Positions 1 to 64,000 of a stretch of 64,000 bases of DNA are shown one piece after another. Both the position numbers and the translations under genes were made by a program. The notes under the pieces are model-generated. The model was not told the origin of the DNA, searched no databases, and saw nothing but the letters and a program-made list of their open reading frames with translations. The DNA lies in the NCBI GenBank assembly GCA_018333865.1, contig JAGXSE010000002.1, positions 1-64,000 of the forward strand, given 5' to 3'. Numbering within the stretch: the stretch's first letter is position 1; the number at the start of each line of letters is the position of its first letter. Source of the stretch: Syntrophomonadaceae bacterium (lineage in GTDB: Bacteria; Bacillota; PH28-bin88).

Positions 1-1
1 T

Positions 2-142
2 GGCGCCAAAAATTACGCAAAAATTGCCAGTCTTATCTCAACACTGAGAAAGCAGGGCACTAATATGTATGTGACAATTAATGATATTCTTAACGGTATC
101 CTTCCCTCGTTTGATTTTAAACAACCCATTGGCGACGGGTAA
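2..142 (+). mobile_element. C-terminal end of a probable transposase (cut by window start)
   Basis: An open frame enters from the left edge and ends at TAA 140-142, giving 46 residues. The stretch GAKNYAKIASLISTLRKQG is the kind of tail seen in IS66-like DDE transposases, where a Gly-Ala/Ser residue is followed by a helix ending in T(L/C)-x-x-x-G. The frame is too short to assign a family with certainty. Whether the full gene is intact cannot be seen. It lies just upstream of ilvN, where an ilvB gene would normally be expected. Confidence 0.45.
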
Positions 143-182
143 TCGGAACATCAGCAATATTTTCTGCGTTAATCATGATCAC

Positions 183-225
183 AGAACCTTAAGGAGCCTA
201 TGCGCTTTATTTTGGGTTCTTTTTG
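183..225 (+). terminator. Terminator-like hairpin after the transposase tail
   Basis: AGAACC (183-188) can pair with GGTTCT (215-220), and a short T-run follows. The loop is long, about 26 nt. It may end transcription from the element on the left. The rest of 143-417 holds no gene; TATACT at 378-383 is a possible -10 box for ilvN. Confidence 0.4.
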
Positions 226-417
226 TCGTGCCCAAATTTCTTAAATTAATTTGTTAATTTTACTTTGCTGGTGTTTTTACTTTTGGTCATTTAAATCTGA
301 CCCCTGAATAGTTACTGAAGAACAAAAGATGCGCTGGAAATTGGGAACAATGTATGGAACAACTCCAGCTGGCATGGTATACTGGCAACAAAAGATTTCA
401 CCGAGGGAGGTTTTGCC

Positions 418-927
418 GTGCGGTATACCCTTGCCTTGTTAGTGGTAGACAGGCCGACCGTATTGTCCCATGTGGCGGGCTTAATCAGCCGGCGCAGGTT
501 TAACATAAAAAGTATTGCCGCCGGTGCAACGGATGAGCCTGGTGTGACCAGAATTACCCTGGTGGTGGATTGCGGAGAAGAAATGATTGAACAGGTCATG
601 AAACAACTGGCCAAGCTGGTAGATGTGGTCAAGGTAGCGGATTTAACCGCCGTGCCCTCCATCAACCGGGATATGGCCCTCATCAAAGTTAAGGCCCTGC
701 CGGAAAAGCGGACCCAGATCGTGGACATCGTCAATATCTTTAGGGCCAGAATTGTAGATGTGACCAGGGATACCATGGTAATTGAAGCGACCGGCGAGGT
801 GGAAAAGATCGACGCCCTGTGTGAAGTCATGGCTGAGCATGGTATCATCGAGATCGCCAGGACCGGTTTGATTGCGGTATCCCGCGGGCCGGCGCCGCTA
901 AAAGACCTGCCGGTAAAGATAGATTAG
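418..927 (+). CDS. ilvN: Acetolactate synthase small (regulatory) subunit
   Basis: A protein of 169 aa, a normal length for IlvN/IlvH. It is the valine-binding regulatory subunit that activates the IlvB catalytic subunit in branched-chain amino acid synthesis. The N-terminal ACT domain (about residues 3-75) shows the motif DRPTVLSHVAGLISRRRFNI followed by a GVTRITLVVD strand. The second half matches the small-subunit C-terminal domain. The start is GTG, preceded by GAGGGAGG at a good distance. It is an orphan here: no ilvB or ilvC adjoins it. The left neighbour is a transposase tail and a terminator follows immediately. ilvD lies 29 kb away on the other strand. Confidence 0.9.
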   Translation: MRYTLALLVVDRPTVLSHVAGLISRRRFNIKSIAAGATDEPGVTRITLVVDCGEEMIEQVMKQLAKLVDVVKVADLTAVPSINRDMALIKVKALPEKRTQIVDIVNIFRARIVDVTRDTMVIEATGEVEKIDALCEVMAEHGIIEIARTGLIAVSRGPAPLKDLPVKID

Positions 928-934
928 ACATTTT

Positions 935-957
935 CCTCCCTACCGGGAGGTTTTTTT
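935..957 (+). terminator. Rho-independent terminator of ilvN
   Basis: CCTCCC (935-940) pairs with GGGAGG (945-950) around a TACC loop and is followed by seven T residues. It lies eight bases after the ilvN stop. Confidence 0.85.
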
Positions 958-997
958 GTAATTGCACCTGTTTTAAGAAGGGAAATTTTATATTTTT

Positions 998-1004
998 TGT
1001 CGAA
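998..1004 (+). promoter_or_regulatory. Candidate Spo0A box (TGTCGAA)
   Basis: The heptamer TGTCGAA sits in an AT-rich context (TTTTTTGTCGAAAAATAA), which matches the Spo0A recognition core 5'-TGTCGAA. It lies about 160 bp upstream of the membrane protein-agrB-agrD genes. One 7-mer can occur by chance, so this is a hypothesis supported only by its position and AT-rich flanks. The same heptamer occurs upstream of the chemotaxis receptor at 5498. Confidence 0.4.
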
Positions 1005-1161
1005 AAATAAAGGGTATTTTTGGCATTTGCCGAACTAGCTATGTTAATCTGCCAAAAAATTCCCGCAGGTCTGGCCTTTGCGGCTTTTGCCCCGGCTGTT
1101 TGCGGGTGGCGGCGGGTCAAAGAACACGTTCTATTCGTAGCATTTGGAAGGAGTTATGGTC

Positions 1162-1638
1162 ATGGTTCAAAAGCTCTCTTTTATTTCTTTGATTTTTCAT
1201 GCTATTCCCGAAGGCATTGCTTTAACTGCCCTAGTTTGGTCATTTTTAAAGCTGCCTTTTCAATGGAAAAGTATTGTTTTTATCGGTTTTCTTCATGGAA
1301 TAATAAGTTATTTTGTCAGGCTTTTACCTGTATCGTTTGGCATTCATACTGCTCTATTAATATTTGGATTAACGATATTAATTTGTGTTTGGTCAAAAAC
1401 ATATTTTTCCACAACTCTTTTTCGTGTTGTCTTTGCAGTTTTCATCCTAGCCTTGGGCGAAGTAGTTATAGGCGGAAGCCTATTAGCGATTTTTAATATA
1501 AGTTGGGATGAACTGCAAAATAGCCAATGGATTCGGGTTTTGCTTGGAACTCCTAACACTTTCTTTATCCTGGTAATTGCGCTTTCTTTGAATCAAAAAA
1601 CCAAAGCGATACATACTGAAAGAATAAAAAATATATAA
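1162..1638 (+). CDS. Small polytopic membrane protein of the agr-like locus
   Basis: A protein of 158 aa dominated by hydrophobic segments, about five predicted membrane helices (for example SIVFIGFLHGIISYFV and FRVVFAVFILALGEVVIGG), with a short basic tail. AAGGAG at 1148-1153 is 8 nt from ATG 1162, which makes this start better than the TTG at 1144. I do not recognise a named family. It resembles the membrane sensor half of AgrC-type histidine kinases, but the kinase half is absent. The gene is clearly more AT-rich than its neighbours, which may point to transfer. It ends 20 bp before agrB and is probably co-transcribed with it. Confidence 0.6.
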   Translation: MVQKLSFISLIFHAIPEGIALTALVWSFLKLPFQWKSIVFIGFLHGIISYFVRLLPVSFGIHTALLIFGLTILICVWSKTYFSTTLFRVVFAVFILALGEVVIGGSLLAIFNISWDELQNSQWIRVLLGTPNTFFILVIALSLNQKTKAIHTERIKNI

Positions 1639-1658
1639 ATCGTTGGGAGTTTAATGGG

Positions 1659-2282
1659 ATGCAAGGCTTTTTGGATCATTGTGTTGTTTATTTAACTAAG
1701 GAAGCGAACTTGAAAACTGAACAACAAGAAATCGTTCGTTTCGGTTTGGAATGTACGGCTTCGGCAATATTAAGTACAGGCGTTGCACTTGGGCTTGGTG
1801 GTATACTAGACCAGTTTCCCGAAACCCTGACGGCCTTGCTTATTTTTGCTCTTCTTCGCCGCTTTTCTGGCGGCTCCCATTGCACCGCGCCCGGCAGGTG
1901 CGCGCTTTTCACAGCACTGATACTGGCCTTGATTGCTGGACAAGCCCGCTGGCTTTTCGGGGTAGGATTCCAGCATCACTACCTGGCGATAACAGCCGTA
2001 ACCTTGATGGCCGTGGTGATCCATTGCCGGTGGGCGCCGGCGGACTGCCCGGCCCACCCCATCGCTAAACCGGTGCGGCGCCAGAGATTGAAAAGGTTAT
2101 CCCTGGCAGCGATCGCTGTCCTGGCAAGTTTTCTTTTCCTGATCATATATCTGGGGAACGGCCTTTATGCCGGTGTCGGCTGGATAAGTTTGTTATGGCA
2201 CTCGCTGGGCGTCACGCCCTGGGGAAATAAAGCTGTGGCCGGGGCCGACCAGCTCCTGGCCGCGGCGGGAATAAGGAGGTGA
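1659..2282 (+). CDS. agrB: AgrB-like processing/export membrane endopeptidase
   Basis: A protein of 207 aa with several membrane helices. AgrB proteins cleave the AgrD precursor and help form the cyclic autoinducer. The diagnostic segment RRFSGGSHCTAPGRC contains the catalytic His74 and Cys81, seven residues apart as in AgrB. The later region DCPAHPIAKPVRRQRLKR matches the basic AgrB loop. The stop codon (2280-2282) overlaps the ribosome-binding site of the peptide gene that follows. No AgrC or AgrA lies in the window. A GGDEF/HD-GYP protein follows instead. Confidence 0.88.
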   Translation: MQGFLDHCVVYLTKEANLKTEQQEIVRFGLECTASAILSTGVALGLGGILDQFPETLTALLIFALLRRFSGGSHCTAPGRCALFTALILALIAGQARWLFGVGFQHHYLAITAVTLMAVVIHCRWAPADCPAHPIAKPVRRQRLKRLSLAAIAVLASFLFLIIYLGNGLYAGVGWISLLWHSLGVTPWGNKAVAGADQLLAAAGIRR

Positions 2283-2289
2283 CAAGGTA

Positions 2290-2421
2290 ATGAAAAGATG
2301 GAAAATGGTGCTGCTGGGGAGTCTGGTAACTCTCCTGTCCTGGCTGGCCAGCGCAAATGCAGCTTCAGCATCTACTGTAGTATGGTACCAGCCCGAAGTG
2401 CCCGCAGCGCTGCGCAGGTAA
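2290..2421 (+). CDS. agrD: AgrD-like cyclic lactone autoinducer precursor (serine type)
   Basis: A 43-residue precursor beginning MKRWKMVLLGSLVTLLSW, with AAGGAGG (2273-2279) overlapping the AgrB stop. It has a basic, hydrophobic N-terminal helix of the kind that holds AgrD at the membrane. Next comes the core ASTVVWYQPEVPAALRR, whose YQPEVP-x-x-L tail is the conserved AgrD C-terminus recognised by AgrB. The residue that would close the ring is Ser28, not Cys, so a lactone rather than a thiolactone is predicted. The ring would be Ser-Thr-Val-Val-Trp or one residue longer. Assignment rests on the tail motif and on tight linkage to agrB. Confidence 0.85.
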   Translation: MKRWKMVLLGSLVTLLSWLASANAASASTVVWYQPEVPAALRR

Positions 2422-2430
2422 CAATTTTCC

Positions 2431-2467
2431 GGGGCAAAGGGGAGGGTTTGCTTCCTCTTTGCTCCCC
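2431..2467 (+). other. Hairpin between agrD and the GGDEF/HD-GYP gene
   Basis: GGGGCAAAG (2431-2439) pairs with CTTTGCTCCCC (2457-2467) with one bulge. There is no T-run, so it may be an mRNA processing, stability or attenuation element that separates peptide expression from the downstream gene. Confidence 0.4.
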
Positions 2468-2483
2468 CAAACGAGGAGTTCTG

Positions 2484-4181
2484 ATGAATCAAAAAGAGAA
2501 AAAGCGGCGAGAGAAAATAGCCGAATATGTAGCTGTGACCCACATCAGCGGCTTTCTCATCGGGGCGATGGCCATCATCAAAACACTAAACCTGAACCTG
2601 GATGAAAGCCTGCGTCCGGTATTTCCGGCCGGGCTTCTGGTGGCGCTTTTATTGTACCTGGCAGCAAGAGGCGCATTGGCCTACCTGGCTAAAAACGAGC
2701 GGGTTAAGGGGGTTATTTTGGGGATTCCCGCCGGACTCCACCTGGGGGCAGTTGGCATCCTGGTCGCCGTAGTTACTCTGGTGCTCTGGTTTTCCGGCCA
2801 GGGACAAAGCCAGGTCAAGGTGCTCTACACCATCCCCATTATCCTGGCGGCAGTTAACCACGGTAAGATCCCCGGCCTGGCTGCCGCGGCGGCGGCCAGC
2901 CTGGTGATGATTGCCGTAACCTTGAGCGGCGGGCCGGTTAACCTGGAGCCAGACCTGGTGTTTGCCGGTGTCTTTATCCTGTTGGCCTGGCTGATCGGCG
3001 GCCTGCGGGATGTGGAGAATGAGGCCAGGGAGCATCTGGTCGATATGGTAAATACAGACGATATTACTGGGCTAATTAACCACCGCCATTTTCAAGAGCG
3101 CCTCGATGCCCTGCTTGCCGGCGCCCGCCCCTCGGGTTTTGCATTCACCTTAATTGTTTTTGATATCGACTATTTCAAGCACTATAACAACACCTTCGGC
3201 CACCGGCAGGGCGACCAGGTGCTGGTTGAAATCGGCGGCCTGTTGAAAGAGATGATTCCCGTTCCCGGATTTGCCGCCCGGCTGGGCCATGATGAATTTG
3301 CGGTGGTGCTTCCCGGGATCTCCTTACAGGAAGCTACCGCCTTTAGCGAAAAGCTGCGGGCTCAAATAAATGGCCAGGAGTTCTTTGGCGGGCAGGTGCA
3401 GCCTGGCGGTAGGATTACCGTATCAATTGGCGTGACGGCCTATCCCGATCATGGATCAAACAAGCAGGACCTTGTCCGCGCAGCTTTCGAAGCGCTGGAA
3501 AAAGCAAAGGTTACCAATAAGAACCGCGTGGAAGTATATTTTTCCGTTTTCGAGGACTTGAAAAAGAGCATGAATGAATCCGAGCGGGATCTCCTGAGCT
3601 CGGTCCGGACCCTGCTTGGGGTCATCAATGCCAAGGACAAATATACCTACGGCCACTCCGAACGGGTGGTCCAGCTTTGCCGTCTGTTGGCCCGCCGGGC
3701 GGGAATGAATGAAAAAGAAGAACGAATGCTAGCCTATGCCGCTTTTTTGCACGACATCGGCAAGATCGAGGTTCCCCGGGAAGTGCTTAATAAAGTGGAA
3801 CCTCTTTTGCCGGAAGAATGGGAAACGCTGAAAATGCACCCTCTTTGGGGAATTGACATCATCAGGCCGGCTGTTTCTTTGCAGGAAGCCATTCCCGTTA
3901 TTAAACACCATCATGAGAATTATAACGGCACCGGTTACCCGGAAGGCATATCCGGCAAGGATATTCCTTATGGGGCAAGGGTTTTGCGGATCATCGATTC
4001 CTTCGACGCGATGACCACCCATCGTCCATACCGCCGGGGGATCAGCCTGCCGGAGGCACTTCAGGAGTTGGCAAAAGGTTCCGGCAGCCTTTATGACCCA
4101 GAGCTGGTAAAAGGGTTCGTTATCTGCATGGAAGAGTTAAAGGAGAGCCGGGAAATAAGTTCAAAACGGCTAAACATATAA
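2484..4181 (+). CDS. Membrane GGDEF plus HD-GYP c-di-GMP turnover protein
   Basis: A protein of 565 aa. Residues 20-175 hold five or six membrane helices. Residues about 190-340 form a GGDEF domain whose active-site motif reads GHDEF (268-272), with His at the second Gly, and there is no RxxD inhibitory site. Residues about 365-545 form an HD-GYP phosphodiesterase with HDIGK and the GTGYP motif, so c-di-GMP hydrolysis is likely while cyclase activity is doubtful. The GGDEF domain may instead sense GTP. ATG 2484 follows GAGGAG; a longer frame upstream overlaps agrD and is unlikely to be translated. Its place directly after agrBD suggests a link between peptide signalling and c-di-GMP (inference). 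Confidence 0.85.
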   Translation: MNQKEKKRREKIAEYVAVTHISGFLIGAMAIIKTLNLNLDESLRPVFPAGLLVALLLYLAARGALAYLAKNERVKGVILGIPAGLHLGAVGILVAVVTLVLWFSGQGQSQVKVLYTIPIILAAVNHGKIPGLAAAAAASLVMIAVTLSGGPVNLEPDLVFAGVFILLAWLIGGLRDVENEAREHLVDMVNTDDITGLINHRHFQERLDALLAGARPSGFAFTLIVFDIDYFKHYNNTFGHRQGDQVLVEIGGLLKEMIPVPGFAARLGHDEFAVVLPGISLQEATAFSEKLRAQINGQEFFGGQVQPGGRITVSIGVTAYPDHGSNKQDLVRAAFEALEKAKVTNKNRVEVYFSVFEDLKKSMNESERDLLSSVRTLLGVINAKDKYTYGHSERVVQLCRLLARRAGMNEKEERMLAYAAFLHDIGKIEVPREVLNKVEPLLPEEWETLKMHPLWGIDIIRPAVSLQEAIPVIKHHHENYNGTGYPEGISGKDIPYGARVLRIIDSFDAMTTHRPYRRGISLPEALQELAKGSGSLYDPELVKGFVICMEELKESREISSKRLNI

Positions 4182-4212
4182 GCGGGAGGTTAGTCGTTTT
4201 TATCACTCAGTC

Positions 4213-4431
4213 CTAAGTGCTGCGCCCGGCTGGCAAGGCGATCCGTTCCTGCAGCAGATCGCTTTGCATGCGGAAGTACTCCTCCCGGCTGATATCCCCC
4301 CGGGCATAACGCTCCTTTAATATTCCCAGGGGATCCAGCCTGCGCTCCAGTTCGGCATTCATTGCCCGTAATCTTTTTATATGCATCCACATATAACCAA
4401 TTATGCCAAGCAATATAAGTGAATAAAGCAT
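4213..4431 (-). CDS. Small membrane-anchored SHOCT-type protein
   Basis: A protein of 72 aa. One N-terminal membrane helix (MLYSLILLGIIGYMWMHI) is followed by a short coiled segment. It ends with the SHOCT-like motif LGILKERYARGDISREEYFRM, a short domain often found at the ends of membrane or oligomerising proteins. AAGGTGG precedes the ATG. It converges on the GGDEF/HD-GYP gene with a 31-bp gap. Its function is unknown. Confidence 0.7.
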   Translation of the reverse strand: MLYSLILLGIIGYMWMHIKRLRAMNAELERRLDPLGILKERYARGDISREEYFRMQSDLLQERIALPAGRST

Positions 4432-4521
4432 TGTGACACCACCTTGAGGTAAGGTTGTTCAGGTTTCACTGGGATAATTCAACTTGAAACCTTTTTTTCC
4501 TTCCCCGGTGTTTCAACTTTC

Positions 4522-4622
4522 GGGGACATTCCCTTATTCGGGGACATTCCTGTCCCGTTCAAGAAGCAAGAAGCAAGAGGCAGGAAGCAGGATGGAAGAC
4601 AGGAGAACCGTCCCCCTGTCTT
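4522..4622. repeat. REP-like repeats (GGGGACATTCC pair and GAACCGTCCCC palindrome)
   Basis: GGGGACATTCC occurs at 4522-4532 and again at 4540-4550. A palindromic element at 4597-4622 has arms AGACAGG and CCTGTCT around GAGAACCGTCCC, and its 3' end touches the stop codon of the minus-strand gene. The core is the reverse complement of the GGGACGGTTCT family found throughout this window. A purine-rich AGAAGCAAG run lies between. No gene is seen in 4432-4621. Confidence 0.7.
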
Positions 4623-5332
4623 TATTTGGCTACCTCCGGCAAAGGCTGTTGCTCTCCCAGCTTTTCCCGGTTTAAGCCGGGCTCATCACCCTTGCTGGGA
4701 CGGGCGCAGAAGTATTCATCGAACATTTCCTGGCTGCCGCGCCACAATTTTAAAGTGTAAAGGTAATAGGTAGCCCCTGGAAAGTAGTTCAAGACGTTTT
4801 CCAGGCAGATGCTAAGCCCCAGGGATCGCATCTGGTCAATCTTTTTGAAGACGTGCTCTTTCATTTGCTCGTGGGAGCGGCCCCGGTTTGAGCCAGGAAT
4901 TAAAGCCGGCCCCCGCTGAAAGCGCTCTGCCTGCTCTCCATGCCGCTCCAGGCTGTGGAGGCAGGATTTCATCTCCCGCACTTCCTGGCGGATTTCTGCT
5001 AGTTCGTCCTGCACAGAATAAAGGGCCAGCTCGGTTATTTTATATACCGTGTCTACCGTCTGTTGGATAGCCAGTTTGTAGTTTTGATACTCTGTTTCCA
5101 GGCGTTCAAGCAAAAGCTGCTTGATGGTTGGGGTGTCCTGCAGCATCTGCAGCAGTTCCTCCACTGTAAAAGACACTGGCCGTGAGCTCTTTGAATATTC
5201 TTTGCCCAAGAAATCAGCAGGCATTCTTAGCTTGCCAACCTTGCCGGTCCGGCTGGCCCGATGTTTCGCCCCCTGAGCCGCCCTCGCCTTTTCTCGCCGA
5301 TCCTGCTCAAATAATCCGGATATCTCATCCAA
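4622..5332 (-). CDS. Hypothetical coiled-coil protein
   Basis: A protein of 236 aa from a TTG start preceded by GAGAGGGA. It is basic at the N-terminus (MDEISGLFEQDRREKARAAQ). A central segment (about 55-130) is rich in L, E and Q with coiled-coil character (ELLQMLQDTPTIKQLLLERLE, SVQDELAEIRQEVREMKSCL). It ends with a globular part containing MRSLGLSICLENVLNYFPGA. There is no signal peptide or membrane helix. I do not recognise the family; the region around residues 55-75 could be a DNA-binding or oligomerisation helix pair. It stands alone, divergent from the chemotaxis receptor. Confidence 0.65.
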   Translation of the reverse strand: MDEISGLFEQDRREKARAAQGAKHRASRTGKVGKLRMPADFLGKEYSKSSRPVSFTVEELLQMLQDTPTIKQLLLERLETEYQNYKLAIQQTVDTVYKITELALYSVQDELAEIRQEVREMKSCLHSLERHGEQAERFQRGPALIPGSNRGRSHEQMKEHVFKKIDQMRSLGLSICLENVLNYFPGATYYLYTLKLWRGSQEMFDEYFCARPSKGDEPGLNREKLGEQQPLPEVAK

Positions 5333-5497
5333 CGTTGATCCCTCTCTCTTAAAGTCATAGATAATTTGCGTCGGGCAGAATTTTAAAATATTGTATTAAA
5401 ACAGAACATCATTCTTCATATTGCCATTAAACCTTGAAAAATATACCTGCTGGTCGCAGGTTCCAATAGCAAAATTAGGAAGGAAAAGCGATTTTGA

Positions 5498-5504
5498 TGT
5501 CGAA
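5498..5504 (+). promoter_or_regulatory. Candidate Spo0A box upstream of the chemotaxis receptor
   Basis: TGTCGAA lies 60 bp before the receptor start. An upstream CCTGC/GCAGG hairpin sits at 5446-5460. The surrounding 230-bp intergenic stretch contains no other recognised element. Support is limited to the 7-mer match and its position. Confidence 0.35.
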
Positions 5505-5563
5505 TTGTAGTTTCAATCTATTTTACCCAAAGACCGGAAAAAACGAGTTTAGGGGGGCGAGCC

Positions 5564-7279
5564 ATGAAAAAGTTATACCAACTGTTTGATTTCAGACACT
5601 GGAGCATCCGCTACAAGCTTCTGGCCTCTTTCTTGATAATTATTCTGGTATTTGCCGCTGCAGTCTTGATATCTTATCTGCAAATTGCCGCAATTTTCGG
5701 CAAAGTGAAAGAAATGGAGCAGGCTAATGCGAGCCTGATCAAGGTGCATAAGATTAATGATGCGGGCCGGGACCTTTATATCCATGTGGCAGATATAATT
5801 ATCGGTGGTACGGAAGCTGATATTGATAAATACAATCAAACGAGCCGCCAGCTGAACGAATTGACTGCAGAACTGAAGACAGACCTCGCCAATACCCGGG
5901 AAGTGCAGTTATTAGAGGCGATTGCCAAGCAGCAGATCCGGATGGAAAGCGGCTTTAAAGGAGTGGTTGCCGCTTGGCGGCTGAGGGACCAGGAGGGCAT
6001 GCGCCGCTGGAATATTGAAATGACAACCGTGAGAAACAATATTATCAATTTGACAAGCCAGCTGACGCAAGAAATCCAGGCCATCCAGGCTAATGCTGCC
6101 AGAGATTTGCAGCGGCATCTGGATCATATCGTACAGCAGATGATGATAGCCATTCTTGCCGCGCTGGTGCTGGCTATCGCAACCGCTTTGGTGAGCGGCC
6201 ATTTCATGCGGACACCTGTGGCAAAACTGGCGGCCTACAGCCGTCAAATTGCTGCCGGCAACCTGATTGGCGAACCCCTCTACCATAAGGACAAAGATGA
6301 AATCGGCCAGCTGGTGCAGGCCTTCAATGAGATGCGCAATTCCTTGCGGGGGTTGATTCACTCTGGCATCGAGACCTCCCAGCAGGTAGCGGCTGCCAGC
6401 CAGGAATTGGCTGCATCTGCCGGGCAGATGGAGGAGGCCGCAGGCCAGGTGGCCGAAAGTGTGCAGGAAATTGCCCGGGGTGCGCAGGAACAGGCTGTCA
6501 ACGCCCAGTCGGTGGCCCAGGCGACGGAAAGACTGCTGCAAAAAGTAAGGGCCGTCCATGCCGGCTCAGAGGAGATGAATGCCGGAGCAGACACCGTATA
6601 TAAAGTTACTGTAGCCGGGAATGAGACGATCCGCGCCGCAGAAACCCAGATGAGTGCGATCAGCAATCAGGTGAGCTCGATCTCGGTCTTAGTTGAAAAC
6701 CTGGGACGCCGGACCAGGGATGTGGAAGAAATTGTCGAGCTGATCACCGGTGTTGCAGACCAGACCAATCTCTTGGCGTTAAATGCAGCCATCGAGGCGG
6801 CCAGGGCCGGCGAGCACGGGCGGGGATTTGCCGTAGTGGCCGAGGAAGTGCGCAAACTGGCTGAGCAATCAGCCCAGGCTGCTGGCCGGATTATTGACAC
6901 CATTAAGGAAATCCGGATCGAGACCGCTAAGGCGATGCAGGCCATGCAGGAGGGCACTAAAGAAGTAGAACAGGGGAGTGAACTGCTCAGGAAAACCAGC
7001 GGCGCTTTTGCCCAGATTCGCGAAAGTATGGGGCATTTAGGTGAAGGCGCCCAAAAATTAGTCGGTCTGGCCAGAGAAATGGAGTTAACCAGCCACGAAG
7101 TTGGCGGCCAGGTGCAAAACATAGCGGCTGTGACAGAAGAAGCCACGGCAGGCACCGAGGAAGTTTCCGCCGCAGTGGAAGAGCAGCGGCAGCTGGTGAA
7201 AGAAATAGCGGCTTCAGCGGCAAAGCTGTCTGAAATGGCCGAAGAAACAGTCAGGGTTTCTGGCAAATTTCAGATTTAA
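5564..7279 (+). CDS. Methyl-accepting chemotaxis protein
   Basis: A protein of 571 aa. A first membrane helix (about 20-42) is followed by a four-helix-bundle sensor of roughly 145 residues and a second helix ([18 protein letters not shown]). A HAMP domain starts at [20 protein letters not shown], and a cytoplasmic signalling domain carries the hairpin-tip sequence [19 protein letters not shown]. It signals through CheA/CheW to flagellar motors. There is no C-terminal CheR-binding pentapeptide. ATG 5564 follows GGGGGGCGAG. No other chemotaxis genes are adjacent, so it is a stand-alone receptor whose ligand is unknown. Confidence 0.93.
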
Positions 7280-7350
7280 AGCCAACTTTACCCCGGCAGC
7301 AAGGGTATGATATAATCATAAGCACAGCTATTTGGAAAAGGGGGAAGGAT

Positions 7351-7503
7351 ATGTCCGGAAAGATTGTACATATCAAGACCATCGTCAAACCCGATTTAAA
7401 AACTACCCTGGCTACAGGGGGCTGCGGTTCTTGCCAGACGTCTTGCCAGTCAGCGTGTAAAACCTCCTGTACTGTGGGCAACCAGGTTTGCGAAAAGAAA
7501 TAA
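7351..7503 (+). CDS. scfA: SCIFF peptide (six cysteines in forty-five), RiPP precursor
   Basis: A 50-residue peptide beginning MSGKIVHIKTIVKPDLKTTL. Its six cysteines are at 25, 28, 32, 36, 40 and 47. This matches the SCIFF family, a ribosomal peptide nearly universal in Clostridia. The adjacent radical-SAM enzyme installs a thioether crosslink. GGGGAAGG precedes the ATG, and TATAAT at about 7309 is a likely -10 box. It lies 78 bp before the maturase start. Confidence 0.95.
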   Translation: MSGKIVHIKTIVKPDLKTTLATGGCGSCQTSCQSACKTSCTVGNQVCEKK

Positions 7504-7581
7504 TAAGCCAAAGCCGGGAGCGGCCTGCACATGGGGCAGGCCGTTTCAGCTCTTGTGATCAAGATGCAAGGAGGTAGTGGG

Positions 7582-8988
7582 TTGGATCAGGGCCATCTGG
7601 TCTGGCAGCCGGGAGACCTGCACCGGTTTCGCCAGGGAGGTTTGAATATTGTCTTGGATGTTAATAGCGGCTCAATTCACTTGGTGGACGAAATAGCCTG
7701 GGAGTTCCTGGGGGCTTTGGAAAAAGAGGCGGGGAACATGGAACTGGCCAGCCGGGCTCTGGGGAAGGACTATTCCCCTGCGGAGATTAGCCATGTCGTA
7801 GCTGAGCTTTTGCAGCTAAAAAGTGAGGGGACCCTTTTTAGCCAGGATGACCTGGCCGCGCACAGCCTTCCAGCAGCATCTGAAACTCAAGTAATCAAGG
7901 CTTTATGCCTGCATGTGGCCCACGACTGCAACCTGAGATGCCGCTACTGTTTTGCGGGTACGGGGCCCTTCGGCCACGACCGGTCGCTGATGTCTTTTGA
8001 GACCGGCCGGGCTGCGATTGACCTTTTGCTGCAGGCTTCAGGGCAGCGCCCAACCTGTGAAATTGATTTTTTTGGGGGAGAACCTCTGCTGAATTTTACG
8101 GTAGTTCGCCGGTTAGTGGCTTATGGCAAAAAAGAGGCTGCCAGGCTGGGGAAGACCATCCGGTTCACCCTGACAACCAACGGGCTCTTATTAAACAATG
8201 AGACGAATGAGTTCCTCAATCAGGAGGGGATGCAGGTTGTCTTGAGCCTGGACGGGCGGCCGGAAGTTCATGACAGGCACCGGCCATTCCCCGGCGGTCA
8301 GGGCAGTTACAAGCCTGCTCTGGCAAAGATCAGGGATTTCGTCGCTTTAAGGCCAGGGGGAAATTATTACATCCGGGGGACCTTCTCTGCCCATAATCCG
8401 GATTTTAGCAGGGATGTCCTTCATTTGGCCGGCCTTGGTTTCAACCGCATCTCGGTTGAGCCGGTAGTTGCCGGGCCAAAAGAAGATTACGCCCTCGACC
8501 GGGTCGAACCGGCAGTCCTGGAAAAAGAATATGAGGTGCTGGCCGAGGTCTGCCTGGAAAGAAAAAGGCAGGGGCACCCTATCAATTTCTTTCACTTTAA
8601 CCTGGAACTCCTGAAAGCTCCCTGCCTGCCCCGCCGCCTGGCCGGCTGCGGCGCAGGCAACGAATACCTGGCGGTTACTCCCGCAGGCAGTCTTTATCCC
8701 TGCCACCAGTTTGTCGGACAGGAAAAATTTTTGCTGGGGGATGTCGGGCGGGGGGTTACTAATATCTCTTTGCGTAACCACTTTCAAGAGCTTAACGTAT
8801 ATACCCGCCGGGACTGCCGGTCCTGCTGGGCTCGCTTCTATTGCGGCGGGGGGTGTCATGCCAACAATTTCAGCCACGGGGGCGGCCTGGAGGAAATCTA
8901 TCTCCTGGGTTGCCGCCTGCAAAAAAAGCGTTTGGAGTGCGCCATTTACCTTCAAGCACAAGAGCTGGCCGGGGAGCCTGTTATCTAA
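7582..8988 (+). CDS. scfB: SCIFF maturase, radical SAM/SPASM thioether-forming enzyme
   Basis: A protein of 468 aa from TTG 7582, chosen because AAGGAGGT (7568-7575) is six bases upstream; the frame is open further left. An N-terminal RRE-like peptide-binding region (residues 1-95) precedes the radical SAM motif Cys116-x3-Cys120-x2-Cys123 (CNLRCRYC). The C-terminal SPASM region carries many cysteines (for example GCGAGNEYLAVTPAGSLYPC and CRSCWARFYCGGGCHANN) that bind auxiliary 4Fe-4S clusters. It acts on the peptide encoded immediately upstream. Confidence 0.95.
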   Translation: MDQGHLVWQPGDLHRFRQGGLNIVLDVNSGSIHLVDEIAWEFLGALEKEAGNMELASRALGKDYSPAEISHVVAELLQLKSEGTLFSQDDLAAHSLPAASETQVIKALCLHVAHDCNLRCRYCFAGTGPFGHDRSLMSFETGRAAIDLLLQASGQRPTCEIDFFGGEPLLNFTVVRRLVAYGKKEAARLGKTIRFTLTTNGLLLNNETNEFLNQEGMQVVLSLDGRPEVHDRHRPFPGGQGSYKPALAKIRDFVALRPGGNYYIRGTFSAHNPDFSRDVLHLAGLGFNRISVEPVVAGPKEDYALDRVEPAVLEKEYEVLAEVCLERKRQGHPINFFHFNLELLKAPCLPRRLAGCGAGNEYLAVTPAGSLYPCHQFVGQEKFLLGDVGRGVTNISLRNHFQELNVYTRRDCRSCWARFYCGGGCHANNFSHGGGLEEIYLLGCRLQKKRLECAIYLQAQELAGEPVI

Positions 8989-9166
8989 CCGCCAACTTCT
9001 CGCTGAAACAGGTTTACGGGTCTGGGTCAACTATGTTATAATGATCCAGGTTGCAAATATATATTTCCGGATGATTTGGGGCAATTTACCAGGTAAAGAG
9101 GCAAGCCTATCATGTCCGGGCTGGTACATATAATATATCAGGCCGTCTCTAGGGGGGGGGAACTTA

Positions 9167-10600
9167 TTGACTAAACCCAGCCTGAAAGAGCACCGGTTGC
9201 CGTTCTACGGCAAGGTTTTGTTCCTGCCAAAACTCGATTTGAGCCGTTTCCAGGGGAAAGGCAAAACCTCTCTGATCGCGGTTTCTGCCTTGATCATATC
9301 CCTTCTGGCGGTGGTTGGCTGGTTGGCGTTTCCTTCTGCCAATGCATTGCAAGTCGTAGTGGAAGGGACAGAAATTGGACTCGTAAAGGATCGCCAGACA
9401 GCGGAACAGGCGTTTGATATGCTCCTGGCAGAAGTAAACCAGACCGCCAAAAGCCCCTTAACATACAGGGAAAACATTACATATCAACCTGTCAGGGCTA
9501 AAGCTAATCAGCTTTTGTCGGCGGAAGAGCTCAAGGAAGCCCTTGCCCGTAGGCTTACCTTTCTTACCGGAGCAGTAGCCTTGGAAATTAACGGCGAACC
9601 CCGGCTGGTATTGGCAGACGAAAAAGCTGCCCGCCAGGTTTTGCAAAGGGTAAAAGAAACCCATACGCCCAAGGGCGAAAGGATATCCAACCTGCAGGTT
9701 ATTTTTGAGGAAAAAGTGCTCTTGGTGCCTCAAAATGTGGAGCCTGATCAGGTGATCGATGTTGAAGAAGCAACCCGCAGGATGCTGGAGGGAACAAAAA
9801 AAATTGAGCAGCATGTCGTCGAGCCTGGCGAATCCCTCTGGTTAATAGCCCGTAACAATAAGACGACCGTGGAGGAACTGAGAGAAGCTAATCCCCAGTT
9901 AAAGTCAGACGGCCTTAAGATCGGCCAGCAGATAAACCTGCTCAGGGCTGACCCCCTGATAAATGTGTCTGTATCTTACCAGCGCACTGTTAAGGAAACG
10001 ATCCCTGCTCCTGTTAGGGTGCAAAGCGATACCAACCTTTGGCGAGGGCAGGAACGGGTTTTGGAACGGGGAAAGCCGGGGGAAAAAGAAGTCGTTTACG
10101 ATATCTCGGAACGAAATGGTGTTCAGATCAGACGGGAAGTGCTGACAGAGAAGGTAATATCGCAACCTGAAACAAGGGTAGTCAGCCGGGGAACAAAACA
10201 GATGCTCGCCTCCCGGGAAGGGATGGGAACCGGTCGGCTTGGCTGGCCGGTAAGGGGCCGGATCACCTCCCCATTTGGGATCAGACGGGGCGGTTTCCAT
10301 ACCGGCATCGATCTTGCAGGGGGTACCGGCGATCCTGTTTTTGCTTCCGAGAGCGGCCGGGTTTCTTTTTCGGGATGGCTGGGGAATTACGGCAGACGGG
10401 TTGTAATCGACCACGGCGAAGGTTTGTCCACCAGTTATAGCCATCTGTCCAGTAATAAAGTAAAAGCAGGAGACCAGGTAGACAGGGGAGATTTAATCGG
10501 CCTTATCGGCAGCACCGGCCGCAGCACTGGACCCCACCTGCATTTTGAAGTGCTGACGAACGGATATTTCCGCAACCCCATTAATTACCTGAGCAGATAG
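9167..10600 (+). CDS. LysM-G5-M23 cell-wall endopeptidase, membrane anchored
   Basis: A protein of 477 aa from TTG with AGGGGGGGGG upstream. One membrane helix lies at about 35-55. A LysM domain (about 220-263, HVVEPGESLWLIARNNKTTVE) and a G5 domain (about 268-345) follow. The C-terminal M23 peptidase carries zinc ligands in HTGID and HLHFE plus the middle YSH motif. It likely cleaves peptidoglycan crosslinks outside the membrane. The same architecture occurs in Clostridia proteins linked to cell-wall or spore morphogenesis. It is a single-gene unit with its own terminator. Confidence 0.9.
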   Translation: MTKPSLKEHRLPFYGKVLFLPKLDLSRFQGKGKTSLIAVSALIISLLAVVGWLAFPSANALQVVVEGTEIGLVKDRQTAEQAFDMLLAEVNQTAKSPLTYRENITYQPVRAKANQLLSAEELKEALARRLTFLTGAVALEINGEPRLVLADEKAARQVLQRVKETHTPKGERISNLQVIFEEKVLLVPQNVEPDQVIDVEEATRRMLEGTKKIEQHVVEPGESLWLIARNNKTTVEELREANPQLKSDGLKIGQQINLLRADPLINVSVSYQRTVKETIPAPVRVQSDTNLWRGQERVLERGKPGEKEVVYDISERNGVQIRREVLTEKVISQPETRVVSRGTKQMLASREGMGTGRLGWPVRGRITSPFGIRRGGFHTGIDLAGGTGDPVFASESGRVSFSGWLGNYGRRVVIDHGEGLSTSYSHLSSNKVKAGDQVDRGDLIGLIGSTGRSTGPHLHFEVLTNGYFRNPINYLSR

Positions 10601-10608
10601 CCTATTCC

Positions 10609-10645
10609 ATAAGCCTTGCGGACAAGCCGTAAGGCTTATTTTTTT
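10609..10645 (+). terminator. Strong rho-independent terminator
   Basis: ATAAGCCTTGCGG (10609-10621) pairs with CCGTAAGGCTTAT (10627-10639) with one G-T pair and is followed by a T-run. It closes the M23 peptidase unit. Confidence 0.9.
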
Positions 10646-10727
10646 GTCAGGGTTTTGGCGATTATGCCTTGCAATTAGACGAGTGGTAAAATATTCTGAT
10701 GTTAATAGGCTTCTTGGGGCGTAATAC

Positions 10728-10747
10728 CCAGCACTCAATCGCAAACA
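10728..10747 (+). repeat. Dispersed 20-nt repeat, copy 1
   Basis: This 20-mer matches 20907-20926 at 18 of 20 positions. Here AGCACT...TCGC (from 10731) also faces GCGA...AGTGCT (ending near 10815), which makes a broad inverted repeat across the intergenic region 10646-10854. No gene is seen there; CAGAGGAGG at its end is the ribosome-binding site of the next gene. Confidence 0.5.
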
Positions 10748-10854
10748 ATAAACGTAGCAGACTAAATCGGGCAAGTCACAACTAGCGTCATCTCACGATC
10801 GCGAGATTTAGTGCTGAGTAAATCTATAAAGCCAATGCAGAGGAGGCAGTTGAA

Positions 10855-11253
10855 ATGGAATTTCTTCAGGTGCAGAACATAGCCGTGGTAGGCATTTCAG
10901 ACAAGCCGGAGCGGGACAGCAACAAAGTAGCCCACTACTTGATCGAGCAGGGTTTTTCCGTTATTCCAGTCAACCCCGCCCTCGACCAGGTTTTAGGCCT
11001 TACCTGCTACCCCAGCCTGCTAGCCATTCCGCCGGAGCTTAAGGTAGATGTGGTGACTATCTTCCGCCGCCCCGACCAGGTAGAACCGGTTGTTCAGGAA
11101 GCGATTCAGCGGGGAGTCAAGACAGTGTGGATGCAACTCGGGGTCATTAACCCTGAGGCGGCTGCAAAAGCAGAGGCTGCCGGCCTGGAAGTAGTGATGG
11201 ACAAATGTATAAAAATTGAGCACGGCAAATGGAAGGAGAATGGCGCACTATGA
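10855..11253 (+). CDS. CoA-binding domain protein (YccU-like)
   Basis: A protein of 132 aa with a single Rossmann-like CoA-binding fold: NIAVVGISDKPERDSNKVAHYL at the start, then IPVNP, VTIFRRPDQVEPVV and KTVWMQLGVINPEAA. The family resembles the CoA-binding half of succinyl-CoA synthetase alpha but has no catalytic domain, and its precise role is unknown. Its stop overlaps the ATG of thioredoxin reductase (ATGA), so the two are translationally coupled. Confidence 0.85.
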   Translation: MEFLQVQNIAVVGISDKPERDSNKVAHYLIEQGFSVIPVNPALDQVLGLTCYPSLLAIPPELKVDVVTIFRRPDQVEPVVQEAIQRGVKTVWMQLGVINPEAAAKAEAAGLEVVMDKCIKIEHGKWKENGAL

Positions 11254-12170
11254 AATACGATTTGTTAATAATCGGCGGGGGGCCGGCGGGCCTGACTTCT
11301 GGCCTTTATGCCGCCAGAGCGGGATTAAAGACGCTGCTCTTAGAAAAAGCCGCTCCTGGCGGGCAGGCGGCTGTCACTGACATGATCGACAATTATCCGG
11401 GCTTCCCCGAAGGGATATCTGGTCCGGAACTGATGATGAAGTTTATGGCTCAGGCTGAGAGGTTTGGCCTGGAATCCAGGTTTGAAGGGGTCCTGGAAGT
11501 AAGCCTATCTCCGGGGGAAAAAAGGGTAAAAACCGATGGGGGAGAATATAGTGCTCAAGGGGTAATTATCGCCAGCGGCGCCAGCCCCCGGGAACTGGGA
11601 GTGCCGGGGGAAAAAGAGTTCCGCGGGAGAGGAGTATCCTATTGTGCCACCTGTGACGGCGCCTTTTTTCGCAATAAAAGGGTATTGGTGGCTGGGGGAG
11701 GAGATGCGGCAGTTGAGGAGGGCATCTTTCTCACCAAGTTTGCCAGTCAGGTAATACTGGTACACAGACGGGACGCCCTCAGGGCTGCCAGGGTTTTGCA
11801 GGACCGGGCCCAGGTAAATGAAAAAATGGAGATTCGTTATCACACCGTAGTGGAGGAAATCAGGGGCGGCCGCCTGGTGGAAAAGGTGAAGCTTAAGGAT
11901 ACAAAAACCGGCGCTGTGATGGAGGAACCTGTGAGCGGAGTGTTTGTCTTTGTAGGCACAGAACCTAATACGGGTTTTTTGGGTCAGACTGTCACCCTTA
12001 ATGAGAGCGGTTATATTTTGACGAACGAGACGTTAGGCACGTCAGTGCCCGGTGTTTTTGCTGCCGGCGATGTGCGCGCAAAATTTTTACGGCAGGTTTC
12101 GACTGCCGTAGGGGATGGCGCGGTGGCGGCAATGGCTGCCGAGCGGTGGCTGGCTGAACAGGCCAAATAG
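11250..12170 (+). CDS. trxB: Thioredoxin reductase
   Basis: A protein of 306 aa. It has an FAD-binding GGGPAG motif at the N-terminus, the redox pair Cys132-Ala-Thr-Cys135 inside the NADPH domain (SYCATCDG), a second dinucleotide motif GGGDAAVEEG, and the C-terminal FAD motif VFAAGDVR. It transfers electrons from NAD(P)H to thioredoxin or a related protein. No thioredoxin is adjacent. The following genes mature cytochrome c, so it might help keep haem-attachment cysteines reduced (inference). The start at 11250 is set by the ATGA overlap; an upstream in-frame extension is unlikely. Confidence 0.92.
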   Translation: MKYDLLIIGGGPAGLTSGLYAARAGLKTLLLEKAAPGGQAAVTDMIDNYPGFPEGISGPELMMKFMAQAERFGLESRFEGVLEVSLSPGEKRVKTDGGEYSAQGVIIASGASPRELGVPGEKEFRGRGVSYCATCDGAFFRNKRVLVAGGGDAAVEEGIFLTKFASQVILVHRRDALRAARVLQDRAQVNEKMEIRYHTVVEEIRGGRLVEKVKLKDTKTGAVMEEPVSGVFVFVGTEPNTGFLGQTVTLNESGYILTNETLGTSVPGVFAAGDVRAKFLRQVSTAVGDGAVAAMAAERWLAEQAK

Positions 12171-12371
12171 ACCGCTGTGCGACTATTTTTAACAACTGTG
12201 GAAAATTAAAAATATAGCTACCGGCAGGAATTGCAAAGGATAAAAAGAATCTAATAAAGGACAAAAAGAATCTAATTATAAAGAATTTTATATATTGATA
12301 AAAATTTTTCATATTTCCTGGCGGCCCCTGCGGGGATGTGCTCCGCTAAGTCCTGCCTAGCTATTTATACT

Positions 12372-12408
12372 GGCTGCTGCTAATTTAAACGGGTTGCAGC
12401 CCTTTTAT
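12372..12408 (+). terminator. Probable terminator between trxB and ccmE
   Basis: GGCTGC (12372-12377) pairs with GCAGCC (12396-12401), followed by CTTTTATTTTT. It lies 200 bp after trxB. The intervening stretch holds an imperfect direct repeat (GACAAAAAGAATCTAAT-type at about 12238-12275) and no gene. Confidence 0.5.
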
Positions 12409-12528
12409 TTTTGAGTTACCATGGATGTGATGATGCTCACATACTTTTTTCATTGGCCGTGATAGATATAGGTGATAAAATATGAAAAACGACCAAGGGC
12501 CGCAGCTAAACCGGGGAGGTGTAATAAG

Positions 12529-12951
12529 GTGAAACAGCGCCATAAAATGATCATCGGCTTCCTGGTAATTATCCTGGCCATGGCAGCCATGATTACCGTC
12601 AGTATTGGTTCCGCGGCTGGTTATCAACTAACGGTCTCCGAAGTGCTGGCTAAAGGAAAGGAGCTGAAAGGCAGCTATCTTTTGGTGGAGGCTTACCTGA
12701 TACCAGAAACCGTTAATTGGGATAACAGAAAGATTGAACTGCGCTTTTTCGTCACCGATGGTGCCGGCAAAATGCAGGTTGTATTCAATGATGTTCCGCC
12801 AGACAATCTCACTGTACCCGATACACAGATAATTCTTAGAGGGAAGTATGATGCCGGGGCACAGATCTTTCTGGCGGACAAGGTCCAGACCCGCTGTCCG
12901 TCCAGATACGAAGCAGCTGAGGGAGAACACCCCAGGGAGCAAAAAAGATAA
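12529..12951 (+). CDS. ccmE: CcmE-type haem chaperone with Cys-x3-Tyr site
   Basis: A protein of 140 aa from GTG with GGGGAGGTG upstream. An N-terminal membrane anchor (MIIGFLVIILAMAAMITV) is followed by an OB-fold-like beta domain with the CcmE pattern (VEAYLIPETVNWD, RFFVTDGAGKMQVVFNDVPP, GKYDAGAQIFLADKV). Classic CcmE binds haem through a His. Here the matching region reads RCPSRYE (Cys123-x3-Tyr127), the Cys variant known from archaea and sulfate reducers (System I*). It accepts haem from CcmC/D under CcmAB control and passes it to CcmF. Confidence 0.85.
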   Translation: MKQRHKMIIGFLVIILAMAAMITVSIGSAAGYQLTVSEVLAKGKELKGSYLLVEAYLIPETVNWDNRKIELRFFVTDGAGKMQVVFNDVPPDNLTVPDTQIILRGKYDAGAQIFLADKVQTRCPSRYEAAEGEHPREQKR

Positions 12952-13032
12952 CAGCTGCCGCTGGTATTAGACAACCATGCCGCCTGCGGCACCAGCAGAG
13001 GATGAAAAGGTCAGTGCGACAGACTTCAATCT

Positions 13033-13053
13033 GGTACTGGCGTAGCCAGTACC
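13033..13053 (+). other. Perfect 9-bp hairpin between ccmE and ccmF
   Basis: GGTACTGGC (13033-13041) and GCCAGTACC (13045-13053) form a perfect stem with a GTA loop. There is no T-run, so it may be a processing or stability element rather than a terminator. Confidence 0.45.
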
Positions 13054-13106
13054 TACGAGTTTCTCACATCTCACCTCTATTTTTAGGATAGGGAGGCCGA
13101 TAACTT

Positions 13107-15089
13107 TTGGCAAATGTAGCATACCTGGCCCTGGTGCTGGCATTTTTCACCAGTATCTATGCGGCAGTAAGCTTTGTGGTTGGAGTTAAGAGCAATAACT
13201 ACCGGTTGCTGCAGAGCGCCCGCGGCGGGGTCCTGGCAGTTGCCTTCTTAACTACCATCGCGTCCCTGCTATTAATGTATTTTTTACTTTCAAGCAATTT
13301 CGCAATTAAATATGTCTATAATTACACCAGTATCCACCTGCCGGCCTTTTATAAATTTGCGGCTTTTTGGGCCGGCAGCGATGGGTCTCTTCTATTATGG
13401 GCCTGGCTCCTGGCGGTGTTTACCGCGATAGTGGCTTATACCCGCCGCTTCCAGGATGATACCCGGCTCCCCTGGGTTAATGTGGTCATGCTGGTTAACA
13501 GTATTTTTTTCTTATCGCTTCTGATTACAAATTCAAATCCCTTTGCAACCTTTGATTACATTCCTGCCGACGGCCGCGGCCTAAACCCAATGTTGCAAAA
13601 CCCGGGGATGTTGTTTCACCCGATCACAATCTTCCTTGGCTATGTGGGGTTTGCGGTGCCCTTCGCCTTTGCCATGGCGGCCCTGATCATTAAAAAAGTT
13701 GACGACGATTGGGTCAAATTAACCCGTCGCTGGTCGGTGGTAGCCTGGATGTTTCTTACTCTGGGAAACTTGTATGGAGCTCAGTGGGCTTATGTAGAGT
13801 TGGGTTGGGGGGGGTATTGGGCCTGGGATCCAGTAGAAAACGCTTCTTTTATGCCCTGGTTGACCGGAACGGCCTTTATTCACTCCATCATGATTCAAGA
13901 GCGGAAAAATATGCTGCAGGCCTGGAATTTTTCCCTCATCATCCTCACCTACCTGTTAACCCTATTTGGCACCTTTATAGTGCGCAGCGGAATCTTAACC
14001 TCTGTGCATGACTTTGGCGACTCAGCTGTGGGAGGCATATTCCTGGTCTTTATAGCAATCATGCTGTCCTTATCAGTTTTTTTGATGATTGACAGGGGTC
14101 ATCTGTTAAAAGACAAACAGGAGCTCAAGTCTTACCTGTCCAAGGAGAGCAGCTTTTTACTGAATAACCTGCTTTTGCTAGGCTCGGCCTTTGCAGTCTT
14201 TTGGGGAACCGTTTTCCCCTTGGTTTCGGAGGCTGTTCGCGGCATCAAGGTTACCGTCAGCGCGCCGTTTTTTAACCAGGTCAATGGGCCTATTTTCTTG
14301 GCCATGCTGTTTCTGATGGGAGTTTGCCCGTTAATTGCATGGCAGCGTTCTTCGGCTAAAAATCTGCGCGACAATTTTATGTGGCCGATGGCTTTCGCAC
14401 TAGGGGTAGGAGTGCTGCTTTACTTTATCCTGCCGGACAAGCGGCTGGTGCCTATTCTGGGTTTTGTGATCTGCGCTTTCGTCCTGGTCACAATCGTGGT
14501 GGAGTTTTACCGCGGTACCCTGGTGCGCAGCAGGCTTACCGGAGACGGTAATCTTGTTTCCTTAGGCCGGTTGATGCTAAGAAACCGGAGGCGCTATGGC
14601 GGCTATATCGTTCACCTGGGCATAGTTTTGCTTGCGATCGGTATTATCGGATCCAGCTTTTATAAACAGGAAGTAACAAAAACCGTCAGCGTAGGCGAAG
14701 AAATCAGGCTGGGGCCTTACACCATGACCTATAAAGGGCTGCAAAACCGGGATCAGGGACCAAATGTGGTGGTTTTTGCGCAAATGCCGGTATTCCGCCA
14801 TGGCCACCATGTGGGATTTGTGATGCCAGAGAAGGTCTTTTTCGAAAATTGGGAGCAGCCCAGTACCGAAGTGAGTATTGTCAGCAGCCTGCGGGAAGAT
14901 TTTTATGTAATACTGTCCACCTGGGAGAGTTACGGCAAAGAAGCTACTTTTAAAGTCTATATTAACCCGCTAATCGCCTGGATGTGGATCGGCGGATATC
15001 TGCTGGTGATCGGAACACTGTTTGCGGTCTGGCCGGGCAGAGGCGTTGATTTGGGCCCCAAGTACACGCGCGAAAAACAAATGAGTTAA
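13107..15089 (+). CDS. ccmF: Cytochrome c maturation haem lyase subunit CcmF
   Basis: A protein of 660 aa from TTG, set by GGGAGG at 13091-13096. It is a large polytopic haem-handling protein with the tryptophan-rich WWD signature (WGGYWAWDPVENASFMPWL), the early segment WAGSDGSLLLWAWLL, and a C-terminal soluble loop before a last membrane helix. CcmF receives haem from CcmE and joins it to CXXCH cysteines of apocytochromes outside the membrane. No cytochrome gene lies nearby. It is the second gene of the ccm cluster. Confidence 0.95.
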   Translation: MANVAYLALVLAFFTSIYAAVSFVVGVKSNNYRLLQSARGGVLAVAFLTTIASLLLMYFLLSSNFAIKYVYNYTSIHLPAFYKFAAFWAGSDGSLLLWAWLLAVFTAIVAYTRRFQDDTRLPWVNVVMLVNSIFFLSLLITNSNPFATFDYIPADGRGLNPMLQNPGMLFHPITIFLGYVGFAVPFAFAMAALIIKKVDDDWVKLTRRWSVVAWMFLTLGNLYGAQWAYVELGWGGYWAWDPVENASFMPWLTGTAFIHSIMIQERKNMLQAWNFSLIILTYLLTLFGTFIVRSGILTSVHDFGDSAVGGIFLVFIAIMLSLSVFLMIDRGHLLKDKQELKSYLSKESSFLLNNLLLLGSAFAVFWGTVFPLVSEAVRGIKVTVSAPFFNQVNGPIFLAMLFLMGVCPLIAWQRSSAKNLRDNFMWPMAFALGVGVLLYFILPDKRLVPILGFVICAFVLVTIVVEFYRGTLVRSRLTGDGNLVSLGRLMLRNRRRYGGYIVHLGIVLLAIGIIGSSFYKQEVTKTVSVGEEIRLGPYTMTYKGLQNRDQGPNVVVFAQMPVFRHGHHVGFVMPEKVFFENWEQPSTEVSIVSSLREDFYVILSTWESYGKEATFKVYINPLIAWMWIGGYLLVIGTLFAVWPGRGVDLGPKYTREKQMS

Positions 15090-15094
15090 TAAGT

Positions 15095-15111
15095 TTGGTG
15101 ACAGGCACCAA
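15095..15111. repeat. Small palindrome overlapping a ribosome-binding region
   Basis: TTGGTG (15095-15100) and CACCAA (15106-15111) flank ACAGG. It lies between ccmF and the next gene and its right arm runs into AAGGAGGG, so folding could affect translation. It resembles short REP-like palindromes but occurs once here. Confidence 0.4.
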
Positions 15112-15123
15112 GGAGGGATCTGG

Positions 15124-15444
15124 GTGGAATTCGGAGCATTGATACTGGGGGTTTTGGTCGTAGGAGTAACCCTTTATCTGGTGGCGGAACCTTTTATTTT
15201 TGCAGAACCCCGGCAGCTTAAGGGGCACGCGGAACAGGCAGTAGGTGAAACCATGGAACAGAAAAAGGAAGCGCTATTTATAACCCTGGGAGAAATAGAG
15301 CTTGATTACCGCATGGGCAAGCTGTCAGATGAGGATTATCAGGAGCTGCAGGCCGTGTATCGCCCTCAGGCAGCGGCCTTGCTGCAACAGGAAGAAATAG
15401 CCCTTGGGCCGGCCCCGGTAAATGGTAAAGGCGGAACCAAGTAG
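15124..15444 (+). CDS. CcmI/CcmH-like small membrane protein of cytochrome c biogenesis
   Basis: A protein of 106 aa from GTG following AAGGAGGG. One N-terminal membrane helix (FGALILGVLVVGVTLYLVAEP) precedes a soluble helix pair with IELDYRMGKLSDEDYQELQ, the pattern found at the start of CcmI proteins and in small ccm-linked proteins of Firmicutes. It has no CXXC motif, so it is not a thiol reductase. It may act as an apocytochrome chaperone or assembly factor (inference from position between ccmF and ccmA). Confidence 0.65.
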   Translation: MEFGALILGVLVVGVTLYLVAEPFIFAEPRQLKGHAEQAVGETMEQKKEALFITLGEIELDYRMGKLSDEDYQELQAVYRPQAAALLQQEEIALGPAPVNGKGGTK

Positions 15445-15469
15445 CCTGTCCGGTTAGGAGGCGGTCCCA

Positions 15470-16171
15470 ATCATCAGGGCAAGCAAGATCAGTAAAAAAA
15501 TCGGCGATAAGACAATATTGAAAGACATCGATCTGGAAATCATGGATGGTTGCTTCCTTGCTGTGCTGGGACCAAACGGCGCCGGGAAAACCACCTTGAT
15601 CAAGGTTTTATCCCTGCTTACCAAACCAACCAGTGGCAGCCTGGAGATCAACGGGGAGGAAGTGGGGGAGGATCAGTTAAGTTTCCGCCGCCAGATTGGG
15701 GTCTTGTCTCACCAAACTTTCCTCTACAACCATCTTAGCGCTTATGAAAACCTGTCTTTTTACGGAAAAATGTATGAAGTGCCAAGGCTTAAGGAGAGGA
15801 TTTTCGAGGTTATGGAAGAAGTAGGCCTCCAGTTTGTGCTGGGGGATCCTGTCCGGACCTTTTCCCGCGGGATGCAGCAGCGGCTCGCCATTGCCCGGGC
15901 CATCCTGCATTCACCGGCAGCGTTGTTTTTGGATGAACCGTACACCGGCCTTGATCAGCATGCGATGGAGATTTTAAATCAAGTCCTCGTAGGGCTGCAA
16001 AACCAGCACCGCACCGTGATCCTGGTGACCCATAACTTTGATCAGGGGCTTAACCTGTGTGATCAGGCGGTAATTATGGCCAGAGGCCAGCTGGTGTACC
16101 GGGCCAAACGGGAAGAATTTTTGGGCCGGGATTTCAAACAAACATACCTCAGGTGTGTGGGGGGAAGTTGA
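15470..16171 (+). CDS. ccmA: Haem exporter ATP-binding protein CcmA (apparent ATC start)
   Basis: An ABC ATPase with Walker A GPNGAGKTT, signature FSRGMQQRLAIARAI, Walker B ALFLDEPYTGLD and the switch His in VTHNFD. It powers release of haem-loaded CcmE with CcmB. The conserved first strand (SKISKKIGDKTILKDIDLEI) is encoded from 15482, but no ATG, GTG or TTG precedes it in frame. The frame opens after TAG 15455-15457, and AGGAGG (15456-15461) is eight bases before ATC 15470. TTG 15518 would delete the first strand. A rare ATC start, or a G-to-C sequence difference, is inferred. From 15470 it is 233 aa. Confidence 0.85.
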   Translation: MIRASKISKKIGDKTILKDIDLEIMDGCFLAVLGPNGAGKTTLIKVLSLLTKPTSGSLEINGEEVGEDQLSFRRQIGVLSHQTFLYNHLSAYENLSFYGKMYEVPRLKERIFEVMEEVGLQFVLGDPVRTFSRGMQQRLAIARAILHSPAALFLDEPYTGLDQHAMEILNQVLVGLQNQHRTVILVTHNFDQGLNLCDQAVIMARGQLVYRAKREEFLGRDFKQTYLRCVGGS

Positions 16172-16857
16172 TGGGTTACTGGCGCAAACTTGGAGCACTG
16201 GTAGAGAAGGATCTTGCCGTTGAGTTCAAAACAAAAGAGATGCTGAGCTCCATGTTTATTTTCTCTTTTTTGGTAATTGTGATATTTGCCTTTGCCTTTA
16301 CTCCCTCCCGGGCTACTACCAGTGAAGTGTTTCCCGGCATTTTATGGATTGGCATCACCTTTGCGGGGGTACTTGGCTTAAACCGTTCTTTTGCCGGAGA
16401 AAAGGACAATGATTGTCTCCTGGGTTTAATGTTAACCCCGGTGGACAGGACAGTGATCTATCTGGCCAAGGCTGCCAGCAATTTCCTGTTCCTGGTGGCG
16501 GTGCAGGCAGTATCCCTGCCGCTGTTCTTTATCCTCTTTGACTACCGCCTGGCGGGGCCGCTCTGGCTATTGTTGGCAGTTATCCTGTTAGGTACCGTTG
16601 GTTTTATCGTTACCGGCACCTTTTTAGCGGCCTTAGCTGCCAATACCCGCGCCAGCGAAATCCTCCTGCCCCTGATCTTGTTCCCGGTGATTATGCCGGT
16701 GGTAATAGGCGCGGTGAAATGCACCGCTATCGTGCTGGCAGGGGTTCCCCCGGAACTGAAAGGGGAATTGGTGCGTTGGGTTAAGCTGCTTGGGATCTAC
16801 AATATTATCTTTTTGACAGTATCTTTGATGCTTTTTGATTACGTGCTGGAGGTGTAA
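16171..16857 (+). CDS. ccmB: Haem exporter permease CcmB
   Basis: A protein of 228 aa with six hydrophobic segments, including the CcmB features EKDLAVEFKTKEMLSSM near the start, FAGEKDNDCLLGLMLTPVDR in the first cytoplasmic loop, and PLILFPVIMPVVIGAVK. It pairs with CcmA. The ATG shares its A with the ccmA stop codon (TGATG), showing tight coupling. Confidence 0.93.
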   Translation: MGYWRKLGALVEKDLAVEFKTKEMLSSMFIFSFLVIVIFAFAFTPSRATTSEVFPGILWIGITFAGVLGLNRSFAGEKDNDCLLGLMLTPVDRTVIYLAKAASNFLFLVAVQAVSLPLFFILFDYRLAGPLWLLLAVILLGTVGFIVTGTFLAALAANTRASEILLPLILFPVIMPVVIGAVKCTAIVLAGVPPELKGELVRWVKLLGIYNIIFLTVSLMLFDYVLEV

Positions 16858-16859
16858 CG

Positions 16860-17549
16860 ATGAAAGGAAGCGCCTATAACTTGCGCGGGCATAACTTTAT
16901 TGCCTGGACTACCGGTTTTCTGATGCTGGCATCCCTGTACGCAATTTTCTTGTATGCGCCGCTGGAAAGGCATATGCTGGAAGTGCAGAAAATCTTCTAT
17001 ATCCATGTAGGGGCGGCCTGGAACGCTTTTTTCGCATTTTTTATTGTATTCATAGCCAGTATTATTTACCTGAAAACCAGGAACTTAAAGTATGATGTTC
17101 TGGCAGCGGCTTCGGCGGAAGTGGGGCTTTTGTTTACTACCATAGTTTTGTTAACCGGCCCGATCTGGGCCAGGCATTCCTGGAATGCCTGGTGGACCTG
17201 GGAACCCAGGCTCACCACCACCCTGATTCTGTGGTTTATTTATTTTGCCTACTTTTTAGTCCGGTCCGGAGTGGCCGAAAAAGCCCGCCGGGCGGTCCTC
17301 TCGGCGGTATTTGGCATTATCGGTTTTTTGGATGTGCCGATTATTTATATCTCTGTCCGGTGGTGGGGAAGCCATCCCACGATAGATACTACCGGCGGCG
17401 GCCTGCATCCGATGATGCTGCATGCTCTGATTGTAACAGTGCTCGCCTTCGCTTTTTTGTATGGGTACCTTTGCCAGAAAGCAATGGCTCTGGAAAATAC
17501 CAGGCAGGAATTGCAAGATATTAAGGAAAAACTGCGGGAAAGTATTTAG
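16860..17549 (+). CDS. ccmC: Haem-delivery protein CcmC
   Basis: A protein of 229 aa with six membrane helices. The tryptophan-rich haem loop reads WNAWWTWEPRLTTTLILWF, the CcmC variant of the WWD signature. Flanking His residues (IHVGAAWNAF and HPMMLH) fit the axial ligands. It loads haem onto CcmE. It begins two bases after ccmB ends. Confidence 0.93.
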   Translation: MKGSAYNLRGHNFIAWTTGFLMLASLYAIFLYAPLERHMLEVQKIFYIHVGAAWNAFFAFFIVFIASIIYLKTRNLKYDVLAAASAEVGLLFTTIVLLTGPIWARHSWNAWWTWEPRLTTTLILWFIYFAYFLVRSGVAEKARRAVLSAVFGIIGFLDVPIIYISVRWWGSHPTIDTTGGGLHPMMLHALIVTVLAFAFLYGYLCQKAMALENTRQELQDIKEKLRESI

Positions 17550-17563
17550 TGAGGGGGAGAAAA

Positions 17564-17707
17564 ATGGATCGACTGGTATACGTGTGGATGGCCTTTAGTA
17601 TTACCTGGATCGCAATTTTTGTTTATATGTTGATGCTGGGCAGGAGACAGCAGAAGCTGGCCCACGAACTGGAGCACCTGCGGCAGGCCTTGAAAACCAA
17701 AAAGTAA
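17564..17707 (+). CDS. ccmD: CcmD-like small membrane protein
   Basis: A protein of 47 aa. A single membrane helix (VWMAFSITWIAIFVYMLML) is followed by a basic, helical cytoplasmic tail (GRRQQKLAHELEHLRQALKTKK), which is the CcmD layout. GAGGGGGAG precedes the ATG. CcmD stabilises the CcmABC-CcmE complex. It ends the ccm operon. No ccmG or ccmH is present. Confidence 0.85.
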   Translation: MDRLVYVWMAFSITWIAIFVYMLMLGRRQQKLAHELEHLRQALKTKK

Positions 17708-17721
17708 GTAAAATAAGTAGT

Positions 17722-17761
17722 CGGGCTGCACTGTTAAACCAGCGGCAACCCGTCTTTTTTT
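17722..17761 (+). terminator. Terminator of the ccm operon
   Basis: CGGGCTGC (17722-17729) pairs with GCAACCCG (17745-17752) with one mismatch and is followed by TCTTTTTTT. The stretch 17762-17950 holds no gene; a TATAAT-like box (AGTATAAT at about 17892) may serve the next gene. Confidence 0.6.
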
Positions 17762-17950
17762 GTTAAACCAGGCAGCCTGGGCTTGATCAGGGCCAGGCAA
17801 TAGCCCGGATAGATCCTTTTGGCTCCTTTTCCCGCAGGCCTAGCGATAGGCAGCAGCGCCGCAAATTACCAGTGAGAGCAGGTTAAGTCCATAGTATAAT
17901 TAGCTTACAGCCATGTCATCGAAACACCTAATCAGGGGGAGGGGAGTGAG

Positions 17951-18871
17951 ATGACTGCTATAAGTGAGTGTGTCGCCAGGGTGACCCGCCGGTGGATGAA
18001 AGGGTTTATCCTGGTGGGATTAATTATTACCTTGCTGGTCTTACGCTGCCCGGGGAAAGCAAAAGCCTTTGGTTACGCCATAGCACGGGAGGCAGCAAAG
18101 TACCATTCCTTGGCGCAGACCATGTTTTGGCCCCAGTTAAAAGGCCAGTACTTTTTTGTCAGGTACCATCCGGCGACAGAAAGCACAGCCGCTTTGGTCC
18201 TGGAAACAGCAGAGGAGGCCTATCAGCCGGTTATCCAATTGTTAGGCCATGAGCCTCCGCTTAAGGTTCCCATTATCCTGCACCCGGACCGGGCCAGTAT
18301 CGGACAAGCCTTTGGGTGGGCAGCGGACCAAAGCGCCATGGGCGTTTACTGGGCAGGGGTGATCAGGATCCTGGCCCCCACTGAATGGGCCGGGGAGCAT
18401 CCCGGGGAAATTTCAACTATTTTTAAAGAGACTGGCCCCATGGTGCATGAACTGGCGCATCTGGTAGTTGACTACCGTACCGGGGGCAACTACCCCCGCT
18501 GGTTTACAGAGGGGGTAGCCCAGTATGCGGAACGGGAAATAATAGGCTTTTCTTTTCCTGAACCGGCCAGAGCTCCATTAAACGGATGGTATCCGTTGGA
18601 GGATATGGACAGGGACTTTGACAGGCTGGAAAACCAGCCCCTGGCTTATTATCAGTCCCTGGCCATGTTAGAGTACCTGATTGATCTGGGCGGGGGTTTT
18701 CCCGCCGTACAATTGGTAATGGAGCTCTTGCGGCAAGGGCAGTCCATGGAAAAGGCTATTGAAAAAGTCACGGGGAAAAAAGCGGCGGATTTTTCTGCCG
18801 GGTTTGCGGCCTGGTGGGAGGATAACAGATCTAATCCTGCCTGGCGAGCCGCTCGCCAGGATCCTGCCTAG
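17951..18871 (+). CDS. Secreted or membrane-anchored gluzincin peptidase (MA family)
   Basis: A protein of 306 aa. The N-terminus has a hydrophobic segment (GFILVGLIITLLVL) that is a signal or anchor. The catalytic zinc motif HELAH is followed after 20 residues by the second glutamate in RWFTEGVAQYAERE, giving the HExxH...E gluzincin pattern. Downstream YYQSLAMLEYLIDLGG is typical of the peptidase MA-like family. Substrate is unknown; it likely works outside the membrane. ATG 17951 follows GGGGAGTGAG. It stands alone between the ccm operon and a small unit. Confidence 0.85.
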   Translation: MTAISECVARVTRRWMKGFILVGLIITLLVLRCPGKAKAFGYAIAREAAKYHSLAQTMFWPQLKGQYFFVRYHPATESTAALVLETAEEAYQPVIQLLGHEPPLKVPIILHPDRASIGQAFGWAADQSAMGVYWAGVIRILAPTEWAGEHPGEISTIFKETGPMVHELAHLVVDYRTGGNYPRWFTEGVAQYAEREIIGFSFPEPARAPLNGWYPLEDMDRDFDRLENQPLAYYQSLAMLEYLIDLGGGFPAVQLVMELLRQGQSMEKAIEKVTGKKAADFSAGFAAWWEDNRSNPAWRAARQDPA

Positions 18872-18988
18872 GCGTAAATCCTGATCGTTTTTTTATTCCT
18901 GGCAGGACTTTACGAGCAGCGGGAAGAATATTATAGTCTGTAGCTCTGTCATCTGGATAAATCCTGCTAGCGGAAGGAGGCAATATCG

Positions 18989-19063
18989 ATGACCCGGAAA
19001 CATTATCTATTGCGCCCGGTGACCCATTGTAAAGACGGCTGCCATAGCAAGTCCTGGGCATGA
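18989..19063 (+). CDS. Candidate 24-residue peptide in its own transcription unit
   Basis: MTRKHYLLRPVTHCKDGC then HSKSWA. A strong ribosome-binding site (GGAAGGAGG, 18972-18980) sits eight bases before the ATG, and a rho-independent terminator follows at 19167. The peptide is basic and has Cys14 and Cys18 in a C-x3-C spacing between two His residues (His13 and His19), a possible metal or redox site. I do not recognise it. It could be a small protein, a leader peptide, or the visible part of a small RNA. Confidence 0.45.
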   Translation: MTRKHYLLRPVTHCKDGCHSKSWA

Positions 19064-19166
19064 CGCTAAACTGCCCGCTTAAAATTTAAAATTAAATTGG
19101 TTAAATGTTATTGGCGGGTACTGCCTGAGTTTTTCTAACTATCTCGTCCAACATGGGCGTGATGTG

Positions 19167-19192
19167 AAAAATAGGCTTACCCTATTTTTTTT
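19167..19192 (+). terminator. Terminator after the small ORF
   Basis: AAAAATAGG (19167-19175) pairs with CCTATTTTT (19181-19189) around CTTAC, with extra T residues to 19192. Confidence 0.75.
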
Positions 19193-19316
19193 GTGGATTT
19201 TTTTGCATACAAACAGGATAGAAACCCCAAACTATTAGGAGCAACAGGCATGAAAACGAATTTCATGTCCAGCTTCATTGACAGGGGAAATTCCTGTCCC
19301 AAAAGAATAGCCTGAG

Positions 19317-19347
19317 CTTCAGCAGGGGTAGCAATCCACTGCTGAAG
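19317..19347. repeat. CTTCAGC palindrome before the glycosyltransferase
   Basis: CTTCAGCAG (19317-19325) and CTGCTGAAG (19339-19347) form a perfect stem; the loop includes GGGTAGCAATCCA. A sister palindrome with the same outer sequence lies after the glycosyltransferase at 20845-20883. A second small palindrome, GACAGG...CCTGTC, lies at about 19280-19298. Confidence 0.6.
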
Positions 19348-19387
19348 AAAAGCCCTGGTTTAATTTTAAGGGTAGGGGTGATCAAGA

Positions 19388-20800
19388 TTGGATATCGGGC
19401 AGGCACTTTATCTAGCTGCAGTGGTTGTCTATTTTCTGGCCTTAATGCTCTTTGTGCGCATGTTGCTTTGTGGGCAATGGGCCGAAAGAACTTATTGGCG
19501 CAAGCGGCCAAAGCTATCCGTATCCCTTTTGCAGGAGCTGACAGGCGGACAGGAGTTGCCCCGGATCAGTATTCTAGTTCCTGCCTACAATGAAACAGAA
19601 GTCATCAACAACACTATTGAGCATCTGGCCAGGCTCTACTACCCGCCCGAACGGCTGGAAATTATCGTTGTAACTGATGCCAAGGAGCAGCGTGCCAAAG
19701 TCGGTTTGACTACCCAGGAAGTTGTGGAGCAAAAACTGTCTCTGCTGAAAGGACAGGCAGGATTGCCCAGTTTGCGCCACTTAGTGGTCCCGGAGGACTT
19801 TGATGGTCAGCTAAACGGCGCCTGCCTGGGCCGGACAGTGCCTTCCACCAAAGGGCGGGCGTTGAATTATGCCTTGCCGTACCGTAACCGGCAGACAGAA
19901 ATCTGTGCTTTTTACGATGCGGAGAGCCGCCCGGACAAAGATGTTCTCCTGTATGTGGCCTGCCGGTATCTTAAAAGCAGCGGCAAGTTCCGCCTCTGGC
20001 AGGGACCGGTCTATCAAATACGCAACTTTTTCCAGCTCTACCCGATCAACAAAGTAGCCGCTCTTTATCAATCAGTCTCCCATGAATGGAACCTGCCCGT
20101 GCTATTGCGGCAGCTTCCTTTTGCCGGAGGCACCAATTTATTTGTCACCAGCGATTTGCTGGATGAAATCGGCGGTTTTGACCATCGCACTCTGACAGAG
20201 GATCTGGAGCTGGGCATTCGCGCTTTTGTAGAGACAGGGGCCTGGCCGGAATACATACCATACCCCAGCACAGAGCAAACTCCGGCTACTTATCGTGCTT
20301 TTTTCCGGCAGCGCTTGCGTTGGGGCAGCGGCTATCTGCAGGTTATGGATAAGCTTCAGCAAACCGATGTCCGCATCCCCATCAAAGAAAAGAGAGCCAA
20401 CAAAATGCTGCGGGTCATGCTTTGGAAGGGTCCGGTGGAGTGGCTGTTTTTTCAGACGATGATCCTTTTCCCGCCACTTACCTTTATGTTAATCCTGTTT
20501 GGTTGGGTGCAGCCCCAGCTTCTGTTTGCGGAACTGGGCTTGTTAATCAATATCACTGTGCTTGTCTACTTTCTGTTTACCTTCGATCGCCTGTATCATT
20601 TCCTGCCATTTATCAATTTTGCCCTGGCGCCAGAAGAGCGCTGGCGAAGAATTTTAGCCCTTTCCCATTTACTCCTGATACCGGTGGCAGGGTTTTTCTT
20701 CATTGCGCCGTTTACCACCTCGCTGATACTGAAAGCTCTCCACCGTCAACCGGTCACCTGGGTCAAGACACCCCGCACCAACGAAGCCCCCATCAGATAG
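19388..20800 (+). CDS. Membrane family-2 glycosyltransferase
   Basis: A protein of 470 aa from TTG. One N-terminal helix, a GT-A catalytic domain (about 58-320) and three or four C-terminal helices resemble cellulose/hyaluronan synthase-like enzymes. Catalytic landmarks are RISILVPAYNETEV, the Asp of VVTDAKE, FYDAESRPD as the metal-binding motif, TEDLELGIRAF as the catalytic-base region, and QRLRWGSG as the Q-x-x-RW motif. It should add sugars from a nucleotide donor to a membrane or extracellular glycan. No partner genes adjoin it, so the product is unknown. Confidence 0.88.
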   Translation: MDIGQALYLAAVVVYFLALMLFVRMLLCGQWAERTYWRKRPKLSVSLLQELTGGQELPRISILVPAYNETEVINNTIEHLARLYYPPERLEIIVVTDAKEQRAKVGLTTQEVVEQKLSLLKGQAGLPSLRHLVVPEDFDGQLNGACLGRTVPSTKGRALNYALPYRNRQTEICAFYDAESRPDKDVLLYVACRYLKSSGKFRLWQGPVYQIRNFFQLYPINKVAALYQSVSHEWNLPVLLRQLPFAGGTNLFVTSDLLDEIGGFDHRTLTEDLELGIRAFVETGAWPEYIPYPSTEQTPATYRAFFRQRLRWGSGYLQVMDKLQQTDVRIPIKEKRANKMLRVMLWKGPVEWLFFQTMILFPPLTFMLILFGWVQPQLLFAELGLLINITVLVYFLFTFDRLYHFLPFINFALAPEERWRRILALSHLLLIPVAGFFFIAPFTTSLILKALHRQPVTWVKTPRTNEAPIR

Positions 20801-20826
20801 CAAGTCGGGGACGGTTCCTGACTTGA
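20800..20826 (+). repeat. REP-like element abutting the glycosyltransferase stop
   Basis: The left arm GCAAGTC begins on the last base of the stop codon, the core is GGGGACGGTTCCT, and the right arm is GACTTGA. It differs from the 27-nt copies at 31514 and 41219 at only a few positions. Confidence 0.75.
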
Positions 20827-20844
20827 TAAAGATTCGGCTAGTTC

Positions 20845-20883
20845 ATAGCTTCAGCGGGGGTAGTGATCCCCCGCTGAAGCTAT
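20845..20883. repeat. Perfect 16-bp palindrome after the glycosyltransferase
   Basis: ATAGCTTCAGCGGGGG (20845-20860) is perfectly complementary to 20868-20883, with loop TAGTGAT. Only weak T-richness follows, so terminator function is uncertain. It is the sister of the palindrome at 19317-19347. Confidence 0.75.
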
Positions 20884-20906
20884 AAGTCTTTGTATGGCTG
20901 CCAGCT

Positions 20907-20926
20907 CCCAGTACTCAATTGCAAAC
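20907..20926 (+). repeat. Dispersed 20-nt repeat, copy 2
   Basis: The sequence matches 10728-10747 at 18 of 20 positions. It contains the CAGTACTCA word that is iterated at 21451-21483. Confidence 0.5.
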
Positions 20927-20992
20927 GGGCTGCAACAGATAAGACATTACTCTAAAATAGCATGGCTATTTTCATTCTTCTGATGTTGCCGC

Positions 20993-21232
20993 TTATAAAT
21001 TGTACTTAAAAAGGTTTTGCAGCCTGACTCGTGCTTGGGCAACAGTTATGGTGCCGTTTTTTAATTCTGTCCCGATAATAATCAGAGCCTCACCTATGAC
21101 CTTATCCAGCTCTTGCCCCGGAATAATTTCCCTCAGCCACCGGGCCAAATCCTTTAAAATGCTCCTCCCGATGACGGATCCCACTACAGTACCTATGATA
21201 AAGGTAGCAACAGATAACAGGATTTCATTCAT
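20993..21232 (-). CDS. Hypothetical small membrane-anchored protein
   Basis: A protein of 79 aa: an N-terminal membrane helix with glycine-zipper spacing (LLSVATFIIGTVVGSVIG), then an amphipathic helix and the segment IIIGTELKNGTITVAQARVRLQNL. No family is recognised. GAGAAGGA precedes the ATG on the minus strand. It is a lone gene between repeats. Confidence 0.55.
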   Translation of the reverse strand: MNEILLSVATFIIGTVVGSVIGRSILKDLARWLREIIPGQELDKVIGEALIIIGTELKNGTITVAQARVRLQNLFKYNL

Positions 21233-21450
21233 TTGTCCTTCTCTCCCAAACTTTTTTTTATGATACGTTCCATTACAGTATTATTATATTGCAGATAGCT
21301 GAGGAAGGTTCTGCTTAGCGGGGCAAGCAAGGGAGTTCCTTTTGCGTGGCGCAAGCCCCTTCCTTTTTAGTGGTCCATTCTCCCGCAACGAACCCCACCA
21401 TAAGTAAAATAGCAAATTTGTCTAAAGTAACGAAAATAGTACCCTGTACC

Positions 21451-21531
21451 CAGTACTCAGTACCCAGTACTCAGTACTCAGTAGCCTGAGAAGTGGTATT
21501 GGTTTCCCGGTATTTTTGAGTACTGAGTACT
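21451..21531. repeat. Iterated AGTACTCAGTAC repeats with an inverted arm
   Basis: CAGTACTC/CAGTACCC words repeat head to tail over 21451-21483. The 14-nt segment 21466-21479 is exactly inverted at 21518-21531. The surrounding 21233-21735 contains no gene that I can support. Confidence 0.65.
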
Positions 21532-21735
21532 TTATTTTCAGGGCAGTGATCAGGGATTTAAGGAGCGGTTTTTGCTCTTTAAGTACGCCGACCACTGAAT
21601 CTGACCTTTAATCGCTGTTTTCCGGGTTGCTGCCCGTTTTTTAAAAAGTATCTGCCTGGAAAGCAGGATATCATCGGATGACAACGAATAGATACCAAGT
21701 CATGCGTTGATTTTGTGTTTGGAGGTAGAAAGTAT

Positions 21736-24561
21736 ATGGCAAAAGTACAGCTGGTTCTTGATGGGCGGGAGGTTACTGCTGAGGAAGGTAAAACAATTCT
21801 CGAGGCAGCATTAGAGAACAATGCCTATATTCCCCATCTTTGCCATCATCCGGACTTGAAGCCTGTCGGTATCTGCAGAGTCTGTCTGGTAGAGGCCGAT
21901 GGGATAATCGTGCCTTCGTGCCGTGCGCCGGTGGAATCGGGAATGGTGGTAAAAACAGGCGGTACCTTGGTGGATCAGGCGCGACGCCTGGCAGTGGAAC
22001 TCCTGGTAGTTAACCACCATGATGACTGCCTGGCATGTGGTAAAAATAATGATTGCAAGCTGCAAGAAGTTGCCCGGTATGTGGGAATTGATCCGGAACG
22101 CTTGCAAAGGCTGAAGGCCCGGGAGTTGCGCCCGGTAGACGATACGCATCCCTTTATCACCAGAGATTACAATAAATGTGTTCTTTGCGGAATCTGTGTG
22201 CGTACCTGTGATGAAATAACCTGTATCGAGGCCATTGATTTCTCATTCCGCGGGTATGCCACCAGAGTCAGCACTCTTGGCGATAAATCCCTGCAGGAAT
22301 CCAAATGTACATCCTGTGGGGAGTGTATGGCCCGCTGTCCGGTGGGAGCCTTATTGCCAAAAGGCGGTGTGCAACCTGCTTACGAGGTCAAGACGGTTTG
22401 CGGCTATTGCGGCTGCGGCTGCGGGATTTATCTGGGCGTGCGTGACGGCAGTGTTGTCAGAGTGCGGGGTGACCGGGAGAGCAGTGTAAATCATGGGGAA
22501 CTTTGTGTTAAAGGGCGCTTTGGCTATTCCTTCATCAGCCATGCCGACCGGCTGACATCACCTCTGATCAAGCGCAACGGCCAGTTTGAGCAGGCCTCCT
22601 GGGACGAGGCACTGGATCTGGTAGCAAACAAGTTTCGGGAAGTGCAGGAAAAATATGGGCCAGAGTCCTTAGGGGGGCTAAGTTCAGCCCGAGTGACCAA
22701 TGAGGATAATTATCTGTTCCAAAAACTGCTCCGTTCCCTGGGCAGCAACAGTGTTGATTGTTGTGCCCGCCTCTGACACGCCCCGACAGTGGTCGGTCTG
22801 GCCACTACCACAGGCAGCGGTGCCATGACAAACCCGATCAGTGATATTGAAGATTCCCAGGCCATTTTGGTCATCGGATCAAATCCCAGCGCCAATCACC
22901 CCATCGTTGACTACCGCATCCGCCGTGCCGTAAAAAACGGCGCCAATCTGATCGTGATTGATCCCCGTCGTATTCCCCTGGCAGACATAGCTTGCGTTTA
23001 TCTGCAGCCTGTACCTGGGACAGACGTTGCCCTGCTCAACGGAATGATGGCTGTTATTTTGCAGGAAGGGCTCTGGAATAAAGATTTCGTTGCCGAGCGA
23101 ACCAACGGTTTTGCAGCCTTGCAGGAATTTATCCTGGATAGGTATAGCCTGGAATCAGTGGCTATGACCACAGGAGTGCCGGCGGCCGATATTGCCCGTG
23201 CTGCCCGTATTTATGCCGGCGCGGCTAATGCCGGGATCTTTTACTGTATGGGTGTGACACAACATACTTGCGGCACGGAGAATGTCCTGGCTTTAACCAA
23301 TTTAGCATTGGCCACCGGCAACTTTGGCAAGCCTCATGCTGGCATGAACCCGCTGCGGGGTCAAAACAATGTGCAGGGGGCCTGTGATATGGGTTGTTTG
23401 CCGCATGTTTTGACCGGATATCAGCCCTTACATAGCGATGGCTCTACATATTGGCAGCGGCAATCAGGCAAAGAAAAAGCAAAAACTACAGAGATGATCA
23501 CTGCTTTGGAGTTTGATTTCTACGGCAAAACCCCGCAGGCAGTGCCGGCAGATCAGGTCAGTGATCACATCCGGGCCAAGTTTTCCAAAGCCTGGGGGGT
23601 AGAACTTTCCGATATCCCTGGCAGGACAATCAACGATATGTTTCATCCAAATCCCAGCCGCTGGTGCAAGGCTTTATACATTATGGGTGAAAACCCGCTT
23701 TTAACCTCGCCGGATTTGCAGCATGTGGGCAGAGCCCTGGAAGCGCTTGATTTTCTTGTGGTGCAGGATATATTCCTTACGGAAACAGCCAAGCTTGCCG
23801 ATGTGGTCTTGCCGGCGGTATCCTTTGCCGAAAAGGAAGGCACCTTTATCAATACGGAGCGGCGAGTACAGCGTGTTCGCCGTGCTGTTCAGCCGGCGGG
23901 GCAAAGCAAGCCGGACTGGGAGATTATCCAGGTATTGGCCCAGAAGCTGGGCCTCCCCTGGAAGCATCAGTCACCAAAAGAAATCTGGGATGAGGTGCGG
24001 CAACTTACTCCCCATTATTTTGGTGGCATGAGCTATGAAAGGCTGGAAAAACAAGGTTTGCAATGGCCCTGCCCGACGGAGGAACATCCTGGAACTGCCA
24101 TTATGCACCGCAGATCCTGGCGCGGCGAAGAAGATAAATTTGCCCGCGGCATAGGGCAATTTTCAACGGTCGACTACCGTCCTTTGGCCACAGAGAAGCC
24201 TGACGCCAAGTATCCCTATATCTTAACAACGGCGCGCAAGTTGTATCACTATCACACCAGGAGCATGACATCCAGAGTTGCAGGCTTAAATCAGCTGCTC
24301 GACGCGGAGCGGATGCAAATAAACCCCAAAGACGCTAAAAAATTGGGAATAGGCCCACAGGATACCGTCAGAGTTGCCTCAGCCCGTGGTTCTATTACCA
24401 CCAAAGTTGAGATTACCAACCGGGTGCCGGTAGGAGTAGTCAGCATGAGTTTCCATTTCGCCGATGCGGCATCTAATATCCTTACCAACCCGGCAGTCTG
24501 CAGTATGTCAGTGGCCTCCGAGCTAAAGGTCAGCACTGTGAAGATAGAAAAAGCAGAATAG
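21736..24561 (+). CDS. fdhA: Selenocysteine formate dehydrogenase catalytic subunit
   Basis: Two collinear frames joined by an in-frame TGA (22774-22776) encode 941 residues with selenocysteine 347, in the active-site context CCARLU-HAPT. Domains: an N-terminal 2Fe-2S ferredoxin fold (1-80), a His-Cys 4Fe-4S motif (HHDDCLACGKNNDC), two 4Fe-4S clusters (CVLCGICVRTCDE and CTSCGECMARCPVGAL), the 4Fe-4S of the Mo/W-bisPGD domain (CGYCGCGC), and then the molybdopterin domains. It interconverts formate and CO2. GGAGGTAGAAAGTAT precedes ATG 21736. The iron-sulfur chain and neighbours indicate an NAD-linked soluble complex. No selA, selB or tRNA-Sec gene lies here, so these must be elsewhere. Confidence 0.93.
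22774..22806 (+). promoter_or_regulatory. Bacterial SECIS element of fdhA
   Basis: Right after the UGA, AGTGGTC (22788-22794) pairs with GGCCACT (22800-22806) and presents the apical loop GGTCT. The GGUCU loop and its distance of about 18 nt from the UGA match the E. coli fdhF SECIS that binds SelB. The element lies in the coding sequence (TVVGLATTT). Confidence 0.85.
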
Positions 24562-24578
24562 AAAGCAGGTGTAGGAAA

Positions 24579-25151
24579 ATGAGAGAAGCGCAAACGCGAA
24601 TAGAGGATTATCGCTGGCTGGTTGGGCCGGAACCTGTTTCCCAGGCCGAGCATCCGGAAAAAGAGATGGCTTTGGTGGAAGGAGTAATGCTTCCGGTAGA
24701 GGAGGCGTTAAAAAAGATCGTGGAGAAGGTCAGCCAGGCAAAAAAGCCGGTGATGGTCGTTCCTGCCCGCATGGTTCTTTGGCACTGGGAAGAAGCCCCG
24801 CCGGAGAGGGCTAAAATCATCAGGGATTTAGCCGAGGCCATGGGAGCCGAAATCCGCCCGATCTATGACATCCGTCCAGCTTATCCGATGACCAGGACAG
24901 CATGTGAAATTAACCCCTATCATGGCGATTTGGTGATTGCCCATGAAAATTATGATGTGGCAGTATTTTACGGAGTAGAGTGTTTATATGCCGATGTAGC
25001 TTTGAAAATTATTGACCAGGGTACGGAATGTTACACAATTGCCCTTTGTGGCAAAATTGGGCATGTGGATGCTTCCATTACCTTGCGTGATACTGGTATG
25101 GACCGGCTGAAAAAAATAACGTCGATGTTCCGCGAGAAAAAACAGGCATAA
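24579..25151 (+). CDS. Protein possibly related to the CODH/ACS epsilon (CdhB) family
   Basis: A protein of 190 aa, 18 bp after fdhA. A central Rossmann-like domain (about 48-180) with KKPVMVVPARMVLWHWEE, MGAEIRPIYDIRPAYPMTRT, DLVIAHENYDVAVFYGVECLYAD and CYTIALCGKIGHVDASITLRD resembles the small subunit of CO dehydrogenase/acetyl-CoA synthase. That subunit has a DHS-like nucleotide-binding fold. I am not certain of this match. Only three Cys are present, in no cluster-binding pattern. Placement between fdhA and nuoE-like genes suggests a role with the formate dehydrogenase, perhaps in assembly or cofactor binding. Confidence 0.45.
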   Translation: MREAQTRIEDYRWLVGPEPVSQAEHPEKEMALVEGVMLPVEEALKKIVEKVSQAKKPVMVVPARMVLWHWEEAPPERAKIIRDLAEAMGAEIRPIYDIRPAYPMTRTACEINPYHGDLVIAHENYDVAVFYGVECLYADVALKIIDQGTECYTIALCGKIGHVDASITLRDTGMDRLKKITSMFREKKQA

Positions 25152-25195
25152 AGCGCAGGCTAACAGCTAGAGGCTTTGTAAGGAGGAGCATAAAG

Positions 25196-25699
25196 GTGGA
25201 AATATTTCCCGAAGCAGTAACAGAAGAAAAAGAGGTAACAGAAGATAAAATGGCAGCTATTTTTTCCAGGTTTAAAGGGAGGCGTGAGGAGTTGATCCCT
25301 ATCCTGCAAGCTGTCCAGGAGAAGTTTAGCTATCTGCCGGAAGAAGCTATGCAGCAGGTAGCAAGGTTTATCTCGGTTTCCGAAAGCAGGGTTTATGGTG
25401 CGGCAACGTTTTATAGCCAGTTTTATTTTACGCAGCGAGGCAAACACAACATTAAGGTATGTTGCGGTACAGCCTGTCATGTGAAAGGCGCTAAATCCAT
25501 TCTGGAGGCGTTTGAACGGGAATTGGGTGTTGCAAGCGGCGGTACTACAGAAGATTTCAAATACAACCTGGAGCGGGTGGCCTGTATCGGTTCCTGCGCC
25601 TTGGCGCCGGTAGTAATGGTGGATGATACCGTCTATGGCCATATGGAAGCCAGGAGAGTCACCGAATGCTTGAAAACAGATCCAGATAGCAAGCTATGA
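25196..25699 (+). CDS. NuoE/HydC-like 2Fe-2S subunit of the formate dehydrogenase
   Basis: A protein of 167 aa from GTG after AAGGAGGAG. It is a thioredoxin-like 2Fe-2S protein with the helical N-terminal part (PILQAVQEKFSYLPEEAMQQVA) and the four ligands in CCGTAC and CIGSC. It carries electrons between the NADH-oxidising FMN subunit and other clusters. The stop overlaps the ATG of the next gene. The set FdhA-NuoE-NuoF matches NAD-dependent and electron-bifurcating formate dehydrogenases of anaerobes. Confidence 0.9.
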   Translation: MEIFPEAVTEEKEVTEDKMAAIFSRFKGRREELIPILQAVQEKFSYLPEEAMQQVARFISVSESRVYGAATFYSQFYFTQRGKHNIKVCCGTACHVKGAKSILEAFERELGVASGGTTEDFKYNLERVACIGSCALAPVVMVDDTVYGHMEARRVTECLKTDPDSKL

Positions 25700-27648
25700 C
25701 TGGAGGGAAAGAGTTGTTTGCAGAAATAGATTCGCCGGCTAAGCTGGCAAAGATTAGCGAAATTTGCCGGGCTGCTTTTGCCAGGCAGAAAACCAGATTT
25801 TTGATTTGTGCCGGCACAGGGTGTGTTGCCATGGGGTCTTTGCCGGTGCTGGCTGAATTTAAGCGCCAGATTGCTGAGCGAGGTCTGGCGGTAGATGTGG
25901 AAATGCTGTTTGAGGGTCGGGAGGCAGTAACTGCTGCCGCAGGCAGCGGCTGTCACGGTTTTTGCGAAAAGGGGCCGCTAGTGCGGGTTGAGCCTCAGGG
26001 GATTTTTTATAACAAGGTTAAGGCAGAGGATGTGGCGGAAATCCTGGCGGCTTCCCTGGATCAGAACTCGATAGTGGAACGTTTGCTGTATAAAAATCCG
26101 GATGGCAGTCCATGTCTTACGGTTCACGAAGTACCTTTTTACAGTGGTCAAACAAGAAATGTCCTCGAGCGATGCGGATTGATTGATCCGGAGGATATCA
26201 GAGAATATTTTGCCCACGATGGCTACCAGGCCTTAGCTAAGGCTTTAAGGGAATATACACCAGAGCAGGTTATTGAAATTGTCAGCAGGTCTAATTTGCG
26301 CGGCCGCGGTGGGGCCGGTTTTACCACAGGGAAAAAGTGGGCGACCTGCCGGCGGGCGCCTGGTGATACCAAGTATGTTGTTTGTAACTGTGATGAGGGT
26401 GACCCGGGGGCTTTTATGGATCGTTCGGTGCTGGAAGCTGACCCTCATGCTGTTTTGGAAGGAATGGCGATTGCCGCCTATGCCGTTGGCGCAGAAAGGG
26501 GCTTTCTCTATGTCCGAGCCGAGTATCCTTTGGCGGTTGCCCGTCTGCAAAAGGCTATGGAACAGGCCATCAAATGGAAAGTGCTAGGGGAAAATATCAT
26601 GGGGTGCGGTTTTAATTTTTATCCGGAAATATTCCAGGGAGCAGGGGCCTTTGTCTGTGGGGAAGAAACCTCACTGCTGGCTTCCCTGGAAGGAGGGCGG
26701 GGCATGCCCAGGATGAAGCCGCCTTTTCCTGCAGAGGAAGGCCTTTGGAAAAGGCCGACAGTATTAAATAATGTCAAAACCCTGGCTAAAGTGCCGAAAA
26801 TAATCGATCAAGGCGCCGATTGGTTTGCTGCTACCGGCACAGTTAAAAGCCCCGGAACGGCAGTGTTTGCCTTGACCGGCAAAATCAAAAACAGCGGCTT
26901 GATTGAAGTGCCGATGGGGATTACCTTGCGGGAAATTGTTTATGGGATTGGCGGCGGCATTATAAACGATGGAAAGTTCAAAGCAGTTCAGACAGGTGGC
27001 CCGTCAGGGGGCTGTCTGCCGGAAGAACTGCTGGAATTGGAAGTAGATTTCGATTCCCTTAGAAGCGCCGGCTCCATGATGGGCTCGGGCGGAATGGTAG
27101 TGCTGGATGAAAAATCATGCATGGTGGATATCGCCAGGTATTTTTTGGAATTCACAGTCCATGAATCCTGTGGGCAATGTACTCCCTGCCGCGACGGAAT
27201 TTGGCAAATGCTTCATATTTTAAATGACATTACTGCCGGGAAGGGTAGACCAGAGGACTTGGCATTATTGGAGGAAATGGGTAAGTCCATTATTGCTGGG
27301 GCTATCTGCGGCTTGGGCAAGACCGCGCCAAATCCCGTTTTGAGCACCCTGCGTTATTTCAGGCCGGAGTATGAAGCCCATATTCAGGACAAAGCATGTC
27401 CGGCTTTAAACTGTCAGGAGCTAATTGCCTACCAGATCGACCCCAATAAATGCAAAGCCTGCGGGCGATGCCGGAAGGAGTGCCCGGTCGAGGCAATAAA
27501 AGGCGAGAAAAAAACGCCGCATGTGATTGAGCAGAGCAAATGCTGCAAGTGTGGCATCTGCCTGGAAACATGCCCGGCCAAATTTAGCGCCGTCAGCAAA
27601 ATCACCGGGAAGCACGGGGACGGTTCTCTTGCTTCCATTGACCGATGA
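25696..27648 (+). CDS. NuoF/HydB-like NADH-binding flavoprotein subunit
   Basis: A protein of 650 aa. Order: N-terminal 2Fe-2S thioredoxin-like domain (CAGTGCVAMG...CHGFC), the FMN/NADH domain (NLRGRGGAGFTTGKKW, CNCDEGDPGAFMDRS, ETSLLASLEGGRGMPRMKPPFP), SLBB, the 4Fe-4S helix bundle (ESCGQCTPCRDG), and two C-terminal 4Fe-4S motifs (CKACGRCRKECP and CCKCGICLETCP). It oxidises or reduces NAD(H) for the formate dehydrogenase, and the extra clusters could meet ferredoxin. The last dozen residues (about KHGDGSLASIDR) are encoded by an inserted REP element and are probably not native. Confidence 0.92.
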   Translation: MTGGKELFAEIDSPAKLAKISEICRAAFARQKTRFLICAGTGCVAMGSLPVLAEFKRQIAERGLAVDVEMLFEGREAVTAAAGSGCHGFCEKGPLVRVEPQGIFYNKVKAEDVAEILAASLDQNSIVERLLYKNPDGSPCLTVHEVPFYSGQTRNVLERCGLIDPEDIREYFAHDGYQALAKALREYTPEQVIEIVSRSNLRGRGGAGFTTGKKWATCRRAPGDTKYVVCNCDEGDPGAFMDRSVLEADPHAVLEGMAIAAYAVGAERGFLYVRAEYPLAVARLQKAMEQAIKWKVLGENIMGCGFNFYPEIFQGAGAFVCGEETSLLASLEGGRGMPRMKPPFPAEEGLWKRPTVLNNVKTLAKVPKIIDQGADWFAATGTVKSPGTAVFALTGKIKNSGLIEVPMGITLREIVYGIGGGIINDGKFKAVQTGGPSGGCLPEELLELEVDFDSLRSAGSMMGSGGMVVLDEKSCMVDIARYFLEFTVHESCGQCTPCRDGIWQMLHILNDITAGKGRPEDLALLEEMGKSIIAGAICGLGKTAPNPVLSTLRYFRPEYEAHIQDKACPALNCQELIAYQIDPNKCKACGRCRKECPVEAIKGEKKTPHVIEQSKCCKCGICLETCPAKFSAVSKITGKHGDGSLASIDR

Positions 27649-27856
27649 CCAGGCGAGAGCAGAGATTAATAGAATTTTTTCTGCAACTGAAATGGCCCAA
27701 ATTAAGAGTTTTCCAAAGTCAAAAAGAGATGAAATAATATCAAAGGTTAAAGAGATAGAAGGCTTGACACAGCGACAGGCAGCCAGAATTTTAGGTATTT
27801 CACCCAATATGATATTCAAGGCATGAAGGAAGCAAGAGAACCGTCCCCATGCTTCC
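27608..27856. mobile_element. REP-bounded miniature element carrying a transposase remnant
   Basis: Two 29-nt palindromic REPs, 27608-27636 and 27828-27856, are inverted copies differing at one base. Each has arms GGAAGCA and TGCTTCC around the GGGGACGGTTCTCT core or its complement. They enclose the 3' part of a REP-associated transposase gene. The element overlaps the 3' end of the nuoF-like gene on the left and the leader of the propeller gene on the right. It is probably non-autonomous and mobilised, if at all, by a full transposase elsewhere. Confidence 0.75.
27638..27826 (+). pseudogene. C-terminal remnant of a REP-associated (Y1/IS200-like) transposase
   Basis: Sixty-two codons remain with no proper start. 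The segment ATEMAQIKSFPKSKRDEIIS followed by KVKEIEGLTQRQAARILGIS is the helix-turn-helix tail found at the end of RAYT-type transposases of Firmicutes. The HUH catalytic domain with its tyrosine is missing. Flanking inverted REPs support the assignment. Confidence 0.65.
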
Positions 27857-27872
27857 CTGGAGGGCGATGGTA

Positions 27873-29854
27873 ATGGGAAAAGGCGAAAGACTAACCAGGG
27901 TGAAAATTCTATTGCTAGCAGTGCTGCTGGCCGTCGTAGCGATCACGAGTGCACTTCGGCTTAACGAGACAGTATACGATGCCTCCCAAAGGTTTTACGG
28001 ATACCTGCGGGAAGGCCAATCTGCGGAGGCTTGGGGCATGCTTGCCGCTGAGGTTAAACAGAAGATCGCCCCAGGGGACATTACGTCTTTAGAGGCAGCT
28101 CTGGAGGCCTTTGAACGGACTGATCTCCCTGCCCCGACAGGGAAAAACGGCTTCTTTAAAGCAGTGAAACAAGGATCAGAGGCTGTAATCTATTGGAAGC
28201 GTGGTTTTAGCGGCTGGCGAGTGGCGTATATGTCCCCTTGGAAGGGCTGGAACCTGTCAGAGTACATGCCTCCGCCCTTAGCCCGGACGGAAAAACCATC
28301 GCGTTTTTCCGTGATCAGAACGACCTTCTCTATTATAAAAACAACATCGCCTACCACGATTATCCACTATATCTCCTGGATACCGGCAACGGCGTTGAGC
28401 GGAATCTACCCGCGCGGGGCGATCGGCTGTGGTGGTCACCCGATAGCCGGTACCTGGCAGTGCGGGGACGGGAAGGGATCGTCATAATTGAAGTCAAAAC
28501 AGAAACGGTAGTGGATGTGATACCGGGGTGGTTTCCTTACAAGCAACTGATGTGGCACCCATCAGGGGAGTACTTTGTTTACGAAAAGGACCCCAATCCA
28601 GGGGATGGCCGGTCCTATCCGGAGGAGCAGGAACTGTGGAGGTGGGACCTAAAAAGCAATGAAACCTCCCAGCTCGTTCCACCTCACGCCTCGTACATGG
28701 GTGAGCCCGCCTGGTCACCCGACGGCCGCTACCTGCTTTACTCAGCAGGGGAGCAGCATTACCGGAGCATCTATCTGTGGGACGCTGCCGCCAATAAGTC
28801 TTACCGGGTGACCACCCCCGAAACGAATGATTATCATTCCAAACCCCAGTGGGTGACACGAACAGAAGGACTCTTGGTGGCGACCTCCGCCCCGCCAAAG
28901 CGCCAGGTAAGCATCCGGCTGGCACCTGTTGCCAGGATAGAGACTTCGCTAGAAGGCGGCGGACCACCTTATCATTGGATCAATAAACGTTATCAGTGGG
29001 CTAAGGACGGCTCCTTCTTTGCGTTAACCACACCTTTTTTCTCCCTGATCGACAGCCAGGGGAAAACAAGGAACTTTAACTTTGGTGCTCGCATGGCTCG
29101 GGTCAGCCCTGATGGCAGGCAGGTCGCCATAGTAGACGGAACTGGTTTAGCGGTGATGGATCTGGGTACGGAAAAGCAGCGTCAGGTAATAGCTAGTGGG
29201 CAAGGGGAAACCATTAGGACCGCCGCCTGGAGCTACACCGGTAATTCTGTTTTTGTGGTAACAGGAAAAAAGGGAAATCCCGATGCAGCGGATACCCTCG
29301 AACGAGTCGACATACGCACCGGCCAGCGGCAGACGGTCTTCAGCGGCCAGGTGGTATGGACCAGGCAAATGATCAGGGTGGAGATTTACCCTTCACCCAC
29401 CGCCGATGACCTGGCCCTTGCCATCGGAGAGACTGTATGGATACTGCCTGCAGGGAGCGAAAAACCTCGGCTGGTTTCCCGCTCCCCTGCTTACAACCCA
29501 GCCTGGTCGCCTGATGGAAAATTTCTTGCCTTCCAAGAACAGGTGTTAAAGGTTCAGGATTATGCCATTAAGGTTGTTGATCATACCGGCTTAAACCTAA
29601 TTGAGGTGGGGGAAGGAAATAATCCCCAATGGCTGGGAAATGACACCCTGGTTTACCTGGATAATTACGATAAACGAGTCATGGCTATCCCTAGCGGCGG
29701 GGGCATTCCGACAGAGGTCCTGCGGCCGCTTCCGGGAGAGAAGATTGTCGCCATAGCTACTTCCTCATCAGGGGGCCGTTTGGCCGTATTACTGGAGCGG
29801 ACAGGAGAAAAGAACCGGCTCGACTTTTACAGGACTGCGCCCTTATTGGATTGA
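27873..29854 (+). pseudogene. TolB-like beta-propeller membrane protein, frameshifted
   Basis: The first frame (from ATG 27873, GGAGGG upstream) encodes a membrane helix (KILLLAVLLAVVAITSA) and a small domain ending near WRVAYMSPWKGWNLSEY. The propeller continues in the -1 frame from about 28262 to the stop at 29852-29854. It shows repeated PD40-type motifs (LSPDGKTIAFF, WWSPDSRYLAVRG, WSPDGRYLLYSAG, VSPDGRQVAIVDG, WSPDGKFLAFQEQ). The second frame has only a TTG at 28238 with no ribosome-binding site. No classic slippery heptamer is seen, so a real frameshift mutation or base error is more likely than programmed shifting. It would be an extracytoplasmic propeller of unknown ligand. Confidence 0.75.
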
Positions 29855-31485
29855 GCCACACGCTGGCAGTAAAGTCCAAGGAAGCCGCTGGCAACTGGCA
29901 GCTTGCGCAATGCCAGATTTTTTTGGCGTTCCCGCACTTCGTCCTCACTGATTAAAAGGTTTAACTCCTTTTTCACTGTATCAATTTCGATTTGGTCCCC
30001 GTCTTGCACCAAAGCGATGGGGCCGCCGACTTGCGCTTCGGGCGCCACATGGCCGACACAGAAGCCCCGCGTGGCTCCGGAAAAGCGGCCGTCCGTAATT
30101 AAGGCTACACTGTCACCCAGCCCCATTCCGGTGATCATCGCTGCCGGGATGGACAGTTCCCGCATTCCAGGGCCGCCCCGGGGTCCTTCGTAGCGGATAA
30201 CCAAAATATCGCCGGCCTGAATATCCTTATGCAGGATGTGCTGGAGCAGCTCTTCCTCGGAATCAAAGGTTTTGGCCGGCCCTACCTGGCGGGTAATATT
30301 TTTGCCGATACCGCTGACCTTTACCACCGCCCCGTCCGGGGCTAAATTCCCTTTCAAAATAACTATGCCGCCTTGAGGATGAAGGGGTTCGGCGAGGGAA
30401 CGGATGACCTCCCCTTGCTTAACCTTTCCCAGGTAAGCGGGGTAATTTGGCCCCAACACAGTCAAGGCATCAAGCTCTAACAGGGGTTCCAAAACCCCTA
30501 AGACCGCGGCAACACCACCAGCCTGATGAAAATCATGGATGGTGTATTTGCTGGAGGGCTTAAATTTGGCGATACAAGGAGTTTGTGTAGAAATCCGGTC
30601 AAATTCATCAAGATCAAGAGAAGTTCCTGCTTCATGAGCGATGGCCAAGAGGTGGAGAATGGTGTTGGTGGAGCCGCCCACAGCCATCAGGTATCTGATG
30701 GCATTGCGGAAGGCAGCTTTTGTTAAAATATCCCTGGGCAGGATCTGGGCCTTAGCGATGTCAACAATTGCCTCTCCGGTCAACTTGGCCATCCGGCGCT
30801 TGGCAGCATAGACTGCGGGCACCGTAGAGGCACCGGGGAGACAAAATCCTATTGCTTCAATCAGCGAATTCATGGTCATTCCGGTTCCCATCATGGAGCA
30901 GATGCCGGTTGTGCTGCAAGTGTCTTCCTCAATTTCCGCAAATTCCTCAGCGGAGATAGTTTTATTTTTAATAGCTCCCATGGCTTCTTTTATATCACAC
31001 ATCACCTTTTGCTCACCATGGCCGGTAACATGAGGGAGCATCGGCCCGGGAGGCAGGAAAATGGCCGGAATATTCAACCTGGCTGCTGCCATCAGCATGC
31101 CGCCGGGTGTTTTATCACAAGAGGGGAGAAAGACCAGGCCATCAAACCCGGCCGATCCTACCATCACTTCAATCTCCGCTGCGCACACTTCTCTGCTGGG
31201 CAGGGAATAGTGCATTCCTGTTCCTTGAGCCTGGGCATCGCATACAGAAACCACAAAGAACTCCACCGGAGTTCCGCCCGCTGCCAGGATACCGGATTTG
31301 ACAAATTGGGCCAGTTCCCTGTTGGGGTAGGCTCCGGGATGGTTTTCCGCCCAAGCCGCCACTACACCAATAACAGGTTTTTGCAATTCTTCCTTGTGAT
31401 AGCCGACAGCCTTAAACATGGATCTGGGGTAGGCCCCTTTAATGCCTTCGAACATTTCCTGAGCATTTCGCAGCATTTTCTTCAT
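29827..31485 (-). CDS. ilvD: Dihydroxy-acid dehydratase (IlvD/EDD family)
   Basis: A protein of 552 aa, normal for IlvD. It dehydrates dihydroxy-isovalerate and dihydroxy-methylvalerate in valine/isoleucine synthesis. Motifs: [48 protein letters not shown] and [20 protein letters not shown]. The PCN cysteine of plant-type 2Fe-2S enzymes is PGA here, as in the oxygen-sensitive E. coli type, which fits an anaerobe. A related sugar-acid dehydratase cannot be fully excluded. AGGAGG precedes ATG 31485. It is convergent with the propeller gene, overlapping by 28 bp, and is away from ilvN. Confidence 0.85.
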
Positions 31486-31513
31486 TCACGATACCTCCTG
31501 ACGCTAGTGGGGC

Positions 31514-31540
31514 GCAAGTCGGGGACGGTTCTTGACTTGC
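31514..31540 (+). repeat. REP-like element upstream of asnS
   Basis: A 27-nt palindromic element with arms GCAAGTC and GACTTGC and core GGGGACGGTTCTT. It is identical to 41219-41245 and is the exact reverse complement of 33114-33140. Its right arm contributes the -35 box of the asnS promoter. Confidence 0.85.
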
Positions 31541-31561
31541 TAGGCAAAAAATGGGTATAAT
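31532..31561 (+). promoter_or_regulatory. Sigma-A promoter of asnS
   Basis: TTGACT (31532-31537) and TATAAT (31556-31561) are separated by 18 bp. The -35 lies inside the REP right arm. The 150-nt leader before asnS shows no T-box signature that I can identify. Confidence 0.7.
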
Positions 31562-31710
31562 TTATTATATTTGTTCTAACCTGTCTTATCAAGAATAACA
31601 ACCTTCTGGTTCGCAAAGACTTGATGAAAAAGATAAGAAGAAATTCGTCCCTTACATTACCAAAGAAATTGGAGAGTAATTTGCCACCCAGCTTGCGAGG
31701 AGGAAGAGGA

Positions 31711-33105
31711 ATGGAGCATGTAAGCGTTAGGTCGATCATGGCCGAGACAGCCAGGTACCTGGAAAAAGAGGTGGAAGTCTGCGGCTGGATCAGAAACAAC
31801 CGGGATCAGAAATCATTTGGATTTATTGCCCTCAACGACGGTACTCATTTCAATACCATTCAAGTGGTCTACGAAAAAGAATCGGTAGTGAACTTTGAGG
31901 AAGCGATAAAATACAGAGTTGGGGCAGCTATTAGTGTAAAGGGAAGGCTGGTGTCCACACCAAAGGCCAAACAACCCTTCGAAATAAAAGCTTCAGCAAT
32001 AGCTCTGGAAGGGGATGCCCCTGAGGACTACCCCATTCAACCAAAGCGGCACACCAGGGAATACTTGCGAGAAGTAGCACATTTGCGCCCCAGGACAAAC
32101 CTGTTTTCGGCGGTGTTTCGCGTCCGGTCCCTGGTTTCCTTTGCCATTCATAAATTCTTTCAGGACAGAGGGTTTGTTTTGGTCCATAGCCCCATTATCA
32201 CCGCCAGTGATGCAGAAGGCGCGGGAGAAATGTTCCGGGTAACTACGCTGGATCCTAAAAATCCGCCCCTTTCGCAGGAAGGCCTGGTGGATTTTACGCA
32301 AGATTTTTTTGGCAAAAAAACAAACCTTACCGTCAGCGGCCAGCTGGAAGCAGAAGCCTTTGCCCTGGCCTTTAAGGAAGTCTATACCTTCGGTCCAACC
32401 TTCAGAGCAGAGAATTCCAATACAGCGCGCCATGCCGCGGAGTTCTGGATGGTTGAGCCGGAAATTGCCTTCGCAGACCTGAAAGATAACATGAAACTTG
32501 CAGAAGCCTTGTTGAAATATGTTATCAGTTACGTCTTGGATCACGCTAAAGAAGAAATGGAATTCTGCGATGAATTCATAGAAAAAGGATTAAGGCAGAA
32601 ACTGGGCAATATAGCGGACTCCGAATTTGCTCATGTCAGCTATACCAAGGCTGTTGAGATATTGGCAGCATCCGGCGAGACGTTCGCATATCCGGTTGAG
32701 TGGGGTAAAGACTTGCAAACAGAGCACGAGAGATATCTGACGGAAATAGTATTTAAAAAACCGGTATTTGTTACAGATTACCCGAAAGAGATTAAAGCCT
32801 TTTACATGCGGCTAAATGACGACGGCAAAACAGTGGCGGCGATGGATCTATTGGTTCCGGGAGTTGGTGAAATAATCGGCGGCAGCCAGAGGGAAGAAAG
32901 AGCACATGTATTGGAACAGAGAATGTCAGATTTCAATATCCATCAGGATGATCTGTGGTGGTACCTGGATTTGCGGAAATACGGCGGAGTGAAACATGCC
33001 GGTTTTGGTTTGGGTTTGGAAAGGGCGATCATGTACCTTACTGGTGTAAGCAACATCAGGGACGTTATTCCCTTCCCCAGGACAGTTAAGTCCTGCGAGT
33101 TTTAG
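31711..33105 (+). CDS. asnS: Asparaginyl-tRNA synthetase
   Basis: A protein of 464 aa. An N-terminal OB-fold anticodon-binding domain (about 1-110, [20 protein letters not shown]) joins a class II catalytic core. Motif 2 is [21 protein letters not shown] with its first part preceding; motif 3 is [15 protein letters not shown]. The [11 protein letters not shown] form and short length favour AsnRS over AspRS. ATG 31711 follows GAGGAGGAAGAGG; an upstream in-frame extension is probably untranslated leader. It is flanked by inverted REP copies. Confidence 0.93.
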
Positions 33106-33113
33106 CCGGGGTA

Positions 33114-33140
33114 GCAAGTCAAGAACCGTCCCCGACTTGC
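33114..33140 (-). repeat. REP-like element downstream of asnS
   Basis: The exact reverse complement of 31514-31540, nine bases after the asnS stop. With no T-run, its palindrome may act as a bidirectional mRNA end-stabiliser rather than a terminator. Confidence 0.85.
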
Positions 33141-33163
33141 CTTTGATTCAGTTCGTTCAATTC

Positions 33164-33206
33164 AAGAACCGTCCCCTGATTTACTAAGAACCGTCCCCTG
33201 ATTTAC
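33164..33206. repeat. Tandem pair of REP half-elements
   Basis: A 21-nt unit containing AAGAACCGTCCCCTGATTTA is present at 33164-33184 and again, identical, at 33186-33206, a period of 22. The units lack the palindromic arms of the full elements and run directly into the -35 box of the next promoter. Confidence 0.75.
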
Positions 33207-33208
33207 TG

Positions 33209-33237
33209 TTGACAAATAAAGAGGTTTAAATTAAAAT
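33209..33237 (+). promoter_or_regulatory. Sigma-A promoter of the ABC importer operon
   Basis: TTGACA (33209-33214) and TAAAAT (33232-33237) are 17 bp apart. It starts three bases after the tandem REP units. Confidence 0.6.
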
Positions 33238-33316
33238 TTAAACACAAACTCAACTAACAACATGAAGTTGTAAACAGTTGCTTTTTCCACAGTCAATTTA
33301 ACCACGAGTCAATTTA

Positions 33317-33378
33317 ACCACGAAGGTTAATTGTTTCCGGCAAGGAAACGGTTTTGCTTTCGTGGTATTTATTTTTTT
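33317..33378 (+). other. Nested stem-loop in the importer leader
   Basis: The outer stem ACCACGAA (33317-33324)/TTCGTGGT (33359-33366) encloses an inner stem GTTTCC (33333-33338)/GGAAAC (33344-33349), followed by ATTTATTTTTTTC. The structure could be a terminator or attenuator between promoter and first gene. Just upstream, GTCAATTTAACCACGA is directly repeated. No known riboswitch class is evident. Confidence 0.5.
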
Positions 33379-33471
33379 CTTAACGAAAAGACGATAGATT
33401 GAAGCAAAGCATGTGAAAAAGCCGGAAAGAGTTGAAAACAGAAGAGCTAGATACTAGGAGGGATTATCGTG

Positions 33472-35070
33472 ATGCAAAAAAAACTGACTGTTGTCGCTAT
33501 AATCATGACGCTGGTGCTTGTTGTTGCTGCCGGTTGCGGCCGGCCGGAGAACAAAACGGCCGGACAGACTCTGAAAAATGAGCTTGTTCTAGCTATTGCC
33601 GGCGAGCCGCAGGCAGGCTTTGACCCTACCACAGGATGGGGTCGGTATGGCTCACCGCTTTTCCAAAGTACGCTTTTAAAGCGTGATGCTGATCTGAACA
33701 TCATCAACGACCTGGCTACCGGTTACGAAGTGAGCCCGGACGGGTTGGTTTGGGCAGTTAGTCTGAGAGCAGACGTCAGGTTTTCCGACGGTAAGCCCCT
33801 TACTGCTCATGATGTGGCCTATACCTTCAACACAGCCGCCCAAAGCGGTGCGGTAATCGATCTTACCAATATGAAAGAGGTTTTGGCTGTAAACGAACAT
33901 ACTGTTAAATTTACGCTGGAAAGCCCCCAGTCCACATTCGTCAATTCGCTGATCGCTACCGGGATAGTGCCAAAACATGCCCATGGCAAAGGTTATGCCG
34001 AAAACCCGATCGGCTCGGGACCGTTCAAGTTCGTCCAGTGGGACAAAGGGCAGCAGCTGATCGTCGAGGCTAACCCGGAGTATCATGGCGCAAGGCCATA
34101 TTTCGAAAGAATAACCTTTCTATTTTTGAATGAAGACGCCGCCTTTGCTGCAGCCAGAGCAGGAAAGGCAGATGTGGTCGCAATTCCCCCTGCTTTCAGC
34201 AGGCAAGAGGTAGCCGGGATGCGTTTAATTTCTCTGCAAAGCGTAGATAACCGCGGCATCATGTTTCCCTTTGTCAAGGCGGGCAACAAGACGGCAGACG
34301 GGCGTCCGCTCGGAAACGACGTGACCGCCGACCTCGCCATCCGTAAGGCCATCAACACCGCCATTGATCGTCAGGCACTTGTAGATGGAGTTTTAGAAGG
34401 CCATGGTACACCGGCCTATACCGTCAGTGACGGCTTGCCATGGTGGAACCCTGATACAGTGATTAAGGATGCTGATCTTAACAAAGCGAGACAAATCCTT
34501 GCTGAGGGAGACTGGCAAGATTCTAACGGCGACGGGATCCTGGAAAAAGGCGATTTAAAGGCGCAGTTTTCATTACTCTATCCTGCCGCCGACCAAACCA
34601 GGCAGTCCTTGGCGATAGTGGTGGCAGACATGGTGAGACCACTCGGGATTGCCATCAGTGTGGAAGGGAAAAGCTGGGACGAGATCAAGACCATGATGCA
34701 TGCCAATGCCGTCTTGTTTGGCTGGGGCAGCCACAATCCGCTGGAGATGTATAACCTTTACAGCAGCAAGACCAGGGGTGTCGGTTGGTTCAATACTGGT
34801 TTCTACAGCAATGCTGTTGTTGACGAGCATCTGGAACGGGCATTGGCTACACCCAATGAAAAAGAGGCCCTGGCATACTGGCGGAAAGCCCAGTGGGACG
34901 GCCAGACCGGATTAAGTGCCAGAGGGGATGCTCCTTGGGCGTGGCTAGTCAACCTTAACCACTTGTATCTGGTAAGGGAAAATCTGGATATCGGACGGCA
35001 AAAGATCCAACCCCATGGCCATGGCTGGCCCATCACCGCTAACATTGCCGAATGGCGCTGGCAGAACTAA
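33472..35070 (+). CDS. Substrate-binding lipoprotein of nickel/peptide-type ABC importer
   Basis: A protein of 532 aa. A lipoprotein signal ends at Ala-Ala-Gly-Cys22. The mature part is a family-5 solute-binding protein (LATGYEVSPDGLVWAVSLRADVRFSDGKPLTAHDVAYTFN region, NPIGSGPFKF, IRKAINTAIDRQALVDGVL). The tail has HGHGWP near residue 520, His-rich as in some nickel-binding members, so NikA-like function is possible, but peptide binding cannot be ruled out. AGGAGGGA is eight bases from ATG 33472; a GTG three bases earlier is less favoured. It is the first gene of a five-gene operon. Confidence 0.85.
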   Translation: MQKKLTVVAIIMTLVLVVAAGCGRPENKTAGQTLKNELVLAIAGEPQAGFDPTTGWGRYGSPLFQSTLLKRDADLNIINDLATGYEVSPDGLVWAVSLRADVRFSDGKPLTAHDVAYTFNTAAQSGAVIDLTNMKEVLAVNEHTVKFTLESPQSTFVNSLIATGIVPKHAHGKGYAENPIGSGPFKFVQWDKGQQLIVEANPEYHGARPYFERITFLFLNEDAAFAAARAGKADVVAIPPAFSRQEVAGMRLISLQSVDNRGIMFPFVKAGNKTADGRPLGNDVTADLAIRKAINTAIDRQALVDGVLEGHGTPAYTVSDGLPWWNPDTVIKDADLNKARQILAEGDWQDSNGDGILEKGDLKAQFSLLYPAADQTRQSLAIVVADMVRPLGIAISVEGKSWDEIKTMMHANAVLFGWGSHNPLEMYNLYSSKTRGVGWFNTGFYSNAVVDEHLERALATPNEKEALAYWRKAQWDGQTGLSARGDAPWAWLVNLNHLYLVRENLDIGRQKIQPHGHGWPITANIAEWRWQN

Positions 35071-35084
35071 AGGAGGCGGCACAC

Positions 35085-36074
35085 TTGCTTGGAAGCGCAG
35101 TCAAATCTCTGGGCTGGAAAATCCTGCGGGCAATAACGCTGCCGATAGCAGTTTGTGTGTTCTCCTTTCTGCTGATCAGCCATTCTCCGATCGATCCCAT
35201 TCAGGCCTATGTCGCTGCCGACTCCATGCTGGTAGGGCCTGAGCAGCGCGAAAGGATAGCGGAATACTGGGGCTTGCACAAGCCTCCTCTGGAGAGGCTG
35301 GTTAACTGGGGGTCAGCAGTCTTGCAAGGTGATCTGGGCACCTCCATGATTTTTCGCCGCCCGGTAGTCGATGTCATTAAGGAACGGTTTCTGGCATCAA
35401 TCGCCCTGATGGGCGCGGCGTGGGTATTGTCAGGCTTATTCGGGTTTATCCTTGGCGTCATTGCCGGGATGAATCAAGGCTCTTGGCTGGACCGCCTGAT
35501 CAAATGGTACTGCTATACCCTAGCTTCCACCCCTTCCTTCTGGCTGGGGCTGATCATGCTGAATGTTTTTGCGGTCTGGCTCGCCTGGTTTCCGGTAGGG
35601 CTGGGGGTTCCGGCGGGTGTGCTGCAAGAGGAGGTAACTTTTTATGACCGGCTCCGTCATCTGGTCCTGCCTGCTATAACCTTAAGCATTCTCGGGGTGG
35701 CTAACGTGGCATTGCATACGCGGCAAAAACTGATTGAGGTGATGGCTAGCGACTATGTCCTGTTTGCCAAGGCCAGGGGCGAGCGCGGGTTTTTATTGTT
35801 TTGGCGGCACGGACTGCGCAATATCGCTTTGCCGGCTGTCACCCTGCAGTTTGCTTCATTTAGTGAGCTGTTTGGCGGAGCGGTTTTGGCCGAGCGCGTT
35901 TTCTCATACCCTGGCTTGGGGCAGGCCATCGTCGAGGCAGCCTTGCGAGGCGATGTGCCATTGCTTCTGGGCATCGTGATCGTGAGCGCCTTGTTTGTCT
36001 TTACCGGAAACCTGATTGCCGATATCATCTGCCGGGTAGTCGATCCGCGCATCAGGGAGGGTGAAGCTGTATGA
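35085..36074 (+). CDS. ABC importer permease (DppB/NikB type)
   Basis: A protein of 329 aa from TTG 35085, chosen because AAGGAGG (35070-35076) is eight bases upstream; an in-frame ATG at 35052 overlaps the previous gene. It has six membrane helices, the periplasmic loop RIAEYWGLHKPPLERLVNW, and the EAA-type cytoplasmic loop MASDYVLFAKARGERGFLLFWRHGLRN, all typical of DppB/NikB. It pairs with the next permease. Confidence 0.9.
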   Translation: MLGSAVKSLGWKILRAITLPIAVCVFSFLLISHSPIDPIQAYVAADSMLVGPEQRERIAEYWGLHKPPLERLVNWGSAVLQGDLGTSMIFRRPVVDVIKERFLASIALMGAAWVLSGLFGFILGVIAGMNQGSWLDRLIKWYCYTLASTPSFWLGLIMLNVFAVWLAWFPVGLGVPAGVLQEEVTFYDRLRHLVLPAITLSILGVANVALHTRQKLIEVMASDYVLFAKARGERGFLLFWRHGLRNIALPAVTLQFASFSELFGGAVLAERVFSYPGLGQAIVEAALRGDVPLLLGIVIVSALFVFTGNLIADIICRVVDPRIREGEAV

Positions 36075-36937
36075 GCGATGTCAGCTTACCAGCGGGGAAA
36101 GAGCAATACTCAGGCAAGCTGCCAAAATTTAACCGCAGGCAGCAGACCCTCATCACGTGTGTGCTTGCGTTGCTGCTTTTGGCAGGTATAGCAGCAGGAG
36201 GACTGCTGATTGACAAAGTTTCCGTCAATTTGGAAATAAGAAATCTGCCGCCGTCACTTGATCATCCCTTTGGTACGGATTGGCTGGGGCGGGACATGTT
36301 TGCCCGGACAATAGAAGGCCTGGCCTTAAGTCTCGGGCTTGGCCTCACGGCTGCTGCGGCAAGTGTTGTGATTGCACTGGCATTAGGCCTTCTGGCTGCG
36401 ACCGGAGGCAAGGTGCTTGACAATTTCATTTCGTGGCTGGTGGATCTGTTCCTGGGTTTGCCGCATCTGGTGACCATAATCCTGATCGCCTTTACGCTGG
36501 GAGGAGGCTTCAAGGGCGTGCTGATTGGGGTAGCCTTAACCCACTGGCCAAGCCTGACCAGAGTGATCCGGGCGGAAGTGATGCAGCTTCGCTCAGCCGA
36601 TTTTGTGCATGTCTCCCGCCGCTTTGGCCGGAGCCGGTTTTGGGTGGCGACCAGGCATATCCTGCCACATCTTCTGCCACAAGCCTTTGTGGGCTTATTG
36701 CTCCTGTTTCCCCATGCGATTTTGCATGAAGCAGCGGTTACATTTCTGGGGTTTGGCTTATCACCGCATCAGCCGGCCATAGGGATTATTCTTTCGGAAT
36801 CAATGCGCTATCTGTCCGGCGGAATGTGGTGGCTGGCTTTTTTTCCAGGGTTATCTTTGCTGCTGATGGTAAGGGCCTTCGATACCGTCGGCGACAATCT
36901 GCGACAGCTTATGGATCCGCGCAGCGCTCATGAGTAA
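36071..36937 (+). CDS. ABC importer permease (DppC/NikC type)
   Basis: A protein of 288 aa with ATGA overlap to the previous gene. The characteristic N-terminal block HPFGTDWLGRDMFARTIEG and the EAA loop LRSADFVHVSRRFGRSRFWVATRHILPHLL identify the NikC/DppC family. It has six membrane helices. Confidence 0.92.
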   Translation: MSDVSLPAGKEQYSGKLPKFNRRQQTLITCVLALLLLAGIAAGGLLIDKVSVNLEIRNLPPSLDHPFGTDWLGRDMFARTIEGLALSLGLGLTAAAASVVIALALGLLAATGGKVLDNFISWLVDLFLGLPHLVTIILIAFTLGGGFKGVLIGVALTHWPSLTRVIRAEVMQLRSADFVHVSRRFGRSRFWVATRHILPHLLPQAFVGLLLLFPHAILHEAAVTFLGFGLSPHQPAIGIILSESMRYLSGGMWWLAFFPGLSLLLMVRAFDTVGDNLRQLMDPRSAHE

Positions 36938-36968
36938 GTTTTAAGACCAGAAAAAGGAGGCAAAAGCG

Positions 36969-37892
36969 ATGTCTCTCCTCGATGTACAGGACCTTTCCGT
37001 TTCTTTTATCCAGTATACCGGCGGCCTGCGTCAGACGGAGCTAAAGGTAATCACCAGCCTTAATGCAGCCGTTAACCAGGGCGAAGTAGTCGGCCTGGTA
37101 GGTTCAAGCGGGTCTGGCAAGAGCCTGCTTGCCCATGCCATCCTCGGTATTCTGCCGGGCAATGCCAAAGTCTCCGGGTCGATTTTCTACGCCGGGGAAG
37201 AACTCACTCCAAAGCGTCAGGCGGCCTTGCGGGGGAAAGAAATTGCCCTGGTGCCGCAAGCTGTCACCTTTTTAGATCCGCTGATGCGGGTTGGCTCCCA
37301 GGTGCGGGCAGCCGTAAAAAATAAAGACCCGATAACCGCGCAGCGACAGGTTTTTTCCCGCTATCAATTCGCTCCTCATGTGGAGAATTTATTTCCGTTT
37401 CAACTGTCGGGGGGCATGGCCCGGCGGGTATTGGTTTCGACAGCCATTGTCAGCGGCGCGCGGCTTCTGATTGCCGATGAGCCCACACCGGGATTTGATC
37501 GAGAAGCGATAAAAGAAACCCTGGCTTCTTTTCGCGAGCTAAAAGACCAGGGGTGTGCAGTGATCCTGATTACGCATGATTTAGAAACTGCCCTTGCCAT
37601 TGCCGACCGGATTGCGGTCTTTTATGCAGGCACGACAGTGGAAATTGCTCCGGTTAAAGACTTTGCCGGCAAAGGAGAAGGCTTGCGCCATCCTTATAGC
37701 AGGGCCTTATGGCGGGCCTTGCCGCAAAATGATTTCATGCCTGCCCCAGGATTTCAGCCCTTTCCGAATGCTGTGCCGCCTGGGTGTTTGTTTGCACCCC
37801 GCTGTACCCTGGCAAAACCGGAATGCGCTTTCGCCATGCCAAAGGCCCGGGAAATCCGTGGCGGAGTGGTGAGGTGTTTTTATGCGGCTTGA
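36969..37892 (+). CDS. ABC importer ATPase 1 (DppD/NikD type)
   Basis: A protein of 307 aa. Walker A is GSSGSGKSLLA, the signature LSGGMARRVLVSTAI, Walker B LLIADEPTPGFD, and the switch VILITHDLE. The C-terminal oligopeptide-transporter extension carries the CLFAPRCTLAKPEC cysteines. AGGAGGCAAAAGCG precedes the ATG. It overlaps the next gene by 11 bp. Confidence 0.92.
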   Translation: MSLLDVQDLSVSFIQYTGGLRQTELKVITSLNAAVNQGEVVGLVGSSGSGKSLLAHAILGILPGNAKVSGSIFYAGEELTPKRQAALRGKEIALVPQAVTFLDPLMRVGSQVRAAVKNKDPITAQRQVFSRYQFAPHVENLFPFQLSGGMARRVLVSTAIVSGARLLIADEPTPGFDREAIKETLASFRELKDQGCAVILITHDLETALAIADRIAVFYAGTTVEIAPVKDFAGKGEGLRHPYSRALWRALPQNDFMPAPGFQPFPNAVPPGCLFAPRCTLAKPECAFAMPKAREIRGGVVRCFYAA

Positions 37893-38523
37893 AGCGAATA
37901 ACATCGGGTTTCGCTACGGCAAAGGCCCTTGGGTTTTGCGCGGGGTAAACTTAACCGTAGAACAGGGTGAAGTAGTCGGCCTGGTAGGGCCAAGCGGCTG
38001 TGGCAAGACCACTCTGGGCCGGATTTTAGCCGGGTACGCGAAACCGGAGGAAGGCAGGGTTTTGCTTCAAGGGCAGCCCTTGCCGAAATCAGGTTACCAT
38101 CCCGTTCAACTGGTACACCAACATCCGGAGAAAGCGGTTAACCCCCGCTGGCCGATGCAAAAAACCCTCATTGAAGGCTGGGAAGGATGGGAAGGACCGG
38201 GAGGCTGGGAAGGCCAAGAAGGCCAGCAGCCGGACGGCGATCTCCTCCATTCCCTGGGAATTGAGACAGACTGGCTCTGCCGGTGGCCAAACGAGCTTTC
38301 CGGCGGCGAGCTGCAGCGGTTTTGTGTAGCGAGAGCCTTGAGCCCCAAGACTCGCTTTCTGATTGCCGATGAAATAACCACCATGCTCGATGCCATCACC
38401 CAAGCCCAAATCTGGCAGGTGGTCTTTGATACAGTTCGCCGGCACCGGATGGGTCTTTTGGTGATCAGCCACGACCAAAACTTAATCAATCGCCTGTGCA
38501 GCAGAGTGATTGCTCTTGGATAA
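37882..38523 (+). CDS. ABC importer ATPase 2 (DppF/NikE type), short
   Basis: A protein of 213 aa with Walker A GPSGCGKTTLGR, signature LSGGELQRFCVARAL, Walker B FLIADEITTMLD and switch VISHDQN. It stops soon after the switch, lacking the usual C-terminal extension, as in NikE-like short forms. An unusual insert EGWEGWEGPGGWEGQEGQQ lies between the Q-loop region and the signature, encoded by 9-bp repeats (GAAGGCTGG type) around 38174-38225. Confidence 0.88.
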   Translation: MRLEANNIGFRYGKGPWVLRGVNLTVEQGEVVGLVGPSGCGKTTLGRILAGYAKPEEGRVLLQGQPLPKSGYHPVQLVHQHPEKAVNPRWPMQKTLIEGWEGWEGPGGWEGQEGQQPDGDLLHSLGIETDWLCRWPNELSGGELQRFCVARALSPKTRFLIADEITTMLDAITQAQIWQVVFDTVRRHRMGLLVISHDQNLINRLCSRVIALG

Positions 38524-38546
38524 AAAAAACCCGTAAGGGTTTTTTT
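38522..38546 (+). terminator. Terminator of the importer operon
   Basis: AAAAAACCC pairs with GGGTTTTTT around GTAA and overlaps the stop codon of the last ATPase. Confidence 0.9.
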
Positions 38547-38591
38547 GTTTTTGGCACAGTTTTTAAAAAGGCAATTTTAAAATCTAATATG

Positions 38592-38620
38592 TTGACACTA
38601 TTTAAGCATTGTAGTAGAAT
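38592..38620 (+). promoter_or_regulatory. Sigma-A promoter of the csoR-like operon
   Basis: TTGACA (38592-38597) and TAGAAT (38615-38620) are 17 bp apart, a near-consensus promoter. It lies 130 bp before the repressor gene. Confidence 0.75.
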
Positions 38621-38629
38621 ACTTCTAAG

Positions 38630-38650
38630 CCCCTCCCCCGGGGGGAGGGG
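38630..38650. promoter_or_regulatory. GC-rich palindrome just after the promoter, candidate operator
   Basis: CCCCTCCCCC faces GGGGGAGGGG around a central G, ten bases downstream of the -10 box. G/C-tract palindromes are typical operators for CsoR-family repressors, so autorepression is plausible. It could also be an mRNA hairpin. Confidence 0.5.
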
Positions 38651-38751
38651 GGCTGGCAATTGTATCGAAAAATTATATCGAAAATTCGTAAGTTAATAGG
38701 CAAAATGTTTAGAAAGAAAAAATTGATCAGGAAAATAAGGAGTTGTAAAAC

Positions 38752-39021
38752 ATGGCCGATACTGAAAAGGATGCCATCCTGAACCGGTTAAGGACTATCC
38801 GCGGGCACATCAGCGGGATCGAAAAGATGATCGAAGAAGGAAAAGACTGTGCCGATATCCTCGTGCAAATTACTGCCGTAACCAGCTCCATGATCAAGGT
38901 CAAGTCAGTGGTCAGTAAACACTTGGTTGACCAGTGCATTGACCGGGCTTTGACCGAAGAAAAGGATTTAAAAAAAGAGATGACCAGACTATTGGATAAT
39001 ATCCTCAAGTACAATCATTAA
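38752..39021 (+). CDS. CsoR/CstR-family repressor, probably persulfide sensing
   Basis: A protein of 89 aa with the all-helical DUF156 fold (RLRTIRGHISGIEKMIEEGKDCADILVQITAV). It keeps the two conserved cysteines (Cys33 and Cys62, 29 apart). The copper-ligand His expected four residues before Cys62 is Leu58, with His57 one position off. That argues against a copper CsoR and fits CstR-like persulfide sensing through a Cys pair. Downstream genes handle sulfide and sulfane sulfur, which supports this. AAGGAG precedes the ATG. Confidence 0.85.
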   Translation: MADTEKDAILNRLRTIRGHISGIEKMIEEGKDCADILVQITAVTSSMIKVKSVVSKHLVDQCIDRALTEEKDLKKEMTRLLDNILKYNH

Positions 39022-39100
39022 TTGAAAGCGAAAGGAGGGCAAAAAGGAATACTTTCATGGCGTTTTGTGCCTAAGCGCAGCGAAAGGAATGGTAATAGAA

Positions 39101-40354
39101 ATGAAAAAAATACTTATTCTTGGCGCCGGCACTGCCGGCACCATCATGGCCAATCACCTGCATCAGAAAATCAACAAGAAAGATTGGACCATCACAATTA
39201 TTGATCAGGAGGAAAAACACTACTATCAACCCGGGTTTCTCTTCATTCCCTTTGGTATTTATAGTAAAGAGGACGTCATCAAAGATAAGGCAAACTTTCT
39301 GCCCAAAGGTGTCAGCTATCTGCAGGCCCCGGTAAAATTGATCGAAGCGGAAAAAAACCAAGTTATGCTAGATAACGGGGAGGTTCTAGCCTATGACATT
39401 TTAATTATTGCCACCGGCTGTGAAATTGCGCCGGAAGAAACAGAAGGAGTAATCGAGGGATGGAGGAAGGACATTTTCGACTTCTATACTATTGATGGCT
39501 CCATGGCCTTAAAGGAGAAATTGCATAGCTGGAAGGGTGGAAAGCTGGTTGTCCACATCAGCGAGATGCCGATTAAATGCCCTGTTGCTCCGCTGGAATT
39601 TGTCTTTCTGGCGGATTGGTTCTTTGCTGCAAGGCGAAAAATGCGCCAGGAGGTAGAACTGATTTATGTTACCCCCCTGGATAAGGCCTTTACCAAGCCG
39701 AAGTGCGCAGATGTTATGGGACAGCTTTTTCCGCAGAAAAATATCAGTTTAATTAAAAACTTTAGCGTCAGCCATGTGGATGCCAACAAAAGAAAACTGG
39801 TATCCCTTGATGGCAAAATAGTGGACTACGATCTTCTGGTAACAATTCCGGTGAATATGGGAAGTAAAGTCATCGGCCGCTCCGGGCTGGGGGATGACGA
39901 GAACTTTGTCCCCACCGACAAACACACCCTGCAAGCAAAAGAACATGAAAATATCTTCGTGATCGGGGACGCAACGGATGTTCCGACCTCCAAGGCTGGT
40001 TCCGTCGCACACTTTGAAGCAGAGATCCTTACAGAAAACATTTTAAGCTATATCAATAACAAGCCCTTATCTGCCCGTTACGACGGCCATGCCAACTGCT
40101 TTGTGGAATCAGGCTATCAAAAAGCCTTTCTCATCGATTTTAATTACGATATTGAACCCGTAGAAGGCACATTTCCGCTGCCATGGGCCGGGCCCTTTTC
40201 CCTCTTGAAAGAAACCAGGATCAACCATCTGGGCAAAATGGCATTTAAATACATTTATTGGAACATGCTGTTAAAAGGCCTCCCCATGCCCTTGGTTACA
40301 TCCCACATGAAAAAAAGCGGTAAAAAACTTGACATGTTGCCTGCTAATAGCTAA
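39101..40354 (+). CDS. Sulfide:quinone oxidoreductase-like flavoprotein
   Basis: A protein of 417 aa. The N-terminal FAD motif is ILGAGTAGTIMANHL, then YYQPGFLFIPFGIY as in SQR, a Cys in PIKCPVAPLEFVFLADW, and the FAD-contact motif VIGDATDVPTSKAGSVAHFEAE. The C-terminus (GPFSLLKETRINHLGKMAFKYIYWNMLLKG) is the SQR-like amphipathic membrane-binding region. It likely oxidises sulfide to sulfane sulfur with electrons to quinone. The start is ATG 39101 with GAAAGGAATGG upstream. It is second in the operon. Confidence 0.85.
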   Translation: MKKILILGAGTAGTIMANHLHQKINKKDWTITIIDQEEKHYYQPGFLFIPFGIYSKEDVIKDKANFLPKGVSYLQAPVKLIEAEKNQVMLDNGEVLAYDILIIATGCEIAPEETEGVIEGWRKDIFDFYTIDGSMALKEKLHSWKGGKLVVHISEMPIKCPVAPLEFVFLADWFFAARRKMRQEVELIYVTPLDKAFTKPKCADVMGQLFPQKNISLIKNFSVSHVDANKRKLVSLDGKIVDYDLLVTIPVNMGSKVIGRSGLGDDENFVPTDKHTLQAKEHENIFVIGDATDVPTSKAGSVAHFEAEILTENILSYINNKPLSARYDGHANCFVESGYQKAFLIDFNYDIEPVEGTFPLPWAGPFSLLKETRINHLGKMAFKYIYWNMLLKGLPMPLVTSHMKKSGKKLDMLPANS

Positions 40355-40387
40355 GCAGCAAAAACGAATTTTTGGAGGGTTAATAGA

Positions 40388-40702
40388 ATGCAAAAAGTAA
40401 TAGCTGGTTACCCGGTTGAGGTTACCGAGGAGGGCTACCTGACTAAAAAGGAGCAGTGGAATAAAGAAATCGCTAGGGCCATTGCTAAGGAAGTTGGCAT
40501 TGCCGAGCTGACCGAAGCTCATTGGCGAGTAATTGAATTTTTACAAAAAGATTATGCCAAAACAGAAAAAATACCGACGATAAGAAGGCTGAAAAACACA
40601 GGCGGGATTGACACCAAGGAATTGTATGCCCTCTTTCCGGAGGGACCGTTAATGAAGGCCACTAAAATAGCTGGCTTAATGAAGCCGGTCAGTTGTGTCT
40701 AG
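40388..40702 (+). CDS. DsrC/TusE-like sulfur carrier with single C-terminal cysteine
   Basis: A protein of 104 aa with the family pattern WNKEIARAIAKEVGI, THE-like HWRVIEFLQKDY, and the C-terminal arm ALFPEGPLMKATKIAGLMKP ending Val-Ser-Cys103-Val. The penultimate Cys (CysA) is present. The second Cys of true DsrC, 11 residues earlier, is Thr92. It is therefore a TusE-like persulfide carrier, not a dissimilatory sulfite reductase trisulfide substrate. Confidence 0.88.
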   Translation: MQKVIAGYPVEVTEEGYLTKKEQWNKEIARAIAKEVGIAELTEAHWRVIEFLQKDYAKTEKIPTIRRLKNTGGIDTKELYALFPEGPLMKATKIAGLMKPVSCV

Positions 40703-40730
40703 AAAAGTATACAAGATAGGGGGAAAAAAC

Positions 40731-41204
40731 ATGTCCAATCATGAAAAGATCAAGAAAGTATCGATTGTTGTGTCCAAGGGTTCTTTGGAAGGTGTGTACC
40801 CGGGCTTAATTATGGCCAACGGGGCCAGGATGCAAGGGATTGAAGCCAACCTGTTCTTTACGTTTTTCGGCCTCCATGCAATTACCAGGAAGAAAATGGG
40901 TAAGATTAAAGTGGCCACGGTCGGCAATCCGGCCATGGGGATCCCCACCTTAATCGGCGCTATGCCCGGAATGTCGTCCTTTGCCACCATGATGATGAAA
41001 AAGCAAATGGAACAATTAGACATCCCTCCTATCCCGGAATTTATTGAAATGATCAGTGATGCCGGGGGCAAACTGTATGCCTGCCTGGCCAGTGTAGAAA
41101 TGTTTAAACTGAAAAAAGAGGATTTTTGCGATCAAGTGGAAAAAATATTAACTGTCGGAGATTTTTACGACCTGTCAGCTGGCGGCCAAATAATATTTAC
41201 CTAG
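40731..41204 (+). CDS. DsrE/DsrF-like sulfurtransferase family protein
   Basis: A protein of 157 aa. The fold starts KKVSIVVSKGSLEGVYPGLI, with NGARMQGIEANLFFTFFGL, an inserted segment, and the conserved cysteine in GGKLYACLASVEMF. This is the DsrE2-type layout seen beside SQR and rhodanese genes, accepting persulfide sulfur. GGGGGA precedes the ATG. It is the last gene of the csoR-like operon. Confidence 0.85.
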   Translation: MSNHEKIKKVSIVVSKGSLEGVYPGLIMANGARMQGIEANLFFTFFGLHAITRKKMGKIKVATVGNPAMGIPTLIGAMPGMSSFATMMMKKQMEQLDIPPIPEFIEMISDAGGKLYACLASVEMFKLKKEDFCDQVEKILTVGDFYDLSAGGQIIFT

Positions 41205-41218
41205 TAGCAAGTGGGGAC

Positions 41219-41245
41219 GCAAGTCGGGGACGGTTCTTGACTTGC
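41219..41245 (+). repeat. REP-like element before the gamma-glutamyltransferase
   Basis: Identical over 27 nt to 31514-31540. It ends 15 bp before ATG 41261, so it is transcribed in the leader or forms the 3' end of the upstream operon. A partial GTGGGGACGC word precedes it. Confidence 0.85.
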
Positions 41246-41260
41246 CCCAGGAGGGATAGA

Positions 41261-42868
41261 ATGGAATACGACGCCCTGAACTATCCATACCCATCCCGGC
41301 GGATGACGGCCTTTGCCAAAAAAGGCATGGTAGCTACCTCTCAGGCCTTGGCTGCCGGGGCCGGGCTTAGTGTCTTGAAAAAAGGCGGCAATGCTGTTGA
41401 TGCAGCCATTGCCGCTGCTGCCTGTTTAACGGTAGTAGAGCCAACCTCCAACGGCATTGGCGGCGATGCCTTCGCCCTGGTCTGGACCAAAGGCGAGCTG
41501 TACGGCCTTAATGCCAGCGGCCCGGCGCCAGAGGCTATTTCGATCGCAGCAGTGCAAAAAGCCGGCCATACGGAAATGCCTAAATACGGCTGGCTGCCGG
41601 TGACGGTGCCGGGTGCCCCGGCAGCCTGGGCCGCGCTGTCGGAGAGGTTTGGGCGGCTGCCCCTGCCGGAAGTTTTGGGGCCTGCCATTGCCTATGCCGA
41701 AGAGGGCTACCCCGTCTCCCCCGTCCTGGGGAGGTACTGGCAAATAGCCTGCCAGGCTTACCAGGAGGTTTTAAAGGGAGAAGAGTTTGCTCCCTGGTTT
41801 GCCACCTTTGCTCCTGGGGGCAGGGCACCGGAGATTGGCGAGGTATGGCGCTCCCCGGCCCATGCCCAAACCCTGGCCAGGATTGGGGAAACCAGGGCCG
41901 CAGCTTTTTACCGGGGGGAACTGGCGGAGCAGATCGCTGCCTTTTCCCGCTGCAACGGAGGCTATCTGACAGCGGAAGACCTGGCCAGGTACCGGCCCGA
42001 GTGGGTAAGACCAATCAGCTTAAATTACCGGGGGTACGATGTATGGGAGCTGCCACCCAACGGCCAGGGGCTGGTGGCCCTGATGGCCTTGAATATCCTG
42101 CAGGGTTTTGAATTCCCGGCTAAGGATCTTGTCGATACCTGTCATCGGCAAATCGAAGCCATCAAGCTGGCCTTTGCCGACGGCAGCAAATACATCACCG
42201 ACCCCGCCAAAATGAAGGTGCAGGTTGCCGACCTCCTGGCACAGGACTATGGGGCAGAAAGAAGAAAATTGATTGGGGACCAGGCCTTATTACCAAAAGC
42301 CGGGCGGCCTAAGGAGAGCGGGACAGTTTACCTGGCAGCGGCCGACGGGGAAGGCAATATGGTTTCCTATATCCAGAGCAATTACATGGGTTTTGGCTCT
42401 GGCCTGGTGGTTCCTGGCACCGGGATCAGCCTGCAAAACCGGGGGCACACCTTTTCCCTGGACCCGGCCCACGCCAATTGCCTGGCGCCGGGCAAGAAAA
42501 CCTATCACACCATTATTCCCGGTTTCTTAACCAAAGACGGCCAGCCGGTAGGCCCCTTCGGGGTGATGGGTGGTTTCATGCAGCCCCAGGGCCATGTGCA
42601 AGTGCTGATGAACGCCATTGATTGGCATCAGAACCCCCAGGCTGCCCTGGATGCTCCCAGGTGGCGCTGGACCAAAGACCTGGAGGTGGAAATCGAGCCC
42701 CACTTCCCGGATCACATTGCCCAGTCACTGGAGCAAAAAGGGCACAAAATCCATTGGCAGACCGACCCGGCAGCCTTTGGCCGGGGCCAGGTCATCTGGC
42801 GGAACGATAACGGCGTCCTGGCCGGAGGCACAGATCCCAGGGCCGACGGCACAGTAGCCATCTGGTAG
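41261..42868 (+). CDS. Gamma-glutamyltransferase family hydrolase
   Basis: A protein of 535 aa, the usual size of a GGT proenzyme. The large-subunit start MVATSQALAAGAGLSVLKKGGNAVDAAIA and the substrate-binding SNGIGGDAF are clear. The autoprocessing Thr begins the small subunit at TVYLAAADGEGNMVS. The later MGGFMQPQGHVQVLMN matches the family's GG-x-x-QPQ-H-Q block. There is no obvious signal peptide, so it may be a cytoplasmic GGT-like enzyme (for example acylase or oxamate amidohydrolase type). ATG 41261 follows AGGAGGGATAGA. The amidase downstream suggests an amide-degrading pathway. Confidence 0.9.
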   Translation: MEYDALNYPYPSRRMTAFAKKGMVATSQALAAGAGLSVLKKGGNAVDAAIAAAACLTVVEPTSNGIGGDAFALVWTKGELYGLNASGPAPEAISIAAVQKAGHTEMPKYGWLPVTVPGAPAAWAALSERFGRLPLPEVLGPAIAYAEEGYPVSPVLGRYWQIACQAYQEVLKGEEFAPWFATFAPGGRAPEIGEVWRSPAHAQTLARIGETRAAAFYRGELAEQIAAFSRCNGGYLTAEDLARYRPEWVRPISLNYRGYDVWELPPNGQGLVALMALNILQGFEFPAKDLVDTCHRQIEAIKLAFADGSKYITDPAKMKVQVADLLAQDYGAERRKLIGDQALLPKAGRPKESGTVYLAAADGEGNMVSYIQSNYMGFGSGLVVPGTGISLQNRGHTFSLDPAHANCLAPGKKTYHTIIPGFLTKDGQPVGPFGVMGGFMQPQGHVQVLMNAIDWHQNPQAALDAPRWRWTKDLEVEIEPHFPDHIAQSLEQKGHKIHWQTDPAAFGRGQVIWRNDNGVLAGGTDPRADGTVAIW

Positions 42869-43043
42869 TCGGAAACCAGTGGCCAGTGTTCAGTAGTAAG
42901 TTGTCAGTAATCAGCATCCAGACTGTCGCGATGGCGGTACCATCAGAGCATGGAAAAACAGCAGTTGTGGTACAGGCGACGGCCAAAGCGACAACCAGAA
43001 AACGAGCGCAGACTTCTAATACTGCAGCATTTTTGCGAACCGA

Positions 43044-43072
43044 TTGCATATCGCAATACACATGGGTATAAT
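43044..43072 (+). promoter_or_regulatory. Promoter and operator of the toxin-antitoxin pair
   Basis: TTGCAT (43044-43049) and TATAAT (43067-43072) are 17 bp apart. TTGC-ATATC-GCAA overlaps the -35 and could be the RelB-type operator for autorepression. The preceding stretch 42869-43043 holds GTCAGTAATCAG-like repeats and no gene. Confidence 0.6.
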
Positions 43073-43095
43073 ATATGCAGAAGGAGGCGTTCACC

Positions 43096-43401
43096 ATGGC
43101 CAGAACATCGAATATATTCGCGCGTGTTGAGCCTGAGATTAAGGAACAGGCCGAAAAGATACTGGGCCGGCTCGGGATCCCGATGTCCAACGCCATTGGG
43201 CTTTTTCTGCGTCAGGTCGTGCTGCAGAGGGGAATTCCTTTTGATATAAAGCTCTCGCAAAGCGTGCCGTTAATTGCCGGCAACCTAAGTGAAGAGCAGT
43301 TCAATGCAGAAATTGAGAGAGGGCTGGCCGATCTGGCTGCCGGCAGGGTTGCTTCAGCAGATAGTGTTGCAGATCGGATGCGTCGGGATTACGGTGTATG
43401 A
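43096..43401 (+). CDS. RelB/DinJ-family antitoxin
   Basis: A protein of 101 aa with an N-terminal ribbon-helix-helix (TSNIFARVEPEIKEQAEKIL then GIPMSNAIGLFLRQVVLQRG), exactly the DinJ/RelB pattern, and the IPFDIK motif. The C-terminal half is the toxin-binding tail. AAGGAGG is seven bases before the ATG. It overlaps the toxin gene by four bases (ATGA). Confidence 0.9.
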   Translation: MARTSNIFARVEPEIKEQAEKILGRLGIPMSNAIGLFLRQVVLQRGIPFDIKLSQSVPLIAGNLSEEQFNAEIERGLADLAAGRVASADSVADRMRRDYGV

Positions 43402-43733
43402 ACACCTGGAAAGTGGTCTACACCGAACAGTCAGAGAATGACCTGCGGGGTATCTATGAGTATATAGCGTTTTCCTTGCTTGAGCCGGAAACAGCGAAAA
43501 AACAGACCAGACGCATCATGGAAGCAGTCGCAAAGCTTTCCCTCTTGCCGTTGCGCTGTCCGCTTTATAAAAAAGAGCCGTGGTTTAGCAAGGGCCTTCG
43601 CGTTTTGCAGATCGACCGCTATCTGGCATTTTATCTGCCGATGGAAGAGCAAAAAACAATAGTGGTGATTCGCATCATGTACAGCGGTCGAAATATTGAG
43701 GAGCAGTTGCATCATACAGATATGGATGCATGA
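43398..43733 (+). CDS. RelE/ParE-family toxin
   Basis: A protein of 111 aa with the family fold: WKVVYTEQSENDLRGIYEYI, PLRCPLYKKEPWFSKGLRVLQIDRYLAFYLP and VVIRIMYSGRNIEEQL. RelE-like members cleave mRNA at the ribosome and ParE-like ones inhibit gyrase; the sequence alone does not decide. It forms a type II module with the preceding antitoxin. Confidence 0.88.
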   Translation: MNTWKVVYTEQSENDLRGIYEYIAFSLLEPETAKKQTRRIMEAVAKLSLLPLRCPLYKKEPWFSKGLRVLQIDRYLAFYLPMEEQKTIVVIRIMYSGRNIEEQLHHTDMDA

Positions 43734-43788
43734 TCAGGCAAAGTATAAAAACGGCCAAAAAATGTTTGATTTGCGGGAGGATTGTAAA

Positions 43789-45090
43789 ATGATAGCCCAT
43801 GCTCCCCTGGCCCCAGCGGCAGAGGACCTCCAGACGGGGCGGATCCCTTTGCCGGAGTATATCGATCAGCTGTGCGACCGCATCGACGCCTATGAAACAG
43901 AAATCCAGGCTTTGCTGCCCGAACCTGGCCGCCGCGAGCGGCTCCATCGGGAAGCGGAGGAACTTTTGGCCAGGTACCCAAAACCCGCCGGGCGTCCGCC
44001 GCTTTTTGGGGTGCCGGTGGGAGTGAAGGATATTTTCCGGGTCAACGGGTTTTCCACCAAAGCCGGCTCTCAGCTCCCGGCCGAACTTTTCGACGGCCCG
44101 GAAGCCAGCTCAGTCTCAGCAGTTAAGGCTCTGGGGGCCCTGATCCTGGGGAAAACCGTCACCACCGAGTTTGCCTACTTTGCCCCGGGACCAACCAGAA
44201 ACCCCCATCATCCAAGTCATACCCCCGGGGGCTCCAGCAGCGGTTCGGCGGCGGCGGTAGCTGCCGGCTTTTGTCCGCTTGCTTTTGGCACCCAGACCGT
44301 TGGCTCCACTATCCGCCCGGCTGCCTTTTGCGGAATTATGGGCTTCAAGCCTAGTTATGGGAGAATACCCAGCGACGGGATCATCCCATTTTCTCAGTCG
44401 GTAGACCATGTGGGCCTTTTTACCCAGGATGCTGCCGGCATGGCCCTGGCGGCTTCCCTCCTCTGCCGCGACTGGCGGCCAGACGCCGGCAAGAACTCCT
44501 TTTTCCCTGTCCTGGGGGTGCCGGAGGGGCCCTTTCTCGACCAGGCAGCCCCGGAGGGACGAGCAGCATTCAATGCCCAGCTCGCCAGCCTGGAGCGAGC
44601 CGGCTACCGGGTGGTCCGGGTAGAAGCCATGGCAGACATCGAAGAGATCGTTATACGCCATCGGCGGATGATCTCAGCTGAACTGGCCCAGGTGCACACC
44701 TCCTGGTTTGCCCGGTTTGCCTCCCTTTACCGTCCCCAAACCGACAGCCTGATCCGGGAAGGGCAAGAGGTTGGCCCGAAGGAATTGAAAAATGCTATAG
44801 CCGGGAGGGCAAAGCTCAGGTTAGAGCTGGAAGAGACAATGCACCGGCATGGCCTGGACCTTTGGGTTTGCCCGGCCGCCCTGGGTCCGGCCCCGGAAGG
44901 TATTGCAGCCACCGGCTCCCCGGCCATGAACCTGCCCTGGACCCATGCCGGCCTGCCGGCTATCACCCTGCCCGCCGGGTCTGCTCAGAACGGCTTGCCC
45001 CTTGGCCTGCAAGCAGTTGCCAGGTTTATGGCCGACGAACATCTCCTGCTGTGGGCGCTTGACCTGGAGCAAGTACTGCAACGAATATAG
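43789..45090 (+). CDS. Amidase (amidase-signature family)
   Basis: A protein of 433 aa. The Ser-cisSer-Lys triad is visible: Lys in GVPVGVKDIFRV, the cis-Ser in TPGGSSSGSAAAVAAG, and the nucleophile Ser in GTQTVGSTIRPAAFCG. It hydrolyses amide bonds; substrate is unknown. GCGGGAGG is upstream of ATG 43789. It shares codon style with the gamma-glutamyltransferase, and the toxin-antitoxin module lies between them, possibly inserted into an older two-gene unit. Confidence 0.9.
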   Translation: MIAHAPLAPAAEDLQTGRIPLPEYIDQLCDRIDAYETEIQALLPEPGRRERLHREAEELLARYPKPAGRPPLFGVPVGVKDIFRVNGFSTKAGSQLPAELFDGPEASSVSAVKALGALILGKTVTTEFAYFAPGPTRNPHHPSHTPGGSSSGSAAAVAAGFCPLAFGTQTVGSTIRPAAFCGIMGFKPSYGRIPSDGIIPFSQSVDHVGLFTQDAAGMALAASLLCRDWRPDAGKNSFFPVLGVPEGPFLDQAAPEGRAAFNAQLASLERAGYRVVRVEAMADIEEIVIRHRRMISAELAQVHTSWFARFASLYRPQTDSLIREGQEVGPKELKNAIAGRAKLRLELEETMHRHGLDLWVCPAALGPAPEGIAATGSPAMNLPWTHAGLPAITLPAGSAQNGLPLGLQAVARFMADEHLLLWALDLEQVLQRI

Positions 45091-45132
45091 AAGAATGCAT
45101 CGGTATCAAGTCCTGCGGCTCCTATTTAAAGC

Positions 45133-46023
45133 TTAATGCCGGAAGTTCATCGGGCAGCCTCTGATGAACCTTCCCGGTTGACTCATTCTTTGCATTGGCA
45201 TGGTTGTCTGGATCGACGGAAATATATCTTGCCGCAGCTCTGGTTTTCTCACCCTGCGCCAGTTCCCCGGCAACACCTGCTCCATTTTGCCGACAACCTC
45301 CGCAGCCAACCTATCCATGGAAGCAGACCGCAGCATGTCAGGGGATATCTCCATCCCCGCTGCTCTGGATTTTTCCCACAAAAGGTAGCGGTTAACCGGC
45401 AGACCGGCAGCCAGCGCCCGATCCAGCTCTCCCGGGGTAATCTGATTGACAACAATATAACCCTGGATATTGCGCCAGACCATATGGTCATGCATGATCC
45501 GCATCAGTTCCCCTTGATCAAATCCTGGGTTTTTCCCTTTTTGCCCCTCCACAACAGCGGCAAAAACCATATTCTTTTTTTCCCGGCACAGGTAGTTTAA
45601 GGCTATCGCCTTTTGGGTAATCAATCCAACGGCTTCATAAACATGAAGTCCTCTTACTTTAACCTGCCGCAACATAGTTTCTCCTTCCTGATTGGCTGCA
45701 TTGGCTTTAAGCACTTTACCCTCCCTGCTTACCGCCAACTCCACCCTGGAAGTCATGTCCAAAGATACTGATGCCACTGCCGCAGGCATGGCAAAGGGCT
45801 TGGCAATCCCTGCCGCCAAAATCAGCAGCAAAAGACCTGCAATTAAAGGCCGGACCCAATTCCGGACAAAAGGCGCATCAGCAATGCTGATGGTCTGTCC
45901 CGCACGGACTGGAATGGCAGGCTTAACCAGGCGCCGGTACTCCCCGTCTGCTGTAATCACTACCAGGGTCTTTTTTTCTACCTTAATTACCATGGCCTGG
46001 ATTTTCCTGTCCACTTTTTCCAC
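45133..46023 (-). CDS. rsgI: Anti-sigma-I factor RsgI-type membrane protein
   Basis: A protein of 296 aa from GTG. The cytoplasmic N-terminus (1-52) is the RsgI_N anti-sigma domain (MVIKVEKKTLVVITADGEY). A membrane helix (WVRPLIAGLLLLILAAGIA) follows, then an extracytoplasmic domain with VSLDMTSRVELAVSREGKV, as in other RsgI proteins. No carbohydrate-binding module is attached, unlike the RsgI of cellulolytic clostridia. It overlaps sigI by 41 bp and is translated just after it. Confidence 0.88.
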   Translation of the reverse strand: MEKVDRKIQAMVIKVEKKTLVVITADGEYRRLVKPAIPVRAGQTISIADAPFVRNWVRPLIAGLLLLILAAGIAKPFAMPAAVASVSLDMTSRVELAVSREGKVLKANAANQEGETMLRQVKVRGLHVYEAVGLITQKAIALNYLCREKKNMVFAAVVEGQKGKNPGFDQGELMRIMHDHMVWRNIQGYIVVNQITPGELDRALAAGLPVNRYLLWEKSRAAGMEISPDMLRSASMDRLAAEVVGKMEQVLPGNWRRVRKPELRQDIFPSIQTTMPMQRMSQPGRFIRGCPMNFRH

Positions 46024-46735
46024 CCCTTTCGTCCCAAGGGAAATTGATGATGTCTTTAATTGGCCGAAACTCTTCCTCTGATAAGACCAGGGCCAGTGCG
46101 ATAATATACCGGCGGCCGGTCTCGATTACCTTGCGGCTAAAGCCTGTTAAAAGTATGATTTCCTTAACCGGCAGAATTTTCTGTTGCCGCAGTTTATTTA
46201 AAAGCACAGGTTCCTCCACCAGGGCCTTGGCGGCCTGCATCAGGTTTTGACGGGTATCCCGGTGCTTGGGAGACGACCCAATTAAATCGTCGATAGTAAT
46301 CCCAAACTCCTGTAACCTGTTTTGATAACGGCCCATCATTTCTTCTTTTTCCCTGGCTTCCTCATCCATCCGGTATTGAGTCCAGGCCTGCTCGGTTTCC
46401 AAACGGCCCCAACCGTTTTCCTCCAGCTCCGCCTCCAGGGAAAGATGCCGGTTTTTGGCTTCCCGCCGGAAATAATCCACCAGACGGCGGTGGACGACCA
46501 TCCTGGCATAGTTTAAAAAGCTCATGCCCCTTTGGGCATCAAAGCTGTCGATAGCCTCATTCAAGGCAATTAAACTGATGCTGACTTCGTCCTGATGCCA
46601 GTCTAAAGGGCGGCCGCAAATAGCCGCTGCCATTCCCTTAACCTGGGGAGCCAGCTGGCTGATCAGCTGTTCCCGGGCTAAGCTGTCCTCTTGCCGGGCT
46701 TTTAGCACCAGTTCCGCAATTGTTTGTTCGGCCAT
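45983..46735 (-). CDS. sigI: RNA polymerase sigma-I factor
   Basis: A protein of 250 aa from ATG 46735. Regions: an N-terminal helix (AELVLKARQEDSLAREQLIS), region 2-like DWHQDEVSISLIALNEAIDSFDAQRGMSFLNYARMVVHRRLVDYFRRE split over two helices, and the SigI-specific C-terminal domain with GFSRKVIETGRRYIIALAL. It is held inactive by RsgI. The class responds to heat or extracellular polysaccharide in relatives; the signal here is unknown. A TTG six codons upstream is an alternative start. Confidence 0.9.
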   Translation of the reverse strand: MAEQTIAELVLKARQEDSLAREQLISQLAPQVKGMAAAICGRPLDWHQDEVSISLIALNEAIDSFDAQRGMSFLNYARMVVHRRLVDYFRREAKNRHLSLEAELEENGWGRLETEQAWTQYRMDEEAREKEEMMGRYQNRLQEFGITIDDLIGSSPKHRDTRQNLMQAAKALVEEPVLLNKLRQQKILPVKEIILLTGFSRKVIETGRRYIIALALVLSEEEFRPIKDIINFPWDERGGKSGQENPGHGN

Positions 46736-46904
46736 TACCTGACACCACTCCAATGGATACTTCGCAGGATAACGGGAATTTAGGTAGGTACAGCTTTAAT
46801 CATATTCTTTCATTCCCTTTTCATCAACTACCCCCCAAAAGGACACCCCATGCCTCGCATTTAGATAACAGGTGAACCTGCAGTGACGTAAGGAGGTGAG
46901 GAAG

Positions 46905-47264
46905 ATGAAGATGAAAAAGCTGATCTTATTGGCCATAACCATTCTCTTGCTGGTAGCTCTGGTCCCAGCTGCCTACGCAGCCATCACTAACGATAAAGAG
47001 CAGGAAATCGACCAGCTGCACCAGCAAATGGCAGAATTAAAAAGACAGCTGGTGAAAAAATATGTTGAGGCTGGGCTGATCACTCCCGAACAAGGGGTTC
47101 AGATGCAAGAGAGAGTTGAGCAAATGTTGCAGAACCGCCCAGGACCTGGCATGATGTTCGGCCCAGGATGGTGCCCTCTTCAGGGCAGTGGCAGTTGCCC
47201 CAGGCAGGGCGGCAGTTTTAACGGCGGCAATAACCGCGGCATGATGCGGGGAAGTTGGTTTTAG
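46905..47264 (+). CDS. Secreted DUF2680/YckD-like small protein
   Basis: A protein of 119 aa. A signal peptide (LILLAITILLLVALVPAAYA) precedes a helical segment (EQEIDQLHQQMAELKRQLVK, then KYVEAGLITPEQG), typical of the DUF2680 family. The C-terminus is rich in Gly, Met and Asn, with two Cys (WCPLQGSGSCPRQGG). AAGGAGGTG is seven bases from ATG 46905. The role is unknown; family members are exported small proteins. It is divergent from sigI. Confidence 0.75.
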   Translation: MKMKKLILLAITILLLVALVPAAYAAITNDKEQEIDQLHQQMAELKRQLVKKYVEAGLITPEQGVQMQERVEQMLQNRPGPGMMFGPGWCPLQGSGSCPRQGGSFNGGNNRGMMRGSWF

Positions 47265-47312
47265 GGCAAAACCCCTGACCAAGGTGTATCGTTCTAAATC
47301 ATAGGCTCAAGT

Positions 47313-47348
47313 AGATGGCCTGGCCTTTTTAGGCAGGCCATCTTTTAA
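47313..47348 (+). terminator. Terminator of the small secreted protein gene
   Basis: AGATGGCCTG (47313-47322) pairs with CAGGCCATCT (47334-47343), followed by TTTTAATTT. The AT-rich stretch to 47575 holds TTTCCTG...CAGGAAA at about 47455-47474 and no gene. Confidence 0.85.
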
Positions 47349-47575
47349 TTTAAGGCATTATTAGATCGCAATTCTCCCAAAATTCTAATACACTAATAGC
47401 GCAATACAGGTATATCAATACATTATCTTTGTAGCCATGTTGATGGACCGGTTTTTCCTGGGAACACAGGAAATTAAAATCAATAAAGAGGTAATATAAA
47501 ATTGCTGTAGAAAATTATTAGGAAGTGCAAAACGAAGTTCGGTAGAAAATACAGGCAGCCGGGGGCGTTGTTTAA

Positions 47576-48574
47576 TTGAGGATATTAATTGTGGACGACA
47601 CGCGTTTTAGCCACCGTTTACTTCACGATATCCTTTCTAAGGAAGGGTACACGGACAACGTTTCCGTCTTTACAGCCGATGAGGCTTTTCAGGTTCTCCG
47701 CCTGCACGACCCTACAACATTGCCGGATATAGATCTGATTTTGATGAATAATGTAATGCCGGTGATGAGCGGCACCGAAGCGTGTGAGAAAATAAAAAGG
47801 GCCTCGCACCTTAAAGATATTCCGGTTATCATGGTTACGGCCAGCAATGAGCTGTCTTCCCTGAAAGCTGCTTTCAATGCCGGCGTAACGGATTTTATCA
47901 GCAAGCCGTTCAATGAAGTTGAGCTGCTGGCGAGAATCCGTTCCGCCCTGATATTAAAAAAGGAGATGGATAACCGTAAAGCCAGGGAAAGAGAGCTGAT
48001 TGAAACCACAAAACTGTTGGAAAACGCCAACAAGAAACTGCAGGAGCTCAGTTTTCTTGACGGTTTGACTGGAATTGCCAACCGGCGCTACTTTGATGAG
48101 GCGTATGCCAGTGAATGGCGACGCTGCCTGCGGGAAAAAAAGCCCATTACCCTTATCCTGGCTGACATTGACTGTTTTAAGGCGTATAACGACAACTACG
48201 GCCACCAGAATGGAGACGAATGCTTAAAAAAAGTGGCTTTGGCAGTGAAAAAGCAATGCCGGCGGCCGGGTGATATGCCGGCCCGGTACGGCGGAGAAGA
48301 GTTTGTTATCCTGCTTCCCTTTGCCGATCACAACGGCGGACTCCCTATTGCGCAGAATCTGAGGCAGTGTGTTGAAAACCTGGCAATCCCGCACGCCCAT
48401 TCTCTGGCTGGCAGTATGGTGACCGTCAGCGTGGGGCTGGCGAGCGAAACACCCAACACCGATCACAACCGGGAAAGCCTGCTGCGGAGTGCGGATGAGG
48501 CACTCTACCAGGCCAAAAATACGGGAAGAAATAAAGTTATACTTTACCGGCCCGATGTAAATGGCTCTCCGTAA
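47576..48574 (+). CDS. Receiver-GGDEF protein with altered phosphoacceptor
   Basis: A protein of 332 aa from TTG. The receiver (1-125) has the acidic pair (ILIVDD) and the Lys in ISKPF, but the phosphoacceptor position reads LILMNNVMP, with Asn58 where Asp is expected. The GGDEF domain (about 155-325) is canonical: DGLTGIANRRYFDE, ADIDCFKAYND, ARYGGEEF, with an RxxD inhibitory site (RPGD) five residues upstream. It should make c-di-GMP but not be phospho-activated in the usual way. It heads a signalling cluster. Confidence 0.9.
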   Translation: MRILIVDDTRFSHRLLHDILSKEGYTDNVSVFTADEAFQVLRLHDPTTLPDIDLILMNNVMPVMSGTEACEKIKRASHLKDIPVIMVTASNELSSLKAAFNAGVTDFISKPFNEVELLARIRSALILKKEMDNRKARERELIETTKLLENANKKLQELSFLDGLTGIANRRYFDEAYASEWRRCLREKKPITLILADIDCFKAYNDNYGHQNGDECLKKVALAVKKQCRRPGDMPARYGGEEFVILLPFADHNGGLPIAQNLRQCVENLAIPHAHSLAGSMVTVSVGLASETPNTDHNRESLLRSADEALYQAKNTGRNKVILYRPDVNGSP

Positions 48575-48646
48575 CTGTATCATGCCAACGCGAAAAACGA
48601 AATCTGCAGAAAATTGATCGAGCCGATGAAGCGGAGGCAGGCTGCC

Positions 48647-50464
48647 GTGAACGCATTAACTGAATGGCTAATGAAATCAAAACTTAGAATTATCCTTATT
48701 GGCCTTTTAATTCCGAGCATACCCCTCTTAATGCTGGCAGGGTTTATTTATCTGAGATTAGCGGACGATATGAGTCAATTGCTGAAAAGTAAAATTGCCA
48801 TGATCGTCACCAATGTCGAAGACCGGATAGAGAGCGGTTTGGCCCGAGATCTTGCCGTAGGGCAGACATTTGCTACCAGACCCCATCTATTAACGATGAT
48901 TGAACAGGGCGATCTGGACTGGATGAATAGGCACCTGCAGCATTTAATTGAAAATATGGAGCACATGGACAGAGTAACTATTGTGAACACAAAAGGCATC
49001 CAGCTAGCCAACTATCCGTTTACTCACGAAACAATCGGGATGGACTTTTCAGGCAGGGACTATTTTGGGGGCGTGACAAAACACTGGTCGCCATATGTTT
49101 CAGATTTTTTCCTGAGAACAGCAGAACCCATGCGCTATGTGTTTTCCATCTCCGTCCCGCTTATAAAAGAAGGCGTTCCGTTAGGCATCCTTAACATGCA
49201 GCCGAAAGCCGACTATTTCGACAGATTGCTGGAAGGAACAATTGTCCCTGATGGTCATATAATCATCGTCGACAGCAAAGGCTATTTGGTTTACAGTTCC
49301 TTTGCAGGAGACGAAATCTTAGACCCCATAGACCTTTCCGCCCTGCCGGTTGTGCAAAAACTAATGCAAGGGCAAAGTGGGCTTGAAGAAACTATCGATG
49401 CCGAGACAAACGTACCGGTATTTACCTCCTATCGCCCGGTCGGAGATTATGGTTGGGGAATCATCGTTGATGTTCCAACAAGGGTAGTCATGGCTCCACT
49501 GGCAGGGATTATAACATGGATGGCTGCTGTTACCTTATTATTGCTTTTAGCGGGAGGTTTTTTTGGGTATCGCTGGTCGTTAATGCTGGAATCGGAAAAA
49601 AACTTTGCCGCCAATTTGCATCAAAAAACGGCGGAACTTATTGTTAAAAACAATCAATTAACCCAAATGAACGAGGAGACAGAGAGGCTAAACCAACAGC
49701 TCGCCGACGCCTCAATGGCGAAAACCAGCTTCCTGGCCAATGTATCCCATGAACTGAGGACCCCGATGAACTCCATCATCGGTTTTTCGCAGATTCTGGA
49801 GGATGGTTTTGCGGGAGAGCTAAACGAAAAGCAAAAAGAATATGTCGGCTATATCCAGAGCAGCGGCACACATCTGTTATCGCTCATCAACGATATCCTC
49901 GACCTTTCCAAGGTTGAGGCGGGCAAGATGGTATTAGAGCCAGGTAGATTTCCGGTCAGGAATGCCTTAGAGGAGGCAGCCGCCCAGTTTATGGATAGAT
50001 GCCGGGAACAAAATATCCAGCTGAAGATAGATCTAGAACCGCAGGCCGACCTGGAACTGGAAGCTGATGAGCGAAAGTTCAAGCAAGTGCTGCTCAATCT
50101 CTTGAGCAACGCCATTAAGTTTTCACCTGATGGTGGCCTTGTTTCTGTTACCGCAAGTCTTACTATAAAAAAAGCCGTTGGCTTATCGATGCCAGAGGAA
50201 GGCTCTGCTTTGGCCGACAGGGAGTTTATAGAAATCGCGGTTTCCGATACCGGGATCGGGATTAGCCTTGAAGATCAGAGCAAGCTCTTCAAACCTTTTT
50301 CACGGCTGGAATCGGCCTGTTGCAAAAATTATGAAGGAACAGGCCTGGGGCTGGCCCTGACTAAAAGGCTCGTTGAGCTGCATCATGGCCAGATCTGGGT
50401 TAAGAGCGAATTCGGCCAGGGCAGCATCTTTACCTTTATCCTGCCGCTTAAGCAGGCCGGTTAA
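48647..50464 (+). CDS. Membrane sensor histidine kinase with Cache domain
   Basis: A protein of 605 aa from GTG 48647, set by GGAGG nine bases upstream; in-frame TTG 48614 and ATG 48626 are weaker. Membrane helix (about 17-38), extracellular double-Cache sensor (about 40-295, with FSGRDYFGGVTKHWSPYVSD), second helix, coiled linker, HisKA (SHELRTPMNSIIGFSQIL) and HATPase (NLLSNAIKFSPDGG, DTGIGI, GTGLGLALTKRLVELHHG). Cache domains bind small organic acids or amino acids. The likely phosphotransfer partner is the receiver just downstream. Confidence 0.92.
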   Translation: MNALTEWLMKSKLRIILIGLLIPSIPLLMLAGFIYLRLADDMSQLLKSKIAMIVTNVEDRIESGLARDLAVGQTFATRPHLLTMIEQGDLDWMNRHLQHLIENMEHMDRVTIVNTKGIQLANYPFTHETIGMDFSGRDYFGGVTKHWSPYVSDFFLRTAEPMRYVFSISVPLIKEGVPLGILNMQPKADYFDRLLEGTIVPDGHIIIVDSKGYLVYSSFAGDEILDPIDLSALPVVQKLMQGQSGLEETIDAETNVPVFTSYRPVGDYGWGIIVDVPTRVVMAPLAGIITWMAAVTLLLLLAGGFFGYRWSLMLESEKNFAANLHQKTAELIVKNNQLTQMNEETERLNQQLADASMAKTSFLANVSHELRTPMNSIIGFSQILEDGFAGELNEKQKEYVGYIQSSGTHLLSLINDILDLSKVEAGKMVLEPGRFPVRNALEEAAAQFMDRCREQNIQLKIDLEPQADLELEADERKFKQVLLNLLSNAIKFSPDGGLVSVTASLTIKKAVGLSMPEEGSALADREFIEIAVSDTGIGISLEDQSKLFKPFSRLESACCKNYEGTGLGLALTKRLVELHHGQIWVKSEFGQGSIFTFILPLKQAG

Positions 50465-50505
50465 AGCATCGCGGTACTTTTATAGCATAGAGGTGATATT
50501 TGCCG

Positions 50506-50871
50506 ATGAAGATTTTAATCGTTGAAGATAATAAAGTAAACAGAATCTTGTTAAAGGATCTGTTACATTATCACGGCTACAACACGTTAGAAGCAAAGGA
50601 CGGGGCGGAAGGCATAGCCCTGGCCAAGGAGCATCTTCCCGACCTAATTCTCTTGGATATCCAAATGCCGGTCATGGATGGAGTAACCGCCCTGAAGATA
50701 TTAAAAGAAAGCGATGAAACCAAAAACATCAAAGTTATTGCCTTTACCTCTTTTGCCATGAAGGGCGACCAGGAAAAACTTTTCGCGGCTGGAGCCGATT
50801 ATTACATCTCAAAGCCGGTAAACACCAGAGAGTTGCCTAAACTGGTCAGGCAAATTCTGCACGGACAATGA
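50506..50871 (+). CDS. Single-domain response regulator
   Basis: A protein of 121 aa, receiver only: KILIVEDNKVNRILLKDLL, phosphoacceptor Asp51 in LILLDIQMPVMDG, Thr in AFTSFAMKG, and Lys in YISKPVN. It resembles DivK/Spo0F-type phosphorelay intermediates. AGGTGA is upstream of ATG 50506. It lies 41 bp after the histidine kinase. Confidence 0.9.
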   Translation: MKILIVEDNKVNRILLKDLLHYHGYNTLEAKDGAEGIALAKEHLPDLILLDIQMPVMDGVTALKILKESDETKNIKVIAFTSFAMKGDQEKLFAAGADYYISKPVNTRELPKLVRQILHGQ

Positions 50872-50920
50872 CCTCTTAAAACCAACAACAATGACAAAAA
50901 CGCATGGGGAGGGAGTTGCG

Positions 50921-52441
50921 CTGCAAGACAGGCCAAAAATTTTGTGCGTTGACGACGAGTCTGTAAACCTTAAACTGCTCGAATCTTTCCTCGTTCCTTC
51001 GGGCTATTAGGTAATTTTGGCGAAAAACGGCGCTAACGCCTTTGACAAAATAGCTGAACAAAAGATAGACCTCATTCTCCTGGATGTGATGATGCCGGGA
51101 ATGAACGGCTTTGAACTGTGCGCAATGATTAAAGAGAGCGAGAAATATCGCCATCTGCCGGTTATTATGCTCACAGCTTTAGCGGCAAAGGAATCCCGCA
51201 TCAAGGGCATTGAGGCAGGGGCGGATGACTTTATTGCCAAACCTTTTGACTATGCGGAGGTCTTGGCCAGAATCAAAATGCTCTTGAAGGTAAGAACGCT
51301 GAACGACAACTTGCTGTACGCCTACGGCAGCATCAACTCCCTGACTGAGTTTGGCGAGGCGGTCGTCAGAAGATATAACCCCATGAATTTTGATCAGTTG
51401 AATGCGGTCGACGGACTGGTAAACCAGGTTATCCATAAGAATGACAGCACTTCCGGAAAGCCCGCCATCATGCTGATGGGTATTTCTGGATTTAACGGCG
51501 ACTGGCAGTGGTTTATTTATCAATCGGCCTCCGGCGCGCTTAAACGGAAGGCCCTGGAGATCGATATCGACAGCAAAATAGCTTTCCTGGCAAAAAGCAT
51601 GGCTAAAACCGGGTTCTATAACCGGGAGGATCTGGCCAAGCCGGAATTTCAGCAATTTAGAGATAAAATGCTAACGGTAGATATAAAACTGGAAAACATG
51701 GCTTTTTACTTCGACAATAATCTTTGCCTGCTGGCGTTTAATTACGGCAGGGAGATCACTCGTTATGACCTTTCTGTTTTAGACAATCTGGTGATGCAGA
51801 TCCTTTTTCTGGGGTCTTTATCAGCGCAAATCAAGGATACGGAGCAGGCGTTTGTCTATACTGTTCAGACTCTGGCGCGAGCCGCTGAAGCCAACGATGA
51901 GGATACGGGAAATCACATTATCAGGGTGGGCGAATACAGCGCCATAATCGCAGAGGAACTAAAGATGGATGAAAAATTTGTCACTGCGATGAGGGTGCAA
52001 GCGCCCTTGCATGATGTGGGCAAAATTCATATTCATCCAGATATTTTAAGAAAGCCCGGCCCGCTGGCCAGTGAAGAATTCGCCGAGATGAGGAAACACG
52101 CTGTCTTCGGCTCAAAGATTATCGGCGAACACCATCGGCTAAAGACAGGCGCCTTGTTGGCCCTTTCGCATCATGAAAGGTGGGATGGAAGCGGCTATCC
52201 CAACGGATTAAAAGGAGACCAGATCCCGCTAGAGGGTAGAATATTAAACCTGGCCGACCAATATGATGCCTTAAGAAACCGGCGCCCTTACAAACCGGCC
52301 TTGGATCACGATCAGGCCGTGCGCATCATTACCGAAGGCGACGGCAGGACAATGCCAGCACACTTTGACCCCCGTGTTCTGGCTGCGTTTAAGCGGTTGG
52401 CCTCTCAGTTTGCGGAGATATATGCCAGGTTGGAAAAATAA
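50921..52441 (+). pseudogene. Receiver-HD-GYP response regulator interrupted by TAG
   Basis: The receiver begins ILCVDDESVNLKLLESFLVP then Ser-Gly-Tyr and TAG (51008-51010). The same frame continues [14 protein letters not shown], Asp in [13 protein letters not shown], Lys in IAKPF, a middle domain (about 100-290), and a C-terminal HD-GYP phosphodiesterase ([27 protein letters not shown]). GAG to TAG at a usual GYEV position would explain it. The first part could begin at CTG 50921 after GGGGAGGG or at ATG 50891. Re-initiation at TTG 51017 would give a 474-aa protein lacking the first receiver strands. It may be a recent inactivation, a suppressed stop or an assembly error. Confidence 0.8.
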
Positions 52442-52456
52442 GAGGTGGTTTTTTTC

Positions 52457-53161
52457 ATGCAGGTTATCCTGGAAGGGCGCAAGCTAAGCAAGTGGTACCA
52501 GATGGGCGAGGTCCAGGTCCATGCTTTGAAAGAGGTGGACATTCAAATTTTCGGCGGGGAGTTCCTGGTAGTGCTTGGCCCCAGCGGCTCAGGCAAGAGT
52601 ACCCTCTTAAACATGATCGGGGGCATGGACAGACTTTCCCGGGGCGAGCTCTACTACCGGGGACATCCCCTGCACACCATGGATGAAAAGGGGCTCACCC
52701 GCTACCGCCGGGAGGCCGTCGGCTTTATCTTTCAATTCTATAATTTAATGCCTAACCTGACTGCCTTGGAAAATGTGCATTTGGCGGTGGAGATCGCCAT
52801 GAACCCCCTGCCGGCGGATGAGGTCCTGGCGGGAGTGGGCCTGGACGGCAGGAAAGATCATTTTCCTTCCCAGCTCTCCGGCGGCGAGCAGCAGCGGGTG
52901 GCCGTGGCCAGGGCTGTTGCCAAAAACCCGGAGGTCCTCTTGTGTGATGAGCCAACCGGCGCCCTGGATTTCCAAACAGGGATTCACGTGTTGAAGCTTT
53001 TACGGAAGTTTAACCGGGACTACCAGAAGACGGTGATTGTGATCACCCACAATGCCGGCATCGCCGAGATGGCGGACCGGGTGATCTATATGAAAGACGG
53101 CCGCCTGGATCGCTGGCGCACGATTGCCAAGCCTCTGTCGCCGGAGGAGGTGTCCTGGTAA
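52457..53161 (+). CDS. ABC exporter ATP-binding protein (MacB/LolD type)
   Basis: A protein of 234 aa. Walker [14 protein letters not shown]-loop [18 protein letters not shown], signature [15 protein letters not shown], Walker [13 protein letters not shown] and switch VIVITHN are those of the MacB/LolD/FtsE group. AGAGGTGG is upstream of ATG 52457. Its stop codon shares one base with the permease start. Confidence 0.93.
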
Positions 53162-55524
53162 TGCTGTGGCGGAAAATCTGGCGGGACCTATGGGAAAACA
53201 AGACAGCTTATCTGGCCTGTCTGATCGTGATCGTGATCGGCTTGATGGTTTTTACTTCCATGTCCATGGTGTATAAAGACCTGATGGCCGCCAAGGAGAG
53301 TTTTTACCGGGAGGCCCGCTTTGCCGATGGTTTTGCGCGGGTCAGGGGCATCCCGGCTCAGGAATTGGCCAGGCTGGCCAATATTGAGGGGATCGAATCG
53401 CTAGAGGGGCGCATGGTTTTCGATGTGCGGGTATTGATGCCGGAAAAAGAGGAAGGTGTCCATCTCCGGCTGGTTTCCCTGCACCCCGGCCAGACCAATC
53501 CGATTAATGAGGCCGTATTACTGGAGGGCGCACAGTTTTCGGGCCGGACCAAGGAGGTTTGGTTAAGCCCCAGCTTTTTTGCCGCCCATCACCTGAGCCT
53601 GGGCGACAGCCTGACTGTAATTGCTGCCGGCAAAAGAGCCGAATTAAAGGTGGTGGGAACGGCGCAAAGCCCGGAATTTGTCTACGCTTTGCAAGACGTT
53701 GCCCGGAGCTTCTATCCTGACCCGGAAACCTTTGGGATAGCATATCTCCCCTTTGATGTGATGCAAAACCTTTTTGGCGCAGAGTCCCAAATCAATGACC
53801 TTGTTTTCACTTTGCGGCCCGGGTTCAGCTATTTAGCCGTTCTGGATCAATTGGAACCGAGGCTAGAGAAATTTGGCCTCTTGAGCATTTTCCCCAGTGA
53901 GGATCAAGTCAGCAATCTGATCTTAACCCAGGAGCTGGCCGGAGTGGGGGCCACCGCCAACAGCATGCCGATTTTGTTTTTGTTTATTGCTGCGGTGGTC
54001 TTGTCCATCCTGTTGCAGCGCATGGTAGAACAGCAGCGGGGTCAGATCGGAACCCTGAAGTCCTTTGGTTATTCAAACCGGGAGATCATGGTCCATTACC
54101 TGTCCTATCCTCTGATCATTGGCATCGCCGGCGGCATCATTGGCGGCCTCTTGGGGACCTGGCTGGCTTATCCCTTCATGGAGATGTACAAGATGTTTTT
54201 TAACCTGCCCGGGCTGGAAGTCCGGCTTTCGCCTGGCTACCTGGCGAAGGGACTATTCTTGTCTGCCGGGTTTAGTCTTTTGGCTGGTTACTTTGGCAGC
54301 AGGGCAGCTCTGAAGCTCCAGCCGGCTGAGGCCATGCGCCCGGCGGCTCCTCCTCCGGCCAAAAAATTATTCTTGGAAAAGTGGCCTTTGTTTTGGGCCA
54401 GCCTCACAGTCCAGGGAAAAATGGCTGCCCGCAACCTAACCCGCAATAAACGCAGAAGCTTTGCCATCTTTTTGGGGATTACCCTGTCCTTCAGCCTGAT
54501 TGCCACGACCTGGTATTTCCAGCGAATTATGGATCTGATGGTGATTGACCAGTTCACCAAGGTGCAGACCCATGATGTGAAACTGGTTTTCAAAAACCCG
54601 CTCCCATACCGGGAAGTGGAAAGGGAACTTGCCCGGCTGCCGGGGGTAAAAAGGGTTGAGCCCATGCTGGAAGTACCGGCAGCCTTTCAAAACAAATGGC
54701 TGGAAGATAATGCTGTGATTATGGGCCTGGAGCAGGGGGCCGAACTATACAGCATCTTTGCCAAAAACGGGCAAAGATTGGCGCCGTCTGCCGAGGGTCT
54801 GATTCTCTCGGAGCGGCTGGCGGAATCCCTTGCGGCCGGGGTGGGCTCGGTAATTACCCTGGAGAGCGGATTATTTCATGCAGATGCTATTACGCTGCCG
54901 GTAACCGGCATTGTCCCCCAGTATGTGGGCATGAATGCTTTTACGGAGTTGGGAACCCTGAGCCGGCACCTGATTCAGCCAAACCTGGCTACTTCCATAG
55001 CTGTGGCGGCGGATGCCAGAGGAGTGGAAGCAATTAAGGACAAATACCGGGATGCGGTTTTAGTGGCTTCCATCGAGGAAAACAGGCGGCTTTTGGAGCA
55101 AATCGAAGAGATGATGGATTCCTTTGGGTTTATGATCTGGGTTTTGGCCCTTTTTGCGCTGATTATCGGCTTTGCGGTAGTTTACAGCACAAGTATTGTC
55201 ACCTTAGCGGAACGGAAAAGGGAGCTGGCCACCCTTAGGGTGATGGGGATGAGGCCGGGGGAAGTCTTGGAGGTGGTTACCTTTGAGCAGTGGCTGATCA
55301 GCTTCTTGGCCATGCTGGCCGGGATCCCCCTGACGATTATGCAGTACCAGGGCCTGGCTGCTACCATGGATACGGATCTCTTTTCCTTTCCGGTCATCTT
55401 TGAGCCGGGCATCTTTATCATTGCCTTGATTGGCACAGTATTTTTTATCTGGATTGCGCAGGCTGTGCTGCTGGTCCGGATCCACCGGCTGGTTCTGGTC
55501 GATGTGCTGAAAGAAAGGGATTAA
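53161..55524 (+). CDS. FtsX-like ABC permease, large
   Basis: A protein of 787 aa. Helix 1 at the N-terminus (TAYLACLIVIVIGLMVFTSM) is followed by a large extracytoplasmic MacB-PCD-like domain, a first FtsX block of three helices (about 265-400, GTLKSFGYSNREIMVHYL), a second extracytoplasmic domain after RNLTRNKRRSFAIFLGITLS, and a final FtsX block (ERKRELATLRVMGMRPGEV). The two repeats in one chain differ from short MacB and resemble the long permeases that export lipids or peptides in Firmicutes. It works with the ATPase upstream and adaptor downstream. Confidence 0.9.
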   Translation: MLWRKIWRDLWENKTAYLACLIVIVIGLMVFTSMSMVYKDLMAAKESFYREARFADGFARVRGIPAQELARLANIEGIESLEGRMVFDVRVLMPEKEEGVHLRLVSLHPGQTNPINEAVLLEGAQFSGRTKEVWLSPSFFAAHHLSLGDSLTVIAAGKRAELKVVGTAQSPEFVYALQDVARSFYPDPETFGIAYLPFDVMQNLFGAESQINDLVFTLRPGFSYLAVLDQLEPRLEKFGLLSIFPSEDQVSNLILTQELAGVGATANSMPILFLFIAAVVLSILLQRMVEQQRGQIGTLKSFGYSNREIMVHYLSYPLIIGIAGGIIGGLLGTWLAYPFMEMYKMFFNLPGLEVRLSPGYLAKGLFLSAGFSLLAGYFGSRAALKLQPAEAMRPAAPPPAKKLFLEKWPLFWASLTVQGKMAARNLTRNKRRSFAIFLGITLSFSLIATTWYFQRIMDLMVIDQFTKVQTHDVKLVFKNPLPYREVERELARLPGVKRVEPMLEVPAAFQNKWLEDNAVIMGLEQGAELYSIFAKNGQRLAPSAEGLILSERLAESLAAGVGSVITLESGLFHADAITLPVTGIVPQYVGMNAFTELGTLSRHLIQPNLATSIAVAADARGVEAIKDKYRDAVLVASIEENRRLLEQIEEMMDSFGFMIWVLALFALIIGFAVVYSTSIVTLAERKRELATLRVMGMRPGEVLEVVTFEQWLISFLAMLAGIPLTIMQYQGLAATMDTDLFSFPVIFEPGIFIIALIGTVFFIWIAQAVLLVRIHRLVLVDVLKERD

Positions 55525-55550
55525 ACACGAGGGAGGAGGCGGTTGAACAG

Positions 55551-56798
55551 GTGAAAAAAAAGGTTAAATGGGCAATTGCAGGGATGCTCTTGCTGGCCTT
55601 GGCAATCTATGGGGTGGCTCAAGCCCTCCGCCCGTTGCAGGTGGAAACCCTGTTGATAAAACCCCAAACAATTGCCAAGAGCTTTACGGAAGAAGGGCTG
55701 GTGGTGCCGGCCCTGGAAAAGACTATCCATACCGAGGCCGGCGGAAAGGTTGCTAAAGTGGCGGTCGCTGAGGGAGATCTGGTGCCTCAGGGTAAACTTT
55801 TAGCCGAGATGGACACCACTGCCCTAGATTTTCAACTAGCCAGCCTGCGCGGGCAACTATTAAGCATTGAGGGTCAGCGCCTGCAGTCCCTGCGGCCGGC
55901 TTCAGAGACCCAGTTGGTTCAGCAGCGGTTAGCGCTGGAGCAGGCGGTGGTGCAACTGGCGGCAGCCAGAGCCGAGTTTGAACGGGTTGCCGTCTTGTAT
56001 CAGGCCGGCGCCGTAAGCAAGGGGAACTACGAGGCCGCGGAAAAAGCCGTGCGGCAGATGGAATTGCTGGCCGCGCAACAGGAAAAGGCTTTGCAGCTGT
56101 TGCAGGAACAGGGCCAGCCAACAGCCGGGGTAAAAGAGCATTTTTCCGGGCTCATCAATTCCCTGGCGGCCCAGATTGCCCTTTTAGAGCACCAAAGAGC
56201 CCAGGGAAAAATTATGGCCCCGATGGACGGCATAGTCAGAGACGTCCACATCAAGGCCGGGTCTGTGCTTGCCCCAGGTATGCCAGTGATCACCCTGTTT
56301 GATGCTAAGGAATTGCAGGTAGAAGTGTTTCTCCTGCCGGCCGATGTGTTGCAGGTTGAACCTGGTCTTGGGGTAAGGCTAATACAGGAAAGTCCCTTTG
56401 GCGATAAGAATTTTGCCGGAACTGTTGCTAAAATTGCCCCCGGCGCAACGGAAAGGATTTCTCCCTTGGGTCTTGTTGAGCAGAGGGTAAAAGTGGATAT
56501 CAAGCTGGAGGGTGATCTGAAAGAAATTCGTCCCGGCTACAACCTGGAAGCAGAGTTTGTTACCCATCAAGAAGAAGGCAGGCTGGTCGTCCCTAAAACC
56601 GTTCTCTTCCCCTATCAAGGCCAGGACGCCCTCTGGCTGATCAGGGAGGGTCGGGCAGCGATCCAACCGGTAACAACGGGCCTTAGCGCCGACGAGGAGA
56701 TTGTGATCACAGAAGGGTTAAAGCCGGGGGACAGAGTAATCAAAAATCCCCGGCTGGAGGGGCTAAAGCCCGGAAGATCGGTAGTCGGTAGTCAGTAG
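55551..56798 (+). CDS. HlyD/MacA-type periplasmic-adaptor-like protein
   Basis: A protein of 415 aa from GTG after GGGAGGAGG. N-terminal membrane helix (AIAGMLLLALAIYGVAQAL), a barrel/lipoyl half (GKVAKVAVAEGDLVPQGKLLAEMD), an alpha-helical hairpin (about 90-205), the second lipoyl half (IMAPMDGIVRDVHIKAGSVLAPG), and a C-terminal beta-barrel with a GLSADEEIVITEGLKPGDRVI motif. It completes an ATPase-permease-adaptor exporter. Confidence 0.9.
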   Translation: MKKKVKWAIAGMLLLALAIYGVAQALRPLQVETLLIKPQTIAKSFTEEGLVVPALEKTIHTEAGGKVAKVAVAEGDLVPQGKLLAEMDTTALDFQLASLRGQLLSIEGQRLQSLRPASETQLVQQRLALEQAVVQLAAARAEFERVAVLYQAGAVSKGNYEAAEKAVRQMELLAAQQEKALQLLQEQGQPTAGVKEHFSGLINSLAAQIALLEHQRAQGKIMAPMDGIVRDVHIKAGSVLAPGMPVITLFDAKELQVEVFLLPADVLQVEPGLGVRLIQESPFGDKNFAGTVAKIAPGATERISPLGLVEQRVKVDIKLEGDLKEIRPGYNLEAEFVTHQEEGRLVVPKTVLFPYQGQDALWLIREGRAAIQPVTTGLSADEEIVITEGLKPGDRVIKNPRLEGLKPGRSVVGSQ

Positions 56799-56845
56799 CC
56801 CGGGGGTTCAGAATTCTTACTGCTATTATCAGGAGAGAGACTGCC

Positions 56846-57646
56846 TTGTTAAAAAGAACCAGCCATCCAAACGGAATTACCCAGATCAGCTTGGCTGCAA
56901 CCTGGTGGGGCCGCCCTCTGATGTTCTGTCATGCCTATCTGGCTGACGGACTCTTGATTGACTGCGGTCACCCGCTGGGTGCCAGGGAGTTTGCCGCCTG
57001 GCTGAAAACTGCCCCTGTTGAGCAGGCCGTACTTACTCACTACCATGAGGACCATGCGGGAAACATCCCCGTTCTCAACAGCCGGGGCATCGTTCCCTTT
57101 GCTCATCATGCGGCTTTGGACTGGCTTCATAACCCACCGCGCCTGCTTTTATATGAAAGAGTATTATGGGGGCAAAGCCAGCCGGGTAAGGCAGCTCCTG
57201 TGGGTGACCACATTCTGACGTCCCGTCACTGTTTCCGGGTTATCCTTACTCCCGGCCACACCCAGGATCATCTGGTTCTGCTGGAGGAAAGGGAAGGGTG
57301 GCTTTTTGCGGGAGACCTTTACCTGGGTGAACGCCTCTATTACCTCCGGGGCGAGGAGCGTGTCGGCCAGATGATCGCATCCCTGGACACAGTTCTGGCG
57401 GCGGATTTCGATCTGGTTTTTTGCGCTCACCGGGGTTTGGTTAGGGAGGGAAAAAGGCGCCTGGCAAAAAAGAGGGACTTTCTGGTAGAAAACCGGGAAT
57501 TGGCGCGGGACCTCTTTCAGCAAGGCAAGAGCGAAAATGAAATCGCCCGCCGCCTTTTTGGCCGCGAAGGATGGATGACCTGGGTGACAGCGGGGGATCT
57601 CTCCAAAAATAAACTGGTCCGCTCTTTGCTTTCCGATCAGGAGTAA
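56846..57646 (+). CDS. Metallo-beta-lactamase-fold hydrolase
   Basis: A protein of 266 aa from TTG after AGGAGAG. The metal motif THYHEDHAGN (H-x-H-x-D-H) is followed by the downstream His in LTPGHTQDH, Asp in LFAGDLYLGE, and the last His in VFCAHRGLVREG. The C-terminal part ends in a helix-turn region (ENEIARRLFGREGWMTWVTAGD), as in glyoxalase II-like proteins of Firmicutes. Substrate unknown. Confidence 0.9.
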   Translation: MLKRTSHPNGITQISLAATWWGRPLMFCHAYLADGLLIDCGHPLGAREFAAWLKTAPVEQAVLTHYHEDHAGNIPVLNSRGIVPFAHHAALDWLHNPPRLLLYERVLWGQSQPGKAAPVGDHILTSRHCFRVILTPGHTQDHLVLLEEREGWLFAGDLYLGERLYYLRGEERVGQMIASLDTVLAADFDLVFCAHRGLVREGKRRLAKKRDFLVENRELARDLFQQGKSENEIARRLFGREGWMTWVTAGDLSKNKLVRSLLSDQE

Positions 57647-57830
57647 GGGGCAGGCTTAAACATATAATTACTGAAGAGCAGGAAGAATGACCGGGGTTAG
57701 CGAATATTTTAACATCAAGGGGCAGTAATGATCGCATCTCAGAGCCGGCTATGCGGCAGATTGAGAACCGTTACTGGTTCCGCTGGGTTCCTAATTAAAG
57801 CATCTAATTAAGCGGGAGGAAAAGCCACAA

Positions 57831-59696
57831 ATGAAAAAACTGGGTCTTGCGGGTCTGGTAATAGGTTTGATTATCCTGACTATGCTTCTTATGGGTTGTG
57901 ATCAAAGTGAAAATGATCTCCGCTTGCCCAAGGAGCCTGCGCTTCCATCAGCCACATATCCAAAAGGACAATACTATGATGTGATTGTAGTGGGGGGCGA
58001 GCCCGAAGGGGTGGCAGCAGCCATTGCCGCGGCCCGTTTAGGGGCGCGGACGCTTTTGCTGGAGAAACGGTCTGGCTTAGGCGGCTTGATGACCTTTGGC
58101 AAGTTAAACTCTATCGATATGAACTATGGCCCCAAGGGTGAACTGCTTACCCGGGGAGTCTTCGAGGAATTCTTTAAAAAGATAGATGGAGATTCCTTTG
58201 ACGTAGCGCAGGCCAAGAAAGCCTTTCATCAAATGGTGGAAAAGGAACAGAACATTACTTTATTGCTTAATACAAAATTTGTAACCCCGGTGATGAGCCC
58301 TGAAGGCGACAAGATACTGGGAGTAGAAGTCGACAAAGCAGGCGAACAGCTCTTCTTTTATGCCGGGCGGATCATTGATGCCACTCAGGATGCCGATGTG
58401 GCCGCCGCAACCGGTGTCCCCTACACTATTGGATCTGAGGACATCGGTATTTATAAAAACATGGCCCAAACCCTGGTTTTTGGTGTCGGCGGTGTGGACT
58501 GGAGAGAGATCATGCGGGTATTAAATGGAGATAAAGATCCTCATACAGGTGCAAATCAGCTCAGTGCCTGGGGTTTTGGGCGGGAAATGAAAAATTACCA
58601 GCCTAGCAATCCCAGGGTCAGGATGCGCGGTCTTAATATCGGCCGCCAACAGGATGGGTCAGTATTAATTAACGCTCTCCATATTTTTGGGGTGGATGGA
58701 CTAGACCCGAAAGCTAAGGCAGAAGGCATTGCCTTGGCTGAAGCTGAGCTGCCCCGGATTGTAGAGTTTTTGCGCCAAAACATACCCGGGTTTAAAAACG
58801 GCTATTTGGCAGCGGTTGCGCCAGAACTCTATGTCCGACAGACACGCCATATCCAAGGGGAGTATACCCTTACGATCCTGGACGTATTAGAGAACCGGGA
58901 CTTCCCCGATCGGATTGCCCATGGCTCTTATCCGGTGGATATCCAGTCTACCAGCCCGGCAAACCATGGCTTTGTGATTGGCGATCCTCAAAAGTACAGT
59001 ATTCCCTTCCGTTGCCTGGTGCCGCTTAAAGTAGACAACCTTTTGGTGGCAGGACGTTCTGCTTCTTTCTCCTCCTTGGCTATGGGCAGCGCCAGGGTTA
59101 TCCCTATCGGTATGGCGACCGGGCAGGCAGCGGGGGTTGCCAGTGTATACAGCCTATATAAAGGAATCACCCCCAGAGATCTGGCTTTTAACCAGGAAGG
59201 GATCAGTGATGTGCAAAGGCTGTTGATTGCTCAAGGGGCATACCTGAAACCCTTTGACATTAAAAATCCCTGGGCCGGCTACTGGTGGTACCCTTATGTC
59301 AGAGCTCTGCTGTCGCTGGGAGTGATTAGCGGGGGATATGAAAACAACTGGCGCCAGGACGAAATCATGCCGGAGAAGGCTTTTGTCAATATCGCCTGGG
59401 AGGTGGCCCAACGCCGGGCGCCTGGCCAGATAGATGGGGTAGCATTGCGGCGGCTGGCCAAGCAAAATGTGCCTTTAACTGGGGTCAAGGCTTTGCAACT
59501 GCAAATGGTACTGAGGGGTTTAGACCCAAATAGCATCCCGCCGGAGCAGATAAAACAGCATTTTGTGGATCAGGGTTGGTTGAACCAGGATATCCTGTCC
59601 AGGTGGCAAGGGGATAATATGCCTTTGCCCAGGAGCATGGGCTATGCGATGATGGTGGAAACCTTCCGCCAGCTGGGGATCTTGCCCCGGGAATGA
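57831..59696 (+). CDS. FAD-dependent oxidoreductase lipoprotein with SLH-like C-terminus
   Basis: A protein of 621 aa. A lipoprotein signal ends at Met-Gly-Cys23. The FAD domain starts YYDVIVVGGEPEGVAAAIAA, with LGARTLLLEKRSGLGGLMTF, IDATQDADVAAATG and LLVAGRSASFSSLAMGSARV, the pattern of the FAD_oxidored family. After residue about 480 a segment WYPYVRALLSLGVISGGYEN, then NWRQDEIMPEKAF, looks like an S-layer homology repeat. It would be an extracytoplasmic flavoprotein tied to both membrane and wall. Substrate and electron partner are unknown. Confidence 0.85.
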   Translation: MKKLGLAGLVIGLIILTMLLMGCDQSENDLRLPKEPALPSATYPKGQYYDVIVVGGEPEGVAAAIAAARLGARTLLLEKRSGLGGLMTFGKLNSIDMNYGPKGELLTRGVFEEFFKKIDGDSFDVAQAKKAFHQMVEKEQNITLLLNTKFVTPVMSPEGDKILGVEVDKAGEQLFFYAGRIIDATQDADVAAATGVPYTIGSEDIGIYKNMAQTLVFGVGGVDWREIMRVLNGDKDPHTGANQLSAWGFGREMKNYQPSNPRVRMRGLNIGRQQDGSVLINALHIFGVDGLDPKAKAEGIALAEAELPRIVEFLRQNIPGFKNGYLAAVAPELYVRQTRHIQGEYTLTILDVLENRDFPDRIAHGSYPVDIQSTSPANHGFVIGDPQKYSIPFRCLVPLKVDNLLVAGRSASFSSLAMGSARVIPIGMATGQAAGVASVYSLYKGITPRDLAFNQEGISDVQRLLIAQGAYLKPFDIKNPWAGYWWYPYVRALLSLGVISGGYENNWRQDEIMPEKAFVNIAWEVAQRRAPGQIDGVALRRLAKQNVPLTGVKALQLQMVLRGLDPNSIPPEQIKQHFVDQGWLNQDILSRWQGDNMPLPRSMGYAMMVETFRQLGILPRE

Positions 59697-59815
59697 TCTG
59701 GTCTGCTGAAAATTTATTTGCATCCATTATCATGGGGTGGAATTTCCTCCGTCTTGTGGTAAAATTGATCAACGAGAGGTCATTATAACCCGGCTTTGGA
59801 AAGGAGAGGGATTTA

Positions 59816-60133
59816 GTGTCGGAAGAGCGGCTAAAAAGTATCGAACTAATGATGGCAGAGCTGATCCGCATTGTGGGGAACACTAATTCCGCGGTGGAGG
59901 AGTTGCGTTCCGAGGTGGCGGAGTTGCGTTCCGAAGTGGCGGAGTTGCGTTCCGAAGTGGCGGAGTTGCGCTCCCGGGTCGATGAGTTGACTGTAGGCCA
60001 GGCCCGCATTGAGTCCCGCCTTGGCCGGATCGAGGCGGAGGTCCATGAAATCAGGGAGAACCAAAAATCCCTGTTCGAAATTGTAGGCGAGCATGACGTA
60101 GCCATCAGGAACCTGCGCCGAAGGCCAGTCTAG
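59816..60133 (+). CDS. Coiled-coil protein with three-heptad tandem repeat
   Basis: A protein of 105 aa from GTG after AAGGAGAGGG. It is nearly all coiled coil: EELRSEVAELRSEVAELRSE continues as exact heptads, then SRVDELTVGQARIESRLGRIE and NQKSLFEIVGEHD. There is no signal peptide. It resembles short trimeric or tetrameric coiled-coil proteins found widely in Firmicutes; the role is unknown. Confidence 0.75.
   Translation: MSEERLKSIELMMAELIRIVGNTNSAVEELRSEVAELRSEVAELRSEVAELRSRVDELTVGQARIESRLGRIEAEVHEIRENQKSLFEIVGEHDVAIRNLRRRPV
59894..59977 (+). repeat. 21-bp tandem repeat (four units) inside the coiled-coil gene
   Basis: Units begin at 59894, 59915, 59936 and 59957 and read approximately GTGGCGGAGTTGCGTTCCGA plus one base. 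The middle units are identical. Each unit encodes one heptad, so copy-number change would keep the frame and lengthen the coil. Confidence 0.85.
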
Positions 60134-60161
60134 TGATGGGCAAATACAATTATCTGGTAAT

Positions 60162-60192
60162 CAGCGGCTTTTAACGGCCGCTATTTTTTTTG
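60162..60192 (+). terminator. Terminator after the coiled-coil gene
   Basis: AGCGGC (60162-60167) pairs with GCCGCT (60177-60182) and is followed by a run of T residues. Confidence 0.85.
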
Positions 60193-60253
60193 TGCCCGGC
60201 CGTGAAAAGTATAAAAAACACTTTTTTAGCTAAATTATACTAGCACAGGAAAT

Positions 60254-61948
60254 TTGGGTAAGAAGGTGGGAAAACTGGTCTGGCGGAAAACAATGACCAA
60301 GCTGGGGCGATTTGGTGAAATCTTGTTAATTAGCGGCCGGTTCGGCTTTTATTATTTATGGGGGCGGGGGACAGGGGTTTTAAACCGCAGGAAAGCGGCT
60401 TTAAAACCCTTGTTCCGGGCGGAGGCTATTCCCCCCAGGCCGGAGCCTGGCAAGTCTCCTTTGGTGTGCAGGTGGCTGGAAGAGCTGGGTCCTGCGTTTA
60501 TTAAGCTGGGGCAGGTGATCAGTTCAAGACCGGACCTGGCAACTAAAGAATTGGCGGACCAGCTGCGAGGTCTGCAGGACCAGGTGCCAGGTTTCGGCCG
60601 GCAGGAGGTGCAAAGGCAGTTTCGCCGGGAGTTGGGCCAGGAGCCCCAAAACCTGTTCCTGGATTTTGATTTTAACCCGGTAGCTGCCGCCTCGATTGCC
60701 CAGGTTCACCTGGCCATGTTGCCGGAGGGAAAAGAGGTGGCTGTCAAGGTGCAGCGGCCAGGGGTAAAAAACTGGATTCAGCGTGATTTGGACTTGATTC
60801 CATGGCTGAGCCGCTTTTTGCATCCGACTGCAATCGGCCAGATCTGCGATTTGGACGAGCTGATCCGGGTTTTTACCCGGCAGATCAAGCGAGAAACCGA
60901 TTTTGTGGCGGAGGCGCTTAACATGGAGGCCTTCCGGGAGTTGTTGCATGATTTCCCCGGCATCGTGGTGCCAAAGGTGTACTGGCAGTATACCAGCAGC
61001 CAGATCCTGACCATGGATTATTTGCGGGGCAAACAAATTAACGACTGGGCAAATACAAAGGCCGGGGACAAACATGCCGAAAACCTGATGTATGCACTGT
61101 GGATGCCATTTTTTAAAGATGGCCTGATTTACGGAGACCCCCATCCCGGAAACGTTCTGCTGATGGCGGATGGGAGTATTGGTTTGGTTGATTTTGGCAT
61201 TGTGACGAGGGCCGACGAAGCATTCCGCTACCAGGTGGCCAAGTTTCTGTTGGCCATAGCCGGCCGGGATGTGCTTGGGGTAATGAACTTTACCCTTGCT
61301 CTGGGAGTCATCACCAGGGATTACAATAAGGAGGAACTGTTTGAGGACCTGTCAGAGCTGATGGAGAAGGCCTGTAGAGCTGGGATGGGTACGATTCATA
61401 TCGGACACCTGTTCAGCGGCCTGGTTCAGATAGCCATGTATCATGGAATTAAGGTGCCGGGAAGGTTTATGGTGATCGCCAAAGCGGTGGTTGCCGGAGA
61501 AGGGTTGGCCAGGAGGCTTGATCCGAAGCTGGATATGCTGGCTGTAGGGCGTTCCTTAGCCCTCGAATACGTCCAAACCCGCCTGCGGCCCCAGGTAGCC
61601 CAGGAAAAGATTTATCAAAAGGCCGCCGATACAATGCAAACTTTAACAGCAGTACCCCAGGATGTAACCAGGATTATCAACCGTTTAGCTGAAGGAAATT
61701 TTACTACCATTTTCGTACACAAGGGCCTTGAGGAACTTAATCAAAGTATTGTAATATTTTCCCTGCGGATTAGCATCAGCATCATCATCGGCGCCCTTTT
61801 GCTGGGCTCGGCGTTTGTGCTTCAGGCAGGTGCGGGTCCCCAGCTGAGGGGACTTTCCATTATTGGATTGGGAGGCTTTTTGCTAGCCGTCTGCATGGGC
61901 TTTTGGCTGAGCCTGGGCATGATGAAAAAAAGGCAGTTAAAAGATTAA
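60254..61948 (+). CDS. UbiB/AarF (ABC1) family atypical kinase
   Basis: A protein of 564 aa from TTG (a GTG at 60266 is an alternative). Family landmarks: the K-x-G-Q motif (FIKLGQVISSRPDL), AAASIAQVHLA in place of a Gly-rich loop, VAVKVQRPG with the Lys, the catalytic YGDPHPGNVLLM and VDFGI. Two membrane helices close the protein. UbiB proteins are ATPases needed for quinone or isoprenoid lipid handling; in a menaquinone-type anaerobe a lipid-linked role is likely (inference). Stop TAA is followed at once by an ATG opening a 30-codon frame without a ribosome-binding site. Confidence 0.9.
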   Translation: MGKKVGKLVWRKTMTKLGRFGEILLISGRFGFYYLWGRGTGVLNRRKAALKPLFRAEAIPPRPEPGKSPLVCRWLEELGPAFIKLGQVISSRPDLATKELADQLRGLQDQVPGFGRQEVQRQFRRELGQEPQNLFLDFDFNPVAAASIAQVHLAMLPEGKEVAVKVQRPGVKNWIQRDLDLIPWLSRFLHPTAIGQICDLDELIRVFTRQIKRETDFVAEALNMEAFRELLHDFPGIVVPKVYWQYTSSQILTMDYLRGKQINDWANTKAGDKHAENLMYALWMPFFKDGLIYGDPHPGNVLLMADGSIGLVDFGIVTRADEAFRYQVAKFLLAIAGRDVLGVMNFTLALGVITRDYNKEELFEDLSELMEKACRAGMGTIHIGHLFSGLVQIAMYHGIKVPGRFMVIAKAVVAGEGLARRLDPKLDMLAVGRSLALEYVQTRLRPQVAQEKIYQKAADTMQTLTAVPQDVTRIINRLAEGNFTTIFVHKGLEELNQSIVIFSLRISISIIIGALLLGSAFVLQAGAGPQLRGLSIIGLGGFLLAVCMGFWLSLGMMKKRQLKD

Positions 61949-62128
61949 ATGGTGAACATTAGCAGATCATCCCGGCAGGACAATCCGCTGAAAAAAAAGA
62001 AATCCCTCATCGACACAATGCCGCCGTGGTTCATTACATAGATACTGGAGCCATGCTCCGTAAGAAAACCCGGGCAAAAAGCCGCCAGGTTTTTTAAGGG
62101 CAGGCAGCGGCTAATTTCTTAAAAAAAG

Positions 62129-62160
62129 TGCAAGTTTTTTGCAGCTCCGGTCGTATTATA
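62129..62160 (+). promoter_or_regulatory. Candidate ECF-type autoregulated promoter
   Basis: TGCAAGTTTTTT (62129-62140) and TCGTATTATA (62151-62160) resemble ECF sigma promoters (AAC-like -35 followed by T-tract, CGT in -10). It sits 28 bp before the sigma gene, as for self-regulated ECF operons. The upstream part of 61949-62187 has no supported gene. Confidence 0.5.
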
Positions 62161-62187
62161 GGGTAGATAAGGAAACGAGGGAAAACA

Positions 62188-62775
62188 GTGGACAGACTGC
62201 CGGATGAAATGCTGGTGAAGTCGTGTCTCCAGGGGGACATGGGTTCCTTTGGTGAATTGGTGCGCCGGTATCAAAAACAGGTCTATAGTCTGGCTTACCG
62301 GCTGACCAATGATGCGGAAGAGGCCATGGACCTCTCGCAGGAGGTTTTTTTAAAAATCTATCAGGTTTTAGAGCGGTATGACGATTCCAGGCCGTTTTTT
62401 CCCTGGATGTATAAGGTGGCCAGCAACGTATGTTATAGTCTGCTTAGGAAAAGGCCCCAGGAGTCGGTCCCGTTAGAAAAGGTGATTGAATTCACTCCGC
62501 TGATCCCAAAAATTGAATCTCAACCGGAAGATTATTATGAGTCCAGGGAAATCCAGCAGCTGGTCCAGCGGGCCATTGCAGAACTGCCTGAAAAGTACAG
62601 AGTGCCGCTGGTGTTGCGCTTCCTGGAAGACCTGACATACCAGCAAATTGCTGAAGTGATGGAACTGCCGGTATCAACTATCGAAACCCGGCTCTACCGG
62701 GGAAAAGCGCTCTTGCAAAAAAGATTGTCAATTGTGATGGAAAAGGGGGTGCGTCGTGAACTGTCAAGATGTTAG
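62188..62775 (+). CDS. ECF RNA polymerase sigma factor (RpoE/SigW type)
   Basis: A protein of 195 aa from GTG. Region 2 is MGSFGELVRRYQKQVYSLAY, NDAEEAMDLSQEVFLKIYQ and FPWMYKVASNVCYSLLRKR. Region 4 is AIAELPEKYRVPLVLRFLED, LTYQQIAEVMELPVSTIETR and LYRGKALLQKRL. It overlaps the anti-sigma gene by 20 bp. Confidence 0.95.
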   Translation: MDRLPDEMLVKSCLQGDMGSFGELVRRYQKQVYSLAYRLTNDAEEAMDLSQEVFLKIYQVLERYDDSRPFFPWMYKVASNVCYSLLRKRPQESVPLEKVIEFTPLIPKIESQPEDYYESREIQQLVQRAIAELPEKYRVPLVLRFLEDLTYQQIAEVMELPVSTIETRLYRGKALLQKRLSIVMEKGVRRELSRC

Positions 62776-64000
62776 ACAAAACATATTTACTTATCTGGAT
62801 GGCCAGCTTGCGGCGTCCCATGAACAGGGCCTCTATACTCACCTGTCCGGCTGCGGCGGGTGCCAGACCGAAATGGTCCGGGGCCGGAATTTAAACCGGC
62901 TTTTAGAAATATCCTGTACTCAGGTAGAACCTCCGGTTGATTTTACCCAGCGTGTCATGTTAAGGCTAGCAGCTGCTCAGGCAGAAACAGGGCTGGCAGT
63001 TGCTCCCGCGCCTGCCGCCAGCATTGAGCCCGGGCTGAAAGAATTGCTGAAATCCTTCAAACTTCGAACCAGGTCACTGGCAGCGGCCTGCTGCCTGGCG
63101 CTGGTTTTGGCTGCCGCCGCTTTGGCCCCGGTAGGCCAGAGGGCGGTTGTGCTTAACCCAGACCCCAGCCACAAGATTGAGAATACTCCTCCTGTTACAA
63201 GTCCCCTGGTCCCCGCTGCAAAAGACCCGTCCCCGGCTGGCGTTGCCGGGCCGGGAACGGTGAGCCCTGCAAAGCCGGCAAGCCCGGATCCTCGTTCCGG
63301 AGGGCCTGCAGGGGAACATCCTCCTTCCGCTGGCAAAGTGCCGGGGCAAGATAGTGAAAGTGTAATTACTGCGGTTTCCCCGCAACCAAAGGATGCCGAT
63401 CCAACCCAGGAGCCGCCGCTTCCCTCTCCTCCGGAAGTAAATCATCCGGCAGCAGAGCCGAAAACCGCGCCCGAACTGCCTGGGATCACCGGCCCCATTA
63501 CCATAGCCAGCGGTGAAGTTCTGGGGCGGCTAGAGATAGCTCCATTGATTGTCGAGGAGAGAGCAGCCAACATCCGCCCGGTTTGGTCGGCTGACGGAAA
63601 AGAGATTTATTACCTGTCAGAGCGGCAGGCCGGTGACGGAAGGTTTGCTGCCTGGAAGGCAACCCTCGACGGAAAGAACCGCCAACAGCTTGGCCAAATT
63701 GACATCCCTGTTGCTGCCGGCGGCGGTGTCTGGTCGCCGGAGCGGGATCGGCTGGCCTTCGTAGAAGAGAAGGACGGCTATTTGCAAGTCCAGATTGCCG
63801 GCCTGCAAGGCCAGCTGTTTAGCCCGACCAGGGATGCATCCGGGATTGCAGCCCAGCGCCGGGAGGCCAATCCTTCTGATTATTGGGCCTACTGGCCGGT
63901 CTGGTCTGGTGCAGGCGAACTGGCATACCTGACCACCCGCCATGACAGCGGGGATCTGATGGTTATAGATGCAAACGGGAATACCATTGCGCTTACCAGC
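62756..64000 (+). CDS. Zinc-finger anti-sigma factor with TolB-like sensor (runs off window)
   Basis: At least 415 residues, open to the window end. GTG 62756 lies within the sigma gene's last codons, with AAGGGGGT upstream. The N-terminus is a ZAS/zf-HC2 domain with His-x3-Cys-x2-Cys (HLSGCGGC). A membrane helix lies at about 106-127, followed by a long Pro-rich extracytoplasmic linker (about 130-245) and then PD40/TolB-like propeller blades (VWSADGKEIYYLSERQ, VWSPERDRLAFVEE, VWSGAGELAYLTTR). It should hold the ECF sigma at the membrane and sense through the propeller. Confidence 0.88.
   Translation, partial: MNCQDVRQNIFTYLDGQLAASHEQGLYTHLSGCGGCQTEMVRGRNLNRLLEISCTQVEPPVDFTQRVMLRLAAAQAETGLAVAPAPAASIEPGLKELLKSFKLRTRSLAAACCLALVLAAAALAPVGQRAVVLNPDPSHKIENTPPVTSPLVPAAKDPSPAGVAGPGTVSPAKPASPDPRSGGPAGEHPPSAGKVPGQDSESVITAVSPQPKDADPTQEPPLPSPPEVNHPAAEPKTAPELPGITGPITIASGEVLGRLEIAPLIVEERAANIRPVWSADGKEIYYLSERQAGDGRFAAWKATLDGKNRQQLGQIDIPVAAGGGVWSPERDRLAFVEEKDGYLQVQIAGLQGQLFSPTRDASGIAAQRREANPSDYWAYWPVWSGAGELAYLTTRHDSGDLMVIDANGNTIALTS

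Follow-up and report, generated by a model that had tools for sequence, protein, structure and literature searches.

In a Syntrophomonadaceae bacterium, genes for a cyclic peptide of the Agr type are found next to a gene for a c-di-GMP enzyme, and we consider it probable that they form an Agr-type quorum sensing system whose receptor is split and whose output is c-di-GMP. The window, i. e. the complete stretch of 64,000 nucleotides that was analysed, covers positions 1-64,000 of contig JAGXSE010000002.1 (assembly GCA_018333865.1, forward strand). Between positions 1156 and 4181, four genes follow each other on the plus strand: ORF1, agrB, agrD, and a gene encoding a protein with a membrane (TM) domain, a GGDEF domain and an HD-GYP domain (see Table). 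Domain searches confirmed the original prediction that agrBD are accompanied here by a kinase-less polytopic membrane protein and a GGDEF/HD-GYP protein rather than by AgrC and AgrA. A terminator-like hairpin sets the locus apart from the upstream ilvN gene; this argument is mainly positional, and shuffled sequence yields a similar count of such sites.

Table. Features of the agrBD locus and its borders (positions in the window).
Feature	Position	Strand	Remarks
Terminator-like hairpin after ilvN	935-957	+	Stem 935-950, then seven T
ORF1, polytopic membrane protein, about 160 aa	1156-1638	+	Neighbour of AgrB and the TM protein in most relatives
AgrB, cysteine endopeptidase processing and cyclising AgrD	1659-2282	+	PF04647; H74/C81
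AgrD, 43-aa peptide precursor	2290-2421	+	TIGR04223; aligned with Cys-ring relatives
15-bp hairpin in the gap between agrD and the enzyme gene	2431-2465	+	-26.8 kcal/mol, z -4.2
TM-GGDEF-HD-GYP protein, 565 aa	2484-4181	+	PF00990, PF13487

The peptide-producing part of the locus is that of a typical Agr system. AgrB matches its Pfam family with an E-value of 6.5e-36 (123.9 bits, cut-off 23), and the claimed His/Cys pair, H74 and C81, is invariant in the family alignment. AgrD reaches 38.7 bits against its model (cut-off 19), has the claimed 43 aa and YQPEVP tail, and in the alignment carries Ser28 exactly at the position of the ring Cys of relatives, including a genome of the same family (G002). 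The predicted product is a five-residue lactone ring, Ser28-Thr-Val-Val-Trp32, followed by YQPEVP. The idea of a serine-type peptide thus stands for this AgrD but not as a feature of the system: a Ser is the ring residue in 3/85 AgrDs linked to HD-GYP proteins, all others have Cys, and so does the AgrD of the nearest relative (L062). We therefore regard the Ser as a rare incidental substitution and reject it as the mark of a distinct lactone class. A monophyletic group of the AgrB proteins linked to HD-GYP proteins was not found, with 10 changes on the AgrB tree.

The enzyme probably starts at ATG 2484 rather than at the in-frame ATG 2298 upstream, because the family alignment begins at 2484. 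An N-terminal membrane domain (about residues 1-184) is followed by the GGDEF (1.7e-37) and HD_5 (2e-40) domains, and the AlphaFold model has a pLDDT of 86. The HD-GYP motifs (HDIGK, HHENYNGTGYP) are intact, and both are retained in 91/91 family members. The original prediction of a c-di-GMP turnover protein holds for this half; it had, however, overlooked that the GGDEF signature is degenerate in the window protein, which has GHDEF in place of GG(D/E)EF. The second Gly is replaced in 13/87 readable family members, most signatures being intact. With GHDEF, cyclase activity of the GGDEF half is improbable, and it is doubtful that this half produces c-di-GMP in this organism. This leaves the HD-GYP domain, a predicted c-di-GMP phosphodiesterase, as the likely output.

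The linkage of these genes is no peculiarity of this genome: the order ORF1-agrB-agrD-TM-GGDEF-HD-GYP is found again in Moorella, Desulfofundulus, Sporotomaculum, Clostridium, Tepidibacter and other taxa, and this form of Agr is widespread in anaerobic spore-formers. Among 84 contig-interior loci, ORF1 is adjacent in 80, AgrB in 78 and both in 75; in the subset fetched solely via a match to the TM domain, the values are 31/33 for ORF1 and 29/33 for AgrB. In a draw of 399 genomes, the linkage was present in at least 40, and the distance from AgrB to the TM protein downstream of it is 225-433 nt at almost every linked locus. It was also seen in most Clostridiaceae loci examined, and a comparison of two lists from 208 Clostridiaceae genomes revealed the TM domain in 117 and ORF1 in 114 genomes, with 112 in common. 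The survey of agrD genes for linkage to HD-GYP genes that had been proposed thus found it across many families and at near-constant spacing, the opposite of the lack of conservation that had been named as counter-evidence.

ORF1 starts at ATG 1156 or 1162. Its AlphaFold model is helical and confident (pLDDT 94.3). No Pfam family matched ORF1 and no kinase domain was found in it, in line with its description as a kinase-less polytopic protein, and a structural search of the predicted fold against the PDB gave no match. A clue to its identity came from sequence comparison: by way of fused and split kinases, ORF1 is clearly related to the N-terminal half of AgrC-like kinases, since in other loci the same domain is fused to SPOB_a/HATPase kinases or encoded beside a kinase that is devoid of this half. 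The fused kinases match Staphylococcus AgrC lengthwise, as in L073, of which residues 23-420 match AgrC 12-395 (5e-18), whereas the split kinase L070 matches AgrC 139-402 only. The direct likeness of ORF1 alone to the AgrC model NF046015 is weak (6/97 members, best E-value 0.0014, window ORF1 unmatched). The earlier suggestion that the orphan membrane protein might be a receptor gains support because ORF1 fills the place of the sensor half, and we propose that ORF1 is a detached AgrC sensor half and a candidate peptide-binding receptor subunit.

It could be argued that the HD-GYP protein carries the complete receptor in its TM domain and that ORF1 is an accessory protein for peptide export, as a partner of AgrB, or for immunity. 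The TM domain is indeed a constant module beside AgrB with swapped outputs: it is also found on HisKA kinases, the outputs being HD-GYP, HisKA, or HisKA plus receiver, with at least seven changes between HD-GYP and HisKA forced on the tree. Moreover, a few TM-HK loci lack ORF1 (6/39 contig-interior loci). We nevertheless consider this explanation unlikely, given the kinship of ORF1 to the AgrC-like sensor half and its occurrence fused to or beside AgrC-type kinases where the TM protein is absent. Furthermore, ORF1 persists together with TM proteins where AgrB and AgrD have been lost (AgrB is missing at L169, L177, L184, L305 and L329), indicating that ORF1 belongs with the sensor and not with peptide processing.

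A cognate agrCA pair elsewhere in the genome had been named as the other finding that would speak against the prediction; none was detected by domain searches. The genome encodes one AgrB and one ORF1-type domain, that of the locus itself. Searches of the genome with the ORF1-type, SPOB_a and HATPase_c_5 domains did not detect an AgrC-type kinase: the sole SPOB_a protein is Spo0B, encoded beside obg, and the sole HATPase_c_5 match is a PAS-HisKA kinase. No LytTR regulator of the AgrA type was found at the locus, and the only one in the genome is a response regulator without an adjacent kinase or agr gene. This regulator could be taken as a hint that an unlinked kinase senses the peptide, with the HD-GYP protein as a merely co-located target or passenger, and in C. 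perfringens, a proposed sensor of the agr peptide, VirS, is unlinked (review PMC4963840). Such an arrangement is, in our view, quite unlikely: besides Spo0B and the PAS-HisKA kinase, no AgrC-type candidate of the SPOB_a or GHKL type was found, the linkage has been kept over many families, and a LytTR regulator is encoded within 2.5 kb of 0/149 TM-family loci as compared to 10/32 loci of AgrC-type kinases.

The gap between agrD and the enzyme gene contains a hairpin that is kept in position but not in sequence across relatives. Its z-score is below -2 in 93/108 relatives as compared to 15% of control gaps, and a search of the window against Rfam identified no known RNA. We propose that the hairpin is an attenuator or a processing element. 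With a conserved hairpin at this place, co-transcription of agrD and the enzyme gene is only a possibility, and the latter may be expressed separately. That the information flows in reverse, i. e. that c-di-GMP turnover or the membrane domain governs the activity of AgrBD or export, is very improbable: gene order alone does not give the direction and the hairpin may keep the level of the enzyme low relative to AgrD, but the ORF1/TM part is retained while the outputs vary, which is the pattern expected for a sensor feeding different outputs.

Taken together, we favor the idea that the peptide receptor is split between ORF1 and the TM domain and that c-di-GMP hydrolysis is its output at this locus. 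AgrB would cleave and cyclise AgrD, giving a lactone here, where relatives would usually have a thiolactone, and the cyclic peptide would be exported. ORF1 and the TM domain of the enzyme encoded next to it would then jointly bind the peptide in the membrane, and the occupied receptor would alter the phosphodiesterase activity of the HD-GYP domain and thereby the local or global c-di-GMP level; this output would replace the phosphorylation of AgrA. The predicted quorum circuit acting via c-di-GMP is strengthened by the conserved linkage and by the failure to detect agrCA, while the action of the peptide through c-di-GMP, with binding by ORF1, its contact to the TM domain, the direction in which hydrolysis changes and the behaviour downstream, is what we infer.

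Many clostridial Agr peptides are without a known receptor, and loci of this type offer two adjacent candidate proteins. It is tempting to speculate that ORF1 proteins are plug-in peptide-binding subunits derived from AgrC that pair with exchangeable signalling proteins to give membrane receptors of two proteins, the partner being a SPOB-type kinase with a LytTR regulator, an orphan HisKA kinase (perhaps feeding Spo0A) or an HD-GYP enzyme. We give this idea an even chance; if true, it would be a general answer to the question of how the peptides of clostridial orphan agrBD genes are heard. For the HD-GYP class, this would mean that c-di-GMP is controlled directly by a cyclic peptide, without phosphotransfer, tying population density to the choice between motile and sessile life or to sporulation in Gram-positive anaerobes. 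Culturable hosts exist, since Moorella, Desulfofundulus and several Clostridium species are among those that carry loci of this type. An Agr form with a c-di-GMP enzyme in place of receptor kinase and regulator is apparently undescribed: a linkage of agr to HD-GYP was not described in the literature that we searched, the coverage of which was incomplete, and novelty is thus provisional.

The locus shares with the agr system of S. aureus (AgrBDCA) the AgrB and AgrD families and a ring peptide with a conserved PEVP-like tail, and ORF1 probably corresponds to the N-terminal half of AgrC. In contrast to S. aureus, both the AgrC kinase and AgrA are missing, the proposed receptor half is encoded as a protein of its own, HD-GYP serves as the output domain, and the ring residue is Ser. 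The absence of linked agrCA from agrBD is common to the C. perfringens agr operon, agr-1 and agr-2 of C. botulinum and agr1 of C. difficile; for these loci, however, a receptor is not established and we did not find a linkage to HD-GYP described. In C. perfringens, the transcript of agrBD also comprises two "hypothetical" genes that precede them (PMC2706048); this locus, sought by a published primer, had no match in the 208 Clostridiaceae genomes. The orphan kinases CBO0336 and CBO0340 are 5TM-PAS-HisKA proteins of 615 and 617 amino acids (PMC11210211), and thus resemble in size and layout the TM-HK class found here. As in MASE/DUF4118-type sensors, a polytopic N-terminal domain is common to GGDEF, HD-GYP and histidine kinase proteins, and the TM domain bears a weak likeness to DUF4118, 6TM_PilS and MASE1, with the window domain below every curated cut-off; the linkage to ORF1 and agrBD sets it apart from them. 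Finally, in the DSF signalling of Xanthomonas, RpfC and RpfG also place an HD-GYP phosphodiesterase under the control of a quorum signal, but there the signal is a fatty acid, a phosphorelay leads to a soluble receiver-HD-GYP protein, and the sensing parts are not homologous to those of the locus described here.

The linkage of agrD to a gene for a membrane-anchored GGDEF/HD-GYP protein (the enzyme), on which the original prediction rested, is conserved in relatives: the order ORF1-AgrB-AgrD-TM-GGDEF-HD-GYP recurs around their AgrB genes. ORF1 is a polytopic membrane protein of about 160 amino acids, and TM denotes the N-terminal membrane domain of the enzyme. A profile of this domain alone (A3), run on 399 genomes of the phylum, detected it in 88, and in at least 40 of these AgrB is encoded upstream on the same strand as the TM protein, nearly always at a distance of 225-433 nt that leaves space for one agrD. 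Among 84 distinct, contig-interior TM-GGDEF-HD-GYP loci, ORF1 was present in 80, AgrB in 78 and both in 75; some of these loci were fetched via AgrB or ORF1, and the fair subset of TM hits (L131-L190) has ORF1 in 31 and AgrB in 29 of 33. In 208 Clostridiaceae genomes, comparison of both lists showed the TM domain in 117, ORF1 in 114 and both in 112. Bearers of the HD-GYP form include Moorella mulderi, M. stamsii, Desulfofundulus thermosubterraneus, D. australicus, Desulfotomaculum copahuensis, Sporotomaculum syntrophicum, Tepidibacter formicigenes and, in Clostridium, C. tunisiense, C. ganghwense, C. yunnanense, C. punense, C. mobile and C. caldaquaticum. With a total of nine HD_5 matches in the window's genome, the chance of such a gene adjoining agrD is well under 1%. 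In the two Moorella species (L217, L212), the gene preceding ORF1 codes for a large protein with a GGDEF domain (about 800 amino acids), possibly a diguanylate cyclase opposite the phosphodiesterase.

Features of the agr locus in the window
Feature	Position	Strand	Remarks
Terminator-like hairpin	935-950		3' of ilvN, 5' of the four-gene locus
ORF1	1156-1638	+	without Pfam or NCBIfam name
agrB	1659-2282	+	PF04647, 123.9 bits
agrD	2290-2421	+	NCBIfam AgrD model, 38.7 bits (cut-off 19)
Hairpin, agrD-enzyme gap	2431-2465		-26.8 kcal/mol
Membrane-anchored GGDEF/HD-GYP protein	2484-4181	+	start by family domain

The most likely start of the enzyme is 2484, the point at which the domain shared by the family sets in; a longer reading frame, opening at 2298, overlaps with agrD. 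As expected, AgrB carries its His/Cys pair (H74/C81), which is invariant across the alignment. The proposed Ser28 at the ring-Cys position of AgrD was borne out by the same-family genome G002 (...AASAC-NAIW-YQPELP versus ...AASAS-TVVW-YQPEVP in the window) and predicts a lactone; lactone chemistry is known among other Agr peptides. The ring serine is a sporadic substitution and not a defining trait of the system: HD-GYP-linked loci have 82 ring cysteines and three serines (window, L065, L143), loci with the TM domain on a HisKA kinase (TM-HK) 25 and one. Just downstream of the locus, the window encodes a methyl-accepting chemotaxis protein (HAMP and MCPsignal, 5564-7279), which was not seen in the conserved cassette and is possibly a behavioural neighbour of a c-di-GMP circuit. 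Further on, 3 kb downstream of the locus, positions 7351-8988 encode a precursor of the SCIFF ranthipeptide type (TIGR03973, 78.7 bits) together with the corresponding radical SAM maturase (TIGR03974); for peptides of this class, a role as clostridial quorum signals has been proposed.

The enzyme has intact HD (HDIGK) and GYP (HHENYNGTGYP) motifs, as do all 91 members of the family. Its GGDEF signature reads GHDEF, and the domain is therefore predicted to be inactive as a cyclase; most members have GGDEF or GGEEF, and the second glycine is gone in 13 of 87 readable ones (GSDEF, GNDEF, ANDEF, GHDEF). Thus, hydrolysis is the conserved chemistry and the cyclase is optional. In two loci the HD-GYP gene is broken into two frames (L063:5302-7019, 512+61 aa; L178, 456+114 aa), which reflects either a recent frameshift or a fault in the assembly. 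The gap from the stop codon of agrD to the start codon of the enzyme gene (median 74 nt) folds with z < -2 in 93 of 108 loci, as compared to 15% of 130 co-directional and 82% of 33 convergent control gaps (mononucleotide shuffles). The median stem comprises 13 pairs, and a T-rich tail is present in just 35 of 111. Given this conserved hairpin, agrBD and the enzyme gene cannot be assumed to form one operon; we read it as a site of partial termination or of processing, which would keep the enzyme scarcer than the peptide.

How might the peptide be sensed? ORF1 homologues occur in three forms: (i) standalone beside a TM protein, (ii) standalone next to a kinase with SPOB_a/HATPase domains, about 285 amino acids long (e.g. 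L070, L071, L078), where a LytTR regulator may be present or absent, and (iii) fused N-terminally to such a kinase (L073, L074, L091, L099, and L095 by profile). The fused L073 protein aligns with the AgrC model of Staphylococcus along its length (residues 23-420 to 12-395), the split L070 kinase only with AgrC 139-402; ORF1 therefore takes the position of the N-terminal half of AgrC. This bridge is built on the fused proteins, since standalone ORF1 scores weakly (six of 97 match the AgrC model, best E 0.0014, AgrC being the most frequent family among the matches). The AlphaFold model of ORF1 is a confident helical membrane protein (pLDDT 94.3, pTM 0.88) that had no match in the PDB. The relation to AgrC strengthens the suggestion of a kinase-less receptor; that ORF1 binds the peptide, we infer. 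Two or three tandem ORF1 copies precede a single agrB in some loci (L243:3382-4940, L302, L334, L064, L148), as if a stock of receptor halves of differing specificity were kept. Many Clostridium HD-GYP loci, unlike the window, encode a DUF5317 membrane protein of about 185 amino acids directly 5' of ORF1 (PF17248 in L318:2757-3320 and L307:5837-6385, the two tested, and similar sequences in about 17 others), which may be an extra receptor component or part of peptide export.

The TM domain is exchangeable, being joined to GGDEF-HD-GYP in 97 and to a HisKA kinase in 52 distinct proteins; its tree needs 18 changes between the two, at least seven of them forced by well-supported branches. This exchange of outputs, the persistence of ORF1 next to TM proteins in loci that lack AgrB (e.g. 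L169, L177, L184, L305, L329) and the absence of LytTR genes from the 2.5 kb around each of 149 TM loci, as against their presence at 10 of 32 AgrC-type kinase loci, make up the pattern to be expected if ORF1 and the TM domain form the sensor and the C-terminal domain a swappable output. A main rival is that the TM domain alone is the receptor. The five loci named pair ORF1 with a TM-HisKA kinase, with neither agrB nor agrD nearby, and are possibly eavesdroppers on the peptides of other cells.

A second main rival is an unlinked sensor that hears the peptide, as proposed for VirS in C. perfringens (PMC4963840). A cognate agrCA pair elsewhere, which would have counted against the circuit, was not found in the window's genome (3.2 Mb, estimated 100% complete), which has a single AgrB, ORF1-type domain and TM domain: searches for SPOB_a, HATPase_c_5 and the ORF1-type domain gave no AgrC-type kinase, the only SPOB_a protein being Spo0B, adjoining obg, and HATPase_c_5 matching a PAS-HisKA kinase only. 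Nor is any AgrA-type LytTR regulator paired with agr genes; the one LytTR response regulator (L205:3935-4684) has no kinase or agr gene adjoining. The third main rival is a reverse flow of information. The reading that fits best is a quorum circuit: via ORF1 and the TM domain, the peptide would set HD-GYP activity. Linkage, intact HD/GYP motifs and the missing AgrC/AgrA speak for the predicted action through c-di-GMP; the direction of the signal, peptide binding and the effect on HD-GYP activity are what we infer.

The TM-HK class resembles the C. botulinum kinases CBO0336 and CBO0340, which we take to adjoin the agr loci of that species. Both are orphan kinases (5TM-PAS-HisKA, 615/617 aa; PMC11210211). 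The agrBD genes of C. perfringens share a transcript with two hypothetical genes lying upstream, and an agrB mutant was complemented only by a construct also carrying both (PMC2706048). In the Clostridium loci examined, DUF5317 and ORF1 take these same places, a likeness by position that is suggestive of a correspondence; the C. perfringens agr locus was not found in the 208 Clostridiaceae genomes searched. In the literature searched, no description of agr linked to a locus-encoded HD-GYP protein was found, and we provisionally regard this linkage as new. Compared with known Agr systems, the window locus has AgrB and AgrD but neither AgrC nor AgrA. In C. difficile, agrA changes EAL/GGDEF gene expression (PMC3754575), a transcriptional effect, whereas here the HD-GYP protein is encoded in the agr locus itself.
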